From Candidatus Gastranaerophilales bacterium (GTDB taxonomy: Bacteria; Cyanobacteriota; Vampirovibrionia; Gastranaerophilales; Gastranaerophilaceae), in NCBI GenBank assembly GCA_017402995.1, contig JAFQOV010000006.1:1-64000 (forward strand): a stretch of 64,000 nucleotides of DNA. Reading direction: 5' to 3'. Below the pieces are notes generated by a model, which worked only from the letters and a program-made list of their open reading frames with translations, searched no databases and was not told the origin of the DNA. Of the stretch, positions 1 to 64,000 are shown piece after piece; within the stretch, counting starts at the first letter, position 1, and each line of letters starts with the position of its first letter. Position numbers and translations under genes: made by a program.

Positions 1-2
1 CA

Positions 3-407
<405 letters not shown>

Positions 408-457
408 TTATAAAGTCAGAACTACTAATTACGATTAATAAAATCAAAGGAGAATAA

Positions 458-2170
458 ATGTCTACAAGTATTGATTATTTTGATTATATAAGAATTTCTA
501 TCGCATCGCCTGAAAGAATTCTAAAATGGTCATACGGGGAAGTTACAAAACCCGAAACAATTAACTATAGAACACTTAAACCTGAAAGAGATGGTTTATT
601 CTGCGAAAAAATCTTTGGACCAACAAAGGACTGGGAATGTTTTTGCGGAAAATATAAAAGAGTACGTCACAAAGGTATCATTTGCGAACGTTGCGGCGTA
701 GAAGTTACAGATTCAAAAGTTAGACGTCACAGAATGGGACACATTAAACTTGCTGCTCCTGTTTCTCACATCTGGTTTTTGAAAGGTATTCCATCTTATC
801 TTGGTCTATTATTAGATATGACTTTGAAAGATTTGGAACAAATCATTTACTTCAACAACTACGTTGTAGTTGATGGCGCAGACAGCCCATTCAAAAAATT
901 CCAACTTTTAACAGAAGAAGAATATGAAGACTTCATTATGGAAAATGAAGAAACTCAATTAAAAGTGGGTATCGGTGCTGAAGTAATTAAAGAATTATTA
1001 GCTGAAATCAATCTTGAAGAATTAGCTAATGAAATCAGAAGCGAATTAGACGCTGCTGGTGGCTCAGTTCAAAAACGTGCTAAATTAATCAAACGTTTAA
1101 GATTAGTTGAATCATTAATCGAATCAGGCACAGAACCAACTTGGTTTGTAATGGATATTCTTCCTGTTACACCTCCTGATTTAAGACCTATGGTTCAATT
1201 AGATGGTGGCAGATTTGCAACATCAGACTTAAACGATTTATACAGACGTGTTATCAACAGAAACAACCGTTTATTAAGATTATTAGAAATGGGTGCTCCT
1301 GAAATCATTGTAAGAAACGAAAAACGTATGTTACAAGAAGCAGTTGACGCTCTTATTGATAACGGCAGACGCGGAAGAACAGTTGTTGGTCCAAACTCTC
1401 GCCCATTAAAATCATTATCTAACATTATCGAAGGTAAACAAGGTCGTTTCAGACAAAACCTACTTGGTAAACGTGTTGACTACTCTGGTCGTTCAGTAAT
1501 CGTTGTTGGTCCTCAACTTCAATTAAATCAATGCGGTTTGCCAAAAGAAATGGCTATCGAATTATTTAAACCATTCGTTGTTAACAAATTAATTGAACGC
1601 GGATTGGTTCAAAATATTAAATCTGCTAAGAAGAAAATCGAACGCTCTGAAGCAATCGTTTGGGATATCTTAGAAGAGGTAGTAGATGGACACCCAGTTA
1701 TGTTGAACCGTGCTCCAACCCTACACAGACTTGGTATTCAAGCATTTGAACCAGTTCTTGTTGAAGGTAGAGCTATTCAACTTCACCCATTGGTATGTAC
1801 AGCATTCAACGCTGACTTCGACGGTGACCAAATGGCTGTTCACGTACCACTTTCAATCGAAGCTCAAGCAGAAGCAAGAATGTTGATGTTAGCTACAAAT
1901 AACATCTTAGCTCCTGCAACAGGTAAACCAATTATCACACCAACACAAGATATGGTACTTGGTATGTATTATCTAACAATTATCAAAGATCAAAATGCAC
2001 CGATAAAAGGTTATTTCCACGACTTTACAGATGTAATGGCAGCACACTCAACAGGTGTTGTAAAATTACACGATAAAGTAATTGTTAGAGACGAAAACGG
2101 AAACAGAATTGAAACAACTCCAGGAAGAATTATCTTCAATGAAGCTGTTAGAAAATCAGTTTTATCGTAA
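458..2170 (+). CDS. rpoC1: RNA polymerase gamma subunit (N-terminal part of split beta')
   Basis: N-terminal portion of beta' encoded as a separate polypeptide of 570 residues, the arrangement typical of Cyanobacteria and their non-photosynthetic sisters. Seen directly: the zinc-binding cysteines C61, C63, C76 and C79, and the absolutely conserved NADFDGD catalytic motif at residues 451-457 whose aspartates hold the active-site Mg2+. The ATG is preceded by AAAGGAG. The split is not a frameshift: the gene ends in a clean stop, a 45-base spacer follows, and rpoC2 has its own ribosome-binding site. It is slightly shorter than typical cyanobacterial RpoC1 (about 620 residues, from general knowledge). 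It is cotranscribed with rpoB and rpoC2. Confidence 0.97.
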
Positions 2171-2215
2171 ATCTTTGAAAATAGTTAGTGAAATTAAACA
2201 AAAGAGGTAATATAA

Positions 2216-5200
2216 ATGACAACATTAACTCCTGAAAGCTCAAAAAAGAAAAAACAAGTTGAGTTTATCAATAAGGTAATGAATAAAAAAGCTCTTAACC
2301 AATTACTTTCTCAAGTATATCTTGAATGGGGTGGAGCAAAAACAGCAGAACTTGCAAACAACCTTAAAAACTTAGGTTACAAGTATGCTACAAAATCTGG
2401 TACAACAATTTCAATCCACGACTTAGAAGTACCAAAAGCAAAAGCTGATCTTTTGCAAGAAGCACAAGATGAAATCGAACGTTCAACTCGTCGCTATTTA
2501 AAAGGTGAAATCACAGAAGTTGAAAGATATACAAAAGTTATCGACACTTGGTCTGAAACAACTGCAAAATTAACAGAAAAAGTAGTTGAAAGCTTCAACA
2601 GATTAAACCCAGTATACATGATGGCTTTCTCAGGTGCGAGAGGTAATTTATCACAAGTATCACAATTGGTTGGTATGCGTGGTTTGATGGCAGACGCACA
2701 AGGTCAAATTATCGACTTACCTATTAAATCAAACTTTAAAGAAGGTCTATCTTGTACAGAATACGTTATTTCATCATATGGTGCAAGAAAAGGTCTTGTA
2801 GACACAGCGTTAAAAACAGCTGACTCAGGTTACTTAACAAGACGTTTGGTAGACGTAGCTCAAGACGTTATCATCAGAGAAGATGACTGTCATACTGAAA
2901 AATTCATCAACTTGACAGCTATCACTGATGGTGAAGACGTTATCGTTCCATTAGAAGACAGATTACTTGGCAGAACAGTTGCTCAAGATGTTCTTGACGC
3001 TGATGGAAACGTTTTAGTTGCTAAAAATACAACTGTTGATAGAGATGATTTGGAAAAAATCAAAACAATCAATCCAAAAGAAATCAAAGTTCGCTCAACT
3101 CTAACTTGCGAATTAGAATATGGTATTTGTCAAAAATGTTATGGTTGGTCAATGACTACTCAAAGACCAGTTGATATCGGTGAAGCAATCGGTATTATCG
3201 CCGCTCAATCAATCGGTGAACCTGGTACACAATTGACAATGAGAACATTCCACACAGGTGGTGTATTCAAAGGTTCTGGTGTTACTCGTCAAGCTAAAAC
3301 AACAATTGATGGTACAGTTAACACAGAAGTTAAAACCAAAGAACAAAGAACACGTCACGGGGATGTTGTACAAATCGCTATTAAAGAAGCTGACGTTGAA
3401 ATCAAAGGCAAAAAAGACTCTGAAAAAATCCACGTTCCAATGGGCGCAAGAGTTTTGGTTAAAAAAGGTGATGAAGTTGTTGCAGGACAAGCAATCGCTG
3501 AATTTGACCCAGCTTCAAAAGGTGATGGTTCTCGTTTAACAGAAAAAGCGCTAAAAGATATCACTTCTGACATTAGCGGCGAAGTTGTTTTCCAAGATTT
3601 CGTTGCAGATGAAAGAAAAGACAGACAAGGCAACATCTCTAGAATTGCAAACAAACAAGGTATTGTTTGGGTTCTTGGTGGTGATGTTTACGCTCTTCCT
3701 GCTGGTTCTAAAGTTTTAGTTGAAGATGGTCAAAAAATTAAAAAAGGCGAAAAATTAGCTGAAACTTTAATCGTTTCTGAACACGGCGGTGAAGTTCGCG
3801 TTAATGACTCGTTAGAAATCGAAAATACAACTTTCGAAGGCAAAAAAATCAAGAAAATTGTTTCAGGTAAAGAATTAACTATCGTTATTGCTTCAATCCA
3901 AGCATCTAACGCAGTATTTGAACAAACTAAAAAAGAACAAATCTGGACAGTTCCTGAAACAGGTGAAAAATATATCGTTAAATCTCCTGTTGATACAACA
4001 GTTGAAAACGGTATGATTATCGCTGAGTTGATTGATGATACTTGCAAAGTTGAATCTTCTGGTGAAATCAGATATAACGGTTTAGAAGTTGATGAAAATC
4101 AAGTTGTTGTTAAACCAGGTCAATTGGTATTTATCCCAGAAGAAATTCATCAAATTTCAAAAGACGCTTCATTAAAACTTGTTGAATCAGGTACATATGT
4201 TGAAGCTGGTACAGAAGTTGTTAAAGACATCTATACACACATTGCAGGTATTGTTGAAATTAAAGAATTTAACGATATCATTCACGAAATTGTAGTTCGT
4301 CCTGGTGAATTACACAACTTAGATTCAATCAATGACTTAAAAGTTTGCGAAGGCGAAGTTGTTAAAGCTGGCACAGTTGTTGCAGGCAAAATCAAAGCTA
4401 AAGTTGATTCTATCGTAACAATTGTTGAAAACGAATCAGACATGATGGAACTTGATGATCTTGATGAAGATTTAACAGAAGATACTCTTGAAGATGATAC
4501 ATTAGACGGAAGACCTGTTCAAATTTTAATCAGACCAATTCAAGCATTTGATATTGAACAAAAAGAAGTTTCAATTAAATTCAATGCAACTGATGAAGCA
4601 ATTGAGCTTGTTCCAATCACTCAAGTTCAATTCAAAGACGGTGCTAGAGTTAGAAATCTAGATGGTGCTGTTTTAACTAGAACTTCATTAGTATTGTCTA
4701 TGTCTGGCTATATCTCACACTTAAAAGGTATGGTTGAATTAGACAAAAAAGGCGATTTAAAAATCGTTGTATTGGAAACATTAATCGTTAGAAGAGAACA
4801 AGAAGACGGTTCAAGAGGTCTTTCTTCAACTCAAACAGAATTATTAGTTGAAAACGGACAAACAATCGAAGCTAAAACACCTGTTACAAAAACACAAGTT
4901 TTAGCAGTTAACGATTCAGTTGCTTCAATCAACTCTAAAAATCCTGACTTGAGAAGATTGCTTCTTGTATCAGATAATTACGAAGAAAAAGTTGCAATAA
5001 CATCAAAAGCAACTGTTAAAGTTGGTGATTATGTAACTGTTGATTCTCCAATTTCAAAAGACGAAGTTGCTCCATTCTCTGGTAAAGTTGTTAAAGCTGA
5101 CGCTAAATCTGTTGTTATCAGAGTTGGTCGTCCGCACTTAATCTCTCCAGGGGCAATGCTTCAAGTTGATAACTCAGCATTAATCCTTAGAGGCGACTTG

Positions 5201-6064
5201 CTTGCAACATTAGTATTTGAAAGACAAAAAACAGGCGACATCGTTCAAGGTCTTCCTCGTGTTGAAGAACTTTTGGAAGCAAGAAAACCAAAAGATTCGG
5301 CTATTGCAGCTGAAGAAGATGGCGTTGCAATCATTGAATATGAAGATGATATCCCAAGATTGTATATTGAAAACGAAAACGGCAGAGTCGAAATTAAATA
5401 TCCTATCGAAGCTACTGTTATCGTTAACAATAAACAAAAAATTGCAAAAGGCGACGCTTTAACTTCTGGTCCAATGAACCCACACGACGTTATCAGACTA
5501 AAAGGCATCAACGCTGCTCAACAATATCTTGTAGACGAAGTACAAAGAGTATACCGCTCTCAAGGTGTTGAAATTTCTGATAAACACGTTGAAGTTATCG
5601 TACGTCAAATGATTAAAAAAGTTAAAGTAATTGACTCTGGTACAACAAAATTGTTACCTGGTGAATTAGTTGAACTTAAAGTGATTGAAGCACAAAATGC
5701 AGAAGCTAGAGAAAATAATGGTCAAGAAGCAACATATGAAGCATTATTGCTTGGTATTACAAAAGCTTCATTAAATACTGAATCATTCATCTCTGCTGCT
5801 TCATTCCAAGAAACAACAAGAATTCTTACAGAAGCTGCTGTTGAAGGCAAAAAAGACTTGTTAAGAGGTCTTAAAGAAAACGTTATCATTGGTAGATTAA
5901 TCCCAGCTGGTACTGGTTATTACCACTTGATTAATGCTTCTGAAGAAAAAGAAAAAGAAGCTCAAAAAAGAGCTGCTCAAAAACACCAAACAAGAAAACC
6001 ATCTGCAATTTTAGAAGAAATCGAAGGTATGTTTGGCGTGGTTGACGCTGATATGCAATTTTAA
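2216..6064 (+). CDS. rpoC2: RNA polymerase beta' subunit (C-terminal part) with trigger-loop insertion
   Basis: C-terminal portion of split beta', 1282 residues. The N-terminal region carries the bridge-helix and secondary-channel elements. The first half of the trigger loop, MRTFHTGG, starts at residue 342. The sequence then leaves the ordinary beta' path for roughly 650 residues of repeated beta-rich, Val/Gly/Lys-rich modules, and rejoins at GLPRVEELLEARKP near residue 1011. That position and composition match the SI3 insertion (sandwich-barrel hybrid motifs) known in cyanobacterial RpoC2. An acidic patch (DDLDEDLTEDTLEDD) lies inside the insertion. The SD is AAGAGG. A strong terminator follows at 6083-6116. 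Confidence 0.97.
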   Translation: MTTLTPESSKKKKQVEFINKVMNKKALNQLLSQVYLEWGGAKTAELANNLKNLGYKYATKSGTTISIHDLEVPKAKADLLQEAQDEIERSTRRYLKGEITEVERYTKVIDTWSETTAKLTEKVVESFNRLNPVYMMAFSGARGNLSQVSQLVGMRGLMADAQGQIIDLPIKSNFKEGLSCTEYVISSYGARKGLVDTALKTADSGYLTRRLVDVAQDVIIREDDCHTEKFINLTAITDGEDVIVPLEDRLLGRTVAQDVLDADGNVLVAKNTTVDRDDLEKIKTINPKEIKVRSTLTCELEYGICQKCYGWSMTTQRPVDIGEAIGIIAAQSIGEPGTQLTMRTFHTGGVFKGSGVTRQAKTTIDGTVNTEVKTKEQRTRHGDVVQIAIKEADVEIKGKKDSEKIHVPMGARVLVKKGDEVVAGQAIAEFDPASKGDGSRLTEKALKDITSDISGEVVFQDFVADERKDRQGNISRIANKQGIVWVLGGDVYALPAGSKVLVEDGQKIKKGEKLAETLIVSEHGGEVRVNDSLEIENTTFEGKKIKKIVSGKELTIVIASIQASNAVFEQTKKEQIWTVPETGEKYIVKSPVDTTVENGMIIAELIDDTCKVESSGEIRYNGLEVDENQVVVKPGQLVFIPEEIHQISKDASLKLVESGTYVEAGTEVVKDIYTHIAGIVEIKEFNDIIHEIVVRPGELHNLDSINDLKVCEGEVVKAGTVVAGKIKAKVDSIVTIVENESDMMELDDLDEDLTEDTLEDDTLDGRPVQILIRPIQAFDIEQKEVSIKFNATDEAIELVPITQVQFKDGARVRNLDGAVLTRTSLVLSMSGYISHLKGMVELDKKGDLKIVVLETLIVRREQEDGSRGLSSTQTELLVENGQTIEAKTPVTKTQVLAVNDSVASINSKNPDLRRLLLVSDNYEEKVAITSKATVKVGDYVTVDSPISKDEVAPFSGKVVKADAKSVVIRVGRPHLISPGAMLQVDNSALILRGDLLATLVFERQKTGDIVQGLPRVEELLEARKPKDSAIAAEEDGVAIIEYEDDIPRLYIENENGRVEIKYPIEATVIVNNKQKIAKGDALTSGPMNPHDVIRLKGINAAQQYLVDEVQRVYRSQGVEISDKHVEVIVRQMIKKVKVIDSGTTKLLPGELVELKVIEAQNAEARENNGQEATYEALLLGITKASLNTESFISAASFQETTRILTEAAVEGKKDLLRGLKENVIIGRLIPAGTGYYHLINASEEKEKEAQKRAAQKHQTRKPSAILEEIEGMFGVVDADMQF

Positions 6065-6082
6065 TTGAATATCTAAATATTT

Positions 6083-6116
6083 AACAAGCTCTGTAATTGT
6101 TACAGAGCTTGTTTTT
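6083..6116 (+). terminator. Rho-independent terminator of the rpoBC operon
   Basis: Perfect 14-bp stem (6083-6096 with 6100-6113) and a 3-base loop, continuing into a short T tract. It lies 19 bases after the rpoC2 stop. The 3' arm overlaps the proposed -35 element of mutS. Confidence 0.9.
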
Positions 6117-6143
6117 AATTAAATAATTTGCTAAATTAAACAT
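6109..6143 (+). promoter_or_regulatory. mutS promoter, predicted leaderless start
   Basis: TTGTTT (6109-6114), a 17-base spacer, then TAAATT (6132-6137) preceded by TGC as an extended -10. Six bases separate the hexamer from the mutS ATG, which puts +1 on the A of ATG. No Shine-Dalgarno sequence is visible. The -35 sits inside the 3' arm and T tract of the rpoC2 terminator. Inferred from sequence only. Confidence 0.55.
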
Positions 6144-8444
6144 ATGCTGACGGATTTTAATATTTTAAATATTGAAAATATTCAAAACACGCTACTAAAA
6201 GACTATCTTTTAATTAAAAATGCGCACCCAGATTTTATAGTCTTGTTTCAAATTGGCGAATTTTACGAAACTCTTTTTCAAGACGCGCGCATTTTTTCCG
6301 ATATCACTGGCGCAACAATAAACCGAAGAATAATAAAAGACATAGGACCCATTCAGCAAGCAGGCGTGAATATTTCATCTGTAAATCTTTATATTAAAAA
6401 ACTATTAAATGAAAACCATAAAATTTGTTTGTGTAATGAATATATAGATGAAAACAATGAAAGAAGAAGAAAATTAATCCGCAAATATACTCAAGGTACA
6501 ATTTTAGAAAATGAATTTTTATCTTCTGATGAAAATAATTTTATCGCCGTTGTTTATAAGCAAAAAGAAGAGTGCTTTTTAGCATATGCTGATGTTTCAA
6601 CAGGGCAATTTTATAAAACCAAATGTGAATTTAAAGAAGTTATCCACGAAATTGAAAAAATATGCCCAAGCGAAATTTTGATTGCACAAGACCAAAAAGA
6701 AATTTTTAAATCAATAAACAACTTCAATATAACTTTAATTAATCCAAGTTTAATTTCAGCAGAATTTATTGAAAACGCGATAATTAGCTATTGCGAAGAA
6801 ACGCAAAAAAACTATGTCGTTAAATTAAACAACGTTGTAGAATATAAAATTGAAAAATATCTTTCAATGGATAATGTCACAAGAAAAAATCTTGAACTGA
6901 CGCGCACAAAACGCTTTTCAAAGAAAAAAGGGAGCCTGATTTGGTTTGTAAACCACACTTCAACCCCAATGGGCACAAGGTTATTAAAAAAATATATTAA
7001 TGAGCCATTAAAAAATGAAGAAAAAATTATCAAAAGGCAAAATGCAATCGAAGAAATTATCAAAACTAAAAATCAGGAAAAACTTTCTTTAACTCTAAAC
7101 AAAATTTGTGATATATCAAGAATTTGCGCAAAGATTTCCAACAAAACAATTTTGCCAAAAGGACTTTTGTTAATTTCTCAAAATTCTAAAGCTTTAAAAG
7201 AATTAAATATTTTATGTGAAAATTTTTCATCACCTCTATTAAAAATCAACAATAAAGAACTAGAGCTTGCTATTCATCTTGCTGACAAAATAGAAAATGC
7301 GATAAATGAAGAGGCGCCAAACGATATTAAAGATGGCAATATCATTAAAAATGGCTTTGATTCAAATCTGGATTATTTAAGAACAAAATTATTAAGCGCA
7401 GAAAAAAACCTAGCAAAATACGAACAAAAACAACAACTTTCTTTAAATTTAACAAAATTAAAAATTCGCTACACAAAAATGTTTGGATATGTTTTTGAAA
7501 TCCCATTGAACTTAGAAAACAAAATCCCAAATGAATTTAACAGAGTTCAAAAGCTTTCAAGTTGTTTGCGCTACAAAACCAAAGAATTAAAAACCCACGA
7601 AGAAACAATTTTAAATTTAAAATATAAAATTATTGAGCTTGAATGTGCGCTATATGAAGAAATAAAAAAAGATATGGCAACATTTACTCAAACAATAAGA
7701 ACGCTGGCAAATGATGTAGCGCTAATTGACGTTCTAAATTCTCTTGCAATTTGTGCAAACAAAAACAAACTCGTTAAACCAAAATTTAACAACGAAAAAA
7801 TTGATATCAAAGATGGGTACCACCCAAGTCTTTTAAGCACAAACACCGAAATCATAACAAATGATACATACCTTGAAAATGGCAATATGATTATTTTGAC
7901 AGGTGCAAATATGAGCGGAAAATCAACATATTTGAAACACAACGCCCTAATAAACCTGCTTTCTCAAATTGGCTCATTTGTTCCAGCACAAAGCGCAAAC
8001 CTGACAATTACGGACAAAATATTTCTTCGCCAAGGCACAACAGACGATATTTTAAACAACAATTCAAGCTTCATGATTGAAATGGACGACTTAAAAACAA
8101 TTATTGATAGTGCAACAGGAAATTCATTAGTGCTCTTAGACGAACCTGCAAAAAGCACAAGTTCAAAAGAAGGCGGTGCTTTAGCAAGGGCATTTTGTGA
8201 ATATTTAGTTGAACACAACAAACCAAAAACAATCATTGCAACGCACAATTGGGAATTAACAAAATTAGAAAACCAATACCCAACCCAAATACATAATTTA
8301 ACAACTGGCGAAAATTCGACCAATATAATTAATAGAAAAATTAAAAAGGGTATGACAAAAACAAGCCAAGCAATAAATACTGCTCAGCTTGCAAATCTTC
8401 CAAAAGAAATTATTGAAAAAGCAAAAACCTATTTAGAAGATTAG
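6144..8444 (+). CDS. mutS: DNA mismatch repair ATPase MutS
   Basis: Mismatch-recognition ATPase. The mismatch-reading Phe-X-Glu motif is present near the N-terminus (F40-Y41-E42 in QIGEFYETLFQDA). A connector domain follows (NNFIAVVYK, AYADVSTGQF), then lever/clamp helices and a C-terminal ABC-type ATPase. The Walker A motif is TGANMSGKST near residue 586. The Walker B and signature region reads LLDEPAKSTSS where most MutS proteins have DEIGRGTST, and the H-loop is ATHNWELT. At 766 residues it is about 90 shorter than E. coli MutS. The FYE motif argues for MutS1 rather than the non-repair paralogue MutS2. No mutL is in the window. Its stop interlocks with that of the convergent manC gene (4-base overlap). 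Confidence 0.9.
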   Translation: MLTDFNILNIENIQNTLLKDYLLIKNAHPDFIVLFQIGEFYETLFQDARIFSDITGATINRRIIKDIGPIQQAGVNISSVNLYIKKLLNENHKICLCNEYIDENNERRRKLIRKYTQGTILENEFLSSDENNFIAVVYKQKEECFLAYADVSTGQFYKTKCEFKEVIHEIEKICPSEILIAQDQKEIFKSINNFNITLINPSLISAEFIENAIISYCEETQKNYVVKLNNVVEYKIEKYLSMDNVTRKNLELTRTKRFSKKKGSLIWFVNHTSTPMGTRLLKKYINEPLKNEEKIIKRQNAIEEIIKTKNQEKLSLTLNKICDISRICAKISNKTILPKGLLLISQNSKALKELNILCENFSSPLLKINNKELELAIHLADKIENAINEEAPNDIKDGNIIKNGFDSNLDYLRTKLLSAEKNLAKYEQKQQLSLNLTKLKIRYTKMFGYVFEIPLNLENKIPNEFNRVQKLSSCLRYKTKELKTHEETILNLKYKIIELECALYEEIKKDMATFTQTIRTLANDVALIDVLNSLAICANKNKLVKPKFNNEKIDIKDGYHPSLLSTNTEIITNDTYLENGNMIILTGANMSGKSTYLKHNALINLLSQIGSFVPAQSANLTITDKIFLRQGTTDDILNNNSSFMIEMDDLKTIIDSATGNSLVLLDEPAKSTSSKEGGALARAFCEYLVEHNKPKTIIATHNWELTKLENQYPTQIHNLTTGENSTNIINRKIKKGMTKTSQAINTAQLANLPKEIIEKAKTYLED

Positions 8445-9829
8445 TTTGCTCTTCCATAAATATCTTTGTAGCGAATAATATCTTCTTCAATTAATTTGTC
8501 GCCTTTTTGAACTTCGATAATTTTTAATTCTGTATCATATGGATTTGCTAAAGAGTGAATTGCTTTAACTGGAATATCAATTGAAGAACCAGCTTTCAAC
8601 ATAAATACTTTGTCGTCAAGTGTAACTCTAGCAGTACCAGACAACACAACCCAATGTTCAGAACGGAAATCATGTGATTGAAGACTTAATTGACCTTTTC
8701 TTGAAACGCAAATTAATTTTGTTAAATAACCTTTGCCTTGGTTTAAAACAGTGTAATACCCCCAAGGGCGATAAACTGTGGTATGAATTTTATGGGCGTC
8801 ATTTTTCATTTCTTTTAAATTTTCAAATACTTTTTTAACGCCTTGAGTATCATTTTTGTTACATGCTAAAACTGCATCTGATGTTTCAACAATGATAACA
8901 TCTTTTAAACCAACGCCTGCAACCAATCTATTTGCAGAATATAGCATTGTGTTTTCGCAATCTTGTTCGACAACGGTACCAATTTTAACATTTCCTTTTT
9001 CATCTTTTTTGTTGATATCATAAACCGCATCCCAAGAGCCTAAATCATTCCAATCTGATTTCAAAGGCACCATTGCAATATTTTTTGCAACTTCCATAAC
9101 AGCATAATCAATTGAAATTGATGGAAATTTTTCAAACATCATGTAATCAATAGCGTCTTGCTTTGTGAAGTCAAATTTTTGTGTAATTTCATATATTTCA
9201 GGTGCACTTGCTTTCAATGTTTCCATAAATACAGAGGCTTTAAAAACAAAAATTCCAGCATTCCAGAAATATTTTTTTGAATCAAAATACTCTTGTGCAG
9301 TTTTTAAATCTGGTTTTTCTTTAAAACATTCAACCTCAAAACCATCTTCTAGTTTATCTCCAGCTTTAATATAGCCAAAACCAGTACCAGCGCAAGTTGG
9401 CTCGACACCCAATGTAACGATATAGCCTTTGTTTGCAAGATTTTTTGCATGTTCAATTGTTTGAGCAAAAGCTTTATTATCTTCAATCAAATGGTCAGAT
9501 GGCACAACCAAAATCACATCATCTTGACCAAAATCAAGCAAATATTTGACAGAAACCGCAATCGCAGGAGCTGTATTTTTAGCTTCTGGTTCAGATAAAA
9601 CACGAATATCGTTTGAATATTCTTTTAATTGCATTCTAACGTCGCCAAAATGTTTAGCGTTTGTAATTGCAAGAATATTATCAGAATCCATCAAACCAAT
9701 AAGTCTTTCATATGTGCGTTCTAAAAGACTTTTTTTCGAATTTAATTTCAATAATTGTTTTGGATAAAGCTCACGAGACAACGGCCAAAGGCGTGAACCC
9801 GAACCACCGGCTAATATAATTCCATGCAT
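8441..9829 (-). CDS. manC: Mannose-1-phosphate guanylyltransferase / mannose-6-phosphate isomerase
   Basis: Bifunctional type II enzyme of 462 residues that makes GDP-mannose for surface polysaccharide. The N-terminal nucleotidyltransferase begins with the signature GGSGSRLWPLSRELYPKQ (residues 8-25), and VVPSDHLI and EKP motifs follow. The last 120 residues form a cupin isomerase domain (YRPWGYY, then LSLQSHDFRSEHWVV). The ATG has the good site GAGGAG. The rmlD-like gene lies just upstream on the same strand (63 bases), so the two may form a sugar-nucleotide operon. It converges on mutS with interlocked stop codons. Confidence 0.93.
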   Translation of the reverse strand: MHGIILAGGSGSRLWPLSRELYPKQLLKLNSKKSLLERTYERLIGLMDSDNILAITNAKHFGDVRMQLKEYSNDIRVLSEPEAKNTAPAIAVSVKYLLDFGQDDVILVVPSDHLIEDNKAFAQTIEHAKNLANKGYIVTLGVEPTCAGTGFGYIKAGDKLEDGFEVECFKEKPDLKTAQEYFDSKKYFWNAGIFVFKASVFMETLKASAPEIYEITQKFDFTKQDAIDYMMFEKFPSISIDYAVMEVAKNIAMVPLKSDWNDLGSWDAVYDINKKDEKGNVKIGTVVEQDCENTMLYSANRLVAGVGLKDVIIVETSDAVLACNKNDTQGVKKVFENLKEMKNDAHKIHTTVYRPWGYYTVLNQGKGYLTKLICVSRKGQLSLQSHDFRSEHWVVLSGTARVTLDDKVFMLKAGSSIDIPVKAIHSLANPYDTELKIIEVQKGDKLIEEDIIRYKDIYGRAN

Positions 9830-9892
9830 ATCTTTCTCCTCACAACTATCTAATTAAGTTAATTATACAATAAAAGAAAGATGTCGGGCAAT

Positions 9893-10711
9893 TTAATTTT
9901 TAGCTGTTAAATATTCTTCTAGCGAATTTTGCCAAGCTGGTAATTTTTCAGAATTATCTAAAACACAATACTTAGGACGCATTGCAGGGCGAGGAAAATC
10001 GCTTTTGTCTATTGAAGTAACGGCAACATTTCTCTTTTTAATTTCAAAAATTTTCTTTGTAAAATCGGCCCAAGAAGCGCTTCCAGAAGACGCAACATGA
10101 TAAATTCCAAAAGGCTTTTGTTCTTTGATTATTTCAACAATTTTCCTTGAAAGATCATCTACCCAAGTTGGACAGCCAATTTGGTCATCTACAACAGAGA
10201 TTTCTTTTCTAAAGTTTGAAAAAGTCAACATTGCATCTACATATCCACCAACCCCATAAAGCCAAGAGGTTCTAAGAATGTAGTGTTTTTTGGTTGCTTT
10301 GATGATTTCTCTTTCGCCAGCCAATTTTGATTTTCCATAAACATTGATAGGATTTGTTGCATCTGTTGGTTTGTAAGGCTTATCAGAAGTGCCATCAAAA
10401 ACGTTATCTGTGCTGACATATAAAATCGGAATATTGTGTTTTTTGGCAATGTTTGCAATATTTTTTGTACCAAGCTGATTAACCTCATATGCTTTTTCAG
10501 GGTTATCTTCTGCTTGATCAATATTTGTGAAACCGGCAAGATGAATAATGAAATCAAGAGAAATTTTGTTCATGATTTCGTTAACCATTTTTGTATTGGT
10601 AACGTCAAAAATCTTTGAATTACAAGCCCAATATTGCCACCCTTCACTATCCAACATAGGGCACAATGATTTACCTAAAAGTCCTGTCGAGCCTGTAACT
10701 AAAATTCTCAT
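9893..10711 (-). CDS. rmlD: dTDP-4-dehydrorhamnose reductase-like NAD(P)-dependent epimerase/reductase
   Basis: Extended short-chain dehydrogenase of about 272 residues. Seen: the Rossmann motif ILVTGSTGLLGKSL at the N-terminus, the YVSTDNVFDG segment typical of RmlD, and the catalytic YGKSKLAGE (YxxxK). RmlD performs the last step of dTDP-L-rhamnose synthesis. The partner genes rmlA, rmlB and rmlC are not in this window, so the exact substrate is inferred. The start chosen is the ATG at 10711, which begins the family motif MRILVTG. A TTG four codons upstream (10723) has a better-placed AAGG and could be used instead. It is divergent from the peptide-binding gene. Confidence 0.8.
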   Translation of the reverse strand: MRILVTGSTGLLGKSLCPMLDSEGWQYWACNSKIFDVTNTKMVNEIMNKISLDFIIHLAGFTNIDQAEDNPEKAYEVNQLGTKNIANIAKKHNIPILYVSTDNVFDGTSDKPYKPTDATNPINVYGKSKLAGEREIIKATKKHYILRTSWLYGVGGYVDAMLTFSNFRKEISVVDDQIGCPTWVDDLSRKIVEIIKEQKPFGIYHVASSGSASWADFTKKIFEIKKRNVAVTSIDKSDFPRPAMRPKYCVLDNSEKLPAWQNSLEEYLTAKN

Positions 10712-10761
10712 TTTTTCTTTCAAAAATTGCCTTACTTAAGACTTTTTATATCATTTAATTA

Positions 10762-10777
10762 TGATAAAATCAATAAT
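10762..10777 (+). promoter_or_regulatory. Possible leaderless promoter of the substrate-binding gene
   Basis: Extended -10 TGATAAAAT (10762-10770) ends 7 bases before the ATG at 10778, and no Shine-Dalgarno sequence is visible. A second, slightly upstream promoter (TTTAAT near 10753) is also possible. Confidence 0.4.
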
Positions 10778-12628
10778 ATGAAGAAGTTTACTTATGGAAT
10801 CTTAATATTATTATTCTTTCTTGGTATTTGTTTTTTAATTTTCAAAAAAGACTACGGTTTTGATATGGTTTTAGAGTCTGAAATTGTGCCAATGAAAGAA
10901 GGTAACAGTATTATTCTTGAACCCAAAAATGTGACAATTGATGGGGTGGATTATCTTCAAAGCCAAGTCCCAATTGGCAAATTTGGCAACAAATTCACAT
11001 CAAGCATTTTAGGCGAAGTTAAAACCTTTAATCCTTATAATGCAAATGACGCAACAAGCGCTGAATTATCAGAGATTATGTACGACGGTTTGGTGCAAAC
11101 AAATTCTCAAACAGGCGGTGTTTTTGTAAAACTTGCAAAAAGTTTTGAAATTTTACCAGATAAAAAAACCTATATTGTTCATCTTCGTCGTGGAATAAAG
11201 TGGTCTGATGGCAAAGAAATCACGGCAGATGATGTTTATTTTACATATAATACTGTTATTTTTGAAGGGTATGGCGACGGCTCTACAAGAGACATAATGC
11301 TTATTGGGGGCAAATTACCAACTGTTGAAAAAATAGATAAATATACAATCAAATTCAAAACGCCAAAACCTTTTGCGCCATTTTTAAGAAATCTATCGGC
11401 TTCAATTTTACCAAAACATATCTTTGAACCGATTACTAAAAAAGGTAAAGAGGCGTTTTTAACCTTCCAAGGAATAGACACAAATCCAAAAAACCTCGTT
11501 ACTTCAGGTGCTTTTCGTTTAGCGGAATATGTTCCTTCTCAAAGAGTGATTTTTGAAAAAAATCCAAATTATTATTTGATTAATAAAGAAAACCAAAAAC
11601 TTCCCTATATCGACAGATGGGTAATGATTATTACAGGAGATGTAAACAACCAAACATTAAAATTTGAAAGTGGCGAGCTTGATGTTTTAAATGTTTCTGG
11701 AACTTTGGTTAATAGATATAGAGAACTATCAAAACATGGAGATTTTGATTTATATAACCTTGGCGCGACAAGCAATACAACCTTTGTTGTTTTTAATTTG
11801 AACAATAGAAAAAACAAACAAAATAAATTTTATGTTGACCCAATTAAACAAGCTTGGTTTCAAGACAAAAACTTTAGAAGCGCAATCGATTGGGCAATTA
11901 ACAGAGAAAATCTGATTTTAAATGTATTTTCTGGAATGGCAAAACCGTTATATAGCGCAGAAGGCGTCAACAGTTTGTTTTTAAATGAAACTGTTGCGAA
12001 AGGACACCCACAAAACGTTGAACATGCAAAAAGTTTGCTTAAAAAAAGCGGTTTTTATTATAAAAACAATGAACTTTTTGATAAAAAAGGAAACAGGGTT
12101 AAATTTGAACTTTTAACCAATGCTGGAAATACTCAACGCGAAGCAACAGGGGTATCCATTAAACAAGATTTAGAAAACTTGGGCATAAAAGTAAATTACA
12201 AGGCTGTTGAATTTAATAATTTAATAAACAAACTAACAAATTACGTTGATTTTGACGCTATAATTATCGCCCTGACATCAAATGTAAATGAACCAAATTC
12301 TGGCTATAACGTTTGGACACCTCATGGCTCATTGCATTTATTCAACAAAAGAACTCCAAACGACCTAAAAGAAAGTGATAAATTATATCCTTTTGAAGTT
12401 GAACTTGAGAACTTGTTTAACCAAGGCGCACTGGAATTAGACTTTAAAAAAAGAAAAATAATTTACGATAAATATCAAGAAATTATTGCAAAAGAAAACC
12501 CAATGATTTATTTATATGCACCATTAAATATTGTCGCAATTAGAAAAAAAGTTAAAAATATTTATCCTACAAAAATTGGTGGGCTAATTCAAAACATGGC
12601 AGAAATTTATATTGATAACAATTCTTAA
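10778..12628 (+). CDS. ABC-type peptide/nickel substrate-binding protein (SBP family 5)
   Basis: Extracytoplasmic solute receptor of about 616 residues in the OppA/DppA fold. An N-terminal hydrophobic segment (about residues 5-20) acts as signal or anchor; it ends in LGIC, which is not a good lipobox. The body shows family features: LRRGIKWSDGKEITADDVYFTYN, DKYTIKFKTPKPFAPFLRN, and RSAIDWAINRE. No permease or ATPase genes are adjacent, so it is either an orphan receptor or works with a transporter elsewhere. The start is set at 10778 because the longer reading frame begins upstream of the promoter-like sequence and would place charged residues before the signal. The ligand cannot be told from sequence. 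Confidence 0.88.
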   Translation: MKKFTYGILILLFFLGICFLIFKKDYGFDMVLESEIVPMKEGNSIILEPKNVTIDGVDYLQSQVPIGKFGNKFTSSILGEVKTFNPYNANDATSAELSEIMYDGLVQTNSQTGGVFVKLAKSFEILPDKKTYIVHLRRGIKWSDGKEITADDVYFTYNTVIFEGYGDGSTRDIMLIGGKLPTVEKIDKYTIKFKTPKPFAPFLRNLSASILPKHIFEPITKKGKEAFLTFQGIDTNPKNLVTSGAFRLAEYVPSQRVIFEKNPNYYLINKENQKLPYIDRWVMIITGDVNNQTLKFESGELDVLNVSGTLVNRYRELSKHGDFDLYNLGATSNTTFVVFNLNNRKNKQNKFYVDPIKQAWFQDKNFRSAIDWAINRENLILNVFSGMAKPLYSAEGVNSLFLNETVAKGHPQNVEHAKSLLKKSGFYYKNNELFDKKGNRVKFELLTNAGNTQREATGVSIKQDLENLGIKVNYKAVEFNNLINKLTNYVDFDAIIIALTSNVNEPNSGYNVWTPHGSLHLFNKRTPNDLKESDKLYPFEVELENLFNQGALELDFKKRKIIYDKYQEIIAKENPMIYLYAPLNIVAIRKKVKNIYPTKIGGLIQNMAEIYIDNNS

Positions 12629-12703
12629 CAAAAAAGAATTTACAGGCAATTATATTTTGCTTTTGACTTATAATAATAGTTCGCGAAATTATTTAGGTCC
12701 AAA

Positions 12704-15475
12704 ATGTTATCTGCAATTTCTAATATAAAATTAAATAATATATTCTTTAAAGGCAATCATACAGAGAAAAACAACACTCCTCGTCCTCAAACAGAAGAGG
12801 ATATTTTTGATGGCTATACTCTTGAAGAATTTATCGACAATTCAATTCAAGATATGCTTTCACAAGGTTTTGACTTGGGAGATGTTGGCGAATTTAAAAG
12901 AAAATTAAGACTAGAAGCAGATTTAGTCCGCTATTTTGCACTGTTATCAAATAAAGAAGTTGCAAAATTAATCCGACAAGTTGCAACAAATAAAAAAATG
13001 GATTTAAAAACTTTCAATTCAATTATGACGCGCACTGCGCCATTGATTGACATGAACGAAATTGATAAAACATTTGCTTCAGCTGGCATTAACTCCCTAA
13101 GACAAGCAGAAGATTGCGCAAAAATAATTTCAAGAAACAAATCTGCAACAGCGCCTTTATATAGCAAATATGAAGAAGCCGTGCATATCTATGGTTTATT
13201 AAAATCGAAAGAAGACTTGGCAAATTTCCCTGAGCTCTTAATAGAGCTTTATAAAGATGAAGAAAACTCTTTTAATCCTAATTTTGCAATAATTAATGAA
13301 TATTGTGAATTTTTAAAAGCAGAAGGCATACAAAACTTTAACCACGTTGAAACAAGCTTGGCACATTTGAGCGAATACTTTGAAGACTTTGAAACTCCGC
13401 AGGACAAAATTGAAGCAATCAAATACGCATACAATGAATATCAAGACAAGCTTGAATTAACAGCGCAAATATACGAAGCTAATCCTTTAACAAAAGAAGG
13501 CGTTAAAGTTTTATATAAAGAAAATAAAGATATTATAAGCTATGTCTATAATTCTGGAAGCGAAGAAGAGCTTGATAATTTAGTTGAAATTAAAGACTAT
13601 CTAGCAAACAGAAAAAAGGTTAAATTTCCGCAAGGTAGCGAGCTTGGCAAGCACTTTAACGACTTTAAAACTCCGCAAGATAAAATTGATTTCTATTTAT
13701 TTTTAAAAGATTGCAACATCTCAAGCACAGACTATGCAAGTCTTGGCAAAAATTCTGTTACAAATATCGGAATTACAAAGAAAATTTTAAACAAAAGCGC
13801 AATAATTGAAAAACTTCAATCTATGACTGATTGGAGCGAACAAAAAATCAATGATTTTTACAAAACAAATAATGAAATTTTAACGCTTGGCGCAATCATG
13901 CAAGAGCAAGACCCAAGCTCAGATTCTTTTTTGTTAGTTTTTAATTTCATTAACAAATTTAATATCAAAAACCCTACCTCACTTTTAAATCAATATAACA
14001 CTTTTTATCGCACAAAAGAAAAAACCCTAACAGCAGAAAAAACTTTAGATTTTCTTGAACTAACAAAATTCATTGGAAATGGAAACATTGTTGAAGATTC
14101 AAGAAAAATGAATATGTCATCTGCTGCGCTTTTACAATCAAGAAAAGAAAAATTTGAAGCGATAGAAAAAGATATCCAAGCATTTTTAGACGAAACAGAT
14201 AATGAATGTTTTGTTTCAATGACAGCACTTGATGTTTTTAACAAATATAGAGAGCTTTTTGGCTTAAATTCAAATGTCAAAGATGTTTTAGAAAATATTA
14301 CTTTTTTAGAAACAGAAAACATTGAACAATTCCAACAGCAAACACAAGCAATTGAGCCATTTGTCGAATTTTTCGATAACAAAAAAGAGCTTTTAAACTT
14401 CTTTAAAGCAAACCAAATTAAACTTGATAATACAAAGGAAGAAGCTTTGTATCGCGATATGTGTTATGAAATAATCGCGCAATTAAGACAAAACTCAATG
14501 TTTGATAACGAAGAATTTAAAAATAAACTTCAACAACTAACAAAAAACAAAGTTTTGAAATCTTCAAAAAGCCAATGTGACGTATTTAAAAAAGATTTAT
14601 CTTGTAAAAAAGATTTCCCTCAAATCGTAGAAATTCTTTGCAAAAAAGATGTTAAAACGATTAAAAACCTAGCAACTTTCCTAACCAAAACTCAAGATAT
14701 TAATGGCGACACGCAAAATGTTACAGAAGCTTTGTTAAATAGCCCTGATGAAATCAATCTTGAAAATTTCAAAAAGATTATTAAAAACATACAAAAAACA
14801 GCAACAAGATTTGGCATTAAAGCAACGGTTAACAACGAAAACATCTCTAACCTTAATATATCAAAATATCAAAAAATATCAACATCTTTTGATGGCTTAA
14901 ACAATCTTTTTGAAAAATTATTAAATAAAAAATGTGATAATTTCTTGCCTTTAACAATCAATGGCACAACAAGAAAACCAAAAACTTTTTCATCATATGA
15001 AATTGCGTCAGAATTAATGACAAAACAAGACCACGTTGATAGCGCATATCAAAACATAAAAGATGTATTAGGCATCAACGTTGATTTGCAAAATGAAGAT
15101 GCGTCATTAAAATATCAATATATCAGCATGATTGCCAAAAGATTACCCAAAGAATTTATCGAATTTGTTAATTCTCCATCTTGGCATACATTAGAAAATG
15201 GCAAAATTGCAAACTTAAACCTACATGCAAAATTAAGAACCATTGGCAGATTTGCACTTGACGAAAACAGTGAATTGTCTGATTTATATAACCCAAAAAC
15301 AAAAGAAAAATTGCAAAACCTTTTCAATACTGTTTATCTTGAAAAAGCAACAGATATCAAAGAAATTACAGATTTCCAAAACCGTTATATGACAGTATCA
15401 AAATTTGAAAATGATATTATTGAAGCAATTTTCACCCCTCAAGGTGAACTAATCACAATTTATCCAAAGATTTAG
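12704..15475 (+). CDS. Large conserved-looking unknown protein with internal repeats
   Basis: I do not recognise a family. The product is 923 residues, soluble, Lys/Glu/Asn-rich and apparently almost entirely helical, with no signal peptide or membrane segment. A duplicated segment is visible: YFEDFETPQDKIEAI (about residues 225-239) and HFNDFKTPQDKIDFY (about 317-331), 92 residues apart, suggesting tandem helical modules. The N-terminus (NIKLNNIFFKGNHTEKNN) looks like a short tag followed by a disordered, Asn/Pro-rich stretch. A promoter-like TATAAT lies at 12669-12674, and TTAGG precedes the ATG. The gene converges on the acetyltransferase with a 4-base stop overlap. A structural or effector-like role is possible but unsupported. 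Confidence 0.75.
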   Translation: MLSAISNIKLNNIFFKGNHTEKNNTPRPQTEEDIFDGYTLEEFIDNSIQDMLSQGFDLGDVGEFKRKLRLEADLVRYFALLSNKEVAKLIRQVATNKKMDLKTFNSIMTRTAPLIDMNEIDKTFASAGINSLRQAEDCAKIISRNKSATAPLYSKYEEAVHIYGLLKSKEDLANFPELLIELYKDEENSFNPNFAIINEYCEFLKAEGIQNFNHVETSLAHLSEYFEDFETPQDKIEAIKYAYNEYQDKLELTAQIYEANPLTKEGVKVLYKENKDIISYVYNSGSEEELDNLVEIKDYLANRKKVKFPQGSELGKHFNDFKTPQDKIDFYLFLKDCNISSTDYASLGKNSVTNIGITKKILNKSAIIEKLQSMTDWSEQKINDFYKTNNEILTLGAIMQEQDPSSDSFLLVFNFINKFNIKNPTSLLNQYNTFYRTKEKTLTAEKTLDFLELTKFIGNGNIVEDSRKMNMSSAALLQSRKEKFEAIEKDIQAFLDETDNECFVSMTALDVFNKYRELFGLNSNVKDVLENITFLETENIEQFQQQTQAIEPFVEFFDNKKELLNFFKANQIKLDNTKEEALYRDMCYEIIAQLRQNSMFDNEEFKNKLQQLTKNKVLKSSKSQCDVFKKDLSCKKDFPQIVEILCKKDVKTIKNLATFLTKTQDINGDTQNVTEALLNSPDEINLENFKKIIKNIQKTATRFGIKATVNNENISNLNISKYQKISTSFDGLNNLFEKLLNKKCDNFLPLTINGTTRKPKTFSSYEIASELMTKQDHVDSAYQNIKDVLGINVDLQNEDASLKYQYISMIAKRLPKEFIEFVNSPSWHTLENGKIANLNLHAKLRTIGRFALDENSELSDLYNPKTKEKLQNLFNTVYLEKATDIKEITDFQNRYMTVSKFENDIIEAIFTPQGELITIYPKI

Positions 15476-16026
15476 TCTATTTTTCTTATAACTTTGCAAG
15501 GGTTTCCAAAAGCTAGGGAATTATCAGGAATGTCTTTTGTTACAACACTTCCTGCACCAATTACGCAATTGTCCCCAATTGAAACACCAGCTAAAACCGT
15601 AACGTTTCCGCCAATCCAAACATTTGAGCCAACCGCAATTGCTTCAGCATATTCAAGACCTTGGCTTCTTGTTTTTGCGTCTAGTGGGTGTAAAGGGGTA
15701 TAAAACGAGCAATTTGGACCAATAAAAACATTGTCTTTAAAAGTTACTTTTGCACAATCTAAAACAATCAAATTATGATTTGAATAAAAATTTTCACCTA
15801 TTTCAATGTTATAGCCATAATCTGCCATAAAGGGTTGTTCAATTAAAAAAGATTTACCTGTTTTTCCAAGAACTTTTTTTAATATTTCATTTCTTTTTTC
15901 AAAGTCTGAATATTTTACTTGGTTGAACTCGCTTAATAATTCCTTACATTTAATTCTTTCATTCAAAAGCGTCTTGTCAGAAGAATTATAAAGTTCACCT
16001 GAAATCATTTTTTCTTTTTCGTTCAT
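15472..16026 (-). CDS. Maltose/galactoside O-acetyltransferase-like hexapeptide-repeat enzyme
   Basis: Left-handed beta-helix acetyltransferase of about 184 residues that would transfer acetyl from acetyl-CoA to a sugar hydroxyl. The N-terminus MNEKEKMISGELYNSSD matches the Mac domain of maltose/galactoside acetyltransferases. It is followed by imperfect hexapeptide repeats (GENFYSNHNLIVLDCAKVTF, IGPNCSFYTPLHP with the catalytic-type His, then VTVLAGVSIGDNCVIGAGSVV). The start is the ATG at 16026, because GGGG with correct spacing lies just upstream and the family starts there. A longer frame exists from 16044. The sugar substrate is not determinable. Confidence 0.88.
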   Translation of the reverse strand: MNEKEKMISGELYNSSDKTLLNERIKCKELLSEFNQVKYSDFEKRNEILKKVLGKTGKSFLIEQPFMADYGYNIEIGENFYSNHNLIVLDCAKVTFKDNVFIGPNCSFYTPLHPLDAKTRSQGLEYAEAIAVGSNVWIGGNVTVLAGVSIGDNCVIGAGSVVTKDIPDNSLAFGNPCKVIRKID

Positions 16027-16045
16027 TTTTACCCCTTGTTGCAAT

Positions 16046-16079
16046 TTGAACTTTTTATTTCATTGATTATAATACCTAT
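16046..16079 (+). promoter_or_regulatory. Promoter of the GH13 gene, predicted leaderless start
   Basis: TTGAAC (16046-16051), a 16-base spacer, TATAAT (16068-16073), then six bases to the ATG at 16080. +1 is predicted on the start codon. No Shine-Dalgarno sequence is present. Confidence 0.6.
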
Positions 16080-18062
16080 ATGAAAAAATTAACACTGTTT
16101 TTACTAACTTTTATTTTGTTAATTATTCCTGCATATCCACAAGAAAAAAGTGCAGAAAATATTGAAAACTCTAAAATTAAAAAAGAAATTCAAAAAGCGA
16201 TTGTTGAAATATATGGCGAAGCTGATTCTGATATCATTTTTGATAACGTTATAAAATTATCTCAAAAAGCAATCTCAAAAAGACCAAAAAATCTTATAGA
16301 GCAAGACATTAAAAGAACATATGATTGGTATAAAAATGAAATTATCTATATGTTCTATGTAGACCAATTTGGCGTTGTGACAGACGAAAAACAAAACACT
16401 TTTAAAGACACAACCTTAATGCTTGATTACCTTGAAGATTTAGGTGTCACAACTCTTTATATGCTTCCATTTGCAGATAGTCCAATGAAGGATGCTGGTT
16501 TTGATGTTAAAAACCCGAAAAATGTTCGCCAAGACCTTGGTGGGATTGTTGAATTTGAAGAGTTCATCAAAGAAGCAAAAGCGCGCAACTTTAAAATCAA
16601 AGCAGATTTGGTTTTAAATCATTTTTCAGATAACCACGAATGGTTTAAAAAATTGCAAGCAGGCGATTTATCATATCTTGATTATTTCGTTTATAGAGAA
16701 ACAATGCCAGAATACAAAAGATATAAAGATGAAAAGCTTGGCGTTGTTGCAGAATATCAAGAAGATGATGGCTCAATATCTAAAAGAAGAATAATCTTCC
16801 CAGAAAACACAGAAACAAATTACAGAGAAGTTGAAATCAACGGAAAAAAATATTATCTATATCACACCTTCTATCCTTTCCAGCTTGACATAAACTGGCA
16901 AAATCCTGATGTTTTATATTATGTTTTAGATACAATTTCCCACTGGGCAAATTTAGGGATTGATATTTTTAGAATGGACGCAATCCCATATTTATCTAAA
17001 GACAAAGGGACAAATGCAGAAAATCAACCAAAAACACACGCTATTGTCAGCCTTTTGAGCAATTATATTCAACTCAGTGCGCCTTCAAGCGTAATTCAAG
17101 TTGAAGCTTGCCAAACTCCAAAAGATATTTTGCACTATTTTGGAAAAGAAAGAGAAGTTGAAATTAAAATCGAAGATGAAAACAAGATTTTAAAAAGAAC
17201 TTCGCAAGCACAAATTGCCTATCATTTCCCTTACATGCCAGCTATTTGGGCAAGTTTAATCACAAAAGATAAAAAATATTTCATTGACGCATATAAAAAT
17301 ACTCCCCCTATTCCAAAAAGCACAGCCTGGGGTTTGTTTTTAAGAGTTCATGACGAATTGACTCTTGAAATGGTTAGTCCAGAAGTTAGAGAGATTATTT
17401 TTAACAATCTTGTCTCAAAAGGCGCAAGCTTTAGAGAAGGCTTCGGCGTTGCTGGCAGAATGGCAAATTTTTTAGATAAAAATCCAAACCGCATTGAAGA
17501 AGCTTTTTCAATTCTTTTGTCTTTACCTGGTATCCCAATAATCTATTATGGAGACGAGGTTGGCGTTGCGAACAATTTTGAAAATGCCAAAAAATCAGCG
17601 TCTTTAAGAGCAAAAAACAAGCTAAATATGTTATCTGTATTTGATTCAAGAGACATTAACAGAGGAAATGTTGCCCAAAAACTTTTCTACGGTTCAACAA
17701 AAGGTTATTATGAATTTAATTCAAAGGTATATAAAAAAGTTAAAAATTTAATTTCTTTAAGAAAGTCTTTGCCCGTTATGACAGATGGTGATTTTGAAAT
17801 TTTAAAAACAAAATCTCCAAGCAATTTTTCATACATCAGAAAAAATAAAGACCAACAAATTTTAGTCATACATAATCTCTCAGACGAAAAACTAATCGCG
17901 CAAATTACCCTTGAGGCAAACATTGTTTTAAAAAACAAGGGCAGAATTAAAAGTTTAAAAAATTTAATTAATAACGATAATATTAAAGTAAATATCTCAT
18001 TGCAAAATAGAACAATGAACTTAAGACTAGCACCTTATCAAACGCTTTGGCTTGAGTTATAG
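16080..18062 (+). CDS. Exported GH13 alpha-glucan enzyme resembling trehalose synthase
   Basis: Glycoside hydrolase family 13 protein of 660 residues with an N-terminal signal peptide (about residues 1-20, LFLLTFILLIIPAYP), so it probably acts outside the cytoplasm. The catalytic triad is visible: nucleophile D300 in DIFRMDAIPYL, acid/base E342 in QVEACQ, and D425 in LRVHDELTLEMV. The segments TPPIPKSTAWGLFLRVHDELTLE and HFPYMPAIWASL resemble trehalose synthase (maltose to trehalose) more than true amylases. TreS enzymes are normally cytoplasmic, so the signal peptide is unusual. About 100 residues of extra N-terminal helical sequence precede the barrel. A membrane acyltransferase follows after 9 bases. 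Isomerase, glucosyltransferase or hydrolase activity cannot be separated by eye. Confidence 0.85.
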   Translation: MKKLTLFLLTFILLIIPAYPQEKSAENIENSKIKKEIQKAIVEIYGEADSDIIFDNVIKLSQKAISKRPKNLIEQDIKRTYDWYKNEIIYMFYVDQFGVVTDEKQNTFKDTTLMLDYLEDLGVTTLYMLPFADSPMKDAGFDVKNPKNVRQDLGGIVEFEEFIKEAKARNFKIKADLVLNHFSDNHEWFKKLQAGDLSYLDYFVYRETMPEYKRYKDEKLGVVAEYQEDDGSISKRRIIFPENTETNYREVEINGKKYYLYHTFYPFQLDINWQNPDVLYYVLDTISHWANLGIDIFRMDAIPYLSKDKGTNAENQPKTHAIVSLLSNYIQLSAPSSVIQVEACQTPKDILHYFGKEREVEIKIEDENKILKRTSQAQIAYHFPYMPAIWASLITKDKKYFIDAYKNTPPIPKSTAWGLFLRVHDELTLEMVSPEVREIIFNNLVSKGASFREGFGVAGRMANFLDKNPNRIEEAFSILLSLPGIPIIYYGDEVGVANNFENAKKSASLRAKNKLNMLSVFDSRDINRGNVAQKLFYGSTKGYYEFNSKVYKKVKNLISLRKSLPVMTDGDFEILKTKSPSNFSYIRKNKDQQILVIHNLSDEKLIAQITLEANIVLKNKGRIKSLKNLINNDNIKVNISLQNRTMNLRLAPYQTLWLEL

Positions 18063-18071
18063 TGAGGAAAT

Positions 18072-19172
18072 ATGGAAAAACCAAAAACAAAAATTTTAAA
18101 TTATATAAACGTATTTAGAGGACTTGCAATTTTGTTAATTATCATGGGTCACACTATGCAATTTGGTGATAATTCGACATTAATTAACAATATTAATTGC
18201 GAAATGATTTGCGGCGGAACAGCGCTTTTCATATTTATTTCCGGCTTTTTATTTCAACATTTATCCTCTAAATTTGAATATAAAAATTATCTTTCAAAAA
18301 AATGGACAAATGTAATTATGCCATATTTAATTACATCTATCCCTGGATTGTTTTTCTGTTTATATTGCCCTATGGCATATAAAAATTCCTTCGCTGGACT
18401 TGACCCACTAATCCAAATCCCATTGCATTTGACAATCGGCAGGGTACACAATATTCCAACTTGGTTCATTCCAATGATTATTATTTTCTTTATTTTTTCT
18501 TGGGTGTTTTTAAAATTGGAAAAAAAGAACTTCCTATATAAACTGCTTCCCTTGCTTTTTATTTTAACAATCATAATTCCAAGAGGAGTAGCAGAATATG
18601 AAAGCACAATTGGGCTTGATTATTTAACAAAATATTATGTTTATGTAAAATACATTTTATCTAATTTTGTACATTTCTTATCTTTGTATGTTTTTGGAAT
18701 GTACTGTTCAAGCAAAAAAGAAATCATAGACGAATTTTACAAAAAAAGATGGATTTTATGGATTTTAATGATTTCGTTTGCTGGTTTAGATATTTATTTA
18801 CAAATGAATTATCAATATTCAAACTATACAATTTCAAAAATCTTTTTGACAATGTTAGTTTTGGGCTATTTAAAACATTACGACGAATTTATCTTGTCAC
18901 ATAAAAAAACAAACAAAACCCTTGATTTCATTGCAAAATATAGCTTCGGTTTGTTTTTTATACATTGGTATTGGTTTTTTATATATAATCAAATATTCAA
19001 TCTGCCAACCGTTGCGCCCGTTATTGAAGGAGATTATTTTGTAACAATTTTGTTTGTAATAATGAGATTTTTTGCAGTCGCTTTGATGTCTATTTTGTCT
19101 TTATTTATCTGCAAAAAAGTTTTAATATTATTCAACAAAGAAATAAACACAAGAAAATTCTTAGGAATTTAA
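18072..19172 (+). CDS. Membrane acyltransferase, acyltransferase-3 (OafA-like) family
   Basis: Integral membrane protein of 366 residues with about ten hydrophobic segments. The N-terminus INVFRGLAILLIIMGHTMQ matches the start of acyltransferase-3 proteins, where the His is thought to be catalytic. Such enzymes O-acylate extracellular sugars, lipids or peptidoglycan. The gene starts 9 bases after the exported GH13 gene with GAGGAAAT before the ATG, so the two are probably cotranscribed. A shared role in modifying an extracytoplasmic glucan is a guess from this linkage. Confidence 0.85.
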   Translation: MEKPKTKILNYINVFRGLAILLIIMGHTMQFGDNSTLINNINCEMICGGTALFIFISGFLFQHLSSKFEYKNYLSKKWTNVIMPYLITSIPGLFFCLYCPMAYKNSFAGLDPLIQIPLHLTIGRVHNIPTWFIPMIIIFFIFSWVFLKLEKKNFLYKLLPLLFILTIIIPRGVAEYESTIGLDYLTKYYVYVKYILSNFVHFLSLYVFGMYCSSKKEIIDEFYKKRWILWILMISFAGLDIYLQMNYQYSNYTISKIFLTMLVLGYLKHYDEFILSHKKTNKTLDFIAKYSFGLFFIHWYWFFIYNQIFNLPTVAPVIEGDYFVTILFVIMRFFAVALMSILSLFICKKVLILFNKEINTRKFLGI

Positions 19173-19236
19173 TTACATTTTGTAAAATGAAAGTTAAAAT
19201 CGCGCAATTTAAATTTTTAGGATAGTTAACAACAAT

Positions 19237-19875
19237 ATGAAGCTAAGCATTAACCCGCAAACATTTAAAAGTCATTATAGTTTTTATACAAGCGAAAAAA
19301 CGCACGACGCTCAAATGCGTCTATTAAAAATGCAAAATGAAAACCTAGATTACAACGAAAAACCAACAGATGATATTAACTTATTAACAAAAGGAATCTA
19401 TGGCGAAGCTTTTGTTTGCGCAAGCAACAGATACGACAAAAAAATTGAAAATATTTTAGCTTCGCGTGGAATTGAATTTCACAAGTGTTCATTAGAAGAA
19501 ATGGAAACAGAAAAATCTGTCCTTTCAAGAATTGAACAATGCCCATATGACAAACACAAAGAATATTATTTATTAGATGTTGATGTAGAAAAATTTGACG
19601 AAGCCTTCCAAAAAAGCGGACACTATATTGGTAAATTTGGTAAAGGCGGAATTGGAACAAGATATTTAGATTTTCAAAAATATTTAAAAAGCGGTCTACC
19701 AATCCATGCTTCAACTGTTGTAATCTCAGAAGAAAATGGCAAACCAATTGCAACATTTGTTGATGGCAGACACAGATACAGCGTCATGCGCGATAGAGGT
19801 TTTTCAAGAATTCCAATTTCAATGAATACAAGCTCTATGTTGACTGCAGAAAAATATGGCTTATTAAAAGACTAA
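19237..19875 (+). CDS. Unknown protein with a ParB/sulfiredoxin-like GRHR motif
   Basis: A 212-residue soluble protein not assigned to a family. Near the C-terminus it has FVDGRHRYSVMRDRGFSRIPISM, which resembles the DGxHRxxAxxxxGxxxIPV signature of the ParB/sulfiredoxin fold, but the usual upstream ParB boxes are not clear. The N-terminal half is charged and Tyr-rich. The gene converges on the calpain-like protease gene with interlocked stops. A nucleotide-binding or ADP-modifying enzyme is one option; nothing in the sequence settles it. Confidence 0.65.
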   Translation: MKLSINPQTFKSHYSFYTSEKTHDAQMRLLKMQNENLDYNEKPTDDINLLTKGIYGEAFVCASNRYDKKIENILASRGIEFHKCSLEEMETEKSVLSRIEQCPYDKHKEYYLLDVDVEKFDEAFQKSGHYIGKFGKGGIGTRYLDFQKYLKSGLPIHASTVVISEENGKPIATFVDGRHRYSVMRDRGFSRIPISMNTSSMLTAEKYGLLKD

Positions 19876-20972
19876 AATAAATCTTTGAAAAACTCTACAA
19901 TTTTTGAGATTAAATTTCCAAAAAATCCTTTGTCTTCTTCTTTTTCAGAAATAATGTTATATGGATTTTCGTTGTTTAATTCTTCTTGTGCTTCTTTAAT
20001 TTTTTCTTTTATAGCTTGAGTCTTGTCTGAAAGGTCTACTTTTTTAGCACCACTTGTTTCAAGTGTTGAATTTTTATCATAGCCTTCTTGTCTATACGTA
20101 ATTCTTTGCGCAACCTTTTTAAAACTTTCCATTGAAAGAGTTAATTCCTTAGATGAATCATGTGGATTTACAAAACTCACACTATTGTTATCCATTTTTG
20201 TAACAGTATAAGCATGTTGCATTGGTAATTTAATTCCTTCAATTTCAACATATGCCTTATCGCCTTGCGCGTGGTCTGGAGTTGAAAAACCAATGATTGA
20301 GTGTCTTTGTTGTGGATTATTTAACTTTTCTTCACCTGCAACAGAATTGACAAAATTCCAAGAAGCGCCCTCGCCTGTGATATGTGTATATGCTTCATTT
20401 ATTTGTCCGCCAGTTAAAACATTACCGCTCACATCTTCTGGCAATTCTTCTTTGTTTCCATATTTATCTTCAACTAAGCCGCCACCAATATCATTTCTTA
20501 AGGCTTCATATGCAACTTCAAGCGCCAACATGTCGTCATCACCTTTTGAATATTCGCCATTTATATTGATAGCTGTTCTCATATATCCATCTTCATCATA
20601 AATTGGATACATCATGTTTTCAGAGTCTAATAATTCTAAATCTGCTTTATTAATTGAATAAGTTGCAAAATTGCCATCTTTATCTTTAACACCTTTAAAA
20701 GTGACATCAATTGTATCGCCATTATCTTTAATTACATCTTTTAAAAATCCAGGTCTATTTTTTTCAATTGCATTCACTGCGCTCAACAAATAGCAATCGC
20801 CAATTTGCCCTTGTTTTGTTGCGTCAATTTCGCCATCACAATCAATAGAATATGCTTTATCATCAGTTTTAGAAAAAATAGATTGTTCGTAATTTTGATT
20901 ATCTACGCTTTCTCTGTCGCCAATTTTAACCGAAACGTCAGAAAATTGCTTGTTTGCCGTTTTTTCAATCAC
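19872..20972 (-). CDS. Calpain-like (family C2) cysteine protease
   Basis: A 366-residue protein with the hallmarks of a papain-fold calpain catalytic core. The segment QGQIGDCYLLSAVNAIEKN carries the catalytic Cys (C60) in the GDCYLLSA signature. A His lies in PMQHAYTVTKM (H253), and an Asn in SFVNPHDSS (N269) takes the place of the calpain NPWG Asn. There is no signal peptide, but the C-terminus ends in a hydrophobic/amphipathic tail (GFFGNLISKIVEFFKDLF) after a Glu/Lys-rich linker. The start is GTG, supported by TTGGAG seven bases upstream. Calpains are mainly eukaryotic; bacterial members are scattered and mostly uncharacterised. Substrate and Ca2+ dependence are unknown. Confidence 0.85.
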   Translation of the reverse strand: MIEKTANKQFSDVSVKIGDRESVDNQNYEQSIFSKTDDKAYSIDCDGEIDATKQGQIGDCYLLSAVNAIEKNRPGFLKDVIKDNGDTIDVTFKGVKDKDGNFATYSINKADLELLDSENMMYPIYDEDGYMRTAININGEYSKGDDDMLALEVAYEALRNDIGGGLVEDKYGNKEELPEDVSGNVLTGGQINEAYTHITGEGASWNFVNSVAGEEKLNNPQQRHSIIGFSTPDHAQGDKAYVEIEGIKLPMQHAYTVTKMDNNSVSFVNPHDSSKELTLSMESFKKVAQRITYRQEGYDKNSTLETSGAKKVDLSDKTQAIKEKIKEAQEELNNENPYNIISEKEEDKGFFGNLISKIVEFFKDLF

Positions 20973-21072
20973 GACTATACTCCAATACTCTCTTGTATAG
21001 ATATATAAAGTATTTTTTAAGAAAAAAATTGCTTAATTTTACAAGAAAATTAAATTGATATTTTATGTTTTA

Positions 21073-21090
21073 TTGTGATTAAAATCACTA
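21073..21090. promoter_or_regulatory. Candidate Rex operator upstream of adhE
   Basis: TTGTGATTAAAATCACTA matches the Rex operator pattern TTGTGA-N6-TCACAA with one mismatch. It lies about 70 bases upstream of the adhE -35 and 100 bases upstream of the GTG start of the divergent protease gene. Rex itself is encoded just downstream of adhE. Half-site sequences GTGATA (near 21105) and AATCAC (near 21203) are nearby. Confidence 0.6.
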
Positions 21091-21142
21091 TTATTATTTC
21101 AATCGTGATAATAAATCCTTATTTATAAAATCTTAATATCCA

Positions 21143-21186
21143 ATGTTTACAATATTGTTGACATCATTTTATTTGCGTAATAAAAT
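21143..21186 (+). promoter_or_regulatory. adhE promoter with overlapping palindrome
   Basis: A near-consensus promoter: TTGACA (21158-21163), exactly 17 bases, then TAAAAT (21181-21186). A 22-base imperfect palindrome (21143-21164; 9 of 11 pairs match, centre ACAATATTGT) covers the -35 box, as expected for a repressor site. Transcription should start near 21193, followed by AAAGGAGA before the ATG. Confidence 0.7.
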
Positions 21187-21226
21187 CATAATTAAGGAAT
21201 TTAATCACAATTAAAGGAGACATATA

Positions 21227-23872
21227 ATGCCGAAAGTAATCGAAAAAAAAGAAGAAAAAAAGGCTTTAAAAGCAACAAACATTGTTGATTCTGTTGAAGC
21301 ATTAAACGAATTGCTTGACAGAGTACAAAAAGCACAAAAAGAATTTTCAAAATTTTCACAAGAACAAGTGGACAAAATCTTCAAGGCAGCTTCAACTGCT
21401 GCTGACAAAGCACGTATCCCTCTTGCAAGAATGGCTGTTGAAGAAACAGGCATGGGTGTTTTAGAAGATAAAATCATTAAAAACCACTTTGCTTCAGAAT
21501 ACATCTACAATAAACACAAAGACGCAAAAACTTGCGGAATTATCAAACGCGATAGAGAAAACGGTATCAGAACAGTTGCAGAACCTTTGGGTATTTTAGC
21601 TGGTATTATCCCAACAACAAACCCAACTTCAACTGCAATTTTCAAAGCTTTAATCGCTTTAAAAACAAGAAATGCTATCGTATTTTCTCCGCACCCAAGA
21701 GCAACAAAATGTACAATTGAAGCAGCTAAACTTGTTTTAAATGCTGCAATTGAAGCTGGTGCCCCAAAAGATATCATTGGTTGGATTGACGTTCCATCAA
21801 TGGAATTGTCAGACGCATTATTACACCACAAAAACATCAATTGCATCTTGGCAACAGGTGGTCCTGGCATGGTCTTAGCTGCATATTCATCAGGAAAACC
21901 AGCTCTAGGTGTTGGTCCTGGTAATACTGCTGCTGTGATTGATGAATCTGCTGATATCAAAATGGCTGTTTCTTCAATTTTAATGTCAAAAACATTTGAT
22001 AACGGCATGATTTGTGCTTCTGAACAATCAATTATCGTTATCGAAGACGTTTACGAAGAAGTTAAAAAAGAATTTGTATATCGTGGCGCATATTTGGTAA
22101 ACAAAGAAGAACAACAAAAAATGATGGATTTACCATTTATCGATCCAAAAAGAGGCACAGCGCACCCTCTAATTGTTGGTCAACCAGCTACAAAAATCGC
22201 AGAACTTTCTGGTTTTAACATTCCTGAAGATTCAAAAATCTTGCTTTGCGAAAGAGAAAAACTAGACTGGGAAGACCCATTCTCAAGAGAAAAATTATCT
22301 CCAATCTTAACAATGTATAAAGCTAAAAACTTTGAAGAAGCAACAGAAATGGCTCACGAATTAGTTTTAAAAGGTGGCGCAGGTCACACTTCTGTTCTTT
22401 ACACAGATGAAAGAAAAGAAGACAGAATTAATGCGTATGCTGAAAAAATGCCTTCTTGCCGTATTTTAATCAACTCTCCATCTTCACAAGGTGGTATTGG
22501 TGATTTATTCAACTTCAAATTAGAACCATCTCTATCTCTTGGTTGTGGTTCTTGGGGCGGAAACGCAGTTTCTGGAAATATCGGCGTAGAACATTTATTA
22601 AACTACAAAACTGTAGCTGAAAGGAGAGAAAATATGTTATGGTTTAAAGTTCCACCAAAAGTGTACTTTAAAAGAGGTTGCACAGATTTAGCACTTAGAG
22701 AATTAAAAGGCAAAAAACGTGCATTTATCGTAACAGACCGTTTCTTATTCAACTCAGGCGCAGTTGATAGAATTACAAAAGTATTAGACGAAATTGGAAT
22801 TGATCATCAAGTATTCTTTGATGTTAAACCAGACCCAACAATTGCAACAATCAATCAAGCTATGGAAATCGTTAGACCATATGAACCTGATGTAATTATT
22901 GCTCTTGGTGGCGGTTCTCCAATGGACGCTGGTAAAATCATTTGGTTATTATATGAACAACCAGATACAAACTTTGAAGATATCTCTATGAGATTTATGG
23001 ATATCAGAAAAAGAATTTGTCAAATTCCTGAATTAGGTAAAAAAGCCGAAATGGTTTGTATCCCAACAACTTCAGGTACAGGTTCAGAAGTTACACCATT
23101 TTCTATCATTACAGACGAAAAAACACATTACAAATATGCAATTGCAGATTATGCCCTAACTCCAAATATGGCTATCGTTGACGCTAACTTCGTTGACGGT
23201 ATGCCAAAAGGATTAACTGCAGCATCTGGTATTGACGCATTAGTACACTCTCTAGAAGCATATGTTTCTTGCTTAGCAACAAACTTCACAAACTCAAATG
23301 CGCTAGAAGCAACTAAATTAATCTTTAAATATTTAACTCGTTCATATAACGAAGGTGCTAATGATCCAATCGCAAGAGAAAAAATGCACTATGCAGCAAC
23401 TATCGCAGGTATGTCATTTGCAAACTCTTTCTTAGGAATTTGTCACTCAATGGCACACAAATTAGGTGCTATGTATAGCATTCCTCACGGTGTTGCAAAC
23501 GCATTGTTAATTCGTCAAATCATTAAATTCAACGCAACTGATAAACCAACAAAACAAGCTATTTTCCCTCAGTACAAATATCCTTGTGCTAAAACAAAAT
23601 ATGCTCAAATTGCTGATGAAATCGGTTTAGGCGGCAAAAACGACGACGAAAAAGTCGAATTGCTAATCAAAGCAGTTGAAGAGTTAATGAACGAAATCAA
23701 CCTACCAAAATCTATCAGAGAATTTGGTGTTAAAGAAGAAGAATTCATGGCTAATCTTGACCTATTGGTTGAAAGAGCATTTGACGACCAATGTACAGGT
23801 GCAAACCCAAGATACCCACTTATGAAAGAAATGAAACAAATCTTCTTAAACGCATATGAAGGTATAGTTTAA
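21227..23872 (+). CDS. adhE: Bifunctional acetaldehyde-CoA / alcohol dehydrogenase
   Basis: Fermentative enzyme of 881 residues that reduces acetyl-CoA to acetaldehyde and then ethanol, oxidising two NADH. The N-terminal aldehyde dehydrogenase domain (to about residue 440) has the catalytic Cys at C263 in FDNGMICASEQS. After the linker, the C-terminal iron alcohol dehydrogenase has the NAD-binding GGGSPMDAGK and the iron ligands in GIDALVHSLEAY, GICHSMAHKLGA and IPHGVANALL. The length is standard. AAAGGAG precedes the ATG. It has its own strong promoter, a candidate Rex operator and a terminator, so it is probably a monocistronic unit controlled by NADH/NAD+ ratio. In many anaerobes Rex represses adhE (known biology). 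Confidence 0.97.
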   Translation: MPKVIEKKEEKKALKATNIVDSVEALNELLDRVQKAQKEFSKFSQEQVDKIFKAASTAADKARIPLARMAVEETGMGVLEDKIIKNHFASEYIYNKHKDAKTCGIIKRDRENGIRTVAEPLGILAGIIPTTNPTSTAIFKALIALKTRNAIVFSPHPRATKCTIEAAKLVLNAAIEAGAPKDIIGWIDVPSMELSDALLHHKNINCILATGGPGMVLAAYSSGKPALGVGPGNTAAVIDESADIKMAVSSILMSKTFDNGMICASEQSIIVIEDVYEEVKKEFVYRGAYLVNKEEQQKMMDLPFIDPKRGTAHPLIVGQPATKIAELSGFNIPEDSKILLCEREKLDWEDPFSREKLSPILTMYKAKNFEEATEMAHELVLKGGAGHTSVLYTDERKEDRINAYAEKMPSCRILINSPSSQGGIGDLFNFKLEPSLSLGCGSWGGNAVSGNIGVEHLLNYKTVAERRENMLWFKVPPKVYFKRGCTDLALRELKGKKRAFIVTDRFLFNSGAVDRITKVLDEIGIDHQVFFDVKPDPTIATINQAMEIVRPYEPDVIIALGGGSPMDAGKIIWLLYEQPDTNFEDISMRFMDIRKRICQIPELGKKAEMVCIPTTSGTGSEVTPFSIITDEKTHYKYAIADYALTPNMAIVDANFVDGMPKGLTAASGIDALVHSLEAYVSCLATNFTNSNALEATKLIFKYLTRSYNEGANDPIAREKMHYAATIAGMSFANSFLGICHSMAHKLGAMYSIPHGVANALLIRQIIKFNATDKPTKQAIFPQYKYPCAKTKYAQIADEIGLGGKNDDEKVELLIKAVEELMNEINLPKSIREFGVKEEEFMANLDLLVERAFDDQCTGANPRYPLMKEMKQIFLNAYEGIV

Positions 23873-23883
23873 AAAATAAATTT

Positions 23884-23930
23884 GGGGCTTTGCTCTTTTT
23901 CGTGCTTTCTGTGAAGCCCCTCCTTTTTTT
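23884..23930 (+). terminator. Terminator after adhE
   Basis: GGGGCTT (23884-23890) pairs with AAGCCCC (23914-23920), with a T-rich 23-base loop, followed by TCC and seven T residues. Confidence 0.75.
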
Positions 23931-23943
23931 AAACCATATAAAA

Positions 23944-23952
23944 TGCTAAAAT
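23944..23952 (+). promoter_or_regulatory. Promoter of the rex-hydrogenase operon
   Basis: Extended -10 TGCTAAAAT (23944-23952) just after the adhE terminator, with no clear -35. Predicted +1 is near 23959, which leaves a 27-base leader carrying GGGAG before the rex start at 23986. Confidence 0.5.
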
Positions 23953-23985
23953 AAAAAGGTTGTTTTATATATGGGAGTAATGAAA

Positions 23986-24600
23986 ATGAATATTCCTGAT
24001 AAAGTTGTAAATCGTTTAACAATGTACCACTTTATTCTTGAAGATATAAGAGATGATGAAAAATATATTTCAAGTACCAAATTTGCAAACTTGTTAAATA
24101 TTGATAATTCTCAAGTGAGAAAAGATTTAAAATATGTCGATAACCAAGGAAAATGCAGAGTTGGTTTTGAAGCGAAAAAACTCAAGAAAAAAATCGAAGA
24201 ATGCTTAGGTTTCAAAAAAACAAAAGATGTCTTTATTGTTGGCGCAGGAAACTTGGGCTCCGCACTAGCAAAATATGACAGCTTTAAAGACTATGGCTTA
24301 AATGTTCTTGCAATGTTTGACAAAGACCCGAAAAAAATCGGAACCTTTGTAAATGGAAAAGAAGTATTTGACATCTCAAAAATTGCAAACTTAACAAAAC
24401 GTCTAAATGTTGAGGTGGCTATTTTAACGGTTCCAAGAGAATATGCAGAAGGTGTTGCAAACTATCTTGCTGGCTCAGGAATTAAATATATTTGGAATTT
24501 CACAACTTGCATACTTGATGTTCCGAAAAATGTAAAAGTTTGGAACGAAAATTTAATCGGCAGTTTTCTGCAATTCACAAACACAGATAAGGAAGCATAA
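23986..24600 (+). CDS. rex: Redox-sensing transcriptional repressor Rex
   Basis: NADH-responsive repressor of about 204 residues. An N-terminal winged helix (KYISSTKFANLLNIDNSQVRKDLKYV) matches Rex, in which the SSxxLAxxLGVxxxQVRKDL pattern is diagnostic. A Rossmann domain (VFIVGAGNLGSALAKY, then AMFDKDPKKIG) and the C-terminal domain-swap helix (ENLIGSFLQFTN) follow. Rex leaves DNA when NADH is high. The ATG at 23986 was chosen because GGGAG lies 8 bases upstream; in-frame ATGs exist at 23971 and 23980. It heads the ferredoxin/hydrogenase genes at 6-base spacing and probably regulates adhE and possibly this operon. Confidence 0.93.
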   Translation: MNIPDKVVNRLTMYHFILEDIRDDEKYISSTKFANLLNIDNSQVRKDLKYVDNQGKCRVGFEAKKLKKKIEECLGFKKTKDVFIVGAGNLGSALAKYDSFKDYGLNVLAMFDKDPKKIGTFVNGKEVFDISKIANLTKRLNVEVAILTVPREYAEGVANYLAGSGIKYIWNFTTCILDVPKNVKVWNENLIGSFLQFTNTDKEA

Positions 24601-24606
24601 ACAAAA

Positions 24607-24840
24607 ATGACAACAGAAATAAAAATATGTATGGGTAGCGCTTGTTTTGCAAAAGGCAATCAAGAAAATCTAGAATTCATTAAACAATACATAGAAGAAA
24701 ATAATCTCGACTCTGAAATAACAATAATTGGATCATTATGTGAAAACAAATGCGAAAAAGGTCCAAGAATAATCATAAACGATAAAGAATATACAAATGT
24801 GACACCAGATTACATTGAAAAAATCTTAAAGGAGCAATAA
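24607..24840 (+). CDS. Thioredoxin-like [2Fe-2S] ferredoxin (NuoE-like), first copy
   Basis: Small electron carrier of 77 residues with the four cysteines expected for a thioredoxin-fold [2Fe-2S] cluster: C8 and C13 (CMGSAC) and C45 and C49 (CENKC). It lacks the N-terminal part of NuoE/HydC, as do stand-alone shethna-type ferredoxins in hydrogenase loci. It is located between rex and the sensory hydrogenase at very short spacing, so it probably passes electrons to or from the adjacent [FeFe] protein. That pairing is inferred from gene order. Confidence 0.85.
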   Translation: MTTEIKICMGSACFAKGNQENLEFIKQYIEENNLDSEITIIGSLCENKCEKGPRIIINDKEYTNVTPDYIEKILKEQ

Positions 24841-24843
24841 AAA

Positions 24844-26577
24844 ATGGAAAGCCAATATCCTGTTTACACTTTGAAAAATGAATGTAACGATTGTTATAAA
24901 TGTATCCGAGGATGCCATGTTAAAGCAATCAAAATTCAACAGGGAAGCGCTTCTGTTATAAACGAAAAATGTATCGCTTGCGGACATTGCGTTCAAGATT
25001 GTCCAGCAGGAGCAAAAAAAGTAAGAAGTGATATTGGCGCCGTCAAAACATTACTCTTAACAGGCAAAGATGTATATGTATCACTTGCACCAAGTTGGGC
25101 AGGTATTTACAATATATCAAAAGAAAAAATGATTGCAGCCTTGAAAAAGCTTGGCTTCAAAGGTGTGTCAGAAACCGCGCTTGGAGCACAAGAGGTTTCG
25201 ATTGAGACAGCTAAAATGTTAAATCAAGCAGAAAAAGGGCTTTTTGTTTCATCTGCCTGTCCTGTAATTGACGATTACATCAAACTTTATAAACCAAACT
25301 TTGCAAAATGTATAACCCCAATTGCATCTCCTGCTCTAACACATTGCGCTTTATTAAAAGACATGTTAGGAGAGGATATTAAAGTTGTGTTTATTGGTCC
25401 TTGTATTGCAAAGAAAAACGAAGCAGATAAACACCCAGATTTGATGTCGGCTGCTTTAACTTTTGATGAGCTTAATTATTGGCTTAAAGAAGAATTTATA
25501 GATATTAAAAATATTGAAGTAAATGATGATTGCAAATTTGTCCCAGAAAGCGCCTATGAAGGTGCGCTATATCCACTTGAGGGTGGCATGAACGAAACAA
25601 TTAAGCAAGTTGGCATAGACAAAAATGATGTCACTTTCATTGCTGTGAGTTCAATTGAAAGCTTTGATAAAGCATTACAAAATATCAACCCAGACAAAGT
25701 TGAAAACAAAATTTTCGTCGAAGCTCTTGCTTGTTCTGGCGGTTGCATTAATGGACCTTGCATTGCAAGCGACAAATCAAGAATTCTTATCACATCAGAT
25801 ATTTATGCAAATACGCAATATAGAGACGATATTCCAAAAGAACCAAAAAAAGTTGTCCAAGAAGAATATACACCGGCTCCAATTAAAAAAGTTGAATATT
25901 CAATTGAGCAAATTACAAAAGCTCTGAAAAAAATTAGCAAACATACGCAAGAAGACGAGCTTAACTGTTCAGGTTGCGGATATTCTAGTTGCAGAGAATT
26001 TGTAAACGCGCTCATTGCGGGCGACGCAGAACCTTCTCAATGCGCTTCATATATGAGAAAAATTGCAGTCAGAAAAGCTGCTGCAATGTTAAGATGTATG
26101 CCATCAGCTGTTGTTATTGTAGATTCAAATTTGCAAATTGTTGAAGCAAACGATTCGTTTGAACATATGTTTTTACCAGAAGATATGTATGAAATCTTTG
26201 CTTCAAGACAAGATGGCTTAACAGGCGCTTGCATTGACAGAATTGTTGAATTTTCTGAATTGTTCAAATCAGCTCTTGATACAGGACATGAAATCCACCA
26301 AGAGCACTATGCAACAAAAGACAAAGTTTACGACATAAGCATTTTCACAATTGAAGACAATGAACTTGTTGGCGCGGTTATTTCTGACGTTACAAAATCA
26401 GAAATCGACAGAACAAAAATTGCGAAAAAAGCAAGAGAAGTTATCACAAAAAATATTGCAACAGTTCAAGAAATCGCAAGTCTTTTAGGCGAACACATGG
26501 TTGAAACAGAACTTCTATTAAATTCAATTGCGCAAGGATACGAAACAAACTCTGGAGAGTCTAATAATGTTCATTGA
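24844..26577 (+). CDS. hydS: Sensory [FeFe] hydrogenase with C-terminal PAS domain (HydS/HfsB-like)
   Basis: A 577-residue protein. It starts with two [4Fe-4S] motifs (C14, C17, C20, C24; C43, C46, C49, C53). The H-cluster domain follows with ligand cysteines C139 (SSACP), C187 (IGPCIAKKNE), C297 and C301 (ACSGGC). A further Cys-rich Fe-S segment (CSGCGYSSC near residue 380) and a PAS domain (about 415-510) complete it. The residue before C139 is Ala, where catalytic enzymes have the proton-relay Cys (TSCCP). Loss of that Cys plus a PAS domain is the pattern of group C sensory hydrogenases, which sense H2 rather than produce it. AAAGGAG precedes the ATG. The phosphatase gene overlaps its 3' end, suggesting that they act as a pair. 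Confidence 0.88.
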   Translation: MESQYPVYTLKNECNDCYKCIRGCHVKAIKIQQGSASVINEKCIACGHCVQDCPAGAKKVRSDIGAVKTLLLTGKDVYVSLAPSWAGIYNISKEKMIAALKKLGFKGVSETALGAQEVSIETAKMLNQAEKGLFVSSACPVIDDYIKLYKPNFAKCITPIASPALTHCALLKDMLGEDIKVVFIGPCIAKKNEADKHPDLMSAALTFDELNYWLKEEFIDIKNIEVNDDCKFVPESAYEGALYPLEGGMNETIKQVGIDKNDVTFIAVSSIESFDKALQNINPDKVENKIFVEALACSGGCINGPCIASDKSRILITSDIYANTQYRDDIPKEPKKVVQEEYTPAPIKKVEYSIEQITKALKKISKHTQEDELNCSGCGYSSCREFVNALIAGDAEPSQCASYMRKIAVRKAAAMLRCMPSAVVIVDSNLQIVEANDSFEHMFLPEDMYEIFASRQDGLTGACIDRIVEFSELFKSALDTGHEIHQEHYATKDKVYDISIFTIEDNELVGAVISDVTKSEIDRTKIAKKAREVITKNIATVQEIASLLGEHMVETELLLNSIAQGYETNSGESNNVH

Positions 26578-27724
26578 TATCGCTTGTTCACAAAAAAAGA
26601 AATATAACCAAAACGCATATGGCGATTATTTTGCTTCAAACAGATTTCCAAACATGAATCGCATTGTTGCAGTGTTATCTGACGGGCTTGGAAGCGGAAT
26701 TAAGGCAAATATTTTGGCTTGTATGACTTCAACAATGCTTTTAAAATTCATGGAAAACCATTCAGACATTGAAAAATCTTGCGAAATCATCATGAACTCG
26801 CTTCCCGTTTGCAAAATAAGAGGGATTAGCTATTCGACTTTTTCGGCGATTGATTGTTTTGAAAACGGAAAAGCAAAAATCGTAGAAGAAGGAAACCCTG
26901 ATTTTATTTGGATAAGAAATAATGAAGTTTTAAAACCTGAGTTTCAAACAATACAATCAAAAGATTTCAAAAACCGAAAAATGAAATTTTACGATATTCA
27001 ACTTGAAAGATATGACAGAATTATTTTTTGCTCAGATGGCGCAACACAAGTTGCAATGGGTTCAAAAGAATTTCCCCTTGGACTAGAAAGAAGTGGGCTC
27101 ATAAAAATAATTCTTAAAAAATTAGAACAAGAGCCAGAGATATCCTCAAAAGATTTAAGTGATTTTTTAATTAAACAAATTCAATATATTGCTCCTAAAA
27201 AAGAGCTTAAAGACGACACTTCTATTGTCTCTATCTATTGCAGAGACCCTAGAGAGTCACTTATTTTCACAGGTCCACCTTATCACAGCGAAAAAGATAG
27301 CTTTTATGCAAACAACTTTATAAATTTCAAAGGCAAAAAGGCAATCTCTGGCGGAACAACAGCAAACATAATTTCAAGAGAATTAAATATTCCTGTTTCA
27401 GCGGATTTATCAACTAACACAGGAAAACTCCCAGGGCTTTTAAAAATGGAAGGCGTGGATTTGGTTACAGAAGGAATTTTGACCTTAACTAAGACATTAG
27501 AATATCTTAAAAACGAAAAACCAGAAAAAAACGCCGCAAAAGTTCTAATGGATTTTCTACTAGATAGCGACGTCATCAACTTTTTAGTTGGTGCGCAAGT
27601 AAACAAAGCACATTACGACCCAAGCTTGCCAATTGAAATTGAAATCAGAAAAAACATTATCAAACAAATGGCACAAGTATTAGAAGAAAAATATTTGAAA
27701 AAAGTGAACATACAATTCATATAA
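26567..27724 (+). CDS. SpoIIE/PP2C-type Ser/Thr phosphatase of the hydrogenase locus
   Basis: A 385-residue protein. The N-terminal PP2C phosphatase domain shows the metal-binding aspartates in LSDGLGSGIKA, FCSDGATQVAMG and KDDTSIVSIY. The C-terminal 150 residues (from about KGKKAISGGTTANIISREL) form a second domain that I know only from phosphatases next to sensory hydrogenases. The start is the ATG at 26567, preceded by GGAGAG. It overlaps the hydrogenase stop by 11 bases, so translation is probably coupled. A likely role is to relay the H2 signal from HydS by dephosphorylating a partner; the partner kinase is not in the window. Confidence 0.87.
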   Translation: MFIDIACSQKKKYNQNAYGDYFASNRFPNMNRIVAVLSDGLGSGIKANILACMTSTMLLKFMENHSDIEKSCEIIMNSLPVCKIRGISYSTFSAIDCFENGKAKIVEEGNPDFIWIRNNEVLKPEFQTIQSKDFKNRKMKFYDIQLERYDRIIFCSDGATQVAMGSKEFPLGLERSGLIKIILKKLEQEPEISSKDLSDFLIKQIQYIAPKKELKDDTSIVSIYCRDPRESLIFTGPPYHSEKDSFYANNFINFKGKKAISGGTTANIISRELNIPVSADLSTNTGKLPGLLKMEGVDLVTEGILTLTKTLEYLKNEKPEKNAAKVLMDFLLDSDVINFLVGAQVNKAHYDPSLPIEIEIRKNIIKQMAQVLEEKYLKKVNIQFI

Positions 27725-27779
27725 AATGCACCGCAGGAAATATGCTTTCGAGTTATACTAAAAGTAAAAGGAGAAAAAA

Positions 27780-28037
27780 ATGGACAAAATTTCAGTAAAA
27801 GTATGTGTTGGGACAACCTGTTTTGTAATGGGTGGTGCTAGCTTACAAGAATTAAATGACATTATCCCTAAAAAATATGGAGACAAAGTGGAAATTGCTG
27901 CAAGCAACTGCTTAGGTCTTTGCTCAATCAATTGGGAATATTCAAAAGCTCCTTATGTAAAAGTTAACGAGGAAGTAGTTGCAAACGCAACAACAGAAAA
28001 GGTTTTAGAAGAAATAGACAGACAATTAGGAATCTAA
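27780..28037 (+). CDS. Thioredoxin-like [2Fe-2S] ferredoxin, second copy
   Basis: An 85-residue relative of the protein at 24607. The cysteines are C9 and C14 (CVGTTC) and C44 and C48 (CLGLC), the spacing of a NuoE-like [2Fe-2S] fold. AAAAGGAG precedes the ATG, and the catalytic hydrogenase gene starts one base after its stop. The two copies each sit directly upstream of one hydrogenase gene, which suggests dedicated electron carriers, one for the sensor and one for the enzyme. Confidence 0.86.
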   Translation: MDKISVKVCVGTTCFVMGGASLQELNDIIPKKYGDKVEIAASNCLGLCSINWEYSKAPYVKVNEEVVANATTEKVLEEIDRQLGI

Positions 28038-28038
28038 A

Positions 28039-29499
28039 ATGAACAACAACGCAGGCCAAGCAATACGATTAAAAAAAGAAATATTAGTAAGAATTATCAA
28101 GGCATTTTTGTCAGAAGATTTTAAGGAGCAAACCCGCCTTATCCCATACGATATGCGCCCAAAAGGCATGGAGGTTCCTTATCGCTGCTGCATTTATAAA
28201 GAAAGAGCAATCATTAAAGATAGAACAATTGCGGGACTAGGTTTTGCAATTGAAGAAGATAATGAAACAACTCTATTATCAACATATGCTCAAAAAGCTT
28301 TAGAAAGAACCGAAATCAGCAACAAAAATCTGACTGTTTTACAAGCAGCATGCAAAGGCTGTAATACAAACAGAATTTATGTTACAGACTTATGTCAAGG
28401 TTGTGTTGCGCGCCCTTGTGAATCATCTTGTAAATTTGGCGCGATTTCAATTGTGAATGGTCGTTCTGTAATTGACGATTCAAAATGTAAAAAATGTCAA
28501 ATGTGCGTTAATGCTTGTCCATATAATGCCATTGTAAAAATCACAGTACCTTGCGAAGAAGCTTGTCCTGTCGGAGCAATTAAAAAAGATGAAACTGGTT
28601 TTGCGAGCATTGACCATGAAAAATGTATCAATTGCGGAAGATGTACTGCAGCTTGTCCTTTTGGCGCAGTACACGAAAAAAGTCAAATTATCGACATTTT
28701 AAAAGAAATCAAATCTGACAAAAAAGTTATAGCAATGATTGCACCATCAATCGCAGGACAATTCCCTGGAAACATTTACCAACTTAAAACTGCGATTATG
28801 AAAGCTGGGTTTGACGATGTATATGAAGTGGCTCAAGGGGCTGATATCACGGCAAACAACGAAGCTAAAGAATTTATTGAGCGAATGGAAGGCGATCAAA
28901 AATTCATGACAACTTCATGTTGCGCTGGATATAATCAGCTAATTGAAAAACATTTGCCACAAATTAAACCTTTTGTTTCAGACACAAAAACGCCTTTGTT
29001 CTATACAGCAGAAATCGTAAAACAAGAACACCCAGACGCTGTGACTGTTTTTGTTAGTCCTTGTGTTGCAAAACGCGCAGAAGGTTTTGACAATCCAAAC
29101 GTTGATTACGTTATGAATTACGAAGAACTTGGAGCATTATTTGTCGCTAAGAAAATTCAAATTATGGATTGTGAAGAAACAAAATATACAAAAGAAGCGT
29201 CAAAACAAGCTAGAAACTTTGGCTATACGGGTGGAGTCGCTGAATCCGTTAAAGCTTCATTAAAAGACGAAGACAAAATTAAACCATGTATTATTAGCGG
29301 ATTAACCAAAGAAAGCATTAAACAATTAAAACAATATGCTACAAATGGTGAGTGCGCAAATGGTTGCAATCTTGTTGAGGTAATGTGTTGCGAAGGCGGC
29401 TGCATTGGTGGAAACGCAACAATTAACAGCGTCAGAACCGCAAAAAAACAAATTGATAATTTTACCGCTAACAGCGAAAATATACCTAAAATAGAATAA
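28039..29499 (+). CDS. hydA: Catalytic [FeFe] hydrogenase, group B-like
   Basis: A 486-residue hydrogenase that would reduce protons with ferredoxin electrons. A Cys-rich N-terminal half (from ACKGCNTNR through CINCGRCTAACPFGA, about residues 110-215) holds several Fe-S clusters. The H-cluster domain has TSCCAGY (proton-relay C294, ligand C295), SPCVAKRAE (C342), and MCCEGGC (C451, C455). The domain order and short C-terminus resemble group B enzymes of gut Clostridia and Bacteroidetes. The maturases HydE, HydF and HydG are not in the window but would be required. It lies between a small ferredoxin gene and an alcohol dehydrogenase gene. Confidence 0.9.
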   Translation: MNNNAGQAIRLKKEILVRIIKAFLSEDFKEQTRLIPYDMRPKGMEVPYRCCIYKERAIIKDRTIAGLGFAIEEDNETTLLSTYAQKALERTEISNKNLTVLQAACKGCNTNRIYVTDLCQGCVARPCESSCKFGAISIVNGRSVIDDSKCKKCQMCVNACPYNAIVKITVPCEEACPVGAIKKDETGFASIDHEKCINCGRCTAACPFGAVHEKSQIIDILKEIKSDKKVIAMIAPSIAGQFPGNIYQLKTAIMKAGFDDVYEVAQGADITANNEAKEFIERMEGDQKFMTTSCCAGYNQLIEKHLPQIKPFVSDTKTPLFYTAEIVKQEHPDAVTVFVSPCVAKRAEGFDNPNVDYVMNYEELGALFVAKKIQIMDCEETKYTKEASKQARNFGYTGGVAESVKASLKDEDKIKPCIISGLTKESIKQLKQYATNGECANGCNLVEVMCCEGGCIGGNATINSVRTAKKQIDNFTANSENIPKIE

Positions 29500-29523
29500 T
29501 TCACAAAAGAAAAGGAGTTTAAC

Positions 29524-30717
29524 ATGATTGATTGGGAAAAAAACATCAACATTAATGAAGTAAAAGAAATCAGAACTCGCTCAACAGTTTATTTTGGCTG
29601 CGGCGCAATCCAAAAAATACACGACATTGCAAAATTATATTCTCAAAAAGGCATAGACAAAGTTATTGTCATGTCAGGGAAAAATGCGTATAAATCAACA
29701 GGCGCTTGGGAAGTTGTTGAAAAAGCTTTAAAAGAAAATAATATTGGATATGTTAATTACGACAAAGTAACTCCAAACCCAACAACAGACGCTATTGATG
29801 AAGCAACAAAAATGGCGCTTGAATTTGGCGCAAAAGCTGTAATCACAATTGGTGGCGGTTCGCCAACAGACGCTGGTAAATCTGTCGCAATTTTATTAAA
29901 ATATCCAAACGAAACAAGTGAAAGCCTATATACCTTTAAATTTACTCCAACACAAGCAGCCCCAATCGTTGCAATCAATTTAACACACGGAACAGGCTCT
30001 GAAACAAACAGATTTGCCGTTGCAACAATCTTAGAAAAAAATTACAAACCAGCAATTGCATATGATTGCATTTACCCTGAATTTGCAATTGACGACCCAG
30101 ATTTAATGATAGGTTTATCTTTAAATCAAACAAAATATGTTTCAATTGACGCTGTAAATCACGTTGTTGAGGCTGCTACAACAACTGTAACTTCACCTTA
30201 TGCTATTACTCTTGCAAGAGAAACAATTGAACTTGTAAGCAAATATTTACCAAAAGCAATCGAAAACCCAAAAGATAAAGAAGCAAGATATTATTTGTGC
30301 TATGCAGCAATGATAGCAGGTGTGTGTTTTGATAATGGCTTATTGCATTACACGCACGCACTTGAACACCCATTGAGCGCAATGAAGCCAGACTTTTCTC
30401 ATGGCTTAGGTTTGGCGATTTTACTTCCTGCAGTTGTAAAAAATATTTATGATGTTAAAGCGCAAACTCTAAATTACATTTTAGAGCCAATATCAAAAAA
30501 TATTAATTCTGCAGAATCTGCCTCTGAAGCTGTTTATGAATGGCTTAAATCTGTTGGTGTTCCAAACAAACTTAAAGATGAAGGTTTTAATGAAAGTGAT
30601 GTTGAAAAATTGACTCAACTTGCGTTCACTACTCCTTCCCTAGATGGTTTATTGGGAATTGCACCAACAAAAGCAACAAAAGAAGCTGTTGAAACAATCT
30701 ATAAAGAATCTTTATAA
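29524..30717 (+). CDS. Iron-containing alcohol dehydrogenase
   Basis: A 397-residue group III alcohol dehydrogenase. NAD(P) binding: ITIGGGSPTDAGKSVA. Metal ligands lie in SIDAVNHVVEAATT, HYTHALEHPLSA and FSHGLGLAILL. An AAAGGAGT site precedes the ATG, 24 bases after the hydrogenase stop. It is probably the last gene of the rex-hydrogenase operon and offers another NAD(P)H sink. Substrate (ethanol, butanol, propanediol or other) is unknown. A good terminator follows. Confidence 0.92.
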   Translation: MIDWEKNININEVKEIRTRSTVYFGCGAIQKIHDIAKLYSQKGIDKVIVMSGKNAYKSTGAWEVVEKALKENNIGYVNYDKVTPNPTTDAIDEATKMALEFGAKAVITIGGGSPTDAGKSVAILLKYPNETSESLYTFKFTPTQAAPIVAINLTHGTGSETNRFAVATILEKNYKPAIAYDCIYPEFAIDDPDLMIGLSLNQTKYVSIDAVNHVVEAATTTVTSPYAITLARETIELVSKYLPKAIENPKDKEARYYLCYAAMIAGVCFDNGLLHYTHALEHPLSAMKPDFSHGLGLAILLPAVVKNIYDVKAQTLNYILEPISKNINSAESASEAVYEWLKSVGVPNKLKDEGFNESDVEKLTQLAFTTPSLDGLLGIAPTKATKEAVETIYKESL

Positions 30718-30736
30718 GAACGATAGAAAATAAATA

Positions 30737-30764
30737 AAGCACCTGATTTAATCAGGTGCTTTTT
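30737..30764 (+). terminator. Terminator after the hydrogenase operon, possibly bidirectional
   Basis: Perfect 12-bp stem AAGCACCTGATT / AATCAGGTGCTT with a 1-base centre (30737-30761), then T residues. On the minus strand it is followed by a T/A-rich run and could also stop tRNA-Ser transcription. Confidence 0.9.
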
Positions 30765-30777
30765 AAATATAAACTTC

Positions 30778-30863
30778 AGAGATGAAGGGATTCGAACCCT
30801 TGGCGGAGTCGCCCCCGCACAGTCGTTCCAGGACTGCACCTTAAACCACTCGGACACATCTCT
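30778..30863 (-). tRNA. tRNA-Ser (GGA)
   Basis: Class II tRNA of 86 bases. The 7-bp acceptor stem AGAGATG/CATCTCT closes it. The anticodon stem CAGTC/GACTG holds the loop CTGGAAC, giving anticodon GGA (complement at 30827-30829). A long variable arm (GCGGGGGCGACTCCGC) and the T-loop GGTTCGAATCC are clear. The 3' CCA is not encoded. Confidence 0.95.
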
Positions 30864-30887
30864 ATTGATTTAAATAATATAATAAAT

Positions 30888-32003
30888 TTAAACTTGTGTA
30901 AATAATTCGTTGATTGCCAATGCGCGATTTTTCCAAAGATGTTTTTCGTGCACAATTTTTTGCGCATTTTTAGCTTTTTCAATTCTTTCATCATCATTTG
31001 AAAGGTAATATTGCGCTTTTTGCTCAATATCTTCAAAAGTTGATTGGTTAAAATATCCAAAACTATCGCCAAACTCTTGTTGGATAAAAGGAGTTGCGCT
31101 CACAAGATTAAATGTTGCAACACTCGCTGCGTTTAAAAATCTTTCATGGAATCCATAGTTAAGAGCGCTTATCTGACAATTTAAAGAAATCTTTGCCTTG
31201 TTCATAACATCAATTGATTGATTAAAATCTGTTGCGCCCATGTGTTGAACTTTGCCTTTTATATATTTCTTCCAAAGCTCATTTCCAAAAACCTTAACAT
31301 TTAAATTAGCCAAAGATTGAATTAGCTTGATTTTTTGCTTTTGTTCAACGATAAAACAAACGATATGAGAAAGTTTTGCATAATCATTTAAATTTAAATT
31401 AATTTGGCAAGAATTTTTAATCATTACAAAAACTTCCCAAAAGGTTAAATTTGGCTGTTTAAGCATAATCTCAACCATTTCATTAATCAAACCAAACAAA
31501 AATTTGTTATTTTTGTATTGCTCAAGCATAGTTTCATAATCCCTCAAAGAAGAAAATAAAACTAAATCGTGCTCTTTTTCAAGGTCTTTTTGTTTCCATA
31601 AATCCTTATCTGTCGCATGTGGCATAAAACAATGTTTTAAATTTGGCAAATAATTATTTGCCGGCAAAAAATCTGACGTTGAAACATTTAAAAGCAAAAA
31701 ATTATCAAATTTTGAACATTCGTTAAAAACATTAAAATTTTGTCCAAAAATCGAATCAACATTCCATAAAACATTAATTTTACCAGATTTCAAAACCTTA
31801 CCCCAGTTTTCAATCCCAGCAACATTAAACCCAAGCGCGACATCAAAATCGATATTTTTTTCAATGCACTCTTGATAAGTATAGGCGCATAAATCTGCTT
31901 CTTGAAATCCTTTTAAAATCCCTCTTAAAAAAGATGCTAAAACATTATAAACCCCGCCTGTTTCGCTATCGCCATGGTAAATTGCATATTTTATTTTGTT
32001 CAT
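30888..32003 (-). CDS. Probable glycosyltransferase (CgeB/GT-B-like)
   Basis: A 371-residue soluble protein. The C-terminal half has the layout of GT-B glycosyltransferases of the CgeB type: VFGNELWKKYIKGKVQHMGATDF, then NKAKISLNCQISALNYGFHERFLNAASVATFNLVS, the region where such enzymes bind the nucleotide sugar. The N-terminal GDSETGGVYNVLASFLRGILKGF resembles the acceptor-side Rossmann domain. No catalytic residue can be fixed. AAGGA lies before the ATG. It is the last gene of a hisG-mazG-glycosyltransferase operon, although the three functions are unrelated. Confidence 0.6.
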   Translation of the reverse strand: MNKIKYAIYHGDSETGGVYNVLASFLRGILKGFQEADLCAYTYQECIEKNIDFDVALGFNVAGIENWGKVLKSGKINVLWNVDSIFGQNFNVFNECSKFDNFLLLNVSTSDFLPANNYLPNLKHCFMPHATDKDLWKQKDLEKEHDLVLFSSLRDYETMLEQYKNNKFLFGLINEMVEIMLKQPNLTFWEVFVMIKNSCQINLNLNDYAKLSHIVCFIVEQKQKIKLIQSLANLNVKVFGNELWKKYIKGKVQHMGATDFNQSIDVMNKAKISLNCQISALNYGFHERFLNAASVATFNLVSATPFIQQEFGDSFGYFNQSTFEDIEQKAQYYLSNDDERIEKAKNAQKIVHEKHLWKNRALAINELFTQV

Positions 32004-32006
32004 TTT

Positions 32007-32759
32007 CTATCCTTTTGTAATTTTTTTGGCTTCTTTCCAATATTTGTCATATTCTTCAAAAGTCAATTCATTTAAAGGTTTTTTGCAAAGTTCTTCAAGC
32101 TTGTTAAATCTTTTTGTAAATTTCTGATTAGCCTTTGACAGCGCAACCTCAGGGTCGATTTCGTTCCATCTTGCAACGTTTACAAGCGCAAATAAAATAT
32201 CTCCAAATTCGTCTTCTTTTTCTTCTTTTGTTTTTGCGTCTTTAAATTCTTCAATTTCTGAATAAAAACAATCCAGCAATTGTTGATAATTTTGCCATTC
32301 AAATCCAGCCCTAACTGCTTTTTTAGATATTTTCATTGCTTTTAGAAGAGCAGGAAGCTTTGGGATTCCATCTAGGGTTCTTTTTCTTTCTTTTTTTTCT
32401 TCAAGTTTAAGCTTTTCCCAATTTTGCAAAATCACATTTGTATCTGTTGTTTTGTTTTCCCCAAAAACATGTGGGTGACGATGAATTAGTTTATCATTCA
32501 ACATTTTAGCAACATCTTGAATATCAAATTCGTGGTTATCTTTTGCAATTTGCGAATGCAAAACAACTTGCAATAAGACATCTCCCAATTCTTCTTTTAA
32601 ATGTTCAAGATTGTTTTCATCAATCGCTTCTGCGGCTTCATATGCCTCTTCAAGCATATTTTGCCTAATTGTTTGGTGAGTTTGCTCCCTATCCCACTGA
32701 CAACCCTCAGGCGAGCGCAAAATTTCAACAGTTTTAACTAATTCATCAAGATAATTCAT
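32007..32759 (-). CDS. mazG: Nucleoside triphosphate pyrophosphohydrolase MazG
   Basis: House-cleaning NTP pyrophosphatase of 250 residues made of two MazG repeats. The first repeat is complete (GCQWDREQTHQTIRQNMLEEAYEAAEAI, then EELGDVLLQVVLHSQIA), with the EExxE and ExxD metal sites. The second is in the C-terminal half (FYSEIEEFKDAKTKEEKEDEFGDILFALVNVARW). Its ATG overlaps the hisG stop (TAATG), so translation is coupled. The length equals the E. coli protein, roughly 260. Confidence 0.95.
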   Translation of the reverse strand: MNYLDELVKTVEILRSPEGCQWDREQTHQTIRQNMLEEAYEAAEAIDENNLEHLKEELGDVLLQVVLHSQIAKDNHEFDIQDVAKMLNDKLIHRHPHVFGENKTTDTNVILQNWEKLKLEEKKERKRTLDGIPKLPALLKAMKISKKAVRAGFEWQNYQQLLDCFYSEIEEFKDAKTKEEKEDEFGDILFALVNVARWNEIDPEVALSKANQKFTKRFNKLEELCKKPLNELTFEEYDKYWKEAKKITKG

Positions 32760-33628
32760 TATTTCACCATTTGATTAATACTTAAAACCAAGATTCCGCC
32801 ACCGCCAATTTTTTTCAAATTGTCAATCGCGTCAAACACTTCATCAGAATCTACAACAACATGAATTACAAAATTGTTTTCATCATTATATAAAGGCATA
32901 ACCGTTGGAGAAGAAAGCCCCGGCAAGAACTTTTTAACTTCTTCAAGTTTATCTTTTGGAATGTGCGCCATTAAATATTTTTTATCTTTAGCATCAAGCA
33001 CAGAATCCAACGCTCTTATTAAAGAATTTAATTTTGCAATTTTTTCTTCATCTAAATCTTTTCTTTTAACCAATACGGTTGATGAAGATAAAATTTTATC
33101 TATGATTTTTAATCTATTTGATTTTAGAGTTGTACCCGTTGAAGTGATATCTATTACACAATCGCAAAAGCCAAGAGACGGAGTGATTTCAACAGCTCCC
33201 ATGATTTCAGAAACTTTTGCATTTTTTCCAAGCTTTTCAAAATATTTTTTTGCAATGTTTGGAAAAGAAGTTGCAACTCTTAGATTATTTGGCAAATCTT
33301 TAACGTTTTCAATGTTCATTTCTTCCGGAATTGCAACAACCATGTCACATTTACCAAAAGAAAACTCTTTAATGACATCTAAATCGATTTCTTTTTCAAC
33401 AACGATATCTCGCCCAGTGAAACCAATATCTGCCACTTTTGAATCTAAAAAATTTGGAATATCAGCCGCTCTAACAAAAATTAATTGAAATTTATTATCT
33501 TTAGTATTAATTTTCAAAGAGCGCTCGTCTTTTGCTTCAAGATTTAAACCAGCACTGTTTAATAAGTCATATATTTTTTGAGACAATCTTCCTTTGTTTG
33601 GAAGTGCAATTTTTAAAATTTCACTCAT
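32759..33628 (-). CDS. hisG: ATP phosphoribosyltransferase (long form, first step of histidine synthesis)
   Basis: HisG of 289 residues, which condenses ATP and PRPP. Seen: ALPNKGRLSQKIYDLL at the N-terminus, the domain II region ATSFPNIAKKYFEKLG, and the PRPP-loop region CVIDITSTGTTLKSNRL. A C-terminal ACT-like regulatory domain (FLPGLSSPTVMPLYN to the end) is present, so it is the long, histidine-inhibited form that needs no HisZ. No other his genes are nearby. An extended -10 (TGATAGAAT) and AAGGA precede the ATG. It is first in the hisG-mazG-glycosyltransferase operon. Confidence 0.95.
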   Translation of the reverse strand: MSEILKIALPNKGRLSQKIYDLLNSAGLNLEAKDERSLKINTKDNKFQLIFVRAADIPNFLDSKVADIGFTGRDIVVEKEIDLDVIKEFSFGKCDMVVAIPEEMNIENVKDLPNNLRVATSFPNIAKKYFEKLGKNAKVSEIMGAVEITPSLGFCDCVIDITSTGTTLKSNRLKIIDKILSSSTVLVKRKDLDEEKIAKLNSLIRALDSVLDAKDKKYLMAHIPKDKLEEVKKFLPGLSSPTVMPLYNDENNFVIHVVVDSDEVFDAIDNLKKIGGGGILVLSINQMVK

Positions 33629-33655
33629 TTCCTTAATCCTTCTTTTTGTTTTTTA

Positions 33656-33664
33656 ATTCTATCA
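33656..33664 (-). promoter_or_regulatory. Extended -10 promoter of hisG operon
   Basis: On the minus strand TGATAGAAT (TGN plus TAGAAT). Predicted +1 is near 33649, leaving a 21-base leader with AAGGA. Confidence 0.5.
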
Positions 33665-33675
33665 TAAAAGATTGC

Positions 33676-33703
33676 TTTACTTAAAGTTTTTATATTATAT
33701 AAT
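33676..33703 (+). promoter_or_regulatory. Promoter of the ArsB/NhaD transporter gene
   Basis: TTTACT (33676-33681), 16 bases, then TATAAT (33698-33703). +1 is predicted near 33710, and AAAGGAG lies in the leader before the ATG at 33737. The surrounding sequence resembles the one upstream of 10778. Confidence 0.55.
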
Positions 33704-33736
33704 TGGTTGATTATGTATTTTTAAAGGAGAACGCAA

Positions 33737-35056
33737 ATGGAGCATTTACACACATTAGTTTCTCAAAATGCAATAATGATTTCAGCGATTATTTTAATCG
33801 TTGCTTATATTTTTATTGCTTGGGAAAAAATCTCAAAAGTCACCGTCGCTCTTTTAGGCGGTTCCTTAACTCTATTTTTAGGGTTATTAGCAACCGAAAA
33901 AACACCTGAAAACCTAGCACAATATTTTACATCTTTCATTGATTTTAATGTAATTTTCTTGCTTGTTTCAATGATGATTGTTGTACATATTGCTTCAAAA
34001 TCAGGTATGTTTACTTGGCTTGCAAATGAAATTCTTAAAAAAACAAAAGGCAAACCAAAACTAGTTTTAATTGCATTAGCTGTTTTCACAGCTGTTGCTT
34101 CAGCATTTTTAGATAACGTTACAACAGTTATTTTAATCATGCCAATTACATTTGCAGCTTGCAAATTGTTAGATATTAACCCAATTCCATTTTTAATTAC
34201 AGAAGTTTTCTGTTCGAATATTGGTGGAACAGCAACCCTAATCGGCGATCCTCCAAATATTATCATTGGTTCTGCTGCTGGTTTTTCTTTCATGGACTTT
34301 GTTAAAGAATTAACAGCGGTTGTTGTTATTATAATGTTTGTCGTTGTTTCTTTTATGGTATTTGCATACAGAAAACAATTAACATCATCTGATGAAAAAA
34401 TGGCTTTAGTTTCACAAATTGACAACTCAAACACAATCACAGACAAAGCTTTGGCTATTCGCTCTGGGCTTGTTCTTTTGCTTGTTGTTCTTGGCTTTGT
34501 AACACACGACATTACTCATATCCCAACATTTTTGGTTGCAATGATTGGTGCGGCCGTGTTAATGATTTTTGAAAAACCAGAAAAAGTTTTAGTTGAAGTC
34601 GAATGGAATACAATCTTTTTCTTTATCGGCTTGTTCATCATTATTGGTGGCTTTGAACATGCTGGCGGTATTGAAATCATGGCAAATTGGCTTCTAGAAG
34701 TGACAAAAGGTTCACAAGAAGCAACTTCAATGCTAATTTTATGGGCTTCAGGTATCCTATCTGGTATCATTGACAATATCCCATATACAGCAACAATGGC
34801 ACCTATGATAGCAACAATCGAAACAACAATGTCTGAAGCATATGCTTACCCATTATGGTGGTCATTAGCACTTGGCGCATGTCTAGGTGGAAATATGACA
34901 ATGATTGGTGCTGCAGCAAACGTTATTGTTACAGAAAACGCCAACAAAGCTGGTCATAAATTTTCATTTATGTATTTTCTTAAATATGGTGTAATTGTAA
35001 CTATGATATCTTTAGCGATATCAACAGTTTATGTATATTTAAGATATTTAAGATAA
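33737..35056 (+). CDS. ArsB/NhaD-family ion transporter (probable Na+/H+ antiporter)
   Basis: Polytopic membrane protein of 439 residues with about eleven hydrophobic segments. The ion-transporter superfamily signature GGTATLIGDPPNIIIGSA occurs about one third in, and its pseudo-symmetric partner GGNMTMIGAAANVIV in the second half. This pattern fits NhaD/ArsB rather than citrate carriers. No arsenic genes are adjacent, so sodium/proton exchange is the more likely role, but this is not proved. It is a single-gene unit with its own promoter and terminator. Confidence 0.87.
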   Translation: MEHLHTLVSQNAIMISAIILIVAYIFIAWEKISKVTVALLGGSLTLFLGLLATEKTPENLAQYFTSFIDFNVIFLLVSMMIVVHIASKSGMFTWLANEILKKTKGKPKLVLIALAVFTAVASAFLDNVTTVILIMPITFAACKLLDINPIPFLITEVFCSNIGGTATLIGDPPNIIIGSAAGFSFMDFVKELTAVVVIIMFVVVSFMVFAYRKQLTSSDEKMALVSQIDNSNTITDKALAIRSGLVLLLVVLGFVTHDITHIPTFLVAMIGAAVLMIFEKPEKVLVEVEWNTIFFFIGLFIIIGGFEHAGGIEIMANWLLEVTKGSQEATSMLILWASGILSGIIDNIPYTATMAPMIATIETTMSEAYAYPLWWSLALGACLGGNMTMIGAAANVIVTENANKAGHKFSFMYFLKYGVIVTMISLAISTVYVYLRYLR

Positions 35057-35075
35057 TCAGCAAATATATAAAGGA

Positions 35076-35112
35076 AAATTGCCTTATAGTTTTCTATAAG
35101 GCAATTTTTTTT
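35076..35112 (+). terminator. Terminator after the ArsB/NhaD gene
   Basis: Stem AAATTGCCTTATAG / CTATAAGGCAATTT with a TTTT loop (35076-35107), followed by T residues. Confidence 0.92.
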
Positions 35113-35154
35113 ATATATGTTTTTTTAATTAATACATAAAGGAAAATTGTAGAA

Positions 35155-36753
35155 ATGAATATTCCAATTAATACAACTGCAATAAATGTAAATCAGAAAA
35201 AAAATATAAAAAAAGTGCTTCAAAAAGCACAAGAAACAAACTTGGATGCTAATATCAATTTAAATACTGATCCAAGAGCAAACATAAACAAGGCAAACAT
35301 AGCGTTTGGTGCATTAAAAAAGAGTGCTTTTTCTGGAATTAATTTGCTAATGGTTAACCAATTAAAAGCGCCTATTCAAAATTTTAATTCAGATGAAGAT
35401 TTTCAAAATTATTGCCAAGAAATTTTAAATGAGAAATATCTTGAAAAAGAAAAAATTAAAGAAATTAGCAAATCTGTAAATAAACAAACAGAAAGCCAAA
35501 AAGAAAACATTTTAACCAATTGGATTGAGTATATAACAAAAGAAAACAAAGCCTATTCACCTGCAATTCAACTTATGATATTGTCTTCAATTACAAAAAG
35601 TCTTAAAGAAGACACTGATCATTTGCCTCCAATTTTAAACAAAAGAAAATTGGCAGACACAATTTATGAAATAGACAAAAAAAGTCAGGAAAATAAAAAC
35701 TATACCTGCAATTTTGATAAAATTTATAGAACAAATTTAATGGGTGAAATTTTCCAAAGAGAAAAAAATATTGATGAAAATTTAAACGGCTGGATAAGAA
35801 TTCCAAGCAAAGATGACGACCCTGAGAATTTTAAAAAAAATGTCGAAAAATTACAAATTCTTTCCCATGATACTTGGTGCACAAAAACATTTAATGCAGA
35901 ACCATATCTAGCCGAAGGCGATTTCTTTATATACTTTGAAGCCGGCAAACCAAAAGTCGGAATACGCACCGAAGGTAATTATATAGGTGAAATACAAGGC
36001 GAAAAAAATAATGGCGTAATACCATTTATCTATATCGACGAAATAAAAAAATGTATAAAAGAAAATCTTCTTGATACTGACAATGATACCGAATACCATT
36101 TAAAAAATGCAGAAAATAGAAAAAAGGCATATGAAAATTTTGCAGAAAAATATGGTGACATAAGAAAAACAAAAGAATATGAAAAAATATTTAATTTCTT
36201 TGGAATTAAAGCAGAAAAAAACGAAAACGGCTTGTTAACCATTGATAAATTTGTTTTTGAAAAAACTCCAGAAAATCCATATTCTCTTGATGATTTAGAC
36301 ATTAGCGAACAAGAACTATTAGACCAAATTGAAGTAATTGAAAACGACGCTTATTTTAGTGAAAATATAACTTCTCTTGGAAAATTAAAAAGTGTTGGCG
36401 GAAATATCAATTTTAAAGATGCACCAGAACTAACAACTCTAGGCAATCTAGAGAAAGTCGGTGGCAATATTGATTTGAGAGGAACGTCGATTAGCATTAG
36501 AGAAATATTAAATCTTGAAGATATAGGCGGAATCGTAATAGGAGCAGAAGGAAAACAACAAATAAAACACCCTCGTTTATTATTAAAAAGCACTCCTTTA
36601 TCAAGACCTTTAACATTTAAGGAATATTCTTGTCGCGCAAAATATAAACTCAACACAAAAAAAGATGTAGAGGCTTTTATAAAACTTGTAAACAAAGGCA
36701 TGAGTGCAGATGAGGCTGCATATGAAGCTCAATTTGCTGAATTATGGGAATAA
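35155..36753 (+). CDS. Unknown 532-residue protein with leucine-rich-like repeats
   Basis: Not assigned to a family. No signal peptide. The first 60 residues are Asn/Lys-rich and look disordered, followed by a helical region. Around residues 240-290 a Trp/Tyr-rich block (DTWCTKTFNAEPYLAEGDFFIYF, then GKPKVGIRTEGNYIGEIQG) looks like a folded domain. Residues 403-465 hold three 22-24-residue units: ITSLGKLKSVGGNINF, LTTLGNLEKVGGNIDL and IREILNLEDIGG, a short leucine-rich-like ladder. The C-terminus (NKGMSADEAAYEAQFAELWE) is helical. AAGGA lies 12 bases before the ATG. The mix is reminiscent of bacterial effector or phage-associated LRR proteins, but no function is claimed. Confidence 0.75.
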   Translation: MNIPINTTAINVNQKKNIKKVLQKAQETNLDANINLNTDPRANINKANIAFGALKKSAFSGINLLMVNQLKAPIQNFNSDEDFQNYCQEILNEKYLEKEKIKEISKSVNKQTESQKENILTNWIEYITKENKAYSPAIQLMILSSITKSLKEDTDHLPPILNKRKLADTIYEIDKKSQENKNYTCNFDKIYRTNLMGEIFQREKNIDENLNGWIRIPSKDDDPENFKKNVEKLQILSHDTWCTKTFNAEPYLAEGDFFIYFEAGKPKVGIRTEGNYIGEIQGEKNNGVIPFIYIDEIKKCIKENLLDTDNDTEYHLKNAENRKKAYENFAEKYGDIRKTKEYEKIFNFFGIKAEKNENGLLTIDKFVFEKTPENPYSLDDLDISEQELLDQIEVIENDAYFSENITSLGKLKSVGGNINFKDAPELTTLGNLEKVGGNIDLRGTSISIREILNLEDIGGIVIGAEGKQQIKHPRLLLKSTPLSRPLTFKEYSCRAKYKLNTKKDVEAFIKLVNKGMSADEAAYEAQFAELWE

Positions 36754-36757
36754 TAAT

Positions 36758-36792
36758 TTGTTTTTATAATCAAAGTAAATTATAATTTAGTT
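36758..36792 (+). promoter_or_regulatory. ruvB promoter, predicted leaderless start
   Basis: TTGTTT (36758-36763), exactly 17 bases, then TATAAT (36781-36786), with six bases (TTAGTT) to the ATG. +1 falls on the start codon. No Shine-Dalgarno sequence. Confidence 0.65.
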
Positions 36793-37863
36793 ATGATTAT
36801 TTCAGATAACGAAAATAAAAAAAATAAAAAAGCACTCGAACTTGGCTCAAACCCAAATTTGAGTGCTTTTTCTATAAATGATGAGCAAAATCAAGAAAAA
36901 AATATTCGCCCTTTAACTTTTGAAGATTACACAGGGCAAGAGGCAATTAAAAACACGCTTAAAATTTCAATCGAAGCAAGCAAAAAAAGAGAAACAAAAC
37001 TCGACCACTTGCTTTTCTATGGACCTCCAGGACTTGGAAAAACAACGCTAGCGCAAATTATTGCAAACGAATTAAATGCGTCAATTAAAATCACTTCTGC
37101 GCCTTCAATTGAGCGCCCCAGAGACATCATTGGAATTTTAATGCAGTTAAAAGAGGGTGATGTTTTATTTATTGACGAAATTCATAGATTAAATAAAATC
37201 GCCGAAGAAATCTTATATCCTGCAATGGAAGATTTTGTTATTGACTTAACAACGGGCAAATCTCAAAGTGTTAAAACAATGAGAATACCAATCCCAAAAT
37301 TTACTCTTATCGGCGCAACAACAAAAGCTGGAGCGCTTTCTGGACCATTAAGGGACAGGTTTGGAATAATCCATAGATTAGAGTTTTATACAGAAGAAGA
37401 ACTTTCTCAAATCATCAAAAGAACAGCTAAAATTTTAGATTTTAACTTAACAGATGATGGTGCTTTAGCAATCGCTCAACGCTCACGTTGCACCCCAAGA
37501 ATAGCAAACAGATTAGTTAAAAGGTGCGCAGATTGGGCAATTGTGAAATCAGATGGAATTATAACAAAAGAAATTGCAATCGAGGCGCTAACATCTTTGG
37601 ATATCGATAATCTTGGACTTGATATCACCGATAGAGCAATGCTTAATTTGATGATTAAATCTTTTGATGGTGGTCCTGTGGGCATTGAAACACTCGCAGT
37701 TGCACTAGGAGAAGACATTAAAACAATAGAAGATGTTTATGAGCCATATTTAATCCAAAAAGGGTTTATCGCAAGGACTCCTAGAGGGAGAAAGGTCACA
37801 AAACTTGCATATGAACATTTAGGGGTCAAATATGACAATATGCAAATGAATTTAGAATTTTAA
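36793..37863 (+). CDS. ruvB: Holliday junction branch-migration helicase RuvB
   Basis: Hexameric AAA+ motor of 356 residues that drives RuvA-bound Holliday junctions. Seen: Walker A GPPGLGKT (residues 77-84), Walker B FIDEIHRL, sensor 1 and arginine-finger region LIGATTKAGALSGPLRDRFG, and the winged-helix C-terminus (GFIARTPRGRKVTKLAYEHLG). An N-terminal extension of about 20 Asn/Lys-rich residues precedes the conserved RPLTFEDYTGQE. ruvA and ruvC are not in the window. The ATG lacks an SD and follows a TATAAT by six bases. Its stop interlocks with the convergent gene at 37860. Confidence 0.97.
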   Translation: MIISDNENKKNKKALELGSNPNLSAFSINDEQNQEKNIRPLTFEDYTGQEAIKNTLKISIEASKKRETKLDHLLFYGPPGLGKTTLAQIIANELNASIKITSAPSIERPRDIIGILMQLKEGDVLFIDEIHRLNKIAEEILYPAMEDFVIDLTTGKSQSVKTMRIPIPKFTLIGATTKAGALSGPLRDRFGIIHRLEFYTEEELSQIIKRTAKILDFNLTDDGALAIAQRSRCTPRIANRLVKRCADWAIVKSDGIITKEIAIEALTSLDIDNLGLDITDRAMLNLMIKSFDGGPVGIETLAVALGEDIKTIEDVYEPYLIQKGFIARTPRGRKVTKLAYEHLGVKYDNMQMNLEF

Positions 37864-38411
37864 TTTTCATATTTGTAAAACATATTATCGCTATATTTTC
37901 TATAAATTTCATATTTTTCAGGGCTAATCAACCTTAAAAAACCATCAATTAACCCAACATCATCTCTTTTTCTTAAATTTAAATCAGAACGCATCATTTT
38001 TTTGACGTTTGATTTTGTGCTGATTGAATATGGCAGGGCTGTGCCAACAAGCATTACATGTGAAGAGGCAAGCTTTAGTTTTTCAATTCTATCTTTTTGC
38101 GGGCTAAATTCCCAAGTGCGCCCAAAAAGTTCATATTCCAAATTTTTCAATCTTTCTTTATCTGAAAAATCGGGGTATGTTTTTTCGAAATGCCTTTTTT
38201 CCATAATTTCTATCGCTTTTAAATCTTTAGGATTAAAATTTACTTCAAAAGGCGAAATTGCTCGCGCATTTGAGATATCATCTTTTGTAATATAAATTGT
38301 TTGTGTTTCTTGCGAACAATAAACCGCCAAAGGTAGAAAAATTGAATATAAAATTAAAGCATAGCAAAAAGCATATATTATTTGAATTTTAAGGATTTTA
38401 TTTATTTTCAC
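37860..38411 (-). CDS. Unknown membrane-anchored or secreted protein
   Basis: A 183-residue protein with an N-terminal hydrophobic segment (about residues 8-33) that serves as signal or anchor. The body contains RLKNLEYELFGRTWEFSPQKDRIEKLKLA. This kind of RLxxLExxxFG plus a second RIxxLE segment recurs in cyanobacterial and Melainabacteria envelope proteins, as far as I recall. The start is GTG at 38411, with no clear SD. It is convergent with ruvB. The function is unknown. Confidence 0.65.
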   Translation of the reverse strand: MKINKILKIQIIYAFCYALILYSIFLPLAVYCSQETQTIYITKDDISNARAISPFEVNFNPKDLKAIEIMEKRHFEKTYPDFSDKERLKNLEYELFGRTWEFSPQKDRIEKLKLASSHVMLVGTALPYSISTKSNVKKMMRSDLNLRKRDDVGLIDGFLRLISPEKYEIYRKYSDNMFYKYEN

Positions 38412-38575
38412 CTATTATTTTTTAAATAAAAAATAAGTTTTTTCATCACCAAAAATTTTATTTTAAGAATTATGTAAACATTTGTAAAAATAACAATTAA
38501 AATACTAAACCTTAGCGGAAAATATGTCGTTAACTAATTCAACAATAGAAATTCGGACAATAAAGAACGATACTG

Positions 38576-39142
38576 ATGAAAAAACTATTTACAATGCTAT
38601 TTATAATTTTAGGTGTGCTAACTACAATGCAAACAAGCTTTGCACTTGATTATTCTAGCATTTCTACAAATCCAAAAATCACAGCCGCACTTGATGTTTT
38701 AAACAATATTAATAGACGTGATGTAATAGCAATTTTATATGGCAAAAACGCAACAAAAAAACCAATTCGTGTAATGTTTAGAGATTTAGCAGTCTATGGC
38801 TACCAAGATTGCGAAGCTTTAACTATTCCAACACACAATAATGGCTTAGTTATTTATATTAGTAATGAACACAAAAGCGCCAGCCCAGAATGTATTGCTT
38901 GTTTATTGGCTCACGAATCTCAACATCATACATTCACAAACTCAAAAGCAGAAGAACTAAGAGCGTGGATTTCTGAAACACAAGCTTGGAACGAAATGAC
39001 AAAAAGAAACAGAGGCTTATTAGACTCCAAAGAACCACTAGCCCTAAGAGAAAACTATATCGCAAAATTAAGAGCAAAAAGTGGTATTCAAGGAATTCAA
39101 CAAATTATTGCCGCAAACCCAGTTTATGCCGATTTAAACTAG
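38576..39142 (+). CDS. Putative secreted zinc metallopeptidase-like protein
   Basis: A 188-residue protein with a clear signal peptide (residues 1-23, cut after TSFA). The motif HESQH (residues 113-117 in LLAHESQHHTF) is an HExxH zinc-binding pattern. An EELRAWISETQAW segment 10-20 residues later offers a possible third, glutamate ligand. The short length and lack of other protease domains leave activity unproved; it could be a zinc-binding envelope protein. It is a single-gene unit between a divergent gene and rpmI. Confidence 0.7.
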   Translation: MKKLFTMLFIILGVLTTMQTSFALDYSSISTNPKITAALDVLNNINRRDVIAILYGKNATKKPIRVMFRDLAVYGYQDCEALTIPTHNNGLVIYISNEHKSASPECIACLLAHESQHHTFTNSKAEELRAWISETQAWNEMTKRNRGLLDSKEPLALRENYIAKLRAKSGIQGIQQIIAANPVYADLN

Positions 39143-39179
39143 TTTATTAATTTATATTACTGCATTTTCAAATCCTTAC

Positions 39180-39208
39180 TTGCAAAATAAATATGTTTTG
39201 CATAGAAT
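39180..39208 (+). promoter_or_regulatory. Promoter of rpmI-rplT
   Basis: TTGCAA (39180-39185), exactly 17 bases, TAGAAT (39203-39208). The predicted leader of about 50 bases contains a small hairpin GTGGC/GCCAC (39223-39240), a possible site for ribosomal-protein feedback, then AAGGAG. Confidence 0.65.
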
Positions 39209-39264
39209 TAATTTAGCCTAAAGTGGCTTTGGTATGCCACAAGGGAAGAAAAGGAGAAAAGAAA

Positions 39265-39477
39265 ATGCCTAAAATGAAAACACACAGATCTGCTGCAAAA
39301 CGCTACAAAATTACAGGATCTGGCAAAGTATTAAGACAAAAAGCTGGTAAAGGTCACTTATTAGCTCACAAAAGTCCTGCTAGAAAAGGAAGACTTTCTG
39401 GAACATGCGAAGTCTTCGAAGGAAACTTAGCAATGATTGCTAAAGAATTACCGTATGCAAAGAAATACACTAGATAA
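39265..39477 (+). CDS. rpmI: 50S ribosomal protein bL35
   Basis: A 70-residue basic ribosomal protein: MPKMKTHRSAAKRYKITGSG, then LLAHKSPARKGRLSG. The start is the ATG at 39265, because AAGGAG is correctly placed before it and the family starts with MPKMKTH; a longer frame from 39223 is not used. It is followed by rplT after 15 bases. infC, the usual first gene of this operon, is absent here. Confidence 0.97.
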   Translation: MPKMKTHRSAAKRYKITGSGKVLRQKAGKGHLLAHKSPARKGRLSGTCEVFEGNLAMIAKELPYAKKYTR

Positions 39478-39492
39478 GGAAGGTTGTGAACT

Positions 39493-39843
39493 ATGAGAGT
39501 TAAACGTGGTAACGTATTAAGAAAAAGACATAAAAAAATATTAAAACTAGCTAAAGGTTTCTTGGGTGCAAGATCAAGAATTTTCAAAGTAGCTAATATC
39601 GCTGTAATGAAAAAATTAAAATATCAATACAGAGATAGACGCGTTCTTAAAAGAAACATGCGTTCACTTTGGATTATCAGAATTAACGCTGCAGTTAGAG
39701 AACTTGGCTTAAGCTATTCTAAATTTATGAATATGCTTAAAAAAGCTGATATCCAAGTTAACAGAAAAATGTTAGCAGAATTAGCTGCAAACGAACCTGA
39801 AGCATTCAAAGTTTTAGTTGAAGAAGCTTCAAAAGTTAAATAA
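39493..39843 (+). CDS. rplT: 50S ribosomal protein bL20
   Basis: A 116-residue ribosomal protein of standard length ([49 protein letters not shown]). bL20 binds 23S rRNA early in assembly and often represses its own operon. AAGG precedes the ATG. Two consecutive hairpins follow the gene. Confidence 0.98.
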
Positions 39844-39863
39844 CAAGCAAGCTAAATAGTTTT

Positions 39864-39888
39864 AAGCGGGTCAAAGACCCGCTTTTTT
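39864..39888 (+). terminator. Terminator of rpmI-rplT
   Basis: AAGCGGGTC (39864-39872), loop AAA, GACCCGCTT (39876-39884), then T residues. Confidence 0.95.
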
Positions 39889-39891
39889 AAT

Positions 39892-39917
39892 AAAAAAAAC
39901 CGCACATTGTGCGGTTA
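39892..39917 (-). terminator. Terminator facing the CopG-like gene
   Basis: Hairpin AACCGCACA / TGTGCGGTT (39898-39916). On the minus strand it runs directly into eight T residues, so it fits as the terminator of the gene ending at 39965. Confidence 0.8.
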
Positions 39918-39964
39918 AACTTTTTTCTCTCTCTTTTTTCTCGTGTGTTTTAAAAAAATTTTAA

Positions 39965-40153
39965 TTAATCCAGCAATGCTTCTAAAATTGCTGCATTTTT
40001 TGTAGCGATTGATGTTTCTCTAATTTTTGAACGGTTGATGTATGTTCTTAGAGCTTCACGAATAAGTTCGCTACGTGTTCTGTTTTCGCCTTGAGCAACA
40101 GAATCGATTTGTGTTAAAAATTTTTCGGGCATTGAAATTAGAACTCGTGCCAT
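39965..40153 (-). CDS. Ribbon-helix-helix (CopG/Arc-type) regulator
   Basis: A 62-residue DNA-binding protein. The beta strand RVLISMPEKFLTQIDSVA and helices RTRSELIREALRTYINR form the ribbon-helix-helix fold that binds DNA as a dimer. Such proteins are often antitoxins, but no toxin gene is adjacent, so it may be an autonomous regulator. AGGAG precedes the ATG. The upstream region has AT-rich partial palindromes (AAAGT...ACTTT near 40210-40230) that could be its operator. Confidence 0.85.
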   Translation of the reverse strand: MARVLISMPEKFLTQIDSVAQGENRTRSELIREALRTYINRSKIRETSIATKNAAILEALLD

Positions 40154-40283
40154 TTGTTATTCTCCTATTAGTGTATTTTCTTATTTAATATTTAGTGCTT
40201 ACATATATATAAAGTATATACACTTTAAAAAATTGCGCAATTAACTTTATTACGTTACATTTCTTAACATAAAGTCTAAAATG

Positions 40284-40317
40284 TTGATATATTGGGATTT
40301 TTTATTAAACTCCATAT
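40284..40317 (+). promoter_or_regulatory. Promoter of the zinc-ribbon gene, predicted leaderless
   Basis: TTGATA (40284-40289), 16 bases, TAAACT (40306-40311), six bases to the ATG at 40318. No Shine-Dalgarno sequence. Confidence 0.5.
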
Positions 40318-40695
40318 ATGAAAAATATTTTAATCAAGTTTATTCAATCTAAAAACAAATGCAAACACAAAAACGCTCTTCAATTTCAAAACGAAGGCTA
40401 TTGCCCAGATTGCGGTCAATATTTGGTAAAAAATTATTATTTAATTAGATGTGCGCGTTGTGATATAAAAAGAGAAGCAAAGCTTGCTTGGGGTGAAATT
40501 GTGCCAAAAGATAAGTATTGCGCAAATTGTGGAGAAACCGAATTTTACATAGAAAAACTAGATTCAATTAATTTTATTGATTCAAAATATGCAATTTATT
40601 TAAAAGAAATTGCAAACGAAATCAAAAACTTGCACCCGCACGCGCAAATTTGGGTTGAAAAAGAAGAAAAATTGAAGCAAATTTCTATGAATTAG
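40318..40695 (+). CDS. Unknown zinc-ribbon protein
   Basis: A 125-residue protein with three paired Cys knuckles: CPDCG (about residue 31), CARCD (about 47) and CANCG (about 70), plus an N-terminal CKH. Two of them probably form one zinc ribbon. The C-terminal 50 residues are helical and charged. No known family recognised. It may bind nucleic acid or protein. It is convergent with dnaE through interlocked stop codons (TTAG). Confidence 0.7.
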   Translation: MKNILIKFIQSKNKCKHKNALQFQNEGYCPDCGQYLVKNYYLIRCARCDIKREAKLAWGEIVPKDKYCANCGETEFYIEKLDSINFIDSKYAIYLKEIANEIKNLHPHAQIWVEKEEKLKQISMN

Positions 40696-43600
40696 CCAAG
40701 TTTTTGAACATTTACTTCCATTTTGTTTTTAAATGTCAAACTCAACTCGCGCTCCATTGCCTCATTTGCGCTCACCCACAGATGATTATTTGTCAAAAGT
40801 TGGTATCTTGTTGGAACGCTAAATTCATCTAAGGCTTCAAAATCAATAACGACAGGGTTTTCGCCATTATATTTTGCTAAAATTTCTTTGAGCAAAATAT
40901 TTTCTTCTTCTGCCATTTTTTCTAAAAATTTAATTGTCACAAGGTTAACCTGTTCAATTGGTTTCACCTCATTAATTGCAAGGTTAATTTCTTCATCTCT
41001 GATATTAACTTTTGCTTTAATAATCACTTTTTGCTCAGATTCCAATAACGCGCCATAGCTTTCAACGACTTTAGGAAAAGCAACAACGTCTATTCTCGCA
41101 GTTAAATCTTCAATTGTGCCGGTTTTAATAAATTTTGATGGGTCTTTTTTAGTTGGTTTTTGAACAACTTGAGAAAGCAAACCGCAAATTGTAACGTTTG
41201 CGTCAGGCTTTGGATTTTCCAAAATATCTGAGATTGTTTGAGTTGTGATATATTTCAAAGTGTCTTTTATGCTTGATAATGGGTGGGATGTAACATAAAT
41301 ACCCATTAATTCTTTTTCAAACATTTGAATTTGAGAATCTGTAAATTCATCATCTGAATTTCCAGACAAGTGGAAAGTTGGGATATTTAACTCTTCTTGA
41401 GCATCACCAGATAATGCCGAAAATAAGCTGACTTGCCCAGAAGCCTTTGTTCTTGCAGTATTTTGCACATATTCAACAACAGAGTCTATATTTTCTAATA
41501 ATTGTTTTCTTGATTTTTCAATGCAAGAAAATGCCCCAGCTTTAATTAAACTTTCAAGAGTTCTTTTGTTTAAACATTTCATATCAACTCTTGAGCAGAA
41601 GTCATAAAAACTTTCAAAAGGTTTTTCTTTGCGCTCTTGTTCAATTTGTTCAATTACAGCTTCGCCAACATTTTTGATTGAAGCCAAACCAAAACGGATA
41701 TTATTGCCGTCTGGTGTAAATTGCGCATTGGATTTATTGATATCTGGAGCGAGTACTTCAATTCCTTGTGCTTGGCATTGCAAGATGTATTGTTGTGTTT
41801 TTTCTTGTTTATCTGCAACAGAAGTCAACATTGCACACATAAATTCAACAGGATAGTGCGCTTTTAAATATGCTGTTTGATAAGCAACAAAAGCATAAGC
41901 AGAAGAGTGCGCTTTGTTGAAGCAATATTTTGCAAAACTTTCAATCTGTTCAAAAAGATTTATCGCAGCTTGAGCTGGCATGTCATTTTTTGCAGCTCCT
42001 GCAACAAAAATCTCTTTTTGCTCTGCCATTTCTTGAAGCTTTTTCTTACCCATCATACGACGAACTTTATCCGCGCCGCCAAGCGTATAGCCAGCTAGGG
42101 TTTGGAAAATCGCCATAATCTGCTCTTGATATACGATAGTTCCATATGTGTCATTTAAGATATTTTCAAGTAATGGGTGAGCATATTCAACCTTTTGACG
42201 ACCATGTTTTCTATCCACAAAGTCATCAATCATGCCTGCTTCAATCGGACCTGGGCGATAAAGAGCAACTAGCGCGCCGATATCTTCAAAAACTGAAGGT
42301 TTTAAACGTTTGACCAGTTTTTTCATACCGCCAGATTCAAGTTGGAAAACAGCATCTGTTTCGCCGCGAGATAATAATTCAAAGGTTTTTCTATCATCAA
42401 GCGGAATTCTATTAATATCAATATCTTTTCCAGTACGCTCTTTAATTAAATCAAGAGCATCTTGAATAATTGTCAAAGTTTCAAGTCCAAGGAAGTCCAT
42501 TTTTAAAAGCCCAAGCTTTTCAATCCCCGCCATTGGATATTGCGTTGTTGACGATTTTTCTTTTGATAGAGCAACAGGGATAATTTCATCCATTGGTCTT
42601 GGCGCAATGATAACACCAGCAGCGTGAGTGCCAACTTGGTTTTTAAGCCCTTCCATATTTAAAGCTTCGTCAACAAGGCTTTGAACTTGTTGATTTTCTT
42701 CGCAAAGTTTTTTTAATTCCATGCCATCAGCGAGTGCTTCTTTTAATTTTGTACCAGGAGCAGATGGAATCATGCCAGCCCACATATTCGCCTGAGCAAA
42801 TGGGATATCATACACACGACAAACGGCCTTGAGCGCGGCTTTTGCAGCCAATGTACCAAATGTGATAATCTGACAAACGTGATCTGCGCCCCATCTATCC
42901 GAAACGTAGTCAATTACTTCGCCACGTCTTCTTTGACAAAAGTCAATATCGATATCGGGCATTGATATACGTTCTGGGTTTAAAAATCTTTCAAACAAGA
43001 GTTTGTGCTCAATTGGGTCAAGCTCTGTAATTCCAAGAGAATATGCAACGATACTACCCGCCGCAGACCCACGACCAGGACCAACAGGAATTTTGTGCTC
43101 TTTTGCCCAGTTGATAAAATCCCAAGTCAAAAGGAAGTACGCAGGAAAACCCATTTTAAAAATTACATTTTTTTCATATTCATAACGCTCTTTGATGTCT
43201 TCAGGAATTGGGTCACCATAGCGTTTTTTCAAACCCAAAATACAAAGCTTGTCAAAATATTCTTCTTCAGTTAAATTGTCGGGACAAGGGTACTTTGGCA
43301 AATATTCCTTTGTTTTGCCAAACTCCAATTCGTCCATTTTGAAATCAACTTTATCTGCTACTTCGACTGTATTATTAATACATTCAACAAAATAATCTTC
43401 TTCCATCCAAGAAAATGCTTTTCTTAATTCATCAACGGTTTTAACATAAAACTCGTTAACAGAAAATTTGAAACGATTTGGATTAGATTTTGAAGATTTT
43501 GTTTGTTCGCAAAGCAGCGTATCATGCCAAGCTGCGTCTTGCGCGCGCAAATAATGCGAGTCGTTTGTAATTAGCGGTTTGATATCTAATTCTTTTGCAA

Positions 43601-44216
43601 CTTTCATTAAAAATGGATTTGAATTTTTTTGCTCAATCAAACCGTGGTCTTGAAGCTCAATATAATAATCTTCACCAAACAAATTTTTATAATATTTCGC
43701 GCGTTTAACCGCTTCTTCTTCGTTTCCATCTAGATAAAATCTTGCGACTTCACCTTGAATACAAGCAGAAAGACAGATTAAATCGTCTTTATATTGCTCT
43801 AACATCTCATGATTAATACGAGGACGATAATAATAGCCTTTTGTTGTCGCTAAAGAATCTAATTTACATAGATTGTGATATCCGTTTTGATTTTTTGCCA
43901 ACAAAACAAGGTGATACATTGGCTTTTTAGAACGGTCTTCAATAACGTCTCCATCACAAATATAAAACTCGCAACCGACAATTGGTTTAACGGCTTTGAT
44001 TTTTGCTTTAAACTCTTGCTCTTCTTCAGATAGCATATGAGAAAGCATTTCATTTTTTGCAATAAACATATCCGCGCAACCATACATCACACCATGGTCT
44101 GTGATAGCAATAGCTGGCATGTCGTTTTGGGCTGCATATTTATAATATTCAGGAATTCTAATCGCCCCGTCTAGAAGGGAATATTCCGTATGGACATGTA
44201 ATGGAACGTATTTCAT
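40692..44216 (-). CDS. dnaE: DNA polymerase III alpha subunit (replicative)
   Basis: Replicative polymerase of 1174 residues, standard DnaE length. The N-terminal PHP domain begins at once (HVHTEYSLLDGAIRIPEYY, then TDHGVMYG). The catalytic palm has GPGRGSAAGSIVAYSLGI and the metal-binding aspartates in PDIDIDFCQRRR near residue 420. A helix-hairpin-helix region and a C-terminal OB fold (VTICGLLSQV) follow. The proofreading exonuclease is separate, as in other DnaE systems. No SD precedes the ATG; an extended -10 six bases upstream predicts a leaderless mRNA. Confidence 0.98.
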   Translation of the reverse strand: MKYVPLHVHTEYSLLDGAIRIPEYYKYAAQNDMPAIAITDHGVMYGCADMFIAKNEMLSHMLSEEEQEFKAKIKAVKPIVGCEFYICDGDVIEDRSKKPMYHLVLLAKNQNGYHNLCKLDSLATTKGYYYRPRINHEMLEQYKDDLICLSACIQGEVARFYLDGNEEEAVKRAKYYKNLFGEDYYIELQDHGLIEQKNSNPFLMKVAKELDIKPLITNDSHYLRAQDAAWHDTLLCEQTKSSKSNPNRFKFSVNEFYVKTVDELRKAFSWMEEDYFVECINNTVEVADKVDFKMDELEFGKTKEYLPKYPCPDNLTEEEYFDKLCILGLKKRYGDPIPEDIKERYEYEKNVIFKMGFPAYFLLTWDFINWAKEHKIPVGPGRGSAAGSIVAYSLGITELDPIEHKLLFERFLNPERISMPDIDIDFCQRRRGEVIDYVSDRWGADHVCQIITFGTLAAKAALKAVCRVYDIPFAQANMWAGMIPSAPGTKLKEALADGMELKKLCEENQQVQSLVDEALNMEGLKNQVGTHAAGVIIAPRPMDEIIPVALSKEKSSTTQYPMAGIEKLGLLKMDFLGLETLTIIQDALDLIKERTGKDIDINRIPLDDRKTFELLSRGETDAVFQLESGGMKKLVKRLKPSVFEDIGALVALYRPGPIEAGMIDDFVDRKHGRQKVEYAHPLLENILNDTYGTIVYQEQIMAIFQTLAGYTLGGADKVRRMMGKKKLQEMAEQKEIFVAGAAKNDMPAQAAINLFEQIESFAKYCFNKAHSSAYAFVAYQTAYLKAHYPVEFMCAMLTSVADKQEKTQQYILQCQAQGIEVLAPDINKSNAQFTPDGNNIRFGLASIKNVGEAVIEQIEQERKEKPFESFYDFCSRVDMKCLNKRTLESLIKAGAFSCIEKSRKQLLENIDSVVEYVQNTARTKASGQVSLFSALSGDAQEELNIPTFHLSGNSDDEFTDSQIQMFEKELMGIYVTSHPLSSIKDTLKYITTQTISDILENPKPDANVTICGLLSQVVQKPTKKDPSKFIKTGTIEDLTARIDVVAFPKVVESYGALLESEQKVIIKAKVNIRDEEINLAINEVKPIEQVNLVTIKFLEKMAEEENILLKEILAKYNGENPVVIDFEALDEFSVPTRYQLLTNNHLWVSANEAMERELSLTFKNKMEVNVQKLG

Positions 44217-44231
44217 ATTAAAATTTTAACA
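44217..44231 (-). promoter_or_regulatory. dnaE promoter, predicted leaderless start
   Basis: On the minus strand TGT-TAAAAT (extended -10, 44231-44223), then TTTAAT (six bases) and the dnaE ATG. The -35 is weak (ATTACA/TTACAA). No SD. Confidence 0.55.
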
Positions 44232-44267
44232 TCAAAGCGCTTTCTTGTAATTTAATATGAATTTATA

Positions 44268-44870
44268 TTAAATCTGATTTAAAATCATTTTTACGTCATC
44301 TGTAATTATCATATCAGGATATTTATTTACAAATTCATCAAAAATGAATTTCGCTTCTTGTTTTTTACCAATTTTTTGCAAAATTAAACCGACAATTATG
44401 CGATTATATGGATTTTTGTATTCTTTTAAATATTTTTCAATTTCGATATCCTGCTGATTTAATTTTATAATGCAATCAGCTAAAGCATTATAGTAGGTTA
44501 TGTTCATGCAATCTTTTTTGATTGCGCCTAATATCGCATTTTTTGCTAATTGATATTGATTTAAAGTCATAAAACATCTTGCAATATTATAAAGATATAC
44601 GCTACTTTGCGCTTTATCTGCCGTCAAATTATATGCAATCTCATATTCTTTAATCGCGGCTTGGTAATTTTTTTCGTCAAAAAAGATATTACCCATATTT
44701 GAATGCAATCTTGCATTTTTACTCGCGTCAATTTTATTCCATTCATATGCGTCTAGCCCGCGAATTGAAGGCATTGCAAAGGAAAAAGACAAGAGCAAAA
44801 CAAAAAAGCTATAAACAAAAACTTTCGTTTTCTTTTGCAAAAAATATGTTTTGATTTTTACAAAATTCAT
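44268..44870 (-). CDS. TPR-repeat protein with N-terminal membrane anchor
   Basis: A 200-residue protein. A hydrophobic segment (about residues 17-32, VFVYSFFVLLLSFSFA) is a signal or anchor. It is followed by tetratricopeptide repeats, clearest in ARLHSNMGNIFFDEKNYQAAIKEYEIAYNLT and SVYLYNIARCFMTLNQYQLAKNAILGAI, and a solenoid end. TPRs mediate protein contacts. Its start lies 62 bases inside the upstream MBL-fold gene in another frame, which is a long overlap. A later start at 44774 would remove the anchor and is less likely. Confidence 0.8.
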   Translation of the reverse strand: MNFVKIKTYFLQKKTKVFVYSFFVLLLSFSFAMPSIRGLDAYEWNKIDASKNARLHSNMGNIFFDEKNYQAAIKEYEIAYNLTADKAQSSVYLYNIARCFMTLNQYQLAKNAILGAIKKDCMNITYYNALADCIIKLNQQDIEIEKYLKEYKNPYNRIIVGLILQKIGKKQEAKFIFDEFVNKYPDMIITDDVKMILNQI

Positions 44871-45729
44871 TTTCTAAAATTCCAAGCTTGTTATCATTGT
44901 AATCTGGGTCATAGTGGAAAAAGAAAAGCTTTTTGGCTTTTGCCAGTTGCGCTGTTTCAATTGCCATTTCAAAGGTTGAATGTCCAAAGCCTTGTTTTGG
45001 CTGAATTGGGTCGATATAGTCTTGATATGTATATTGCGCATCATGTATTAAACAATCGCAATTATGAGTGAATTGAATAAATTTCTTATCTGCGCCAACA
45101 TAACTTTCTTTATCTGTCGCATATACTAAACTTTTTTCCTTATATTCAATTTTGATACACAAACAGCCGTTTTTTGGGTGCGCAGTTGTTTTATATGAGC
45201 TGATTTTAATGTCATCTTCTAATAATTTAATGTCATCTTTAACAATGTCATATTTTTTAACTGTTCCATCTTGCGAAATGACGATTACGTCATTTTGAGA
45301 AAAATTGTTAATATTAAAATTACTTCTAATTTCATCTAATCCAAGTGGGAAAACTTTGTCAAAAAGAATTGTTTTTAAGGTATCTTTTAAGTTTTCTTCG
45401 TTAGAATTTAATCCGAAAAGGTTAATTGTTGAGTTTGCAGAAAACAAAGGTTTATAAAACTGTAAGCCTTGAATATGGTCTTGGTGAATATGGCTTAAAA
45501 AAATTGTTGCTTGGTGTGGCTTTTTTTCAAGAGATAAAATTGAATTTTTAACCTCATCTAAACCAATATCAATAATTCCAGTACCAGCGTCTAGTATTAC
45601 CAGTTGACTACCCAAGCGAACTTCAACACAAGCTGTATTTCCACCATACTTCAAAAACCCAAGCTTCGCTGTTGGGTAAGAACCTCTTGTTCCTCTAAAT
45701 TTAACTGTGAAATCAGTAGTTTTGCTCAT
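44809..45729 (-). CDS. Metallo-beta-lactamase-fold hydrolase
   Basis: A 306-residue enzyme. The metal motif HxHxDH is H80, H82, D84 and H85 in SHIHQDHIQG. Further ligands lie in TTAHPKNGCL and YATD. The opening FRGTRGSYPTAKLGFLKYGGNTACVEV matches MBL-fold phosphodiesterase-like hydrolases often annotated near two-component systems or cAMP phosphodiesterases. The exact substrate is unknown. It starts 10 bases after the phosphoesterase gene and overlaps the TPR gene, so the three probably share an mRNA. Confidence 0.85.
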   Translation of the reverse strand: MSKTTDFTVKFRGTRGSYPTAKLGFLKYGGNTACVEVRLGSQLVILDAGTGIIDIGLDEVKNSILSLEKKPHQATIFLSHIHQDHIQGLQFYKPLFSANSTINLFGLNSNEENLKDTLKTILFDKVFPLGLDEIRSNFNINNFSQNDVIVISQDGTVKKYDIVKDDIKLLEDDIKISSYKTTAHPKNGCLCIKIEYKEKSLVYATDKESYVGADKKFIQFTHNCDCLIHDAQYTYQDYIDPIQPKQGFGHSTFEMAIETAQLAKAKKLFFFHYDPDYNDNKLGILENEFCKNQNIFFAKENESFCL

Positions 45730-45739
45730 CTAACTCTTC

Positions 45740-46819
45740 TTAAACTTCTTGTTTTTTCTTTTCTTTTATTTTTTTCTCTTTAATTTTTACAGGTTTTGAT
45801 AGCTTTTTAACTTCTCTTTTGTTAGTTTTTGATGGCGCAATCGCGTTTTTGATTTTATTTCTTTTATAGCGAACGCTTTTTGATTTATTTTTGTTGTAGA
45901 TGTATGAAACAGTTCTATCTTTTGGCATTCCAGCCAATGCAGCGTATGAAATCACACTTTGTTTATTTTCTTCTTGGATATCTTTTAAATTTGTTTCAAT
46001 TAATTCAAAGTTATAATGAACTCTGTCTTTATAATTTGTTATTTTGATATGGCGAAAAGCCATTGGGTAAGTTACCATTGATGGCGTTGAAACAAAAACC
46101 AAGTTGCCAATTGTGCGAATTTTTGTCGCATGATAGTGACCTGAAATTACAACGATTGGATTTGTATATTTAACTAAAATTTCATTAATTTCATTTGCAT
46201 TTAAAATTGAGTGGTCATATGAAACAAACGGTTCGACACTTGGATGGTGCATTGCAATTAAAACAACTTTATCTTGATTTTGATTTAATTCATCATCTAA
46301 AAATCTAAGTTGCTCGTCGCTCAATTTGCCATTTGCTGTATTTTCACCATTTGTTGCGTCAAGCACGATAATTCTGTAATCTGTTTTTGGGCTAAACGCA
46401 TAATACGTATTGTCAAAAACATAATTTAAATTATATTTTTTAACTGTTTCAAGCGCCGTTTTTTTGTCCATTCCATAAAAATCATGATTTCCAAAAGCAT
46501 TTAAGGAAGGATATTCTAATTTTGAAATTGTTTTATAAAATTCCAAATAGTTTTCTTGCGTTGCTGTATCAACCATATCACCTGTAAACATAACAAAATC
46601 AAGCCCTTGAATTTTATTAATTTGTTTAACTGCGTCAGCCAACAATTCGCTTGAATGTGAAAGTGCTTTATATGATGTGCTTGCTTTTTGGGTGATATGT
46701 GTATCTGTGATATGCACAAAATCTAATGTCATATTGCGAAATGAAAATGCCCACACACCAAGGGTGGTGAACATAATCATACACAATATAAAAATTATTC
46801 TTTTAAGATTATTTTTCAT
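45740..46819 (-). CDS. Membrane-anchored calcineurin-like metallophosphoesterase
   Basis: A 359-residue protein. An N-terminal transmembrane segment (about residues 7-26) precedes the complete metallophosphatase set: D39-x-H41 (ITDTHIT), GD at 80-81, GNHD at 110-113, MHHPSVE, and SGHYHATK. It is probably extracytoplasmic. The last 45 residues are extremely Lys/Arg-rich (KLSKPVKIKEKKIKEKKK), perhaps binding cell-wall or membrane anions. Its start overlaps the malQ stop by 11 bases, pointing to coupled translation. The substrate is not known. Confidence 0.85.
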   Translation of the reverse strand: MKNNLKRIIFILCMIMFTTLGVWAFSFRNMTLDFVHITDTHITQKASTSYKALSHSSELLADAVKQINKIQGLDFVMFTGDMVDTATQENYLEFYKTISKLEYPSLNAFGNHDFYGMDKKTALETVKKYNLNYVFDNTYYAFSPKTDYRIIVLDATNGENTANGKLSDEQLRFLDDELNQNQDKVVLIAMHHPSVEPFVSYDHSILNANEINEILVKYTNPIVVISGHYHATKIRTIGNLVFVSTPSMVTYPMAFRHIKITNYKDRVHYNFELIETNLKDIQEENKQSVISYAALAGMPKDRTVSYIYNKNKSKSVRYKRNKIKNAIAPSKTNKREVKKLSKPVKIKEKKIKEKKKQEV

Positions 46820-48725
46820 TTACTAACTGTTCTAGCTTTTCTAATAATTCTTGATGGTTTTTGTAAAATTCCCATCCTCTAGCTTTCATAGCATAAATCA
46901 TTGCCAAAGGCAAGTTTAGAGCCTCACCTGTTTGTAATTTTTCTTTATAAAACTCTTCAAAATTGTTTGGCAATCTTAATGTCCAGTTTGGATCGCCAGA
47001 TGTTCCTGGGACATTATAAACTTCGTTAATTCCAAAGAAGTCTGTGAAGAAAATTTGAACGTTTTCAGATTTTGACGCAAAACATTCAACAAGCTTCATA
47101 AATCCGAAGAATTTTTCATCTGTGTACATTCTGTGCCAAATTTCGTCTTTGTTGCCAAATTCTGCACATAAATCTTCAATTAAATTTCTAATATATGGAT
47201 TTGCTTCTTCAGTATTTACAAGCTTAGAAGCCCACATTCTAATTGGTTCATTATCGTGTGTGCCAACCATTGTCCAAGAATTTGGAGTAATGTTTTTACA
47301 TCTATATGGGTGATCAGATTCTTCTGCCACAACAAATTGTACCAATTTCATGCCTTGAAGTTCATATTTTTTCATAACTTGCATTACAGGATATGTCAAT
47401 GTTCCAAGGTCTTCAGCGACAATTGAATTTTTATCTAATCCGCATTCTTGAGCTGACGCAATAACGATTTTTTCAATCATTCTGCCATATAAAGCCACTT
47501 GCTCGTCTGATAAATTGTTAATCCATTTTTCATCATCTGGAGTAACAAATTTGCCATCAATTGGAGTTTTATTGATATTTTCTTCTTTTGCAATTGAATA
47601 TTTTGCAAGTTCAGGGTGATTTGGAGATGAATATAATCTTCCAGCACCTTCTTCAACCTTAGGTAAACAACCTTTTTTATATACCCATGGGTCAATCAAA
47701 CCAACTGTATGGTCAATTCGAACACCACCTGGGTTTTCTTTAAACATTTTTGTATATAGCTTTTTAAGCAAGATACCAGCTTCGCCTAAAGAACCGTCTT
47801 TGTTAAACAATTTTTCAGGATCAAGAACAGAAAAACCCCAAGCTTGACCATCTTCAGAGAAATAATCCGGAGGACAACCCAAGCACCAACCATCCAAGAA
47901 CAATGATTGATATGCCCAGTTATCTCTGTCAGAAAAAGCAACTTGACGGTCAGCGATTAATTTTAAGCCGATTTTTTTGCAATATTCAAGTGTTTCATCA
48001 CTTTGTTTTTGAACGATAAATTGCTCAAGTTTATATTTTTCAATTGTATCTTGATATTTCTTTTCAATTTTTTCAATTCTTTTTTTAGCTGCTTTTTCAT
48101 CTTTTGTACAGAAAAGAGTTCTGTCTAATTCATCTTGCCATTGAGGCCAATAATCAGAATTGTTTTCAATAGACAATGCTTCATATAAAGCGTCTTTATC
48201 TAGCCAAAAAGCATTTTCCTTCTTAAATGTTTCAAATTCTTTTTTCAAGCCTTTTGAAGCATTTTTTTTGAAATTTTTATAAAATTCATTTGCCGCAAGC
48301 TCTAGGTTTTCATTTGCATAGATATATGCAGCTCTGTTTTCAGCTTTTTTAGGGTTAAATTCGATAATTTTATCTAAAGTTTTTTGAGATAAAATTTTAT
48401 CCCATTTTTCTGTTGTTAAATCCTTCAGATTGATAAACAAAGGATTTTTTGAAAAAACAGTACCTGTATATGGAGAAGAATCAGATAATTTTGTTTTACC
48501 TGCTGGTCCAAGTTGTAGAGTTGTGAAAATCCCTTTAATATATTCAAAAAGTTCTTTAGCTTTGTCTGAATTATATGTACCAAAGCCTGTATTTTCATTA
48601 TCATTAGCAGGGAAGCTAACACCTTGCAAAATTAAAGCAAGATTTTTCTTTCCTAGTGCGTCTAATGCTTCTTTAATTGTTTGTTTATATGATGCGCTAA
48701 ACAATTTAGATTTTTCCAACAACAT
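46809..48725 (-). CDS. malQ: 4-alpha-glucanotransferase (amylomaltase, GH77)
   Basis: A 638-residue enzyme that transfers alpha-1,4-glucan segments between maltodextrins. GH77 signatures: WCLGCPPDYFSEDGQAWGF, nucleophile D338 in GGVRIDHTVGL, acid/base E438 in IVAEDLGTLT, and the third Asp in VGTHDNEPIRMW. An N-terminal helical part of about 100 residues and an insertion (residues 150-250) make it longer than E. coli-independent short forms. AGGAGAGG precedes the ATG. It works naturally with the GH57 enzyme (56395-58905) in glycogen or starch turnover. Confidence 0.93.
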   Translation of the reverse strand: MLLEKSKLFSASYKQTIKEALDALGKKNLALILQGVSFPANDNENTGFGTYNSDKAKELFEYIKGIFTTLQLGPAGKTKLSDSSPYTGTVFSKNPLFINLKDLTTEKWDKILSQKTLDKIIEFNPKKAENRAAYIYANENLELAANEFYKNFKKNASKGLKKEFETFKKENAFWLDKDALYEALSIENNSDYWPQWQDELDRTLFCTKDEKAAKKRIEKIEKKYQDTIEKYKLEQFIVQKQSDETLEYCKKIGLKLIADRQVAFSDRDNWAYQSLFLDGWCLGCPPDYFSEDGQAWGFSVLDPEKLFNKDGSLGEAGILLKKLYTKMFKENPGGVRIDHTVGLIDPWVYKKGCLPKVEEGAGRLYSSPNHPELAKYSIAKEENINKTPIDGKFVTPDDEKWINNLSDEQVALYGRMIEKIVIASAQECGLDKNSIVAEDLGTLTYPVMQVMKKYELQGMKLVQFVVAEESDHPYRCKNITPNSWTMVGTHDNEPIRMWASKLVNTEEANPYIRNLIEDLCAEFGNKDEIWHRMYTDEKFFGFMKLVECFASKSENVQIFFTDFFGINEVYNVPGTSGDPNWTLRLPNNFEEFYKEKLQTGEALNLPLAMIYAMKARGWEFYKNHQELLEKLEQLVNEK

Positions 48726-48744
48726 GTTCCTCTCCTATGTGGGT

Positions 48745-49416
48745 TTAATAACTATTTAAGCCTCTTTTTTGCAGATATTCTCTTACCTGATTTAGCGACG
48801 CTTGTACAATTCTGGTTATTCGAGAGCTTGACAAGCCGACCATTTGCGCAATTTGTTTAACTTGCAAATTTCGGTAAAATCTGTATTCTACAATTGTTCT
48901 ATCCTTTTGAGGTAATTTTGCAATTGCCTCTTTAATTAATTTGCTTAATTCTGTAATTTCTGCTTTTTCATCTGGTGTTGCAGAAGTATCTTTAATAAAA
49001 TCAAATGGGGAATCGTTATCAGAGCTAGCAGACATAATTGAATCAATAGATAAAATTGTTTCGTAAACTGCTTCTCTAATTTTTGTAGGCGAAACATCAA
49101 GTGACGATTGATTATCTGAATATTGTACATCTTCTTCAGAGTCTTCGCTTTTGTGTTTCAAAGTATACCATTTATAGCGATTTCTTAATTCGTTTCTAAT
49201 CGCCCAACGGACAGCCGTTGCAATATATGAAGAATTGTAGTTTTGCAATTGTTCTTCGGTTTTATTTTTAAACAAAGCCTGAAGTGCAATTATCCCAATT
49301 GAAACAAGCTCTTCGCAATCGAGCATGTGAGAGGGAATTCTTTTATATTCTACCCTTGCAACTTTTTGTATTATATCGATATAATCTTTTAATTTAGCTT
49401 GCAACTTTGCTACCAA
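48745..49416 (-). CDS. Alternative RNA polymerase sigma factor (sigma-70 family, FliA/SigB-like size)
   Basis: A 223-residue sigma factor. Region 2 includes LDCEELVSIGIIALQALF and the -10 recognition helix AVRWAIRNELRNRYKWY. Region 4 ends the protein with LPQKDRTIVEYRFYRNLQVKQIAQMVGLSSSRITRIVQASL, a helix-turn-helix for -35 recognition. Region 1 is absent and region 3 is short and acidic. It may serve flagellar genes (fliD lies 4 kb away), but its identity as FliA is not proved. The start is TTG at 49416; no SD is visible, so the start is uncertain. Confidence 0.88.
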   Translation of the reverse strand: MVAKLQAKLKDYIDIIQKVARVEYKRIPSHMLDCEELVSIGIIALQALFKNKTEEQLQNYNSSYIATAVRWAIRNELRNRYKWYTLKHKSEDSEEDVQYSDNQSSLDVSPTKIREAVYETILSIDSIMSASSDNDSPFDFIKDTSATPDEKAEITELSKLIKEAIAKLPQKDRTIVEYRFYRNLQVKQIAQMVGLSSSRITRIVQASLNQVREYLQKRGLNSY

Positions 49417-49505
49417 TGTATATACTAATCTATATTAAAATTTTACTATTTAAAAATAAATAATGCAAATTTGTATCAAAAAAAATTATATGCTTTTAAT
49501 TTATT

Positions 49506-49534
49506 TTGTTACAAATCGAAAAATTTGCTATAAT
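49506..49534 (+). promoter_or_regulatory. Promoter of the aminotransferase gene
   Basis: TTGTTA (49506-49511), 17 bases ending in TGC, then TATAAT (49529-49534). The leader of about 25 bases carries AAGGA. Confidence 0.75.
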
Positions 49535-49565
49535 AAACAAGCAATGTCGAAGTTAAGGATTAGCC

Positions 49566-50744
49566 ATGTTTGAAAAATATTTATCAGAACGAATTAAACG
49601 CACACCATCATCTTTCATTAGAGAAATTTTAAAAGTTACACAAAAACCCGAAATTATCTCTTTTGCGGGTGGTTTGCCAAACCCAATTTCTTTCCCGCAA
49701 GAAGAATTAAAAATCTCAATGGAAAGGATTGCAAACAATTTTGGTGCAAAAATCTATCAATATTCAACAACAATCGGGCTTGAAAGTCTTAGGGAATATA
49801 TTGTTCAAAGATATAACAAAAACTTTGGCATGAATTTATCTATTGAAAATGTAATCATTACAACAGGTTCGCAACAAGCCCAAGATTTGATTGGCAAAGT
49901 TTTTGTCAACGAAGGCGATTGCGTCATGGTTGAAAAACCTTCTTATCTTGGACTTTTACAAGCTTTCACAATGTATGGTGCTAATTTTATTCAAACACAA
50001 TTAAACGACGACGGATTAGACATTGAAGAACTTAAAAAAACAGTCGCGCTAAAAAAACCAAAAGTTGCATATTTAATTCCAAACTTCCAAAACCCAACTG
50101 GTTTAACATATTCAGAGCAAAACAGAAAAGATGTTTTTGAAATTATTAAAGATGAAGATATGATTTTAATTCAAGACGACCCATATGGTGAATTAAGATT
50201 TTCTGACGAAAAACGTTTGCCATATATTGGACAAGGAAGCGAAAAAAACATCTACCTTGGCTCTTTTTCAAAAATCGTAACTCCAGGCATGCGCCTTGGC
50301 TACGCTATTGCATCTAAAGAAATTATTAGAGAACTTGAAACAGCAAAACAAGCTTCTGACTTACATTCAAGCATTTTTTCTCAATATTTAATCGCAGATT
50401 ACCTAGAAAACAATGACCTTGATAAACATATTGAAAAAATTAAAAAATTATACAAATCTCAAGCCGAAACAATGGTTCAAGCAATGAAGGATTATTTCCC
50501 AACTGATGTTAAATTTACCATTCCAAAAGGCGGTATGTTCACTTGGGTTGATTTAGGCGAAGGTAAATCTTCATTGAAATTGTTTGATAAAGCAATTGCA
50601 AAACAAGTTGCTTTTGTTCCTGGAAATCCATTTTATGTCAATGTTGAAGACACAACTACATTAAGATTAAACTATACAAATGCAGACAGTGAAACAATCA
50701 AAGAAGGTATTAAGCGCTTAGCTGACGCAATGAAAGAAGCTTAA
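49566..50744 (+). CDS. PLP-dependent aminotransferase, class I (2-aminoadipate/MocR-like)
   Basis: A 392-residue fold-type I aminotransferase. Start ISFAGGLPNPISFP is the signature of the 2-aminoadipate/kynurenine (LysN, ARO8-like) group. The internal pattern TTGSQQAQDLIGKVF, the cofactor Asp/Tyr region IPNFQNPTG and QDDPYGELRF, the Schiff-base Lys in LGSFSKIVTPGMRLGY, and LRLNYTN with the substrate-binding Arg are all seen. It lacks a GntR domain. The amino acid substrate (branched-chain, aromatic or aminoadipate) is uncertain. Stop codons interlock with umuC. Confidence 0.9.
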   Translation: MFEKYLSERIKRTPSSFIREILKVTQKPEIISFAGGLPNPISFPQEELKISMERIANNFGAKIYQYSTTIGLESLREYIVQRYNKNFGMNLSIENVIITTGSQQAQDLIGKVFVNEGDCVMVEKPSYLGLLQAFTMYGANFIQTQLNDDGLDIEELKKTVALKKPKVAYLIPNFQNPTGLTYSEQNRKDVFEIIKDEDMILIQDDPYGELRFSDEKRLPYIGQGSEKNIYLGSFSKIVTPGMRLGYAIASKEIIRELETAKQASDLHSSIFSQYLIADYLENNDLDKHIEKIKKLYKSQAETMVQAMKDYFPTDVKFTIPKGGMFTWVDLGEGKSSLKLFDKAIAKQVAFVPGNPFYVNVEDTTTLRLNYTNADSETIKEGIKRLADAMKEA

Positions 50745-51928
50745 AGCTTGCCTAACTTGACAATTCCTTTTCCGAATTTCTCTTCTAATTTATCCCAAGA
50801 AAGAGAAAGATTTTGTTTGTTTTCTTTATCTTTTGGCTCAAATAATGAAATTTGTTTTGTTTTTGACGAAGTTAATTTCATTGCGCAAAAGCCAACAGAA
50901 CGATAGACGACACCTTGTTGAAACATTTCATCTAAAATTTTTTTACAATAATCAAAAAGTTCAAATTCAACATTAGTAGGCGATACGAGATTTACCTTTT
51001 GCGAAAAGACTTGAAAATCTTTTGTTCTTAAAAATATTTCCACGCAGCTAGTGTTTAAATCTAAACTTCTTAATTTCTTGCAAACCTTGTGCACGTGTGA
51101 ATTTAGCTCTTCTTGAATATAATTTTTATCTGTTTGAAATTCTTTAAAGCTTTCGCTTCTTGAAATGGACTTTGGCAAAACATCTTTACTGTTCACAGGA
51201 TTAATAGAATTACCCAAAAGCTCTTGTTTTAAATCAACCCCGATTTTTCCTAAATTCTTTTTAAGCCAAATATCATCTTGCGAAACAAAGTCATGGGCGG
51301 TTTGAATTAAATGTTTTTTTAATAATGCTGTTGTATTTTTTCCAACTCCCCAAATATCACTTATGAGCGTTTCTTTTAATTCTTTTTGGATTTGCCTATA
51401 TCCAATCTTATAAACTCTTGATTCAACATCATCTCTTTTTTGGCTTTTTTGGATATTTTTTGCCTTGTCGCTTGCTAATTTTGCCAAAACTTTTGAATAC
51501 GAAAGCCCAACAGAAACATCAATCCCCGTTTCTTCTTTAATTTCAATGACGATTTTTTTGACAATCTCTTCATAAGAACAGTTAAACGTCTTTCTTAGGC
51601 CTGTCAAATCTAAAAATGCCTCATCAATTGAATAAATCTCAACATCTGGAGTGAAATCTTTTAATTTTTGCATAACGCGCAATGAAATCTCACAATATAA
51701 AGGCAAATTTCCAGATAAAAATATAACATTTTTAAACTGATTTTTTATCATGAAATATGGCGCACCCATTTGTACCCCAAGCCTTTTTGCCTCATTTGAG
51801 CGCGAAACAACGCACCCATCATTATTTGACAAAACACAAACCGCCTTGCCAACAAGCTCTGGGCGATAGAGTCTTTCGCAAGCGACAAAAAAATTATTAC
51901 AATCAACAAGCGCAATAACTTTTTTCAT
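50741..51928 (-). CDS. umuC: Y-family DNA polymerase UmuC-like
   Basis: Translesion polymerase of 395 residues. The N-terminal palm starts ALVDCNNFFVACERLYRPEL with catalytic aspartates there and in YSIDEAFLDLTG. SVGLSYSKVLAKLASDKAK and the helix-hairpin-helix IWGVGKNTTALLKKH follow. The C-terminal SSKTKQISLFEP resembles the beta-clamp-binding motif QLSLF. The start is the ATG at 51928, one base after the stop of the LexA/UmuD-like gene; a longer frame overlaps that gene and is not needed. Cotranscription with the repressor makes it damage-inducible. Confidence 0.92.
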   Translation of the reverse strand: MKKVIALVDCNNFFVACERLYRPELVGKAVCVLSNNDGCVVSRSNEAKRLGVQMGAPYFMIKNQFKNVIFLSGNLPLYCEISLRVMQKLKDFTPDVEIYSIDEAFLDLTGLRKTFNCSYEEIVKKIVIEIKEETGIDVSVGLSYSKVLAKLASDKAKNIQKSQKRDDVESRVYKIGYRQIQKELKETLISDIWGVGKNTTALLKKHLIQTAHDFVSQDDIWLKKNLGKIGVDLKQELLGNSINPVNSKDVLPKSISRSESFKEFQTDKNYIQEELNSHVHKVCKKLRSLDLNTSCVEIFLRTKDFQVFSQKVNLVSPTNVEFELFDYCKKILDEMFQQGVVYRSVGFCAMKLTSSKTKQISLFEPKDKENKQNLSLSWDKLEEKFGKGIVKLGKL

Positions 51929-51929
51929 A

Positions 51930-52514
51930 TCACATTTTCCTTGTAATTCCAATTGCAACACCAAAAAGCGACAAGCTCTTTTTCGGGCGCAAAATCGGAT
52001 AATTTGGGTTTTGCGGCTTTAAATATACCCCTGTTTTATCTTTTTTATAGGTTTTTAGAGTAAATTCATTGTCAATCATTGCCAAAACCGTGTCGCCATC
52101 ATGCGCTTGGGTTGTTTTTTTAATAATTACATAATCGCCATCAAATATGCCGATATCTGTCATAGAATCTCCAGAAACCTTGAAAACAAAGGTTGAAGGC
52201 GAATTTATATTAAGCATTTCATCAAGCGAAATTCTTTTTTCAATTTTATCGTCCATTATCCCCGCAAAACCTGCTCTAACATAAGAAGACATCAATTTTG
52301 CACCAAAAAGATTAGGATTAATATAAAAATTATTATCTTCTTCTATAATCAAATCGTGTTTTTTAAAAATTTCAAAATATTGTTTTATTGAATTTTTAGA
52401 CTTGAACTCAAGCTCGCTTTTCAGCTTTTCATAGCTTGGCAAAGCACGATTTTGATAGGTATCTTTTAAACGGTTAAAAACATCTTTTTGTTTTTGAGTT
52501 AATTTGTTTTCCAT
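51930..52514 (-). CDS. LexA/UmuD-like self-cleaving repressor (S24 peptidase)
   Basis: A 194-residue protein. The N-terminal 65 residues are a LexA-type winged helix (QKQKDVFNRLKD, PSYEKLKSELEFKSKNSI). The C-terminal S24 peptidase has catalytic S117 in SGDSMTDIGIFDGD and K154 in EFTLKTYKK, with a candidate self-cleavage site A81-G82 in VRAGFAG. It looks like a LexA that occupies the UmuD position before umuC. The ATG at 52514 was chosen because an operator/promoter overlaps the longer frame. +1 is predicted near the ATG, so the mRNA may be leaderless. The 20-base palindrome just upstream suggests autoregulation. Confidence 0.87.
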   Translation of the reverse strand: MENKLTQKQKDVFNRLKDTYQNRALPSYEKLKSELEFKSKNSIKQYFEIFKKHDLIIEEDNNFYINPNLFGAKLMSSYVRAGFAGIMDDKIEKRISLDEMLNINSPSTFVFKVSGDSMTDIGIFDGDYVIIKKTTQAHDGDTVLAMIDNEFTLKTYKKDKTGVYLKPQNPNYPILRPKKSLSLFGVAIGITRKM

Positions 52515-52520
52515 GACAAT

Positions 52521-52550
52521 ATTATGTACATATGTACATAAAAAAGTCAA
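52521..52550 (-). promoter_or_regulatory. SOS-type promoter with LexA-like operator
   Basis: The perfect 20-base palindrome TTATGTACATATGTACATAA (52522-52541) contains GTAC-N4-GTAC, which is close to the cyanobacterial LexA box RGTACNNNDGTWCB. On the minus strand it fills the spacer between TTGACT (52550-52545) and CATAAT (52526-52521), with an 18-base spacer. Binding would block the promoter. The ATG follows six bases after CATAAT. Confidence 0.75.
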
Positions 52551-52666
52551 ATACTTTAAAAAATATTTTTTAATTGTTTAAAAAGCCCTTGCAGCGCAAG
52601 CTTTTCTATTTTTTGTAAACATTTGTAAAATAATTTGACATGACAAATAAAAACTAGCAATATAAA

Positions 52667-52768
52667 AAATTTACGCTCATTAAATATGATGTAAACTCCT
52701 CTATAAACTCCGTAATACTAATTCTATCCATCACGGCTTAATTTGTTCACAAATTAGCCGTTTTTTTT
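52667..52768 (+). ncRNA. Candidate short RNA or leader upstream of rlmN
   Basis: Possible promoter TTGACA (52635-52640) with TATAAA (52661-52666; the 20-base spacer is long) or CAATAT at 17 bases. The transcript of about 100 bases would end at the strong terminator at 52733-52768. No ORF is evident. It may be a small RNA, or an attenuator controlling rlmN. Low-confidence inference. Confidence 0.3.
52733..52768 (+). terminator. Terminator immediately upstream of rlmN
   Basis: ACGGCTTAATTTGT (52733-52746) pairs with ACAAATTAGCCGT (52749-52761), one bulge, loop TC, then eight T residues. There is no annotated plus-strand gene upstream for it to serve. Confidence 0.85.
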
Positions 52769-52769
52769 A

Positions 52770-52784
52770 TGTTATGATTGATTT
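52770..52784 (+). promoter_or_regulatory. rlmN promoter, predicted leaderless start
   Basis: Extended -10 TGT-TATGAT (52770-52778), then six bases to the ATG at 52785. It directly follows the terminator T tract. No SD. Confidence 0.55.
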
Positions 52785-53819
52785 ATGGAAAAAATCACAT
52801 TAACAAAATTTTCACAAAAAGAACTTGAGAACTATATTGTTGAACAAGGCGAGAAAAAATTTAGAGCAAATCAAATTTTTTCTTGGATTTGGGCAAAAAA
52901 CGCAACTTGTTTTGATGATATGACGGATGTTAAAAAAGAATTTCGCGAATTTTTAAACCAAAACTGTCAAATTTTAGACTGCAAAATCAAAACTCGCCAA
53001 ATTTCATCTGATGGCACAATTAAATATTTAATTGAATTTAAAGATGGGCTTTGCGCAGAAACTGTTTTAATGCGCTTTGATAACCGCTCAAACCTTTCAA
53101 TGTGTGTTTCTTGCCAAGTTGGCTGCAAAATGGGTTGCAAATTTTGCGCAACAGGCAAAAATGGTTTTAAAAGAAACTTAGAAGCCAATGAAATCGTTTC
53201 TCAAATTTTATTAGCGCAAATGGACACCGATTTAAAAATCACAAATGTTGTCTTTATGGGACAAGGTGAACCCTTGGACAATTTTGAAAATATCAAAAAA
53301 GCAATTGAATTAATTAACAAAAACCTTCAAATTTCAATTCGCAGAATGACCCTATCTACTTGCGGAATTATTCCAAAAATATATAAATTGGCAAAATCTG
53401 ATTTAATTCCAACGCTTGCAATATCTTTACATGCGCCAAATCACAAAATCAGAGAGCAAATTATGCCAATTGAAAAAAAATATCATATTGATGACCTTAA
53501 AAAAGCTCTAAAAGCCTTTAACGACGAAACAAAAGACAGAGTCACAATTGAATATATTTTAATTGGCGGATTAAACGATACAAAAGACTGTGCAATAGAA
53601 TTGATTAATTTGTTGTCAGATATCAAATGTAACATCAATTTAATCCCATATAATCCTGTTAATGATGAAAATGGCTTTAAAAAACCAAACAAAAAAGACA
53701 TGCTTAAATTTAAATATCTTCTTGAGGCTTCTGGCAAAAAAGTCACAATAAGACTAGAGCGCGGAGCAGATATCGACGCAGCTTGCGGTCAATTAGCAGG
53801 AAAATTAGCTGAAGTATGA
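52785..53819 (+). CDS. rlmN: 23S rRNA/tRNA adenine-C2 methyltransferase RlmN
   Basis: Radical SAM methyltransferase of 344 residues that methylates A2503 of 23S rRNA and A37 of some tRNAs. The cluster motif is CQVGCKMGCKFCATG (CxxxCxxC). The SAM-binding VVFMGQGEPLDN, a LSTCG segment, and the C-terminal second catalytic Cys in DAACGQL are present. An N-terminal RNA-binding region precedes the barrel (FRANQIFSWIW). The 3' end overlaps the convergent fliD gene by 15 bases. Confidence 0.97.
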   Translation: MEKITLTKFSQKELENYIVEQGEKKFRANQIFSWIWAKNATCFDDMTDVKKEFREFLNQNCQILDCKIKTRQISSDGTIKYLIEFKDGLCAETVLMRFDNRSNLSMCVSCQVGCKMGCKFCATGKNGFKRNLEANEIVSQILLAQMDTDLKITNVVFMGQGEPLDNFENIKKAIELINKNLQISIRRMTLSTCGIIPKIYKLAKSDLIPTLAISLHAPNHKIREQIMPIEKKYHIDDLKKALKAFNDETKDRVTIEYILIGGLNDTKDCAIELINLLSDIKCNINLIPYNPVNDENGFKKPNKKDMLKFKYLLEASGKKVTIRLERGADIDAACGQLAGKLAEV

Positions 53820-55649
53820 TGTAAAAGTAGACAATTGGCTATTTAGCGAAGATATTGTTTGGTCCATTCTGTTGAATTGCAACAATAATCTAGATTCGTA
53901 ATTTACCAAACGAGTATTTGCGCGCTCAATACGATTGTTCATGCTTTTAATTTGGTCGTTTAATGAATTTGTTTTATTTGCAAAATAACCATTTTCTGTG
54001 TTTAAAATGTTTGTTACGTTTGACAAAAGCGTATCAAACAAGCCGTTATTGGCTTCTGAAGTTAAACCATCAGATAACAATGTTTTTACAGAATCAAGAT
54101 TTTTAGACAAAGCTTCGTCTAACTTTTTCTCATCAATAGATAATTTTGTAATATCAGCCGAAGATGTTGAAATCCCAATTTGAGATAACATTGAATACAT
54201 GCCACCATTGTCATCAGACAAAGTTGTTGTGATTTGGCGAATTTGGCTCAAGATTGAATTTAAAGATGAATCGTTTCCAATTGCGCCAGTTGAAGAGCCA
54301 TATGATTTTGTAGTTGTAATAACGTCATTATACGCAGTTACAAAAGAATTCAATGCTTCTTTGACTTTTGTGTGGTCTCTTTCGATATCAAGATTAATTT
54401 CTCTGTCATCTTCAGAATTTCCAGAATATTCACTTGTCGGTTTTTTAATTGTGATTGAAAGATTGGAAATACCAGAAGATTCACCAGTGATTGTGTTTGA
54501 GGTAGAAATCACTTTGTTGCCATTAATATATGCAATTGCGTTTTGTCCCAAAGTTTGAGAGCCTTCTGCAATTTTTTCAGAATTATATCCGCTTGATTCC
54601 ATCAAACCAAGAACTTGCAAGAAATTTGTATTTTTTTCAGACAAACTGATATTGTTTTCGCCAGTTTGAGTAGAAGTTAAGATGAATTTATTTGTCAAAG
54701 AGTCATATGAAGCATTAACATTTGCTTCAGAGTTTCCGTTAATTCTTGAAATTAGATTGTTGATTGTTGTTTTGTCATCAATTTCAAAATCGACACCATT
54801 AATTGTAATTGTGCCACTATTGGCACTTTGACCCCAAGAATTTTTAAATTCAACACCATCTAAACCAGATTCAGCTGATGTGATTGATTTATCAGTATTA
54901 ACTAGAGAAATTGGATATGCGCTTGAATATTGATATGTTCCTGTTTTATCATGCAATTTAAGCGCAGCAGCAAAGTTTGAGGTATCTCCACTTGAACCCA
55001 AAACAAGCTCAGCGGAAGTATCCACCTCGTATGTTGTATTCATCCAATTTCCAACTTTTTTATAAGCGGAAATTTTTAAATTGCCATTTTCATCTATGTT
55101 TGCTTGAACAAGCTTATCTGTAACTTCGGAAATTCTATCAATTATTTGTTTAATTGTATCGTTTTCACCGATATCAATCGCATATTCTTTACCGTCTAAA
55201 AACATTGTAAAAGAACCAGCTTTTGCTTGTCCGTTTGCTAAATTCACAAATTTTGCATTTTGAACATTGGTTGAATTAACAATACCCAAGCTCTCAACAC
55301 TTTTTGCAACGGTTGAAGTAGCAATTTGTTGAATTCTTAAATTAACATTTTTAGCATTAACTGCGCCTGTCGAAGTAGCCGTTGCATACGCTGAATTTGA
55401 AGAATTAATCAACGTATTTGACCACATGTCAGTTGATGAATTATAAATTGTTTTTGTAAAAGTTTGAAGGGCACTTTGTAAAGTGCTATATTTTGTTTTC
55501 AGAGCGTTTACAGCAGAATTTTTGCTTTCCAAAGTAGACAACTTTGTTTCCAAAGGTGCCAATATTGAATTTTCTTTGGCGCTTACCAGCTGTGAGACCC
55601 AGCTATCGATATCGAAACCGGAACCGACCCCTGTAATAGTAGCTGACAT
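53805..55649 (-). CDS. fliD: Flagellar hook-associated protein 2 (filament cap)
   Basis: FliD of 614 residues, the cap that helps flagellin fold at the filament tip. The N-terminal TGVGSGFDIDSWVSQLVSAKE and a coiled-coil D0/D1 region, a variable Ser/Thr/Asn-rich centre with FliD repeats (SGTITINGVDFEIDDKTTINNLISRIN), and the C-terminal coiled coil (NSLNDQIKSMNNRIERANTRL, YESRLLLQFNRMDQTIS) are all typical. AAAAGGA precedes the ATG. No other flagellar structural gene lies in the window. The stop overlaps rlmN. Confidence 0.95.
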   Translation of the reverse strand: MSATITGVGSGFDIDSWVSQLVSAKENSILAPLETKLSTLESKNSAVNALKTKYSTLQSALQTFTKTIYNSSTDMWSNTLINSSNSAYATATSTGAVNAKNVNLRIQQIATSTVAKSVESLGIVNSTNVQNAKFVNLANGQAKAGSFTMFLDGKEYAIDIGENDTIKQIIDRISEVTDKLVQANIDENGNLKISAYKKVGNWMNTTYEVDTSAELVLGSSGDTSNFAAALKLHDKTGTYQYSSAYPISLVNTDKSITSAESGLDGVEFKNSWGQSANSGTITINGVDFEIDDKTTINNLISRINGNSEANVNASYDSLTNKFILTSTQTGENNISLSEKNTNFLQVLGLMESSGYNSEKIAEGSQTLGQNAIAYINGNKVISTSNTITGESSGISNLSITIKKPTSEYSGNSEDDREINLDIERDHTKVKEALNSFVTAYNDVITTTKSYGSSTGAIGNDSSLNSILSQIRQITTTLSDDNGGMYSMLSQIGISTSSADITKLSIDEKKLDEALSKNLDSVKTLLSDGLTSEANNGLFDTLLSNVTNILNTENGYFANKTNSLNDQIKSMNNRIERANTRLVNYESRLLLQFNRMDQTISSLNSQLSTFTSYFS

Positions 55650-55749
55650 TTACAAAATCCTTTTCAACTTAACTAATTAACATGTCCTTATGTGTTTAAA
55701 TGTGTCTAATAAACCCTATTGGGGTAAAATTCCACATCCCCATTAAATT

Positions 55750-55766
55750 ATAACATTAAATGTTAT
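55750..55766. repeat. Perfect 17-base palindrome upstream of fliD
   Basis: ATAACATT-A-AATGTTAT, about 100 bases upstream of the fliD start and 70 bases downstream of the XRE gene. It could be an operator or a hairpin. A second TAACATTT follows at 55773. Confidence 0.4.
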
Positions 55767-55834
55767 CTAATTTAACATTTTGTAAAAATAATCATATTAT
55801 AAAAGGATATTTCCCTTACAACCTCGCGTTTTTG

Positions 55835-56158
55835 CTATATATGAAACCTTAGCGCCAAGAAAATTTGGTAAACTATTCTTAACAATTTTGAATCTGCTTC
55901 AAGGGCTTTAAAAAGCTCATCTTTAATCTCTTCTGTTGATTTAATGTCAGTAAATTTATAGAGTTCATATGGTTCAACTTTCAAAGCATTTGCAATTTTT
56001 TGCAAAGTATCAATAGAAGGTGCAAATTTACCGTTTTCAATATAGCTAATGTTTGGGACACCGATATCAACAATTTCGGCCAACTGTTCTTGCGTCATGT
56101 TTTTTGATTTTCTGACTAGTTTAATCTTTTGACCCAATTGTTTTTTAAGATCGTTCAT
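55835..56158 (-). CDS. XRE-family helix-turn-helix regulator
   Basis: A 107-residue DNA-binding protein. The HTH is typical: LRKSKNMTQEQLAEIVDIGVPNISYIENGKFAPSIDTLQKIANAL (seen with KLV before LRKS replaced by LVRKSK). The C-terminal 40 residues are helical and may dimerise. The start is the ATG at 56158, 9 bases after GGAG; a TTG two codons earlier is possible. An extended -10 (TGT-TATAAT) at 56204-56196 precedes it and overlaps an inverted repeat, so it probably represses itself. Confidence 0.88.
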   Translation of the reverse strand: MNDLKKQLGQKIKLVRKSKNMTQEQLAEIVDIGVPNISYIENGKFAPSIDTLQKIANALKVEPYELYKFTDIKSTEEIKDELFKALEADSKLLRIVYQIFLALRFHI

Positions 56159-56187
56159 GCTCAAAACTCCAGTTAAATTATTTATTT

Positions 56188-56249
56188 AATTTTGCATTAT
56201 AACAATCAAAAAAATAATAGCATTGCACATTATTTTTTAATGCAAAATT
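56188..56249. promoter_or_regulatory. Paired inverted repeat between divergent promoters
   Basis: AATTTTGCATTA (56188-56199) and its exact reverse complement TAATGCAAAATT (56238-56249). The left arm overlaps the -10 of the XRE gene; the right arm lies just upstream of a plus-strand TATAAT (56263-56268). Likely operators for the XRE protein (inference). Confidence 0.5.
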
Positions 56250-56274
56250 TAATATTGTATAGTATAATATTAAT

Positions 56275-56396
56275 GAACTACTATATAAAATAAGGAAAAA
56301 ATTAAAGTATTAGACAAAAAAATAATACAGCAAGCTGTATTAAAAGATTTTCATATTATTTTTGTGTTTAGTGGGGGCACTTGCTCCCTTTTTTTT
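56275..56396 (+). ncRNA. Candidate short transcript divergent from the XRE gene
   Basis: A plus-strand TATAAT (56263-56268) and the terminator at 56373-56396 bracket about 120 bases with no convincing ORF; it contains only a six-codon ORF at 56273 and a TACAGC/GCTGTA hairpin near 56326-56340. Either a small RNA or a very small gene. It is convergent with the GH57 gene. Confidence 0.35.
56373..56396 (+). terminator. Plus-strand terminator between GH57 and XRE genes
   Basis: GGGGGCA / TGCTCCC stem with one G-U pair and a 2-base loop, then eight T residues (56389-56396). On the minus strand it lacks a T tract, so it does not serve the GH57 gene. Confidence 0.75.
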
Positions 56397-58905
56397 AGAC
56401 TTTTCCTGTTAAACTATCAATTTTTTGCTGATAAAAATCCATATTGATATTTAACTTGCGACCAATATTTAACAACATTAAAAAGATTGGGCGAGTTTCA
56501 AGTTTTTCATCTTTAGATATTTTTTCATAAAACGCTTCAAAATCATCACAAAACATTTCATAATAAACATTTTGCGCGGTTGCGATTTGAATATCTATAT
56601 CTAATTTTTCCATAACATCAAAGAAATTTAAAAGCTCTTGTGCGTTTTTTGTTGTGACATTTGCTTTTAAATTTGAAATTAATTCCAATAGTCTTGAAGA
56701 CAAAATCATTGGCGCTTTTGAGGCGTTTAATTTAATGTTAAATTTATCTGCCAAGTTTTTGATTTCAAGCAAACGTTTAACAATTTGTTTGTCATCAAAT
56801 GTTTTATTTTTTTCCAACAATTCATCTAAATCTGATAAAAGAGTATATTTAGCACAAACCCTAAATCCCTCTGGAATATCCATACCAAGCTCGTTTAAAT
56901 ACGAAATTGGCACAAGCAAGCTGTCATATAAGTCTTTATATGTATCAGAAACTTTGTTCATTTTTGAAATAATCAAATTTTTCAAAATATTTTTTCTTTT
57001 ATCGATTGGAATGTCTTTTAAAGAATAGAATTTTGAACCAAAATAAAGCTCTATTGCTTGCAGGGTATCAACAATATTGCCCTTTTTGAAAGAATTTAAA
57101 ATTTCTTTTCGCTCTAAATTGTAATCATCAATTGAAGTAAACTCTTTTGTTGCACAATAAAAATCATAGTTTGATGTTTGCAACATCACAAAATTCATAT
57201 CAGTTTCTTCCAAAGTGATATCTGATACGATTTCAAGTCGACCAAAACTTAAAGTATTATTTAAGTTTTCATATTTTTTATAGTGATTTTGTTTGATATT
57301 GTAGCAATATAGTTTTTGATTTTTTGCACTTTGCTTTTCTTCATCATTAAAGGTCATCTCAATTGCACATTGTGCAGAAATCTCTTTAACGCCGACAGCA
57401 GAAGGTTTTACCCAACGATTAAAGATATCTTTTCCGTTTCCAAATTCAACAATATTGCTTTTTGCCTTTTGTAAAATTGAAAGGAAAGTTTTTTCATAGC
57501 TTGTCTTTGAAAACTCAGAAGCCAATTGCATTGCGCGATATGCGTATTTCATAATTTGAACGGTTTCAATACCGGAAATATCCGCAAAAAACCAACCGCA
57601 ACTAGTATACATCAATTGCGCAAAACGTTGAATTTCAAGAAGTTTAATCGCTTTGACTTTGTCTTGATGTGTTAAATTCTTTTTGGCATTTTCTTTGAAA
57701 AACTTTTCAACAGATTTATGACTTCTGTCTAAAATAACGTCAATATAATTATTTCTTGCTTCCCAAAAATCGCTAAAATATTTGCTACCATGAATAGAAC
57801 AAAGTTTAACAAGCTCATCTCTTAAATAGTCAAATGCTTGACGCAATGGCTTTCTCCACTTTTGATTCCAAAAAGCTTGCGCACCTGTTGAGCAACCGCA
57901 ATCTTCCATCCATCTGCCAACGCCGTGACTACAACTCCAAGCAGACACGGGTTTAATATCTACTTCGTATTCTGGTGGGAATTTTTCTCTAAATTCACCA
58001 TAGTTTGTAATTTCAAAGCCAAGATTTTTTGCACCAACTCTCAAAACATATGACAATGCCATATCGCCAAATTTTGTGTGGTGTCCATAGCTTTCGCCAT
58101 CTGTTGCAATGTTAACTAATTGTGGGTGATTTCTTGAACCAACAAAACCATCATTCAAGCGATAAGAAAATTTAGCCCCATCTTGTAATAAATTATCAAA
58201 AGCAACAGATTTAGAAATCGAACCATCATAGAAAAATAAATCGATATATTTTTGTTTATCTGTTCCTTCAACAAAATATCTATATGCTCTTGATGGGTCA
58301 ATTGAACCCCAGCTCACATCTTGCCAAGAGTTTTCGCCAATTTTATTAATACATTTTGCTTGATGTGGCGATAAAATCGTATATTTAACTCCGCAATCAA
58401 TCAAAACTTCAAGCGTTTGTGCGTCAACCGCAGTTTCTGCAAGCCAAATGCCTTCAGAGTTTCTGCCAAATCTTTTTTGAAAGTCTTTCAATCCCCAAAT
58501 AACTTGAGTAATTTTATCATTTTGATTTGCTAATGGCATAATAATATGGTTATAAACCTGCGCTATTGCGCAACCATGCCCGCCATACATTTCAATGGAT
58601 TTTTTATCTGCTTCTAAAATTCTTCTATAAGCTTCAGGGTCGTTCACCTCTAGCCAACTCAAAAGCGTTGGTCCAAAATTAAAGCTCATGTATTGATAAT
58701 TATTTGAAATTTCGATAATAGAATTTTTGCCGTCAACAATTCTAGACGCGCCATTTGGACTATAACATTGCCAAGAAATTTTCTCATTCCAATCATGATG
58801 AGGAGTTGCGCTTTCTTGAATTTCGATTTCTTCTATCCAAGGGTTTTCGCGCGGCGGCTGATAAAAATGTCCATGAATTGTTAAAAATTTATCGTTATTG
58901 CTCAT
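56395..58905 (-). CDS. Glycoside hydrolase family 57 enzyme (alpha-glucan active)
   Basis: An 836-residue cytoplasmic enzyme. GH57 motifs: HGHFYQPPRE (residues 11-20), GGHGCA, nucleophile E157 in EGIWLAETAVD, and acid/base D269 in ATDGESYGHH. The long C-terminal half resembles the DUF3536 extension that follows this GH57 type in many bacteria. GH57 enzymes act as amylases, amylopullulanases, branching enzymes or 4-alpha-glucanotransferases; the exact activity is not settled here. With malQ and the GH13 gene it supports alpha-glucan turnover. There is no signal peptide. A short GGA precedes the ATG. Confidence 0.88.
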   Translation of the reverse strand: MSNNDKFLTIHGHFYQPPRENPWIEEIEIQESATPHHDWNEKISWQCYSPNGASRIVDGKNSIIEISNNYQYMSFNFGPTLLSWLEVNDPEAYRRILEADKKSIEMYGGHGCAIAQVYNHIIMPLANQNDKITQVIWGLKDFQKRFGRNSEGIWLAETAVDAQTLEVLIDCGVKYTILSPHQAKCINKIGENSWQDVSWGSIDPSRAYRYFVEGTDKQKYIDLFFYDGSISKSVAFDNLLQDGAKFSYRLNDGFVGSRNHPQLVNIATDGESYGHHTKFGDMALSYVLRVGAKNLGFEITNYGEFREKFPPEYEVDIKPVSAWSCSHGVGRWMEDCGCSTGAQAFWNQKWRKPLRQAFDYLRDELVKLCSIHGSKYFSDFWEARNNYIDVILDRSHKSVEKFFKENAKKNLTHQDKVKAIKLLEIQRFAQLMYTSCGWFFADISGIETVQIMKYAYRAMQLASEFSKTSYEKTFLSILQKAKSNIVEFGNGKDIFNRWVKPSAVGVKEISAQCAIEMTFNDEEKQSAKNQKLYCYNIKQNHYKKYENLNNTLSFGRLEIVSDITLEETDMNFVMLQTSNYDFYCATKEFTSIDDYNLERKEILNSFKKGNIVDTLQAIELYFGSKFYSLKDIPIDKRKNILKNLIISKMNKVSDTYKDLYDSLLVPISYLNELGMDIPEGFRVCAKYTLLSDLDELLEKNKTFDDKQIVKRLLEIKNLADKFNIKLNASKAPMILSSRLLELISNLKANVTTKNAQELLNFFDVMEKLDIDIQIATAQNVYYEMFCDDFEAFYEKISKDEKLETRPIFLMLLNIGRKLNINMDFYQQKIDSLTGKV

Positions 58906-58942
58906 TTTCTAATCCGTCAACTATTCTATTAACAAGTTAAGT

Positions 58943-59443
58943 TTATTTATTGTCTTCTTTTTTTGCTTTTTTAATAACATTAATTGAAATTATATCAAGC
59001 CAAGGGTCGTTTAAAGCAACAGAAAACTCTTTTGCTACAATTTCAATTCTATCGCCCGAATCAAGATCAATGTGCTTTTCAGCCAAATCTTTTTTCATGA
59101 ATAATTTCATTTCAGATAATGGAATATTGTGGTCTAATACGTCATCTCTTTGTATTAAAATGCCGATATAGTCCTTTGATTCGCGCAACGCTTTTTTATA
59201 GTCCAAACCAAGAGTTGAAAATTTATCAAAAGTGGCTTGAATTTTCACTGTTTTATTTAAATATTTAGCTGGGTTATTAACTATGCTTAGTGATGTTGTA
59301 TTAATTGGGGCAACTTTTTTAACACTTTGCGCTTGAGTTTTTGGCGCTTGAGCTGCATTTTGACTCAAGGCTTTATCAAATAATCCATTAAAAAAAATTG
59401 CCAAAACAAAAATTGATGTTGTTAATATTACTTTTTTATTCAT
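58943..59443 (-). CDS. Unknown exported protein, probable OB fold
   Basis: A 166-residue protein with an N-terminal signal segment (about residues 4-20, VILTTSIFVLAIFFNGLF) and an Ala/Gln-rich linker. It is followed by a beta-rich domain (IVNNPAKYLNKTVKIQATFDKF, GILIQRDDVLDH, DSGDRIEIVAKEFSVALNDPWLDIISINVI) that reads like an OB fold for binding ligands or nucleic acid. AGAGGAAA precedes the ATG. It lies 37 bases upstream of the GH57 gene on the same strand. The function is unknown. Confidence 0.72.
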   Translation of the reverse strand: MNKKVILTTSIFVLAIFFNGLFDKALSQNAAQAPKTQAQSVKKVAPINTTSLSIVNNPAKYLNKTVKIQATFDKFSTLGLDYKKALRESKDYIGILIQRDDVLDHNIPLSEMKLFMKKDLAEKHIDLDSGDRIEIVAKEFSVALNDPWLDIISINVIKKAKKEDNK

Positions 59444-59482
59444 TATTTCCTCTGTATTTTAATAATTAGTTTAGCATATTTT

Positions 59483-60379
59483 TTAACTATTTAAAATATC
59501 AATTTCGGCATTAGACAATTTTAAATATTTAATTTGATTATGATATGCCATATTTAAAACTTCATCTTCAGATAAAATTTCTTTTTCAATTAATTGAGCA
59601 CAAATTTCATCTAGAGTCATAGATGAACCTGCTAAAGTTCCATTTTCGTCTTTGCCATTGGGTTTAATTTTTTTATTACAAAAAATAATTTCCCTATCAA
59701 ACGAAGCAACAGGTAAACTATCAGAGATTAAAAGGATTTTATCTTTTGGTTTTGTTTTTAAAACTAATTTAATCATATCAAGTGATAGATGTTTTAAATC
59801 GGCGATAATTTCACAATATATTTCATCATTAACTAATGCTTCAAGTGCAACTGATGGGTTTCTGTGGTGAATTTGAGGCATTGCATTAAATAGATGTGTA
59901 ATTCCAACACAATCACCAATTTTTTCGCTAGTTGTGTGTCCTGTTTGGGTAATAATATTTTTTTCATTTAAATATTTAATTAAATCAATATCTTCTTCAG
60001 ATGCTATTGTAACTATTTTAATAATATCTTCATAAACACCAACAAGCGTTTTAAAGTTTTCAACTGTTGGTTTTAAAAAATTGTTTTTATCTTGAATACC
60101 TGATTTATTCGGACTTAAAAACGTTCCTTCTAAATGAACACCAATTAAAAAAGCTTCATTTTCCTTTTTTTCAAATTGCTCATTTTTTATTTTTTTAAAA
60201 ATTTCAAGCTGTTTTTGAATATTTTGACTGCTTTCCCCAACAAGAGTTGGGCAAATTGCTTTGATATTTTTTTCATACATCTTTTTTAAAAGAAATTTAA
60301 TTTCATCATAATTTGCAAAATTAAAATCAACACCAAATGCACCATGGGTATGTATGTCAATAAATTTAAGATTATTCAA
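59483..60379 (-). CDS. nagA: N-acetylglucosamine-6-phosphate deacetylase, short form
   Basis: Amidohydrolase of about 298 residues. Metal-binding and family motifs: IDIHTHG (residues 7-13), GVHLEGTFLSPNKSG, TGHTTS, HLFNAMPQIHHR, and LISDSLPVA. NagA removes the acetyl group from GlcNAc-6-P. The usual beta-sandwich N-terminus (about 50 residues) is missing, so it is about 80 residues shorter than most. The TTG start at 60379 is chosen because AAAAGGA lies 7 bases upstream; the longer frame (60439) has no support. nagB is not in the window. Confidence 0.83.
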   Translation of the reverse strand: MNNLKFIDIHTHGAFGVDFNFANYDEIKFLLKKMYEKNIKAICPTLVGESSQNIQKQLEIFKKIKNEQFEKKENEAFLIGVHLEGTFLSPNKSGIQDKNNFLKPTVENFKTLVGVYEDIIKIVTIASEEDIDLIKYLNEKNIITQTGHTTSEKIGDCVGITHLFNAMPQIHHRNPSVALEALVNDEIYCEIIADLKHLSLDMIKLVLKTKPKDKILLISDSLPVASFDREIIFCNKKIKPNGKDENGTLAGSSMTLDEICAQLIEKEILSEDEVLNMAYHNQIKYLKLSNAEIDILNS

Positions 60380-60535
60380 TTTGACTTTCCTTTTAAAAAC
60401 ATTAAATAAACATATATTATTATAGCGTGGTTTTATCAAAATGTTAACAAATGTAACAAAACTTTTATTAATCCTAAAGTATTATAATCATAATGTCGTA
60501 TATGTCACTGTGGATATTAAGGAAAAGGTGACAAT

Positions 60536-61555
60536 ATGGGATTAGCAGCAAGTCAAGCTCGCTTTCTTGGTTTAACTGCGAGGAAAACAAACGTTGAATA
60601 TCAAGGTCAACAAATCAATCAGGCAAGAACCGCATTATCTAACGAAGTTATGGGGTTATATGACAAGTACTCACGTCTTGAAGTACCAACTCCGCCTTCT
60701 GTAAATGATTATACAAAAACGGTTTATCAAGTTGACAACACATACAATGACTATCGAATTGATACTTTCACAAGAATTAATGAAGGTGAATATGAAGGTT
60801 ATTACAATGTTTCGTTAATGTGTGACGAAAAAATTGCAACTCCAAGAACCATAACTCAAAAAGATAGCGTTATAGAAATGCGCAAAAATGGAGATAACTA
60901 TTCATATTTAAGCTTCGCATTTGGTACAGATAACTTTGTATTTGATAGAACAAATCCAGAACTTTCTACAATCACTGAAATCACAGGCGATTATGAAAAA
61001 TATCCTGGTTTACCAACAATTATGGGCGAAAACACAACTGGCACATATTATATGTATTCTAAAAACGGAATAAATTATTATACATCTAAAGATGACCTAG
61101 ATTGCACAGATTTTGAAGTTGTTGATGGCAAAAATATGTATTATGGCGATTACGCATTTGATTATCAAGGCGAATATACTGACCAAAAAACAGTAAATGC
61201 AATCGCAGCGATAACACAAGAATCAAATGGAAGATTATCTACAATTCAAATTTTAAGTTGTGAAGATGATTTAGATTTAGTTGGAAATACATATTCAATT
61301 ACAACAACAAAAGAAGACGACCAATTAGCATATCAAGACGCAATGAACCAATATAATTATGACAAAATGGTTTACGAACGCGAAGTTGAAAAAATCAATA
61401 AAAAGACAAAAGAAATCCAAGAACAAGATAGAAGCTTAGAGTTGCAATTAAACCAACTTGATACCGAACAAAAAGCGCTATCAACAGAAATGGAATCAAT
61501 TTCAAAAGTAATTGAAGAAACAATAGATTCAGTTTTCAAAACATTTAGCGGTTAA
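60536..61555 (+). CDS. Unknown protein with MGLAASQARFLGLTARK N-terminus and C-terminal coiled coil
   Basis: A 339-residue protein. Its first 37 residues (MGLAASQARFLGLTARKTNV, then EYQGQQINQARTALSNE) form a strongly amphipathic helix. I recall this N-terminus as recurring in proteins of this lineage, without a known function. The middle is Tyr/Asp-rich and beta-like, and the last 70 residues form a coiled coil (EVEKINKKTKEIQEQDRSLE to the end). The helix-head and coiled-coil-tail layout resembles flagellin-like or hook-associated secreted proteins, which would suit a flagellated cell, but this is only analogy. AAGGAAAAGGTG precedes the ATG, and TATAAT lies at 60483-60488. Confidence 0.75.
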   Translation: MGLAASQARFLGLTARKTNVEYQGQQINQARTALSNEVMGLYDKYSRLEVPTPPSVNDYTKTVYQVDNTYNDYRIDTFTRINEGEYEGYYNVSLMCDEKIATPRTITQKDSVIEMRKNGDNYSYLSFAFGTDNFVFDRTNPELSTITEITGDYEKYPGLPTIMGENTTGTYYMYSKNGINYYTSKDDLDCTDFEVVDGKNMYYGDYAFDYQGEYTDQKTVNAIAAITQESNGRLSTIQILSCEDDLDLVGNTYSITTTKEDDQLAYQDAMNQYNYDKMVYEREVEKINKKTKEIQEQDRSLELQLNQLDTEQKALSTEMESISKVIEETIDSVFKTFSG

Positions 61556-61558
61556 TGA

Positions 61559-61582
61559 AAAAGCGAGGGAAACCTCGCTTTT
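61559..61582. terminator. Bidirectional terminator between convergent genes
   Basis: AAAAGCGAGG / CCTCGCTTTT with a GAAA tetraloop (61559-61582). Both sides are A/T-rich, so it can serve both the gene ending at 61555 and the minus-strand gene ending at 61581. Confidence 0.85.
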
Positions 61583-61766
61583 AATATGCTTTAAAAAATC
61601 TTTGACTTGTGCCGCCTTCGCCAACGCGAATTTTAATCTCGCGCATACATCTTGGACAGCGCCCCTGATAAAAGGTGCCTTCTTTGTTTTTATATATTCT
61701 TCCATAGACATTACAACATTCAAACATAATCCCCAAGAAGTTTTTTGCTTTATTTTCATCACTCAT
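61581..61766 (-). CDS. Small zinc-finger protein
   Basis: A 61-residue protein. Cysteines in FECCNVYG and RCPRCMREIKIRVGEGGT could bind zinc, and the tail GEGGTSQRFFKAY is ordered-looking and distinctive. The function is unknown. The ATG has no SD; TATCAT lies six bases upstream, so a leaderless mRNA is likely. A longer overlapping frame (61529-61762) in the same region is rejected because it lacks these motifs. Confidence 0.65.
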   Translation of the reverse strand: MSDENKAKNFLGIMFECCNVYGRIYKNKEGTFYQGRCPRCMREIKIRVGEGGTSQRFFKAY

Positions 61767-61778
61767 ATTAATATGATA
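61767..61778 (-). promoter_or_regulatory. Promoter -10 of the small zinc-finger gene, predicted leaderless
   Basis: On the minus strand TATCAT (61778-61773), then ATTAAT (six bases), then the ATG at 61766. No SD. Confidence 0.45.
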
Positions 61779-61881
61779 GCTTTTTTATAAATTTTAAAAT
61801 CGGTTTTTTGTTCGAATTTTTTGCAATTTTATAAAAAACATTGTAAAATAAGACAAAATAGTATTATGAGGACAAGTACCC

Positions 61882-63201
61882 ATGGGTTTACACATGCAAG
61901 TAATTATTGCACTTTTGTTAGGAATTAAAAGAAACGGACATATCTTTATTGGTCTATTATTAGGTATCTTAATAGGCTGTTTTTTCCCAAGCGAACAATA
62001 TCCTAAAGCATATAATGTTTTAAATTTTGTTGCTCAAGGTTTTATTGATATTATCCAAATGGTTGTTTTACCACTTGTAATAAGCGCGATTATTATCGGT
62101 ATTTCAAACATTGGCGATTCAAAACAATTAACCAAATTTGGATCTAAAATGCTTTTATATTACGGTATTATCACACTTACTGCTGTTTCAATTGCAGCTG
62201 GAATTGCAATCGTTCTTCAACCTGGTTTAAACGCAAAAGCTCTTGTAAACCCAGATGTAATCAATAATGTACAAGGTTTTGTTGCAGATGCAATTCAATA
62301 TCAAAAAGAAAATCTTGCACAAATTTTTATGGATATTATCCCTAAAAACCCAGTAACAGCTTTGGCTGAAGGCAAAATGATTCCTGTAATCATTTTTGTT
62401 TCAATATTTGCAATTGCATTAACTAAAGCTGGCGAAATCTCAAGACCTTTGGTTTCTTTCTTTGAAAGTGTTTTTGCTGCAACAATGAAAGTTACTGATT
62501 GGATTATGTATTTAGCTGCTCCTGGTATTTTTGCTTTAACAGCAACTGCTGTTGGTAACTTTGGTCTTGCAATTTTTGGCAACATTTCAAAATATGCTCT
62601 TGCAATCACTCTTGCATTAGCAATTCAATTCTTTGTAGTTTATCCATTAATGTTAAAAATATTTTCTAAAGTTCCTGTTTTCAGATTGCTTGAAGCAGTT
62701 TCTGAAGCGATTATGGTTGCTTTTGGTACAGCTTCATCTTCTGCAACATTGCCTTTAACAATTACATGTTGCGAAAAACGAGGCATTTCAAACAGAGTTT
62801 GCTCTTTTGTATTGCCACTTGGTGCAACATTGAATATGGACGGTACTGCTATAATGCAAGTTATTGCGGTTATTTTCTTAACTCAAATGTATGGTGTGAC
62901 TTTAACTCCATTGTTAATTTTTGAAATCGCAGCTCTTGCAATTATCGCATCTTCTACTTCTGCGGGTATCCCAGGAGCAGGCTTGATTACAATCGCATTA
63001 GTTTTAAACGGCATTGGCTTAACTCCTGAACAACTTGTTTTAGGCTTCTCATTACTATTCACAATTGAAAGATTTACAGACATGATGAGAACAGTTTGTA
63101 ACGTTGCGTCTGACGCTGTTGTTGCGGCAATCATTGCAGATAATGAAAACGAATTAAATTATGAATTACTTACAAATTCAGAAGGCGAAGCTAAGGCATA
63201 A
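61882..63201 (+). CDS. Dicarboxylate/amino acid:cation symporter (DAACS, GltP/DctA-like)
   Basis: Sodium- or proton-coupled symporter of 439 residues with eight hydrophobic segments and two re-entrant loops. Signature motifs: GTASSSATLPLTI in hairpin 1, LGATLNMDGTAIMQ in TM7, and STSAGIPGAGLITIALVL in hairpin 2. GAGGA is placed nine bases before the ATG. Likely substrates are glutamate, aspartate or C4-dicarboxylates. rlmH follows after two bases. Confidence 0.93.
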   Translation: MGLHMQVIIALLLGIKRNGHIFIGLLLGILIGCFFPSEQYPKAYNVLNFVAQGFIDIIQMVVLPLVISAIIIGISNIGDSKQLTKFGSKMLLYYGIITLTAVSIAAGIAIVLQPGLNAKALVNPDVINNVQGFVADAIQYQKENLAQIFMDIIPKNPVTALAEGKMIPVIIFVSIFAIALTKAGEISRPLVSFFESVFAATMKVTDWIMYLAAPGIFALTATAVGNFGLAIFGNISKYALAITLALAIQFFVVYPLMLKIFSKVPVFRLLEAVSEAIMVAFGTASSSATLPLTITCCEKRGISNRVCSFVLPLGATLNMDGTAIMQVIAVIFLTQMYGVTLTPLLIFEIAALAIIASSTSAGIPGAGLITIALVLNGIGLTPEQLVLGFSLLFTIERFTDMMRTVCNVASDAVVAAIIADNENELNYELLTNSEGEAKA

Positions 63202-63203
63202 TT

Positions 63204-63620
63204 TTGAATATTAAAATTGTTTTAGAAGGAAAATTAAAAGAAAGTTATTTTAAAGAAGGCGTTTTTGAATATCAAAAGCGCCTTTTAGGACGTGTTGAAA
63301 TTGTTGAAGTTAATTCAATCAAGGAATATATTAAAAACAAACAAAATGCCTTTTTAATCACAATGGAAATTGAAGGCAAACAACTCTCGAGCGAAGAATT
63401 TGCAAGTAAATTGCAAACAATTGAACAAGACGGATATTATAACGAAATATTGTTTTTAATTGGTGGAGCATATGGCTTAGAGCCTGATGTTCGCAATAAA
63501 TCAAATTTCAAATTCTCAATGTCAAAGTTAACTTTTTTGCACCAAGAAGCAGTTTTAATCTTAATTGAACAAATTTATCGAGCATATAAAATTTTAAACA
63601 ACGAACCATATCACAAATAA
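63204..63620 (+). CDS. rlmH: 23S rRNA pseudouridine-1915 N3-methyltransferase RlmH
   Basis: SPOUT-class methyltransferase of 138 residues acting on helix 69 of the ribosome. The SAM-binding knot is LFLIGGAYGLEPDVR, followed by FSMSKLTFLHQEAVLILIEQIYRAYKI and the C-terminal NNEPYHK that closes the family. The start codon is TTG, with AAGG eight bases upstream at the end of the symporter gene, so they are coupled. The length is close to the typical 155. Confidence 0.93.
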   Translation: MNIKIVLEGKLKESYFKEGVFEYQKRLLGRVEIVEVNSIKEYIKNKQNAFLITMEIEGKQLSSEEFASKLQTIEQDGYYNEILFLIGGAYGLEPDVRNKSNFKFSMSKLTFLHQEAVLILIEQIYRAYKILNNEPYHK

Positions 63621-63631
63621 AAGGAAATAAA

Positions 63632-64000
63632 ATGAGAGCAGTTGATTTAATCCAAAAGAAAAAAGAAGGAAAAGAACATACAAAAGAAGAGATTAATTTC
63701 TTGGTTGAAAATTATACCAATGGAAATATAGAAGATTATCAAATGTCTGCTTGGCTTATGGCTGTTTGCTTTCAAGGTTTAACAGATGAAGAAACAGCAT
63801 ATTTAACAGAAGCATTTGTAAATTCTGGAGATATTTTAGATTTCTCATCTATCAGCGAAAATGTTGCAGATAAACACTCAACAGGTGGCGTTGGCGACAA
63901 AGTTACTCTTGTTTTAATCCCAATTTTAGCAACTCTTGGTGTTTATACGGCAAAATTATCTGGTAGAGGATTAGGCTTCACAGGTGGCACAATAGATAAA
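63632..64000 (+). CDS. pdp: Pyrimidine-nucleoside phosphorylase, N-terminal part (runs off the window)
   Basis: The first 123 residues of a nucleoside phosphorylase (the gene continues beyond the right edge). Seen: MRAVDLIQKKKEGKEHTKEE, WLMAVCFQGLTDEET, the phosphate-binding KHSTGGVGDKVTLVL, and SGRGLGFTGGTIDK. These motifs define Pdp/DeoA, which cleave thymidine or uridine to base and (deoxy)ribose-1-phosphate. AAAGGAAA precedes the ATG, 11 bases after rlmH. Thymidine versus broader pyrimidine specificity cannot be told from the N-terminus. Confidence 0.93.
   Translation, partial: MRAVDLIQKKKEGKEHTKEEINFLVENYTNGNIEDYQMSAWLMAVCFQGLTDEETAYLTEAFVNSGDILDFSSISENVADKHSTGGVGDKVTLVLIPILATLGVYTAKLSGRGLGFTGGTIDK

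What the first reader, a model, noticed from the sequence alone, without database searches (positions are those of the whole stretch)
19872..20972. Bacterial calpain-like protease
C60-H253-N269 and GDCYLLSA place this protein in the C2 calpain group, which is mainly eukaryotic. It has no other calpain domains and ends in a hydrophobic tail that could be a membrane-active or targeting element. In a host-associated bacterium it might be an effector.
Basis: partly seen in the sequence, partly recalled or inferred. Interest (0 to 1): 0.55.

Follow-up and report, generated by a model that had tools for sequence, protein, structure and literature searches.

The report
Calpain-type protease of gut cyanobacterium
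A non-photosynthetic cyanobacterium of a mostly gut-dwelling group carries a working-looking relative of the animal protease calpain; the enzyme type is known, but its relatives form a large, fast-changing gene family in this bacterial class, with no known job.

Summary
The minus-strand ORF 20972..19872 (366 aa, GTG start behind GGAG) is a calpain-family (C2) cysteine peptidase: Pfam PF00648 above cut-off for the whole protein, Q54/C60/H253/N269 in place and nearly invariant in 56 domains of the family, and an AlphaFold model that matches calpains (Z 16.9, 226 residues) far better than papain-like folds. It has no EF-hand or CIII domain; an S/T/N/Q-rich disordered N-terminus and a strongly amphipathic C-terminal helix flank the core.

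Bacterial calpains are known (Rawlings 2015), so the fold is not surprising. New here: in this class of non-photosynthetic Cyanobacteriota the domain is found in 149 of 194 genomes, often in several divergent copies with different N-terminal regions. None of 88 relatives has a signal-peptide-like N-terminus. The host genome shows no VirB4 or C39 match but has flagellar-type export gates, so non-Sec export is possible; nothing shows it. Some related domains have lost both Cys and His.

Verdict: real; a new member of a known peptidase family inside an apparently undescribed expansion. Export from the cytosol: open (about 0.4); effector on host cells about 0.2. Ca2+ dependence: undecided.

The parts
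19872..20972 (-). 366-aa calpain-type (C2) cysteine peptidase gene, GTG start
   Evidence: Pfam PF00648 34.9 bits
20980..20983 (-). Shine-Dalgarno-like GGAG, 7 bases before the GTG
   Evidence: read from the sequence; not scored by a tool
20862..20972 (-). residues 1-37: N-terminal segment, 32% S/T/N/Q in residues 2-26; no signal peptide-like stretch
   Evidence: pLDDT under 50 for residues 1-25; composition; no TM window
20871..20882 (-). residues 31-34 SIFS: short motif enriched in N-terminal regions of the family
   Evidence: pattern in 42 of 112 N-regions, shuffle mean 11.8, highest of 200 shuffles 24, other ORFs 79 of 587; pattern chosen after looking
20076..20861 (-). residues 38-299: calpain-type protease core (PC1+PC2)
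   Evidence: HMM; AF2 blocks around C60, H253 and N269 at pLDDT 92-94, loops 121-140, 171-180 and 221-240 at 53-68; VIA-align Z 16.9 to calpain-1 core
20811..20813 (-). Q54, oxyanion-hole glutamine position
   Evidence: Q in 56 of 56 domains
20793..20795 (-). C60, catalytic nucleophile position
   Evidence: C in 54 of 56, aligned to calpain GDCWLL
20214..20216 (-). H253, catalytic base position
   Evidence: H in 54 of 56, aligned to calpain GHAY
20166..20168 (-). N269, triad asparagine position
   Evidence: N in 50 of 56, D in 6, aligned to calpain NPW
20532..20543 (-). residues 144-147 GDDD: conserved acidic motif G-D-x-D of the family
   Evidence: G144 51, D145 45, D147 43 of 56
19971..20030 (-). 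residues 315-334: predicted helix after the core
   Evidence: DSSP on the AF2 model, block pLDDT 67-84
19878..19928 (-). residues 349-365: amphipathic C-terminal helix
   Evidence: moment 0.71, no TM window; helix in the AF2 model at block pLDDT 55-75
19237..19875 (+). convergent neighbour, 212 aa, no family; its end overlaps the protease's stop. Probably not a partner
   Evidence: matches in 7 of 28 genomes of the genus, own included

Best explanation
The gene encodes an active, stripped-down calpain: one papain-like (clan CA, family C2) endopeptidase core in which Q54 forms the oxyanion hole, C60 attacks the peptide bond, H253 acts as base and N269 orients it. It cuts proteins in a limited, regulatory way rather than digesting them (inferred from the family). 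It is a standalone accessory gene in a fast-diverging family in which one core is combined with ever-changing N-terminal regions. The amphipathic C-terminal helix most likely docks the enzyme on a membrane surface (inferred). Because none of the examined relatives has a Sec-type signal and their N-termini are S/T/N/Q-rich, export by a non-Sec route is my slightly favoured reading for where it works. The only candidate machine I found is the flagellar-type type III export apparatus (inferred; about 0.4 for export, 0.35 for a purely intracellular role). Shown: fold class, triad conservation, family size, absence of signal-peptide-like N-termini. Inferred: activity, membrane docking, export, target.
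For: Pfam C2 above cut-off. Q/C/H/N in 56/54/54/50 of 56 domains, and C and H in 83 of 84 rows of A3, a set picked partly through those motifs. The profile finds calpain-9 at E 7.7e-12 with Cys, His and Asn aligned. For the model, all 39 PDB matches at E<=0.001 are calpains; Z is 16.9 to the calpain-1 core against at most 9.2 for staphopains. The best-scoring match outside its own gene in 288 genomes of the family is 33% identical, E 6.1e-20. Half of the genus has such genes (14 of 28). P0001 sits on a long end branch of 1.73. 0 of 88 relatives have a signal-peptide-like N-terminus against 124 of 587 other ORFs of the same loci and the window (Fisher p 8e-9). N25 S/T/N/Q is 0.352 (70 relatives) against 0.226 (324 ORFs), p 4e-14. 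Export gates: three FHIPEP proteins, with a FlhA-FlhB-FliR-(FliQ by position)-FliP run on C21 and a FliE-FliF-x-FliH-FlhA-like run on C6. No VirB4-type or C39 match at E<=0.001.
Against: No activity, secretion or expression data exist. S/T/N/Q-rich disordered N-termini are common in cytosolic proteins too, and the family is S/T/N/Q-richer over its whole length (0.253 against 0.211). FHIPEP genes prove flagellar-type export, not that this protein is cargo. Relatives are frequent in a family of the class with 2-9 Mb genomes (f8, up to 10 matches per genome), so a gut-host role cannot explain the whole family. The amphipathic tail is not a family trait: 7 of 88 relatives against 25 of 587 controls meet the same thresholds, and two of 88 have a membrane-spanning stretch before the core instead. 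TM-scores to calpains are at most 0.44 by the query's and 0.50 by the target's length. The tree clusters the genus more than chance (12 label changes, shuffled mean 19, 1 of 500 shuffles as low) and its starred branches force only 2 changes, so wide scattering within the genus is not proven.
Confidence: 0.6

Rival explanations
1. A purely intracellular regulatory protease: it stays in the bacterial cytosol, docks on the inner membrane through its tail, and trims bacterial proteins on a signal, like soluble eukaryotic calpains.
For: 0 of 88 relatives have a signal-peptide-like N-terminus. FHA and weak EF-hand modules, which suggest signalling, sit beside the core in some relatives (FHA 74.5 bits in L008; EF-hand E 6e-5, under its cut-off, in L013). 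Cyanobacterial calpains were predicted cytosolic (PMC9380684, passages).
Against: Presence in only 14 of 28 genomes of the genus, low identity between copies and tandem arrays look unlike a core regulatory enzyme.
Confidence: 0.3
2. A contact-dependent toxin or predation enzyme used against other bacteria or protists, paired with a self-protection gene.
For: A papain-like toxin of contact-dependent inhibition is a structural neighbour at Z 8.5-8.6 (8ssk, 8ssm). Some relatives are giant ORFs (up to 1921 aa among 89), and one carries RTX repeats (L011, 95.9 bits). Three similar giant loci have a 106-aa gene 12 bases downstream.
Against: No neighbour that could be an immunity gene recurs across the family in 77 loci; neighbours are shared only within sets of closely similar loci. 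No PADLOC hit. The constant part is the protease, within 30 residues of the C-terminus in 68 of 89 ORFs, and the variable part is N-terminal, the reverse of polymorphic toxins (recalled). Z near 8 is shared by many papain-like folds.
Confidence: 0.12
3. A catalytically dead homologue that works by binding.
For: Two of 56 domains have lost both Cys and His (L049 first copy, L050), and so has one of 84 rows of A3 (L117 second copy).
Against: P0001 itself keeps Q, C, H and N in conserved context.
Confidence: 0.05
4. A recent acquisition from a eukaryotic host.
For: The family is best known from eukaryotes.
Against: Nearest relatives found are in the same bacterial class. Identity to calpains in the structural alignments is 12-21%. 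The published tree separates bacterial from eukaryotic calpains (PMC9380684, abstract). I built no tree with eukaryotic sequences.
Confidence: 0.02

Closest known systems
Bacterial calpain homologues of family C2 (Rawlings 2015, PMC4631099)
   Same: C2 core, usually the C-terminal domain, lacking calpain accessory domains; varied architectures, signal peptides rare (3 of 66 in that paper)
   Different: That paper describes them as rare and in a minority of species; here 149 of 194 genomes of one class have at least one match, with up to 11 matches per genome (matches, some of them split genes)
Tpr protease of Porphyromonas gingivalis (the only biochemically characterised bacterial homologue according to PMC4631099, passage)
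   Same: Bacterial C2 protease
   Different: Not compared by sequence here
Human calpain-1/-3/-9 protease cores
   Same: Whole-core structural match, triad columns aligned
   Different: 12-21% identity in structural alignments, no CIII or penta-EF-hand; calcium-site residues only partly matched
Cyanobacterial calpains (PMC9380684)
   Same: Same phylum, CysPC-only proteins predicted cytosolic
   Different: Photosynthetic genera; Melainabacteria, Vampirovibrio and Gastranaerophil do not occur in that main text

Membership tests
Peptidase family C2 (calpain) | Sequence match to the C2 catalytic domain above a curated cut-off | tested here: met
   PF00648, 34.9 bits against 23.8 for the whole protein; the best single stretch is residues 52-86, and alone is under the cut-off (19.2 bits)
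Peptidase family C2 (calpain) | Cys-His-Asn triad with oxyanion Gln in QGxxGDC / HAY / NP context | tested here: met
Peptidase family C2 (calpain) | Two-part PC1-PC2 core fold | tested here: met
   AF2 model with 142 of 366 residues at pLDDT 90 or more; calpains fill the top of the PDB search, Z 16.9 over 226 residues
Peptidase family C2 (calpain) | Proteolytic activity | not testable with these tools
   needs purified protein
Classical (Ca2+-activated, heterodimeric) calpain | CIII and penta-EF-hand domains | tested here: not met
   no Pfam family other than C2 above its cut-off
Classical (Ca2+-activated, heterodimeric) calpain | Core Ca2+-site residues (site 1 in rat calpain-2: Ile89, Gly91, Asp96, Glu175, from PMC4631099 section 11) | tested here: inconclusive
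   Gly91 matches G47 (G in 40 of 56). By the HMM alignment the Asp96 column is T52, Asp in 0 of 56, but D50 and A51 beside it are often Asp (25 and 22 of 56). The Glu175 column is probably D145 (D in 45 of 56), a placement that rests on a recalled calpain sequence
Type III secreted effector | No Sec signal, disordered N-terminus | tested here: met
   composition only, not specific to export
Type III secreted effector | Injectisome or other delivery machine in the genome | tested here: inconclusive
   three FHIPEP genes: one scores as FlhA above the NCBIfam cut-off, the second is below both the FlhA and the SctV cut-offs, the third matches only profile positions 321-655; needle and secretin genes not sought
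Type III secreted effector | Translocation into a target cell | not testable with these tools
   needs an experiment
Polymorphic toxin / CDI toxin | Adjacent immunity gene | tested here: inconclusive
   no neighbour recurs across the family in 77 loci, only within sets of closely similar loci; the 212-aa neighbour in the window is of unknown family

The most novel reading that the evidence does not exclude
The class of non-photosynthetic gut and environmental cyanobacteria keeps a diversified arsenal of signal-peptide-less calpain-type proteases that are exported by flagellar-type type III machinery, perhaps by a second divergent FlhA system, and act with membrane-docking tails on proteins of host or neighbouring cells. 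Calpain-fold pseudoproteases in tandem would serve as regulators.
Probability: 0.15. Interest if true: 0.75.

Novelty: new member of a known kind. Interest (0 to 1): 0.42.

Why it matters
Bacterial calpains have been described as rare. A class-wide, multi-copy, fast-changing family in mostly uncultured bacteria gives many natural versions of a minimal calpain core, some dead in both catalytic residues. That makes two questions testable: how a calpain works without EF-hands, and whether these bacteria export proteases that act on host or microbial proteins. For the single protein in the window, the finding is an annotation that stands.

Tried and rejected
Close relatives with P0001 alone: none in genome contigs, viral contigs, plasmids or phages. 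The family alignment A2 also found none in viral contigs, so a phage or plasmid origin has no support.

Anti-phage defence: no PADLOC hit for P0001. Phage protein family: only phrog_4463 at E 0.07, ignored. NCBIfam hits for P0001 (inclusion-associated protein E 0.28, phenol-soluble modulin E 0.7) are taken as noise. Pfam MCM_WH_arc 17.4 bits is below its cut-off of 26.1 and is taken as chance.

Operon partner: 1045 ORFs of 77 loci plus the window were clustered. The largest non-C2 cluster (22 ORFs, 18 loci) was not identified by any search; by its look it is a prepilin family common in such genomes (recalled), without a fixed position beside the C2 genes. Of 89 C2 genes outside the window 19 have a same-strand neighbour within 60 bases, in part another C2 gene. 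Sets of closely similar loci share neighbours, but none recurs across the family. AdhE: the genome has three AdhE-like matches, one partial. AdhE- or iron-ADH-like ORFs lie in 4 of 77 other loci, 2.4 to 5.9 kb from the C2 gene. That echoes the window, where AdhE and Rex follow the protease gene, but the order differs, and I treat it as unexplained, possibly chance.

T4SS and C39-type export in the host genome: no match to PF03135 or PF03412 at E<=0.001; the genome is 96.3% complete, so absence is likely but not proven. A LysM-like C-terminus that I suspected in L030 and L058 was not confirmed by Pfam, and MORN_2 in L002 is below its cut-off. RTX repeats suspected in L028 were not confirmed.

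Dropped rows: the 56-domain set leaves out 8 of 62 loci, namely six duplicates (L003, L033, L036, L053, L060, L062), truncated L051 and weak L010. The tree also leaves out the distant L004, L005, L006, L009, L011, L012 and L028, and its 63 rows hold two pairs of identical domains fetched twice, which add to the clustering of the genus. One search uses 70 of 88 relatives (those with an M start). The SIF-like motif was defined after looking at the N-termini, so its shuffle test is only descriptive. Counts are matches; split genes count more than once (three proteins in the window's genome give four matches at 1e-5). My first strand-blind reading of the loci was wrong for minus-strand matches and was replaced.

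Full report
Observation. The stretch holds one ORF on the minus strand, 366 aa from a GTG at 20972, with GGAG seven bases upstream. Pfam places the protein in Peptidase_C2 with 34.9 bits against a cut-off of 23.8 and gives no other family above its cut-off. In the genome search the best single stretch scores 19.2 bits, under the cut-off, so the whole-protein score is needed. The same Pfam family rings in none of 14 control genomes.

Family evidence. The window's genome (1.7 Mb, 26 contigs, 96.3% complete) has three such proteins. From 62 loci and P0001 I took 56 domains (8 loci dropped, listed under Tried and rejected). Q54 is present in 56, C60 in 54, H253 in 54 and N269 in 50 of 56, the other six having Asp. 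The same two domains lack both Cys and His: the first copy in L049, which sits beside an intact second copy, and L050. In the separate set A3 one more tandem copy (L117, second domain) lacks all three triad residues. A3 was gathered partly through GDCWLL and NPW patterns, so its conservation counts are biased upward. Family signatures are D/N-G-x-I-D/E before the active site and S-x-G-D-x-D-x(4)-E-x-A in the first subdomain.

Fold. A profile of 39 domains finds calpain-9 in the PDB sequences at E 7.7e-12; its Cys, His and Asn columns align with calpain's GDCWLL, GHAY and NPW. The AlphaFold2 model from 84 sequences has mean pLDDT 76.6, with 142 of 366 residues at 90 or more. The blocks around C60, H253 and N269 are at 92-94, some core loops at 53-68, and residues 1-25 below 50. 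All 39 Foldseek matches at E<=0.001 are calpains, TM 0.33-0.44 by query and 0.19-0.50 by target. VIA-align gives Z 16.9, 226 residues, 4.1 A for the calpain-1 core, and at most 9.2 for the next group, staphopains. Among viral proteins only an algal giant-virus calpain matches at E<=0.001. So both calpain subdomains are there. Calcium sites: Gly91 of site 1 has a counterpart (G47, 40 of 56). The Asp96 column has no Asp in 56 by the HMM alignment, although acids lie next to it. The counterpart of Glu175 is probably D145 (45 of 56), a placement that leans on recalled sequence. I call calcium dependence undecided.

Spread. With P0001 as query, 136 of 288 genomes of the same family match; the best-scoring match outside its own gene is 33% identical, E 6.1e-20, and shorter matches reach 46%. 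With the profile, 149 of 194 genomes of the class match at E<=0.001. In the phylum 124 of 292 match at 1e-5, the strongest listed being nearly all in the window's own family, and in the genus 14 of 28, own included, at 1e-10. Of 77 loci from named records, 37 titles say Gastranaerophilales, 5 Melainabacteria, 4 Cyanobacteria bacterium and 1 Candidatus Scatousia; 27 name no group, 2 say Acinetobacter and 1 Muribaculaceae. I take the last three for misassigned bins (inference). Many titles name rumen, colon or other gut samples. A large-genome family of the same class (f8, 2-9 Mb) has up to 10 matches per genome. In a tree of 63 domains the 23 same-genus rows need 12 label changes, against a shuffled mean of 19 with 1 of 500 shuffles as low, so the genus is clustered but not one clade on this tree; starred branches force only 2 changes. 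The three proteins of the window's genome do not come out together, yet none lies in a starred set, and end branches are long. The picture is a patchy, fast-diverging family with some close pairs.

Architecture. The core ends within 30 residues of the C-terminus in 68 of 89 relatives' ORFs, behind N-terminal regions of varied length; P0001, with 67 residues after its core, belongs to the minority. Tandem genes and tandem domains occur. Pfam confirms FHA (L008) and RTX repeats (L011) and gives weak EF-hands below cut-off (L013) beside the core. No neighbour gene recurs across the family. The tail of P0001 is a strong amphipathic helix (moment 0.71). Similar helices occur in L002, L015, L023 and L047, and internally in L001, but not across the family (7 of 88 relatives against 25 of 587 other ORFs).

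Export. None of 88 relatives has a hydrophobic N-terminal segment, against 124 of 587 other ORFs of the same loci and the window (Fisher p 8e-9). Two of the 88 have a membrane-spanning stretch further in. Their first 25 residues are richer in S/T/N/Q (0.352 in 70 relatives against 0.226 in 324 other ORFs, p 4e-14), more than their whole-length bias explains (excess 0.099 against 0.015, p 2e-8). A short motif such as SIFS in P0001 recurs in 42 of 112 N-regions, against 11.8 in shuffles, but was chosen after looking; it also occurs in 79 of 587 other ORFs and in some rows runs into EF-hand-like sequence. The genome shows no VirB4-type ATPase and no C39 peptidase at E<=0.001. It has three FHIPEP proteins. 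One lies in a FlhA-FlhB-FliR-FliP run (FliQ assigned by position only) with a flagellin-like gene on the same contig. The second lies behind FliE-, FliF- and FliH-like genes and scores below both the FlhA and the SctV cut-offs. The third matches only the cytosolic part. The window holds a FliD-like gene (below cut-off, E 1.6e-33). Published gut Melainabacteria genomes have flagellar genes and lack a type I secretion system; one lacks filament, cap and L/P-ring genes (PMC3787301, passages). A flagellar-type route is therefore available, but nothing ties this protein to it.

Print. Rawlings 2015 (PMC4631099: abstract, sections 10, 11 and 14, passages) describes bacterial C2 homologues as rare, mostly simple, seldom with signal peptides, with Asp able to replace the triad Asn. 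Veselenyiova 2022 (PMC9380684: abstract, passages) adds photosynthetic cyanobacteria; the names Melainabacteria, Vampirovibrio and Gastranaerophil do not occur in its main text. Searches for Gastranaerophilales+calpain and Melainabacteria+calpain found no paper. That covers only the held open-access library. PMC5877343 and PMC4451040 were seen as passages; the latter proposes T4SS-delivered hydrolases in Vampirovibrio, and 'calpain' does not occur in it.

Judgement. Active C2 protease: about 0.9. Membrane docking by the tail: about 0.5. Export from the cytosol: about 0.4. Effector on host cells: about 0.2. The protein is a new member of a known peptidase family; the class-wide expansion around it appears undescribed in the library searched and is the part worth following.

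Noticed in passing
L228:6749-13427 (G000 contig C6): Gene run with a lytic transglycosylase, FliE-like, FliF-like (below the FliF cut-off), an unknown 319-aa protein, FliH-like and a second full-length FlhA/SctV-like protein below both NCBIfam cut-offs: a possible second type III-type export system beside the canonical flagellar gate on C21. Whether another FliF exists was not searched.
   Followed up: partly
L230:2322-3770 (G000 contig C26): A protein that matches only the cytosolic part of FlhA (profile 321-655) behind about 130 unmatched residues.
   Followed up: partly
window 12704-15475: 923-aa protein without any family above cut-off; S/T/N/Q-rich N-terminus with the same xIF-type motif (EDIFD) as the calpain-type proteins; partial relatives in L123 and L129.
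   Followed up: no
window 19237-19875: 212-aa protein of no known family, convergent with the protease; matches in 7 of 28 genomes of the genus, own included; the end looks ParB/sulfiredoxin-like by eye (recalled, no hit).
   Followed up: no
window 21227-30717: Fermentation and hydrogen cluster: AdhE, Rex, an atypical [FeFe]-hydrogenase-like protein, a weakly SpoIIE-like protein, a monomeric [FeFe] hydrogenase and an iron-type alcohol dehydrogenase. The genome has a second full AdhE on C23.
   Followed up: partly
L089:7227-13757: Another C2 gene 2.4 kb from an AdhE gene with a Rex-like gene between them, probably in the same-genus genome G017: an echo of the window's protease next to AdhE-Rex, with a different gene order.
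   Followed up: partly
L049:181-2025; L117:8628-9311: Tandem calpain-type domains in which one copy lost the catalytic residues while its neighbour kept them, in two different genomes.
   Followed up: partly
L138:1-5606, L144:3-5230, L150:1-5132: Giant ORFs (1600-1759 aa) with two calpain-type domains followed 12 bases later by a 106-aa gene: a possible partner in this subgroup only.
   Followed up: no
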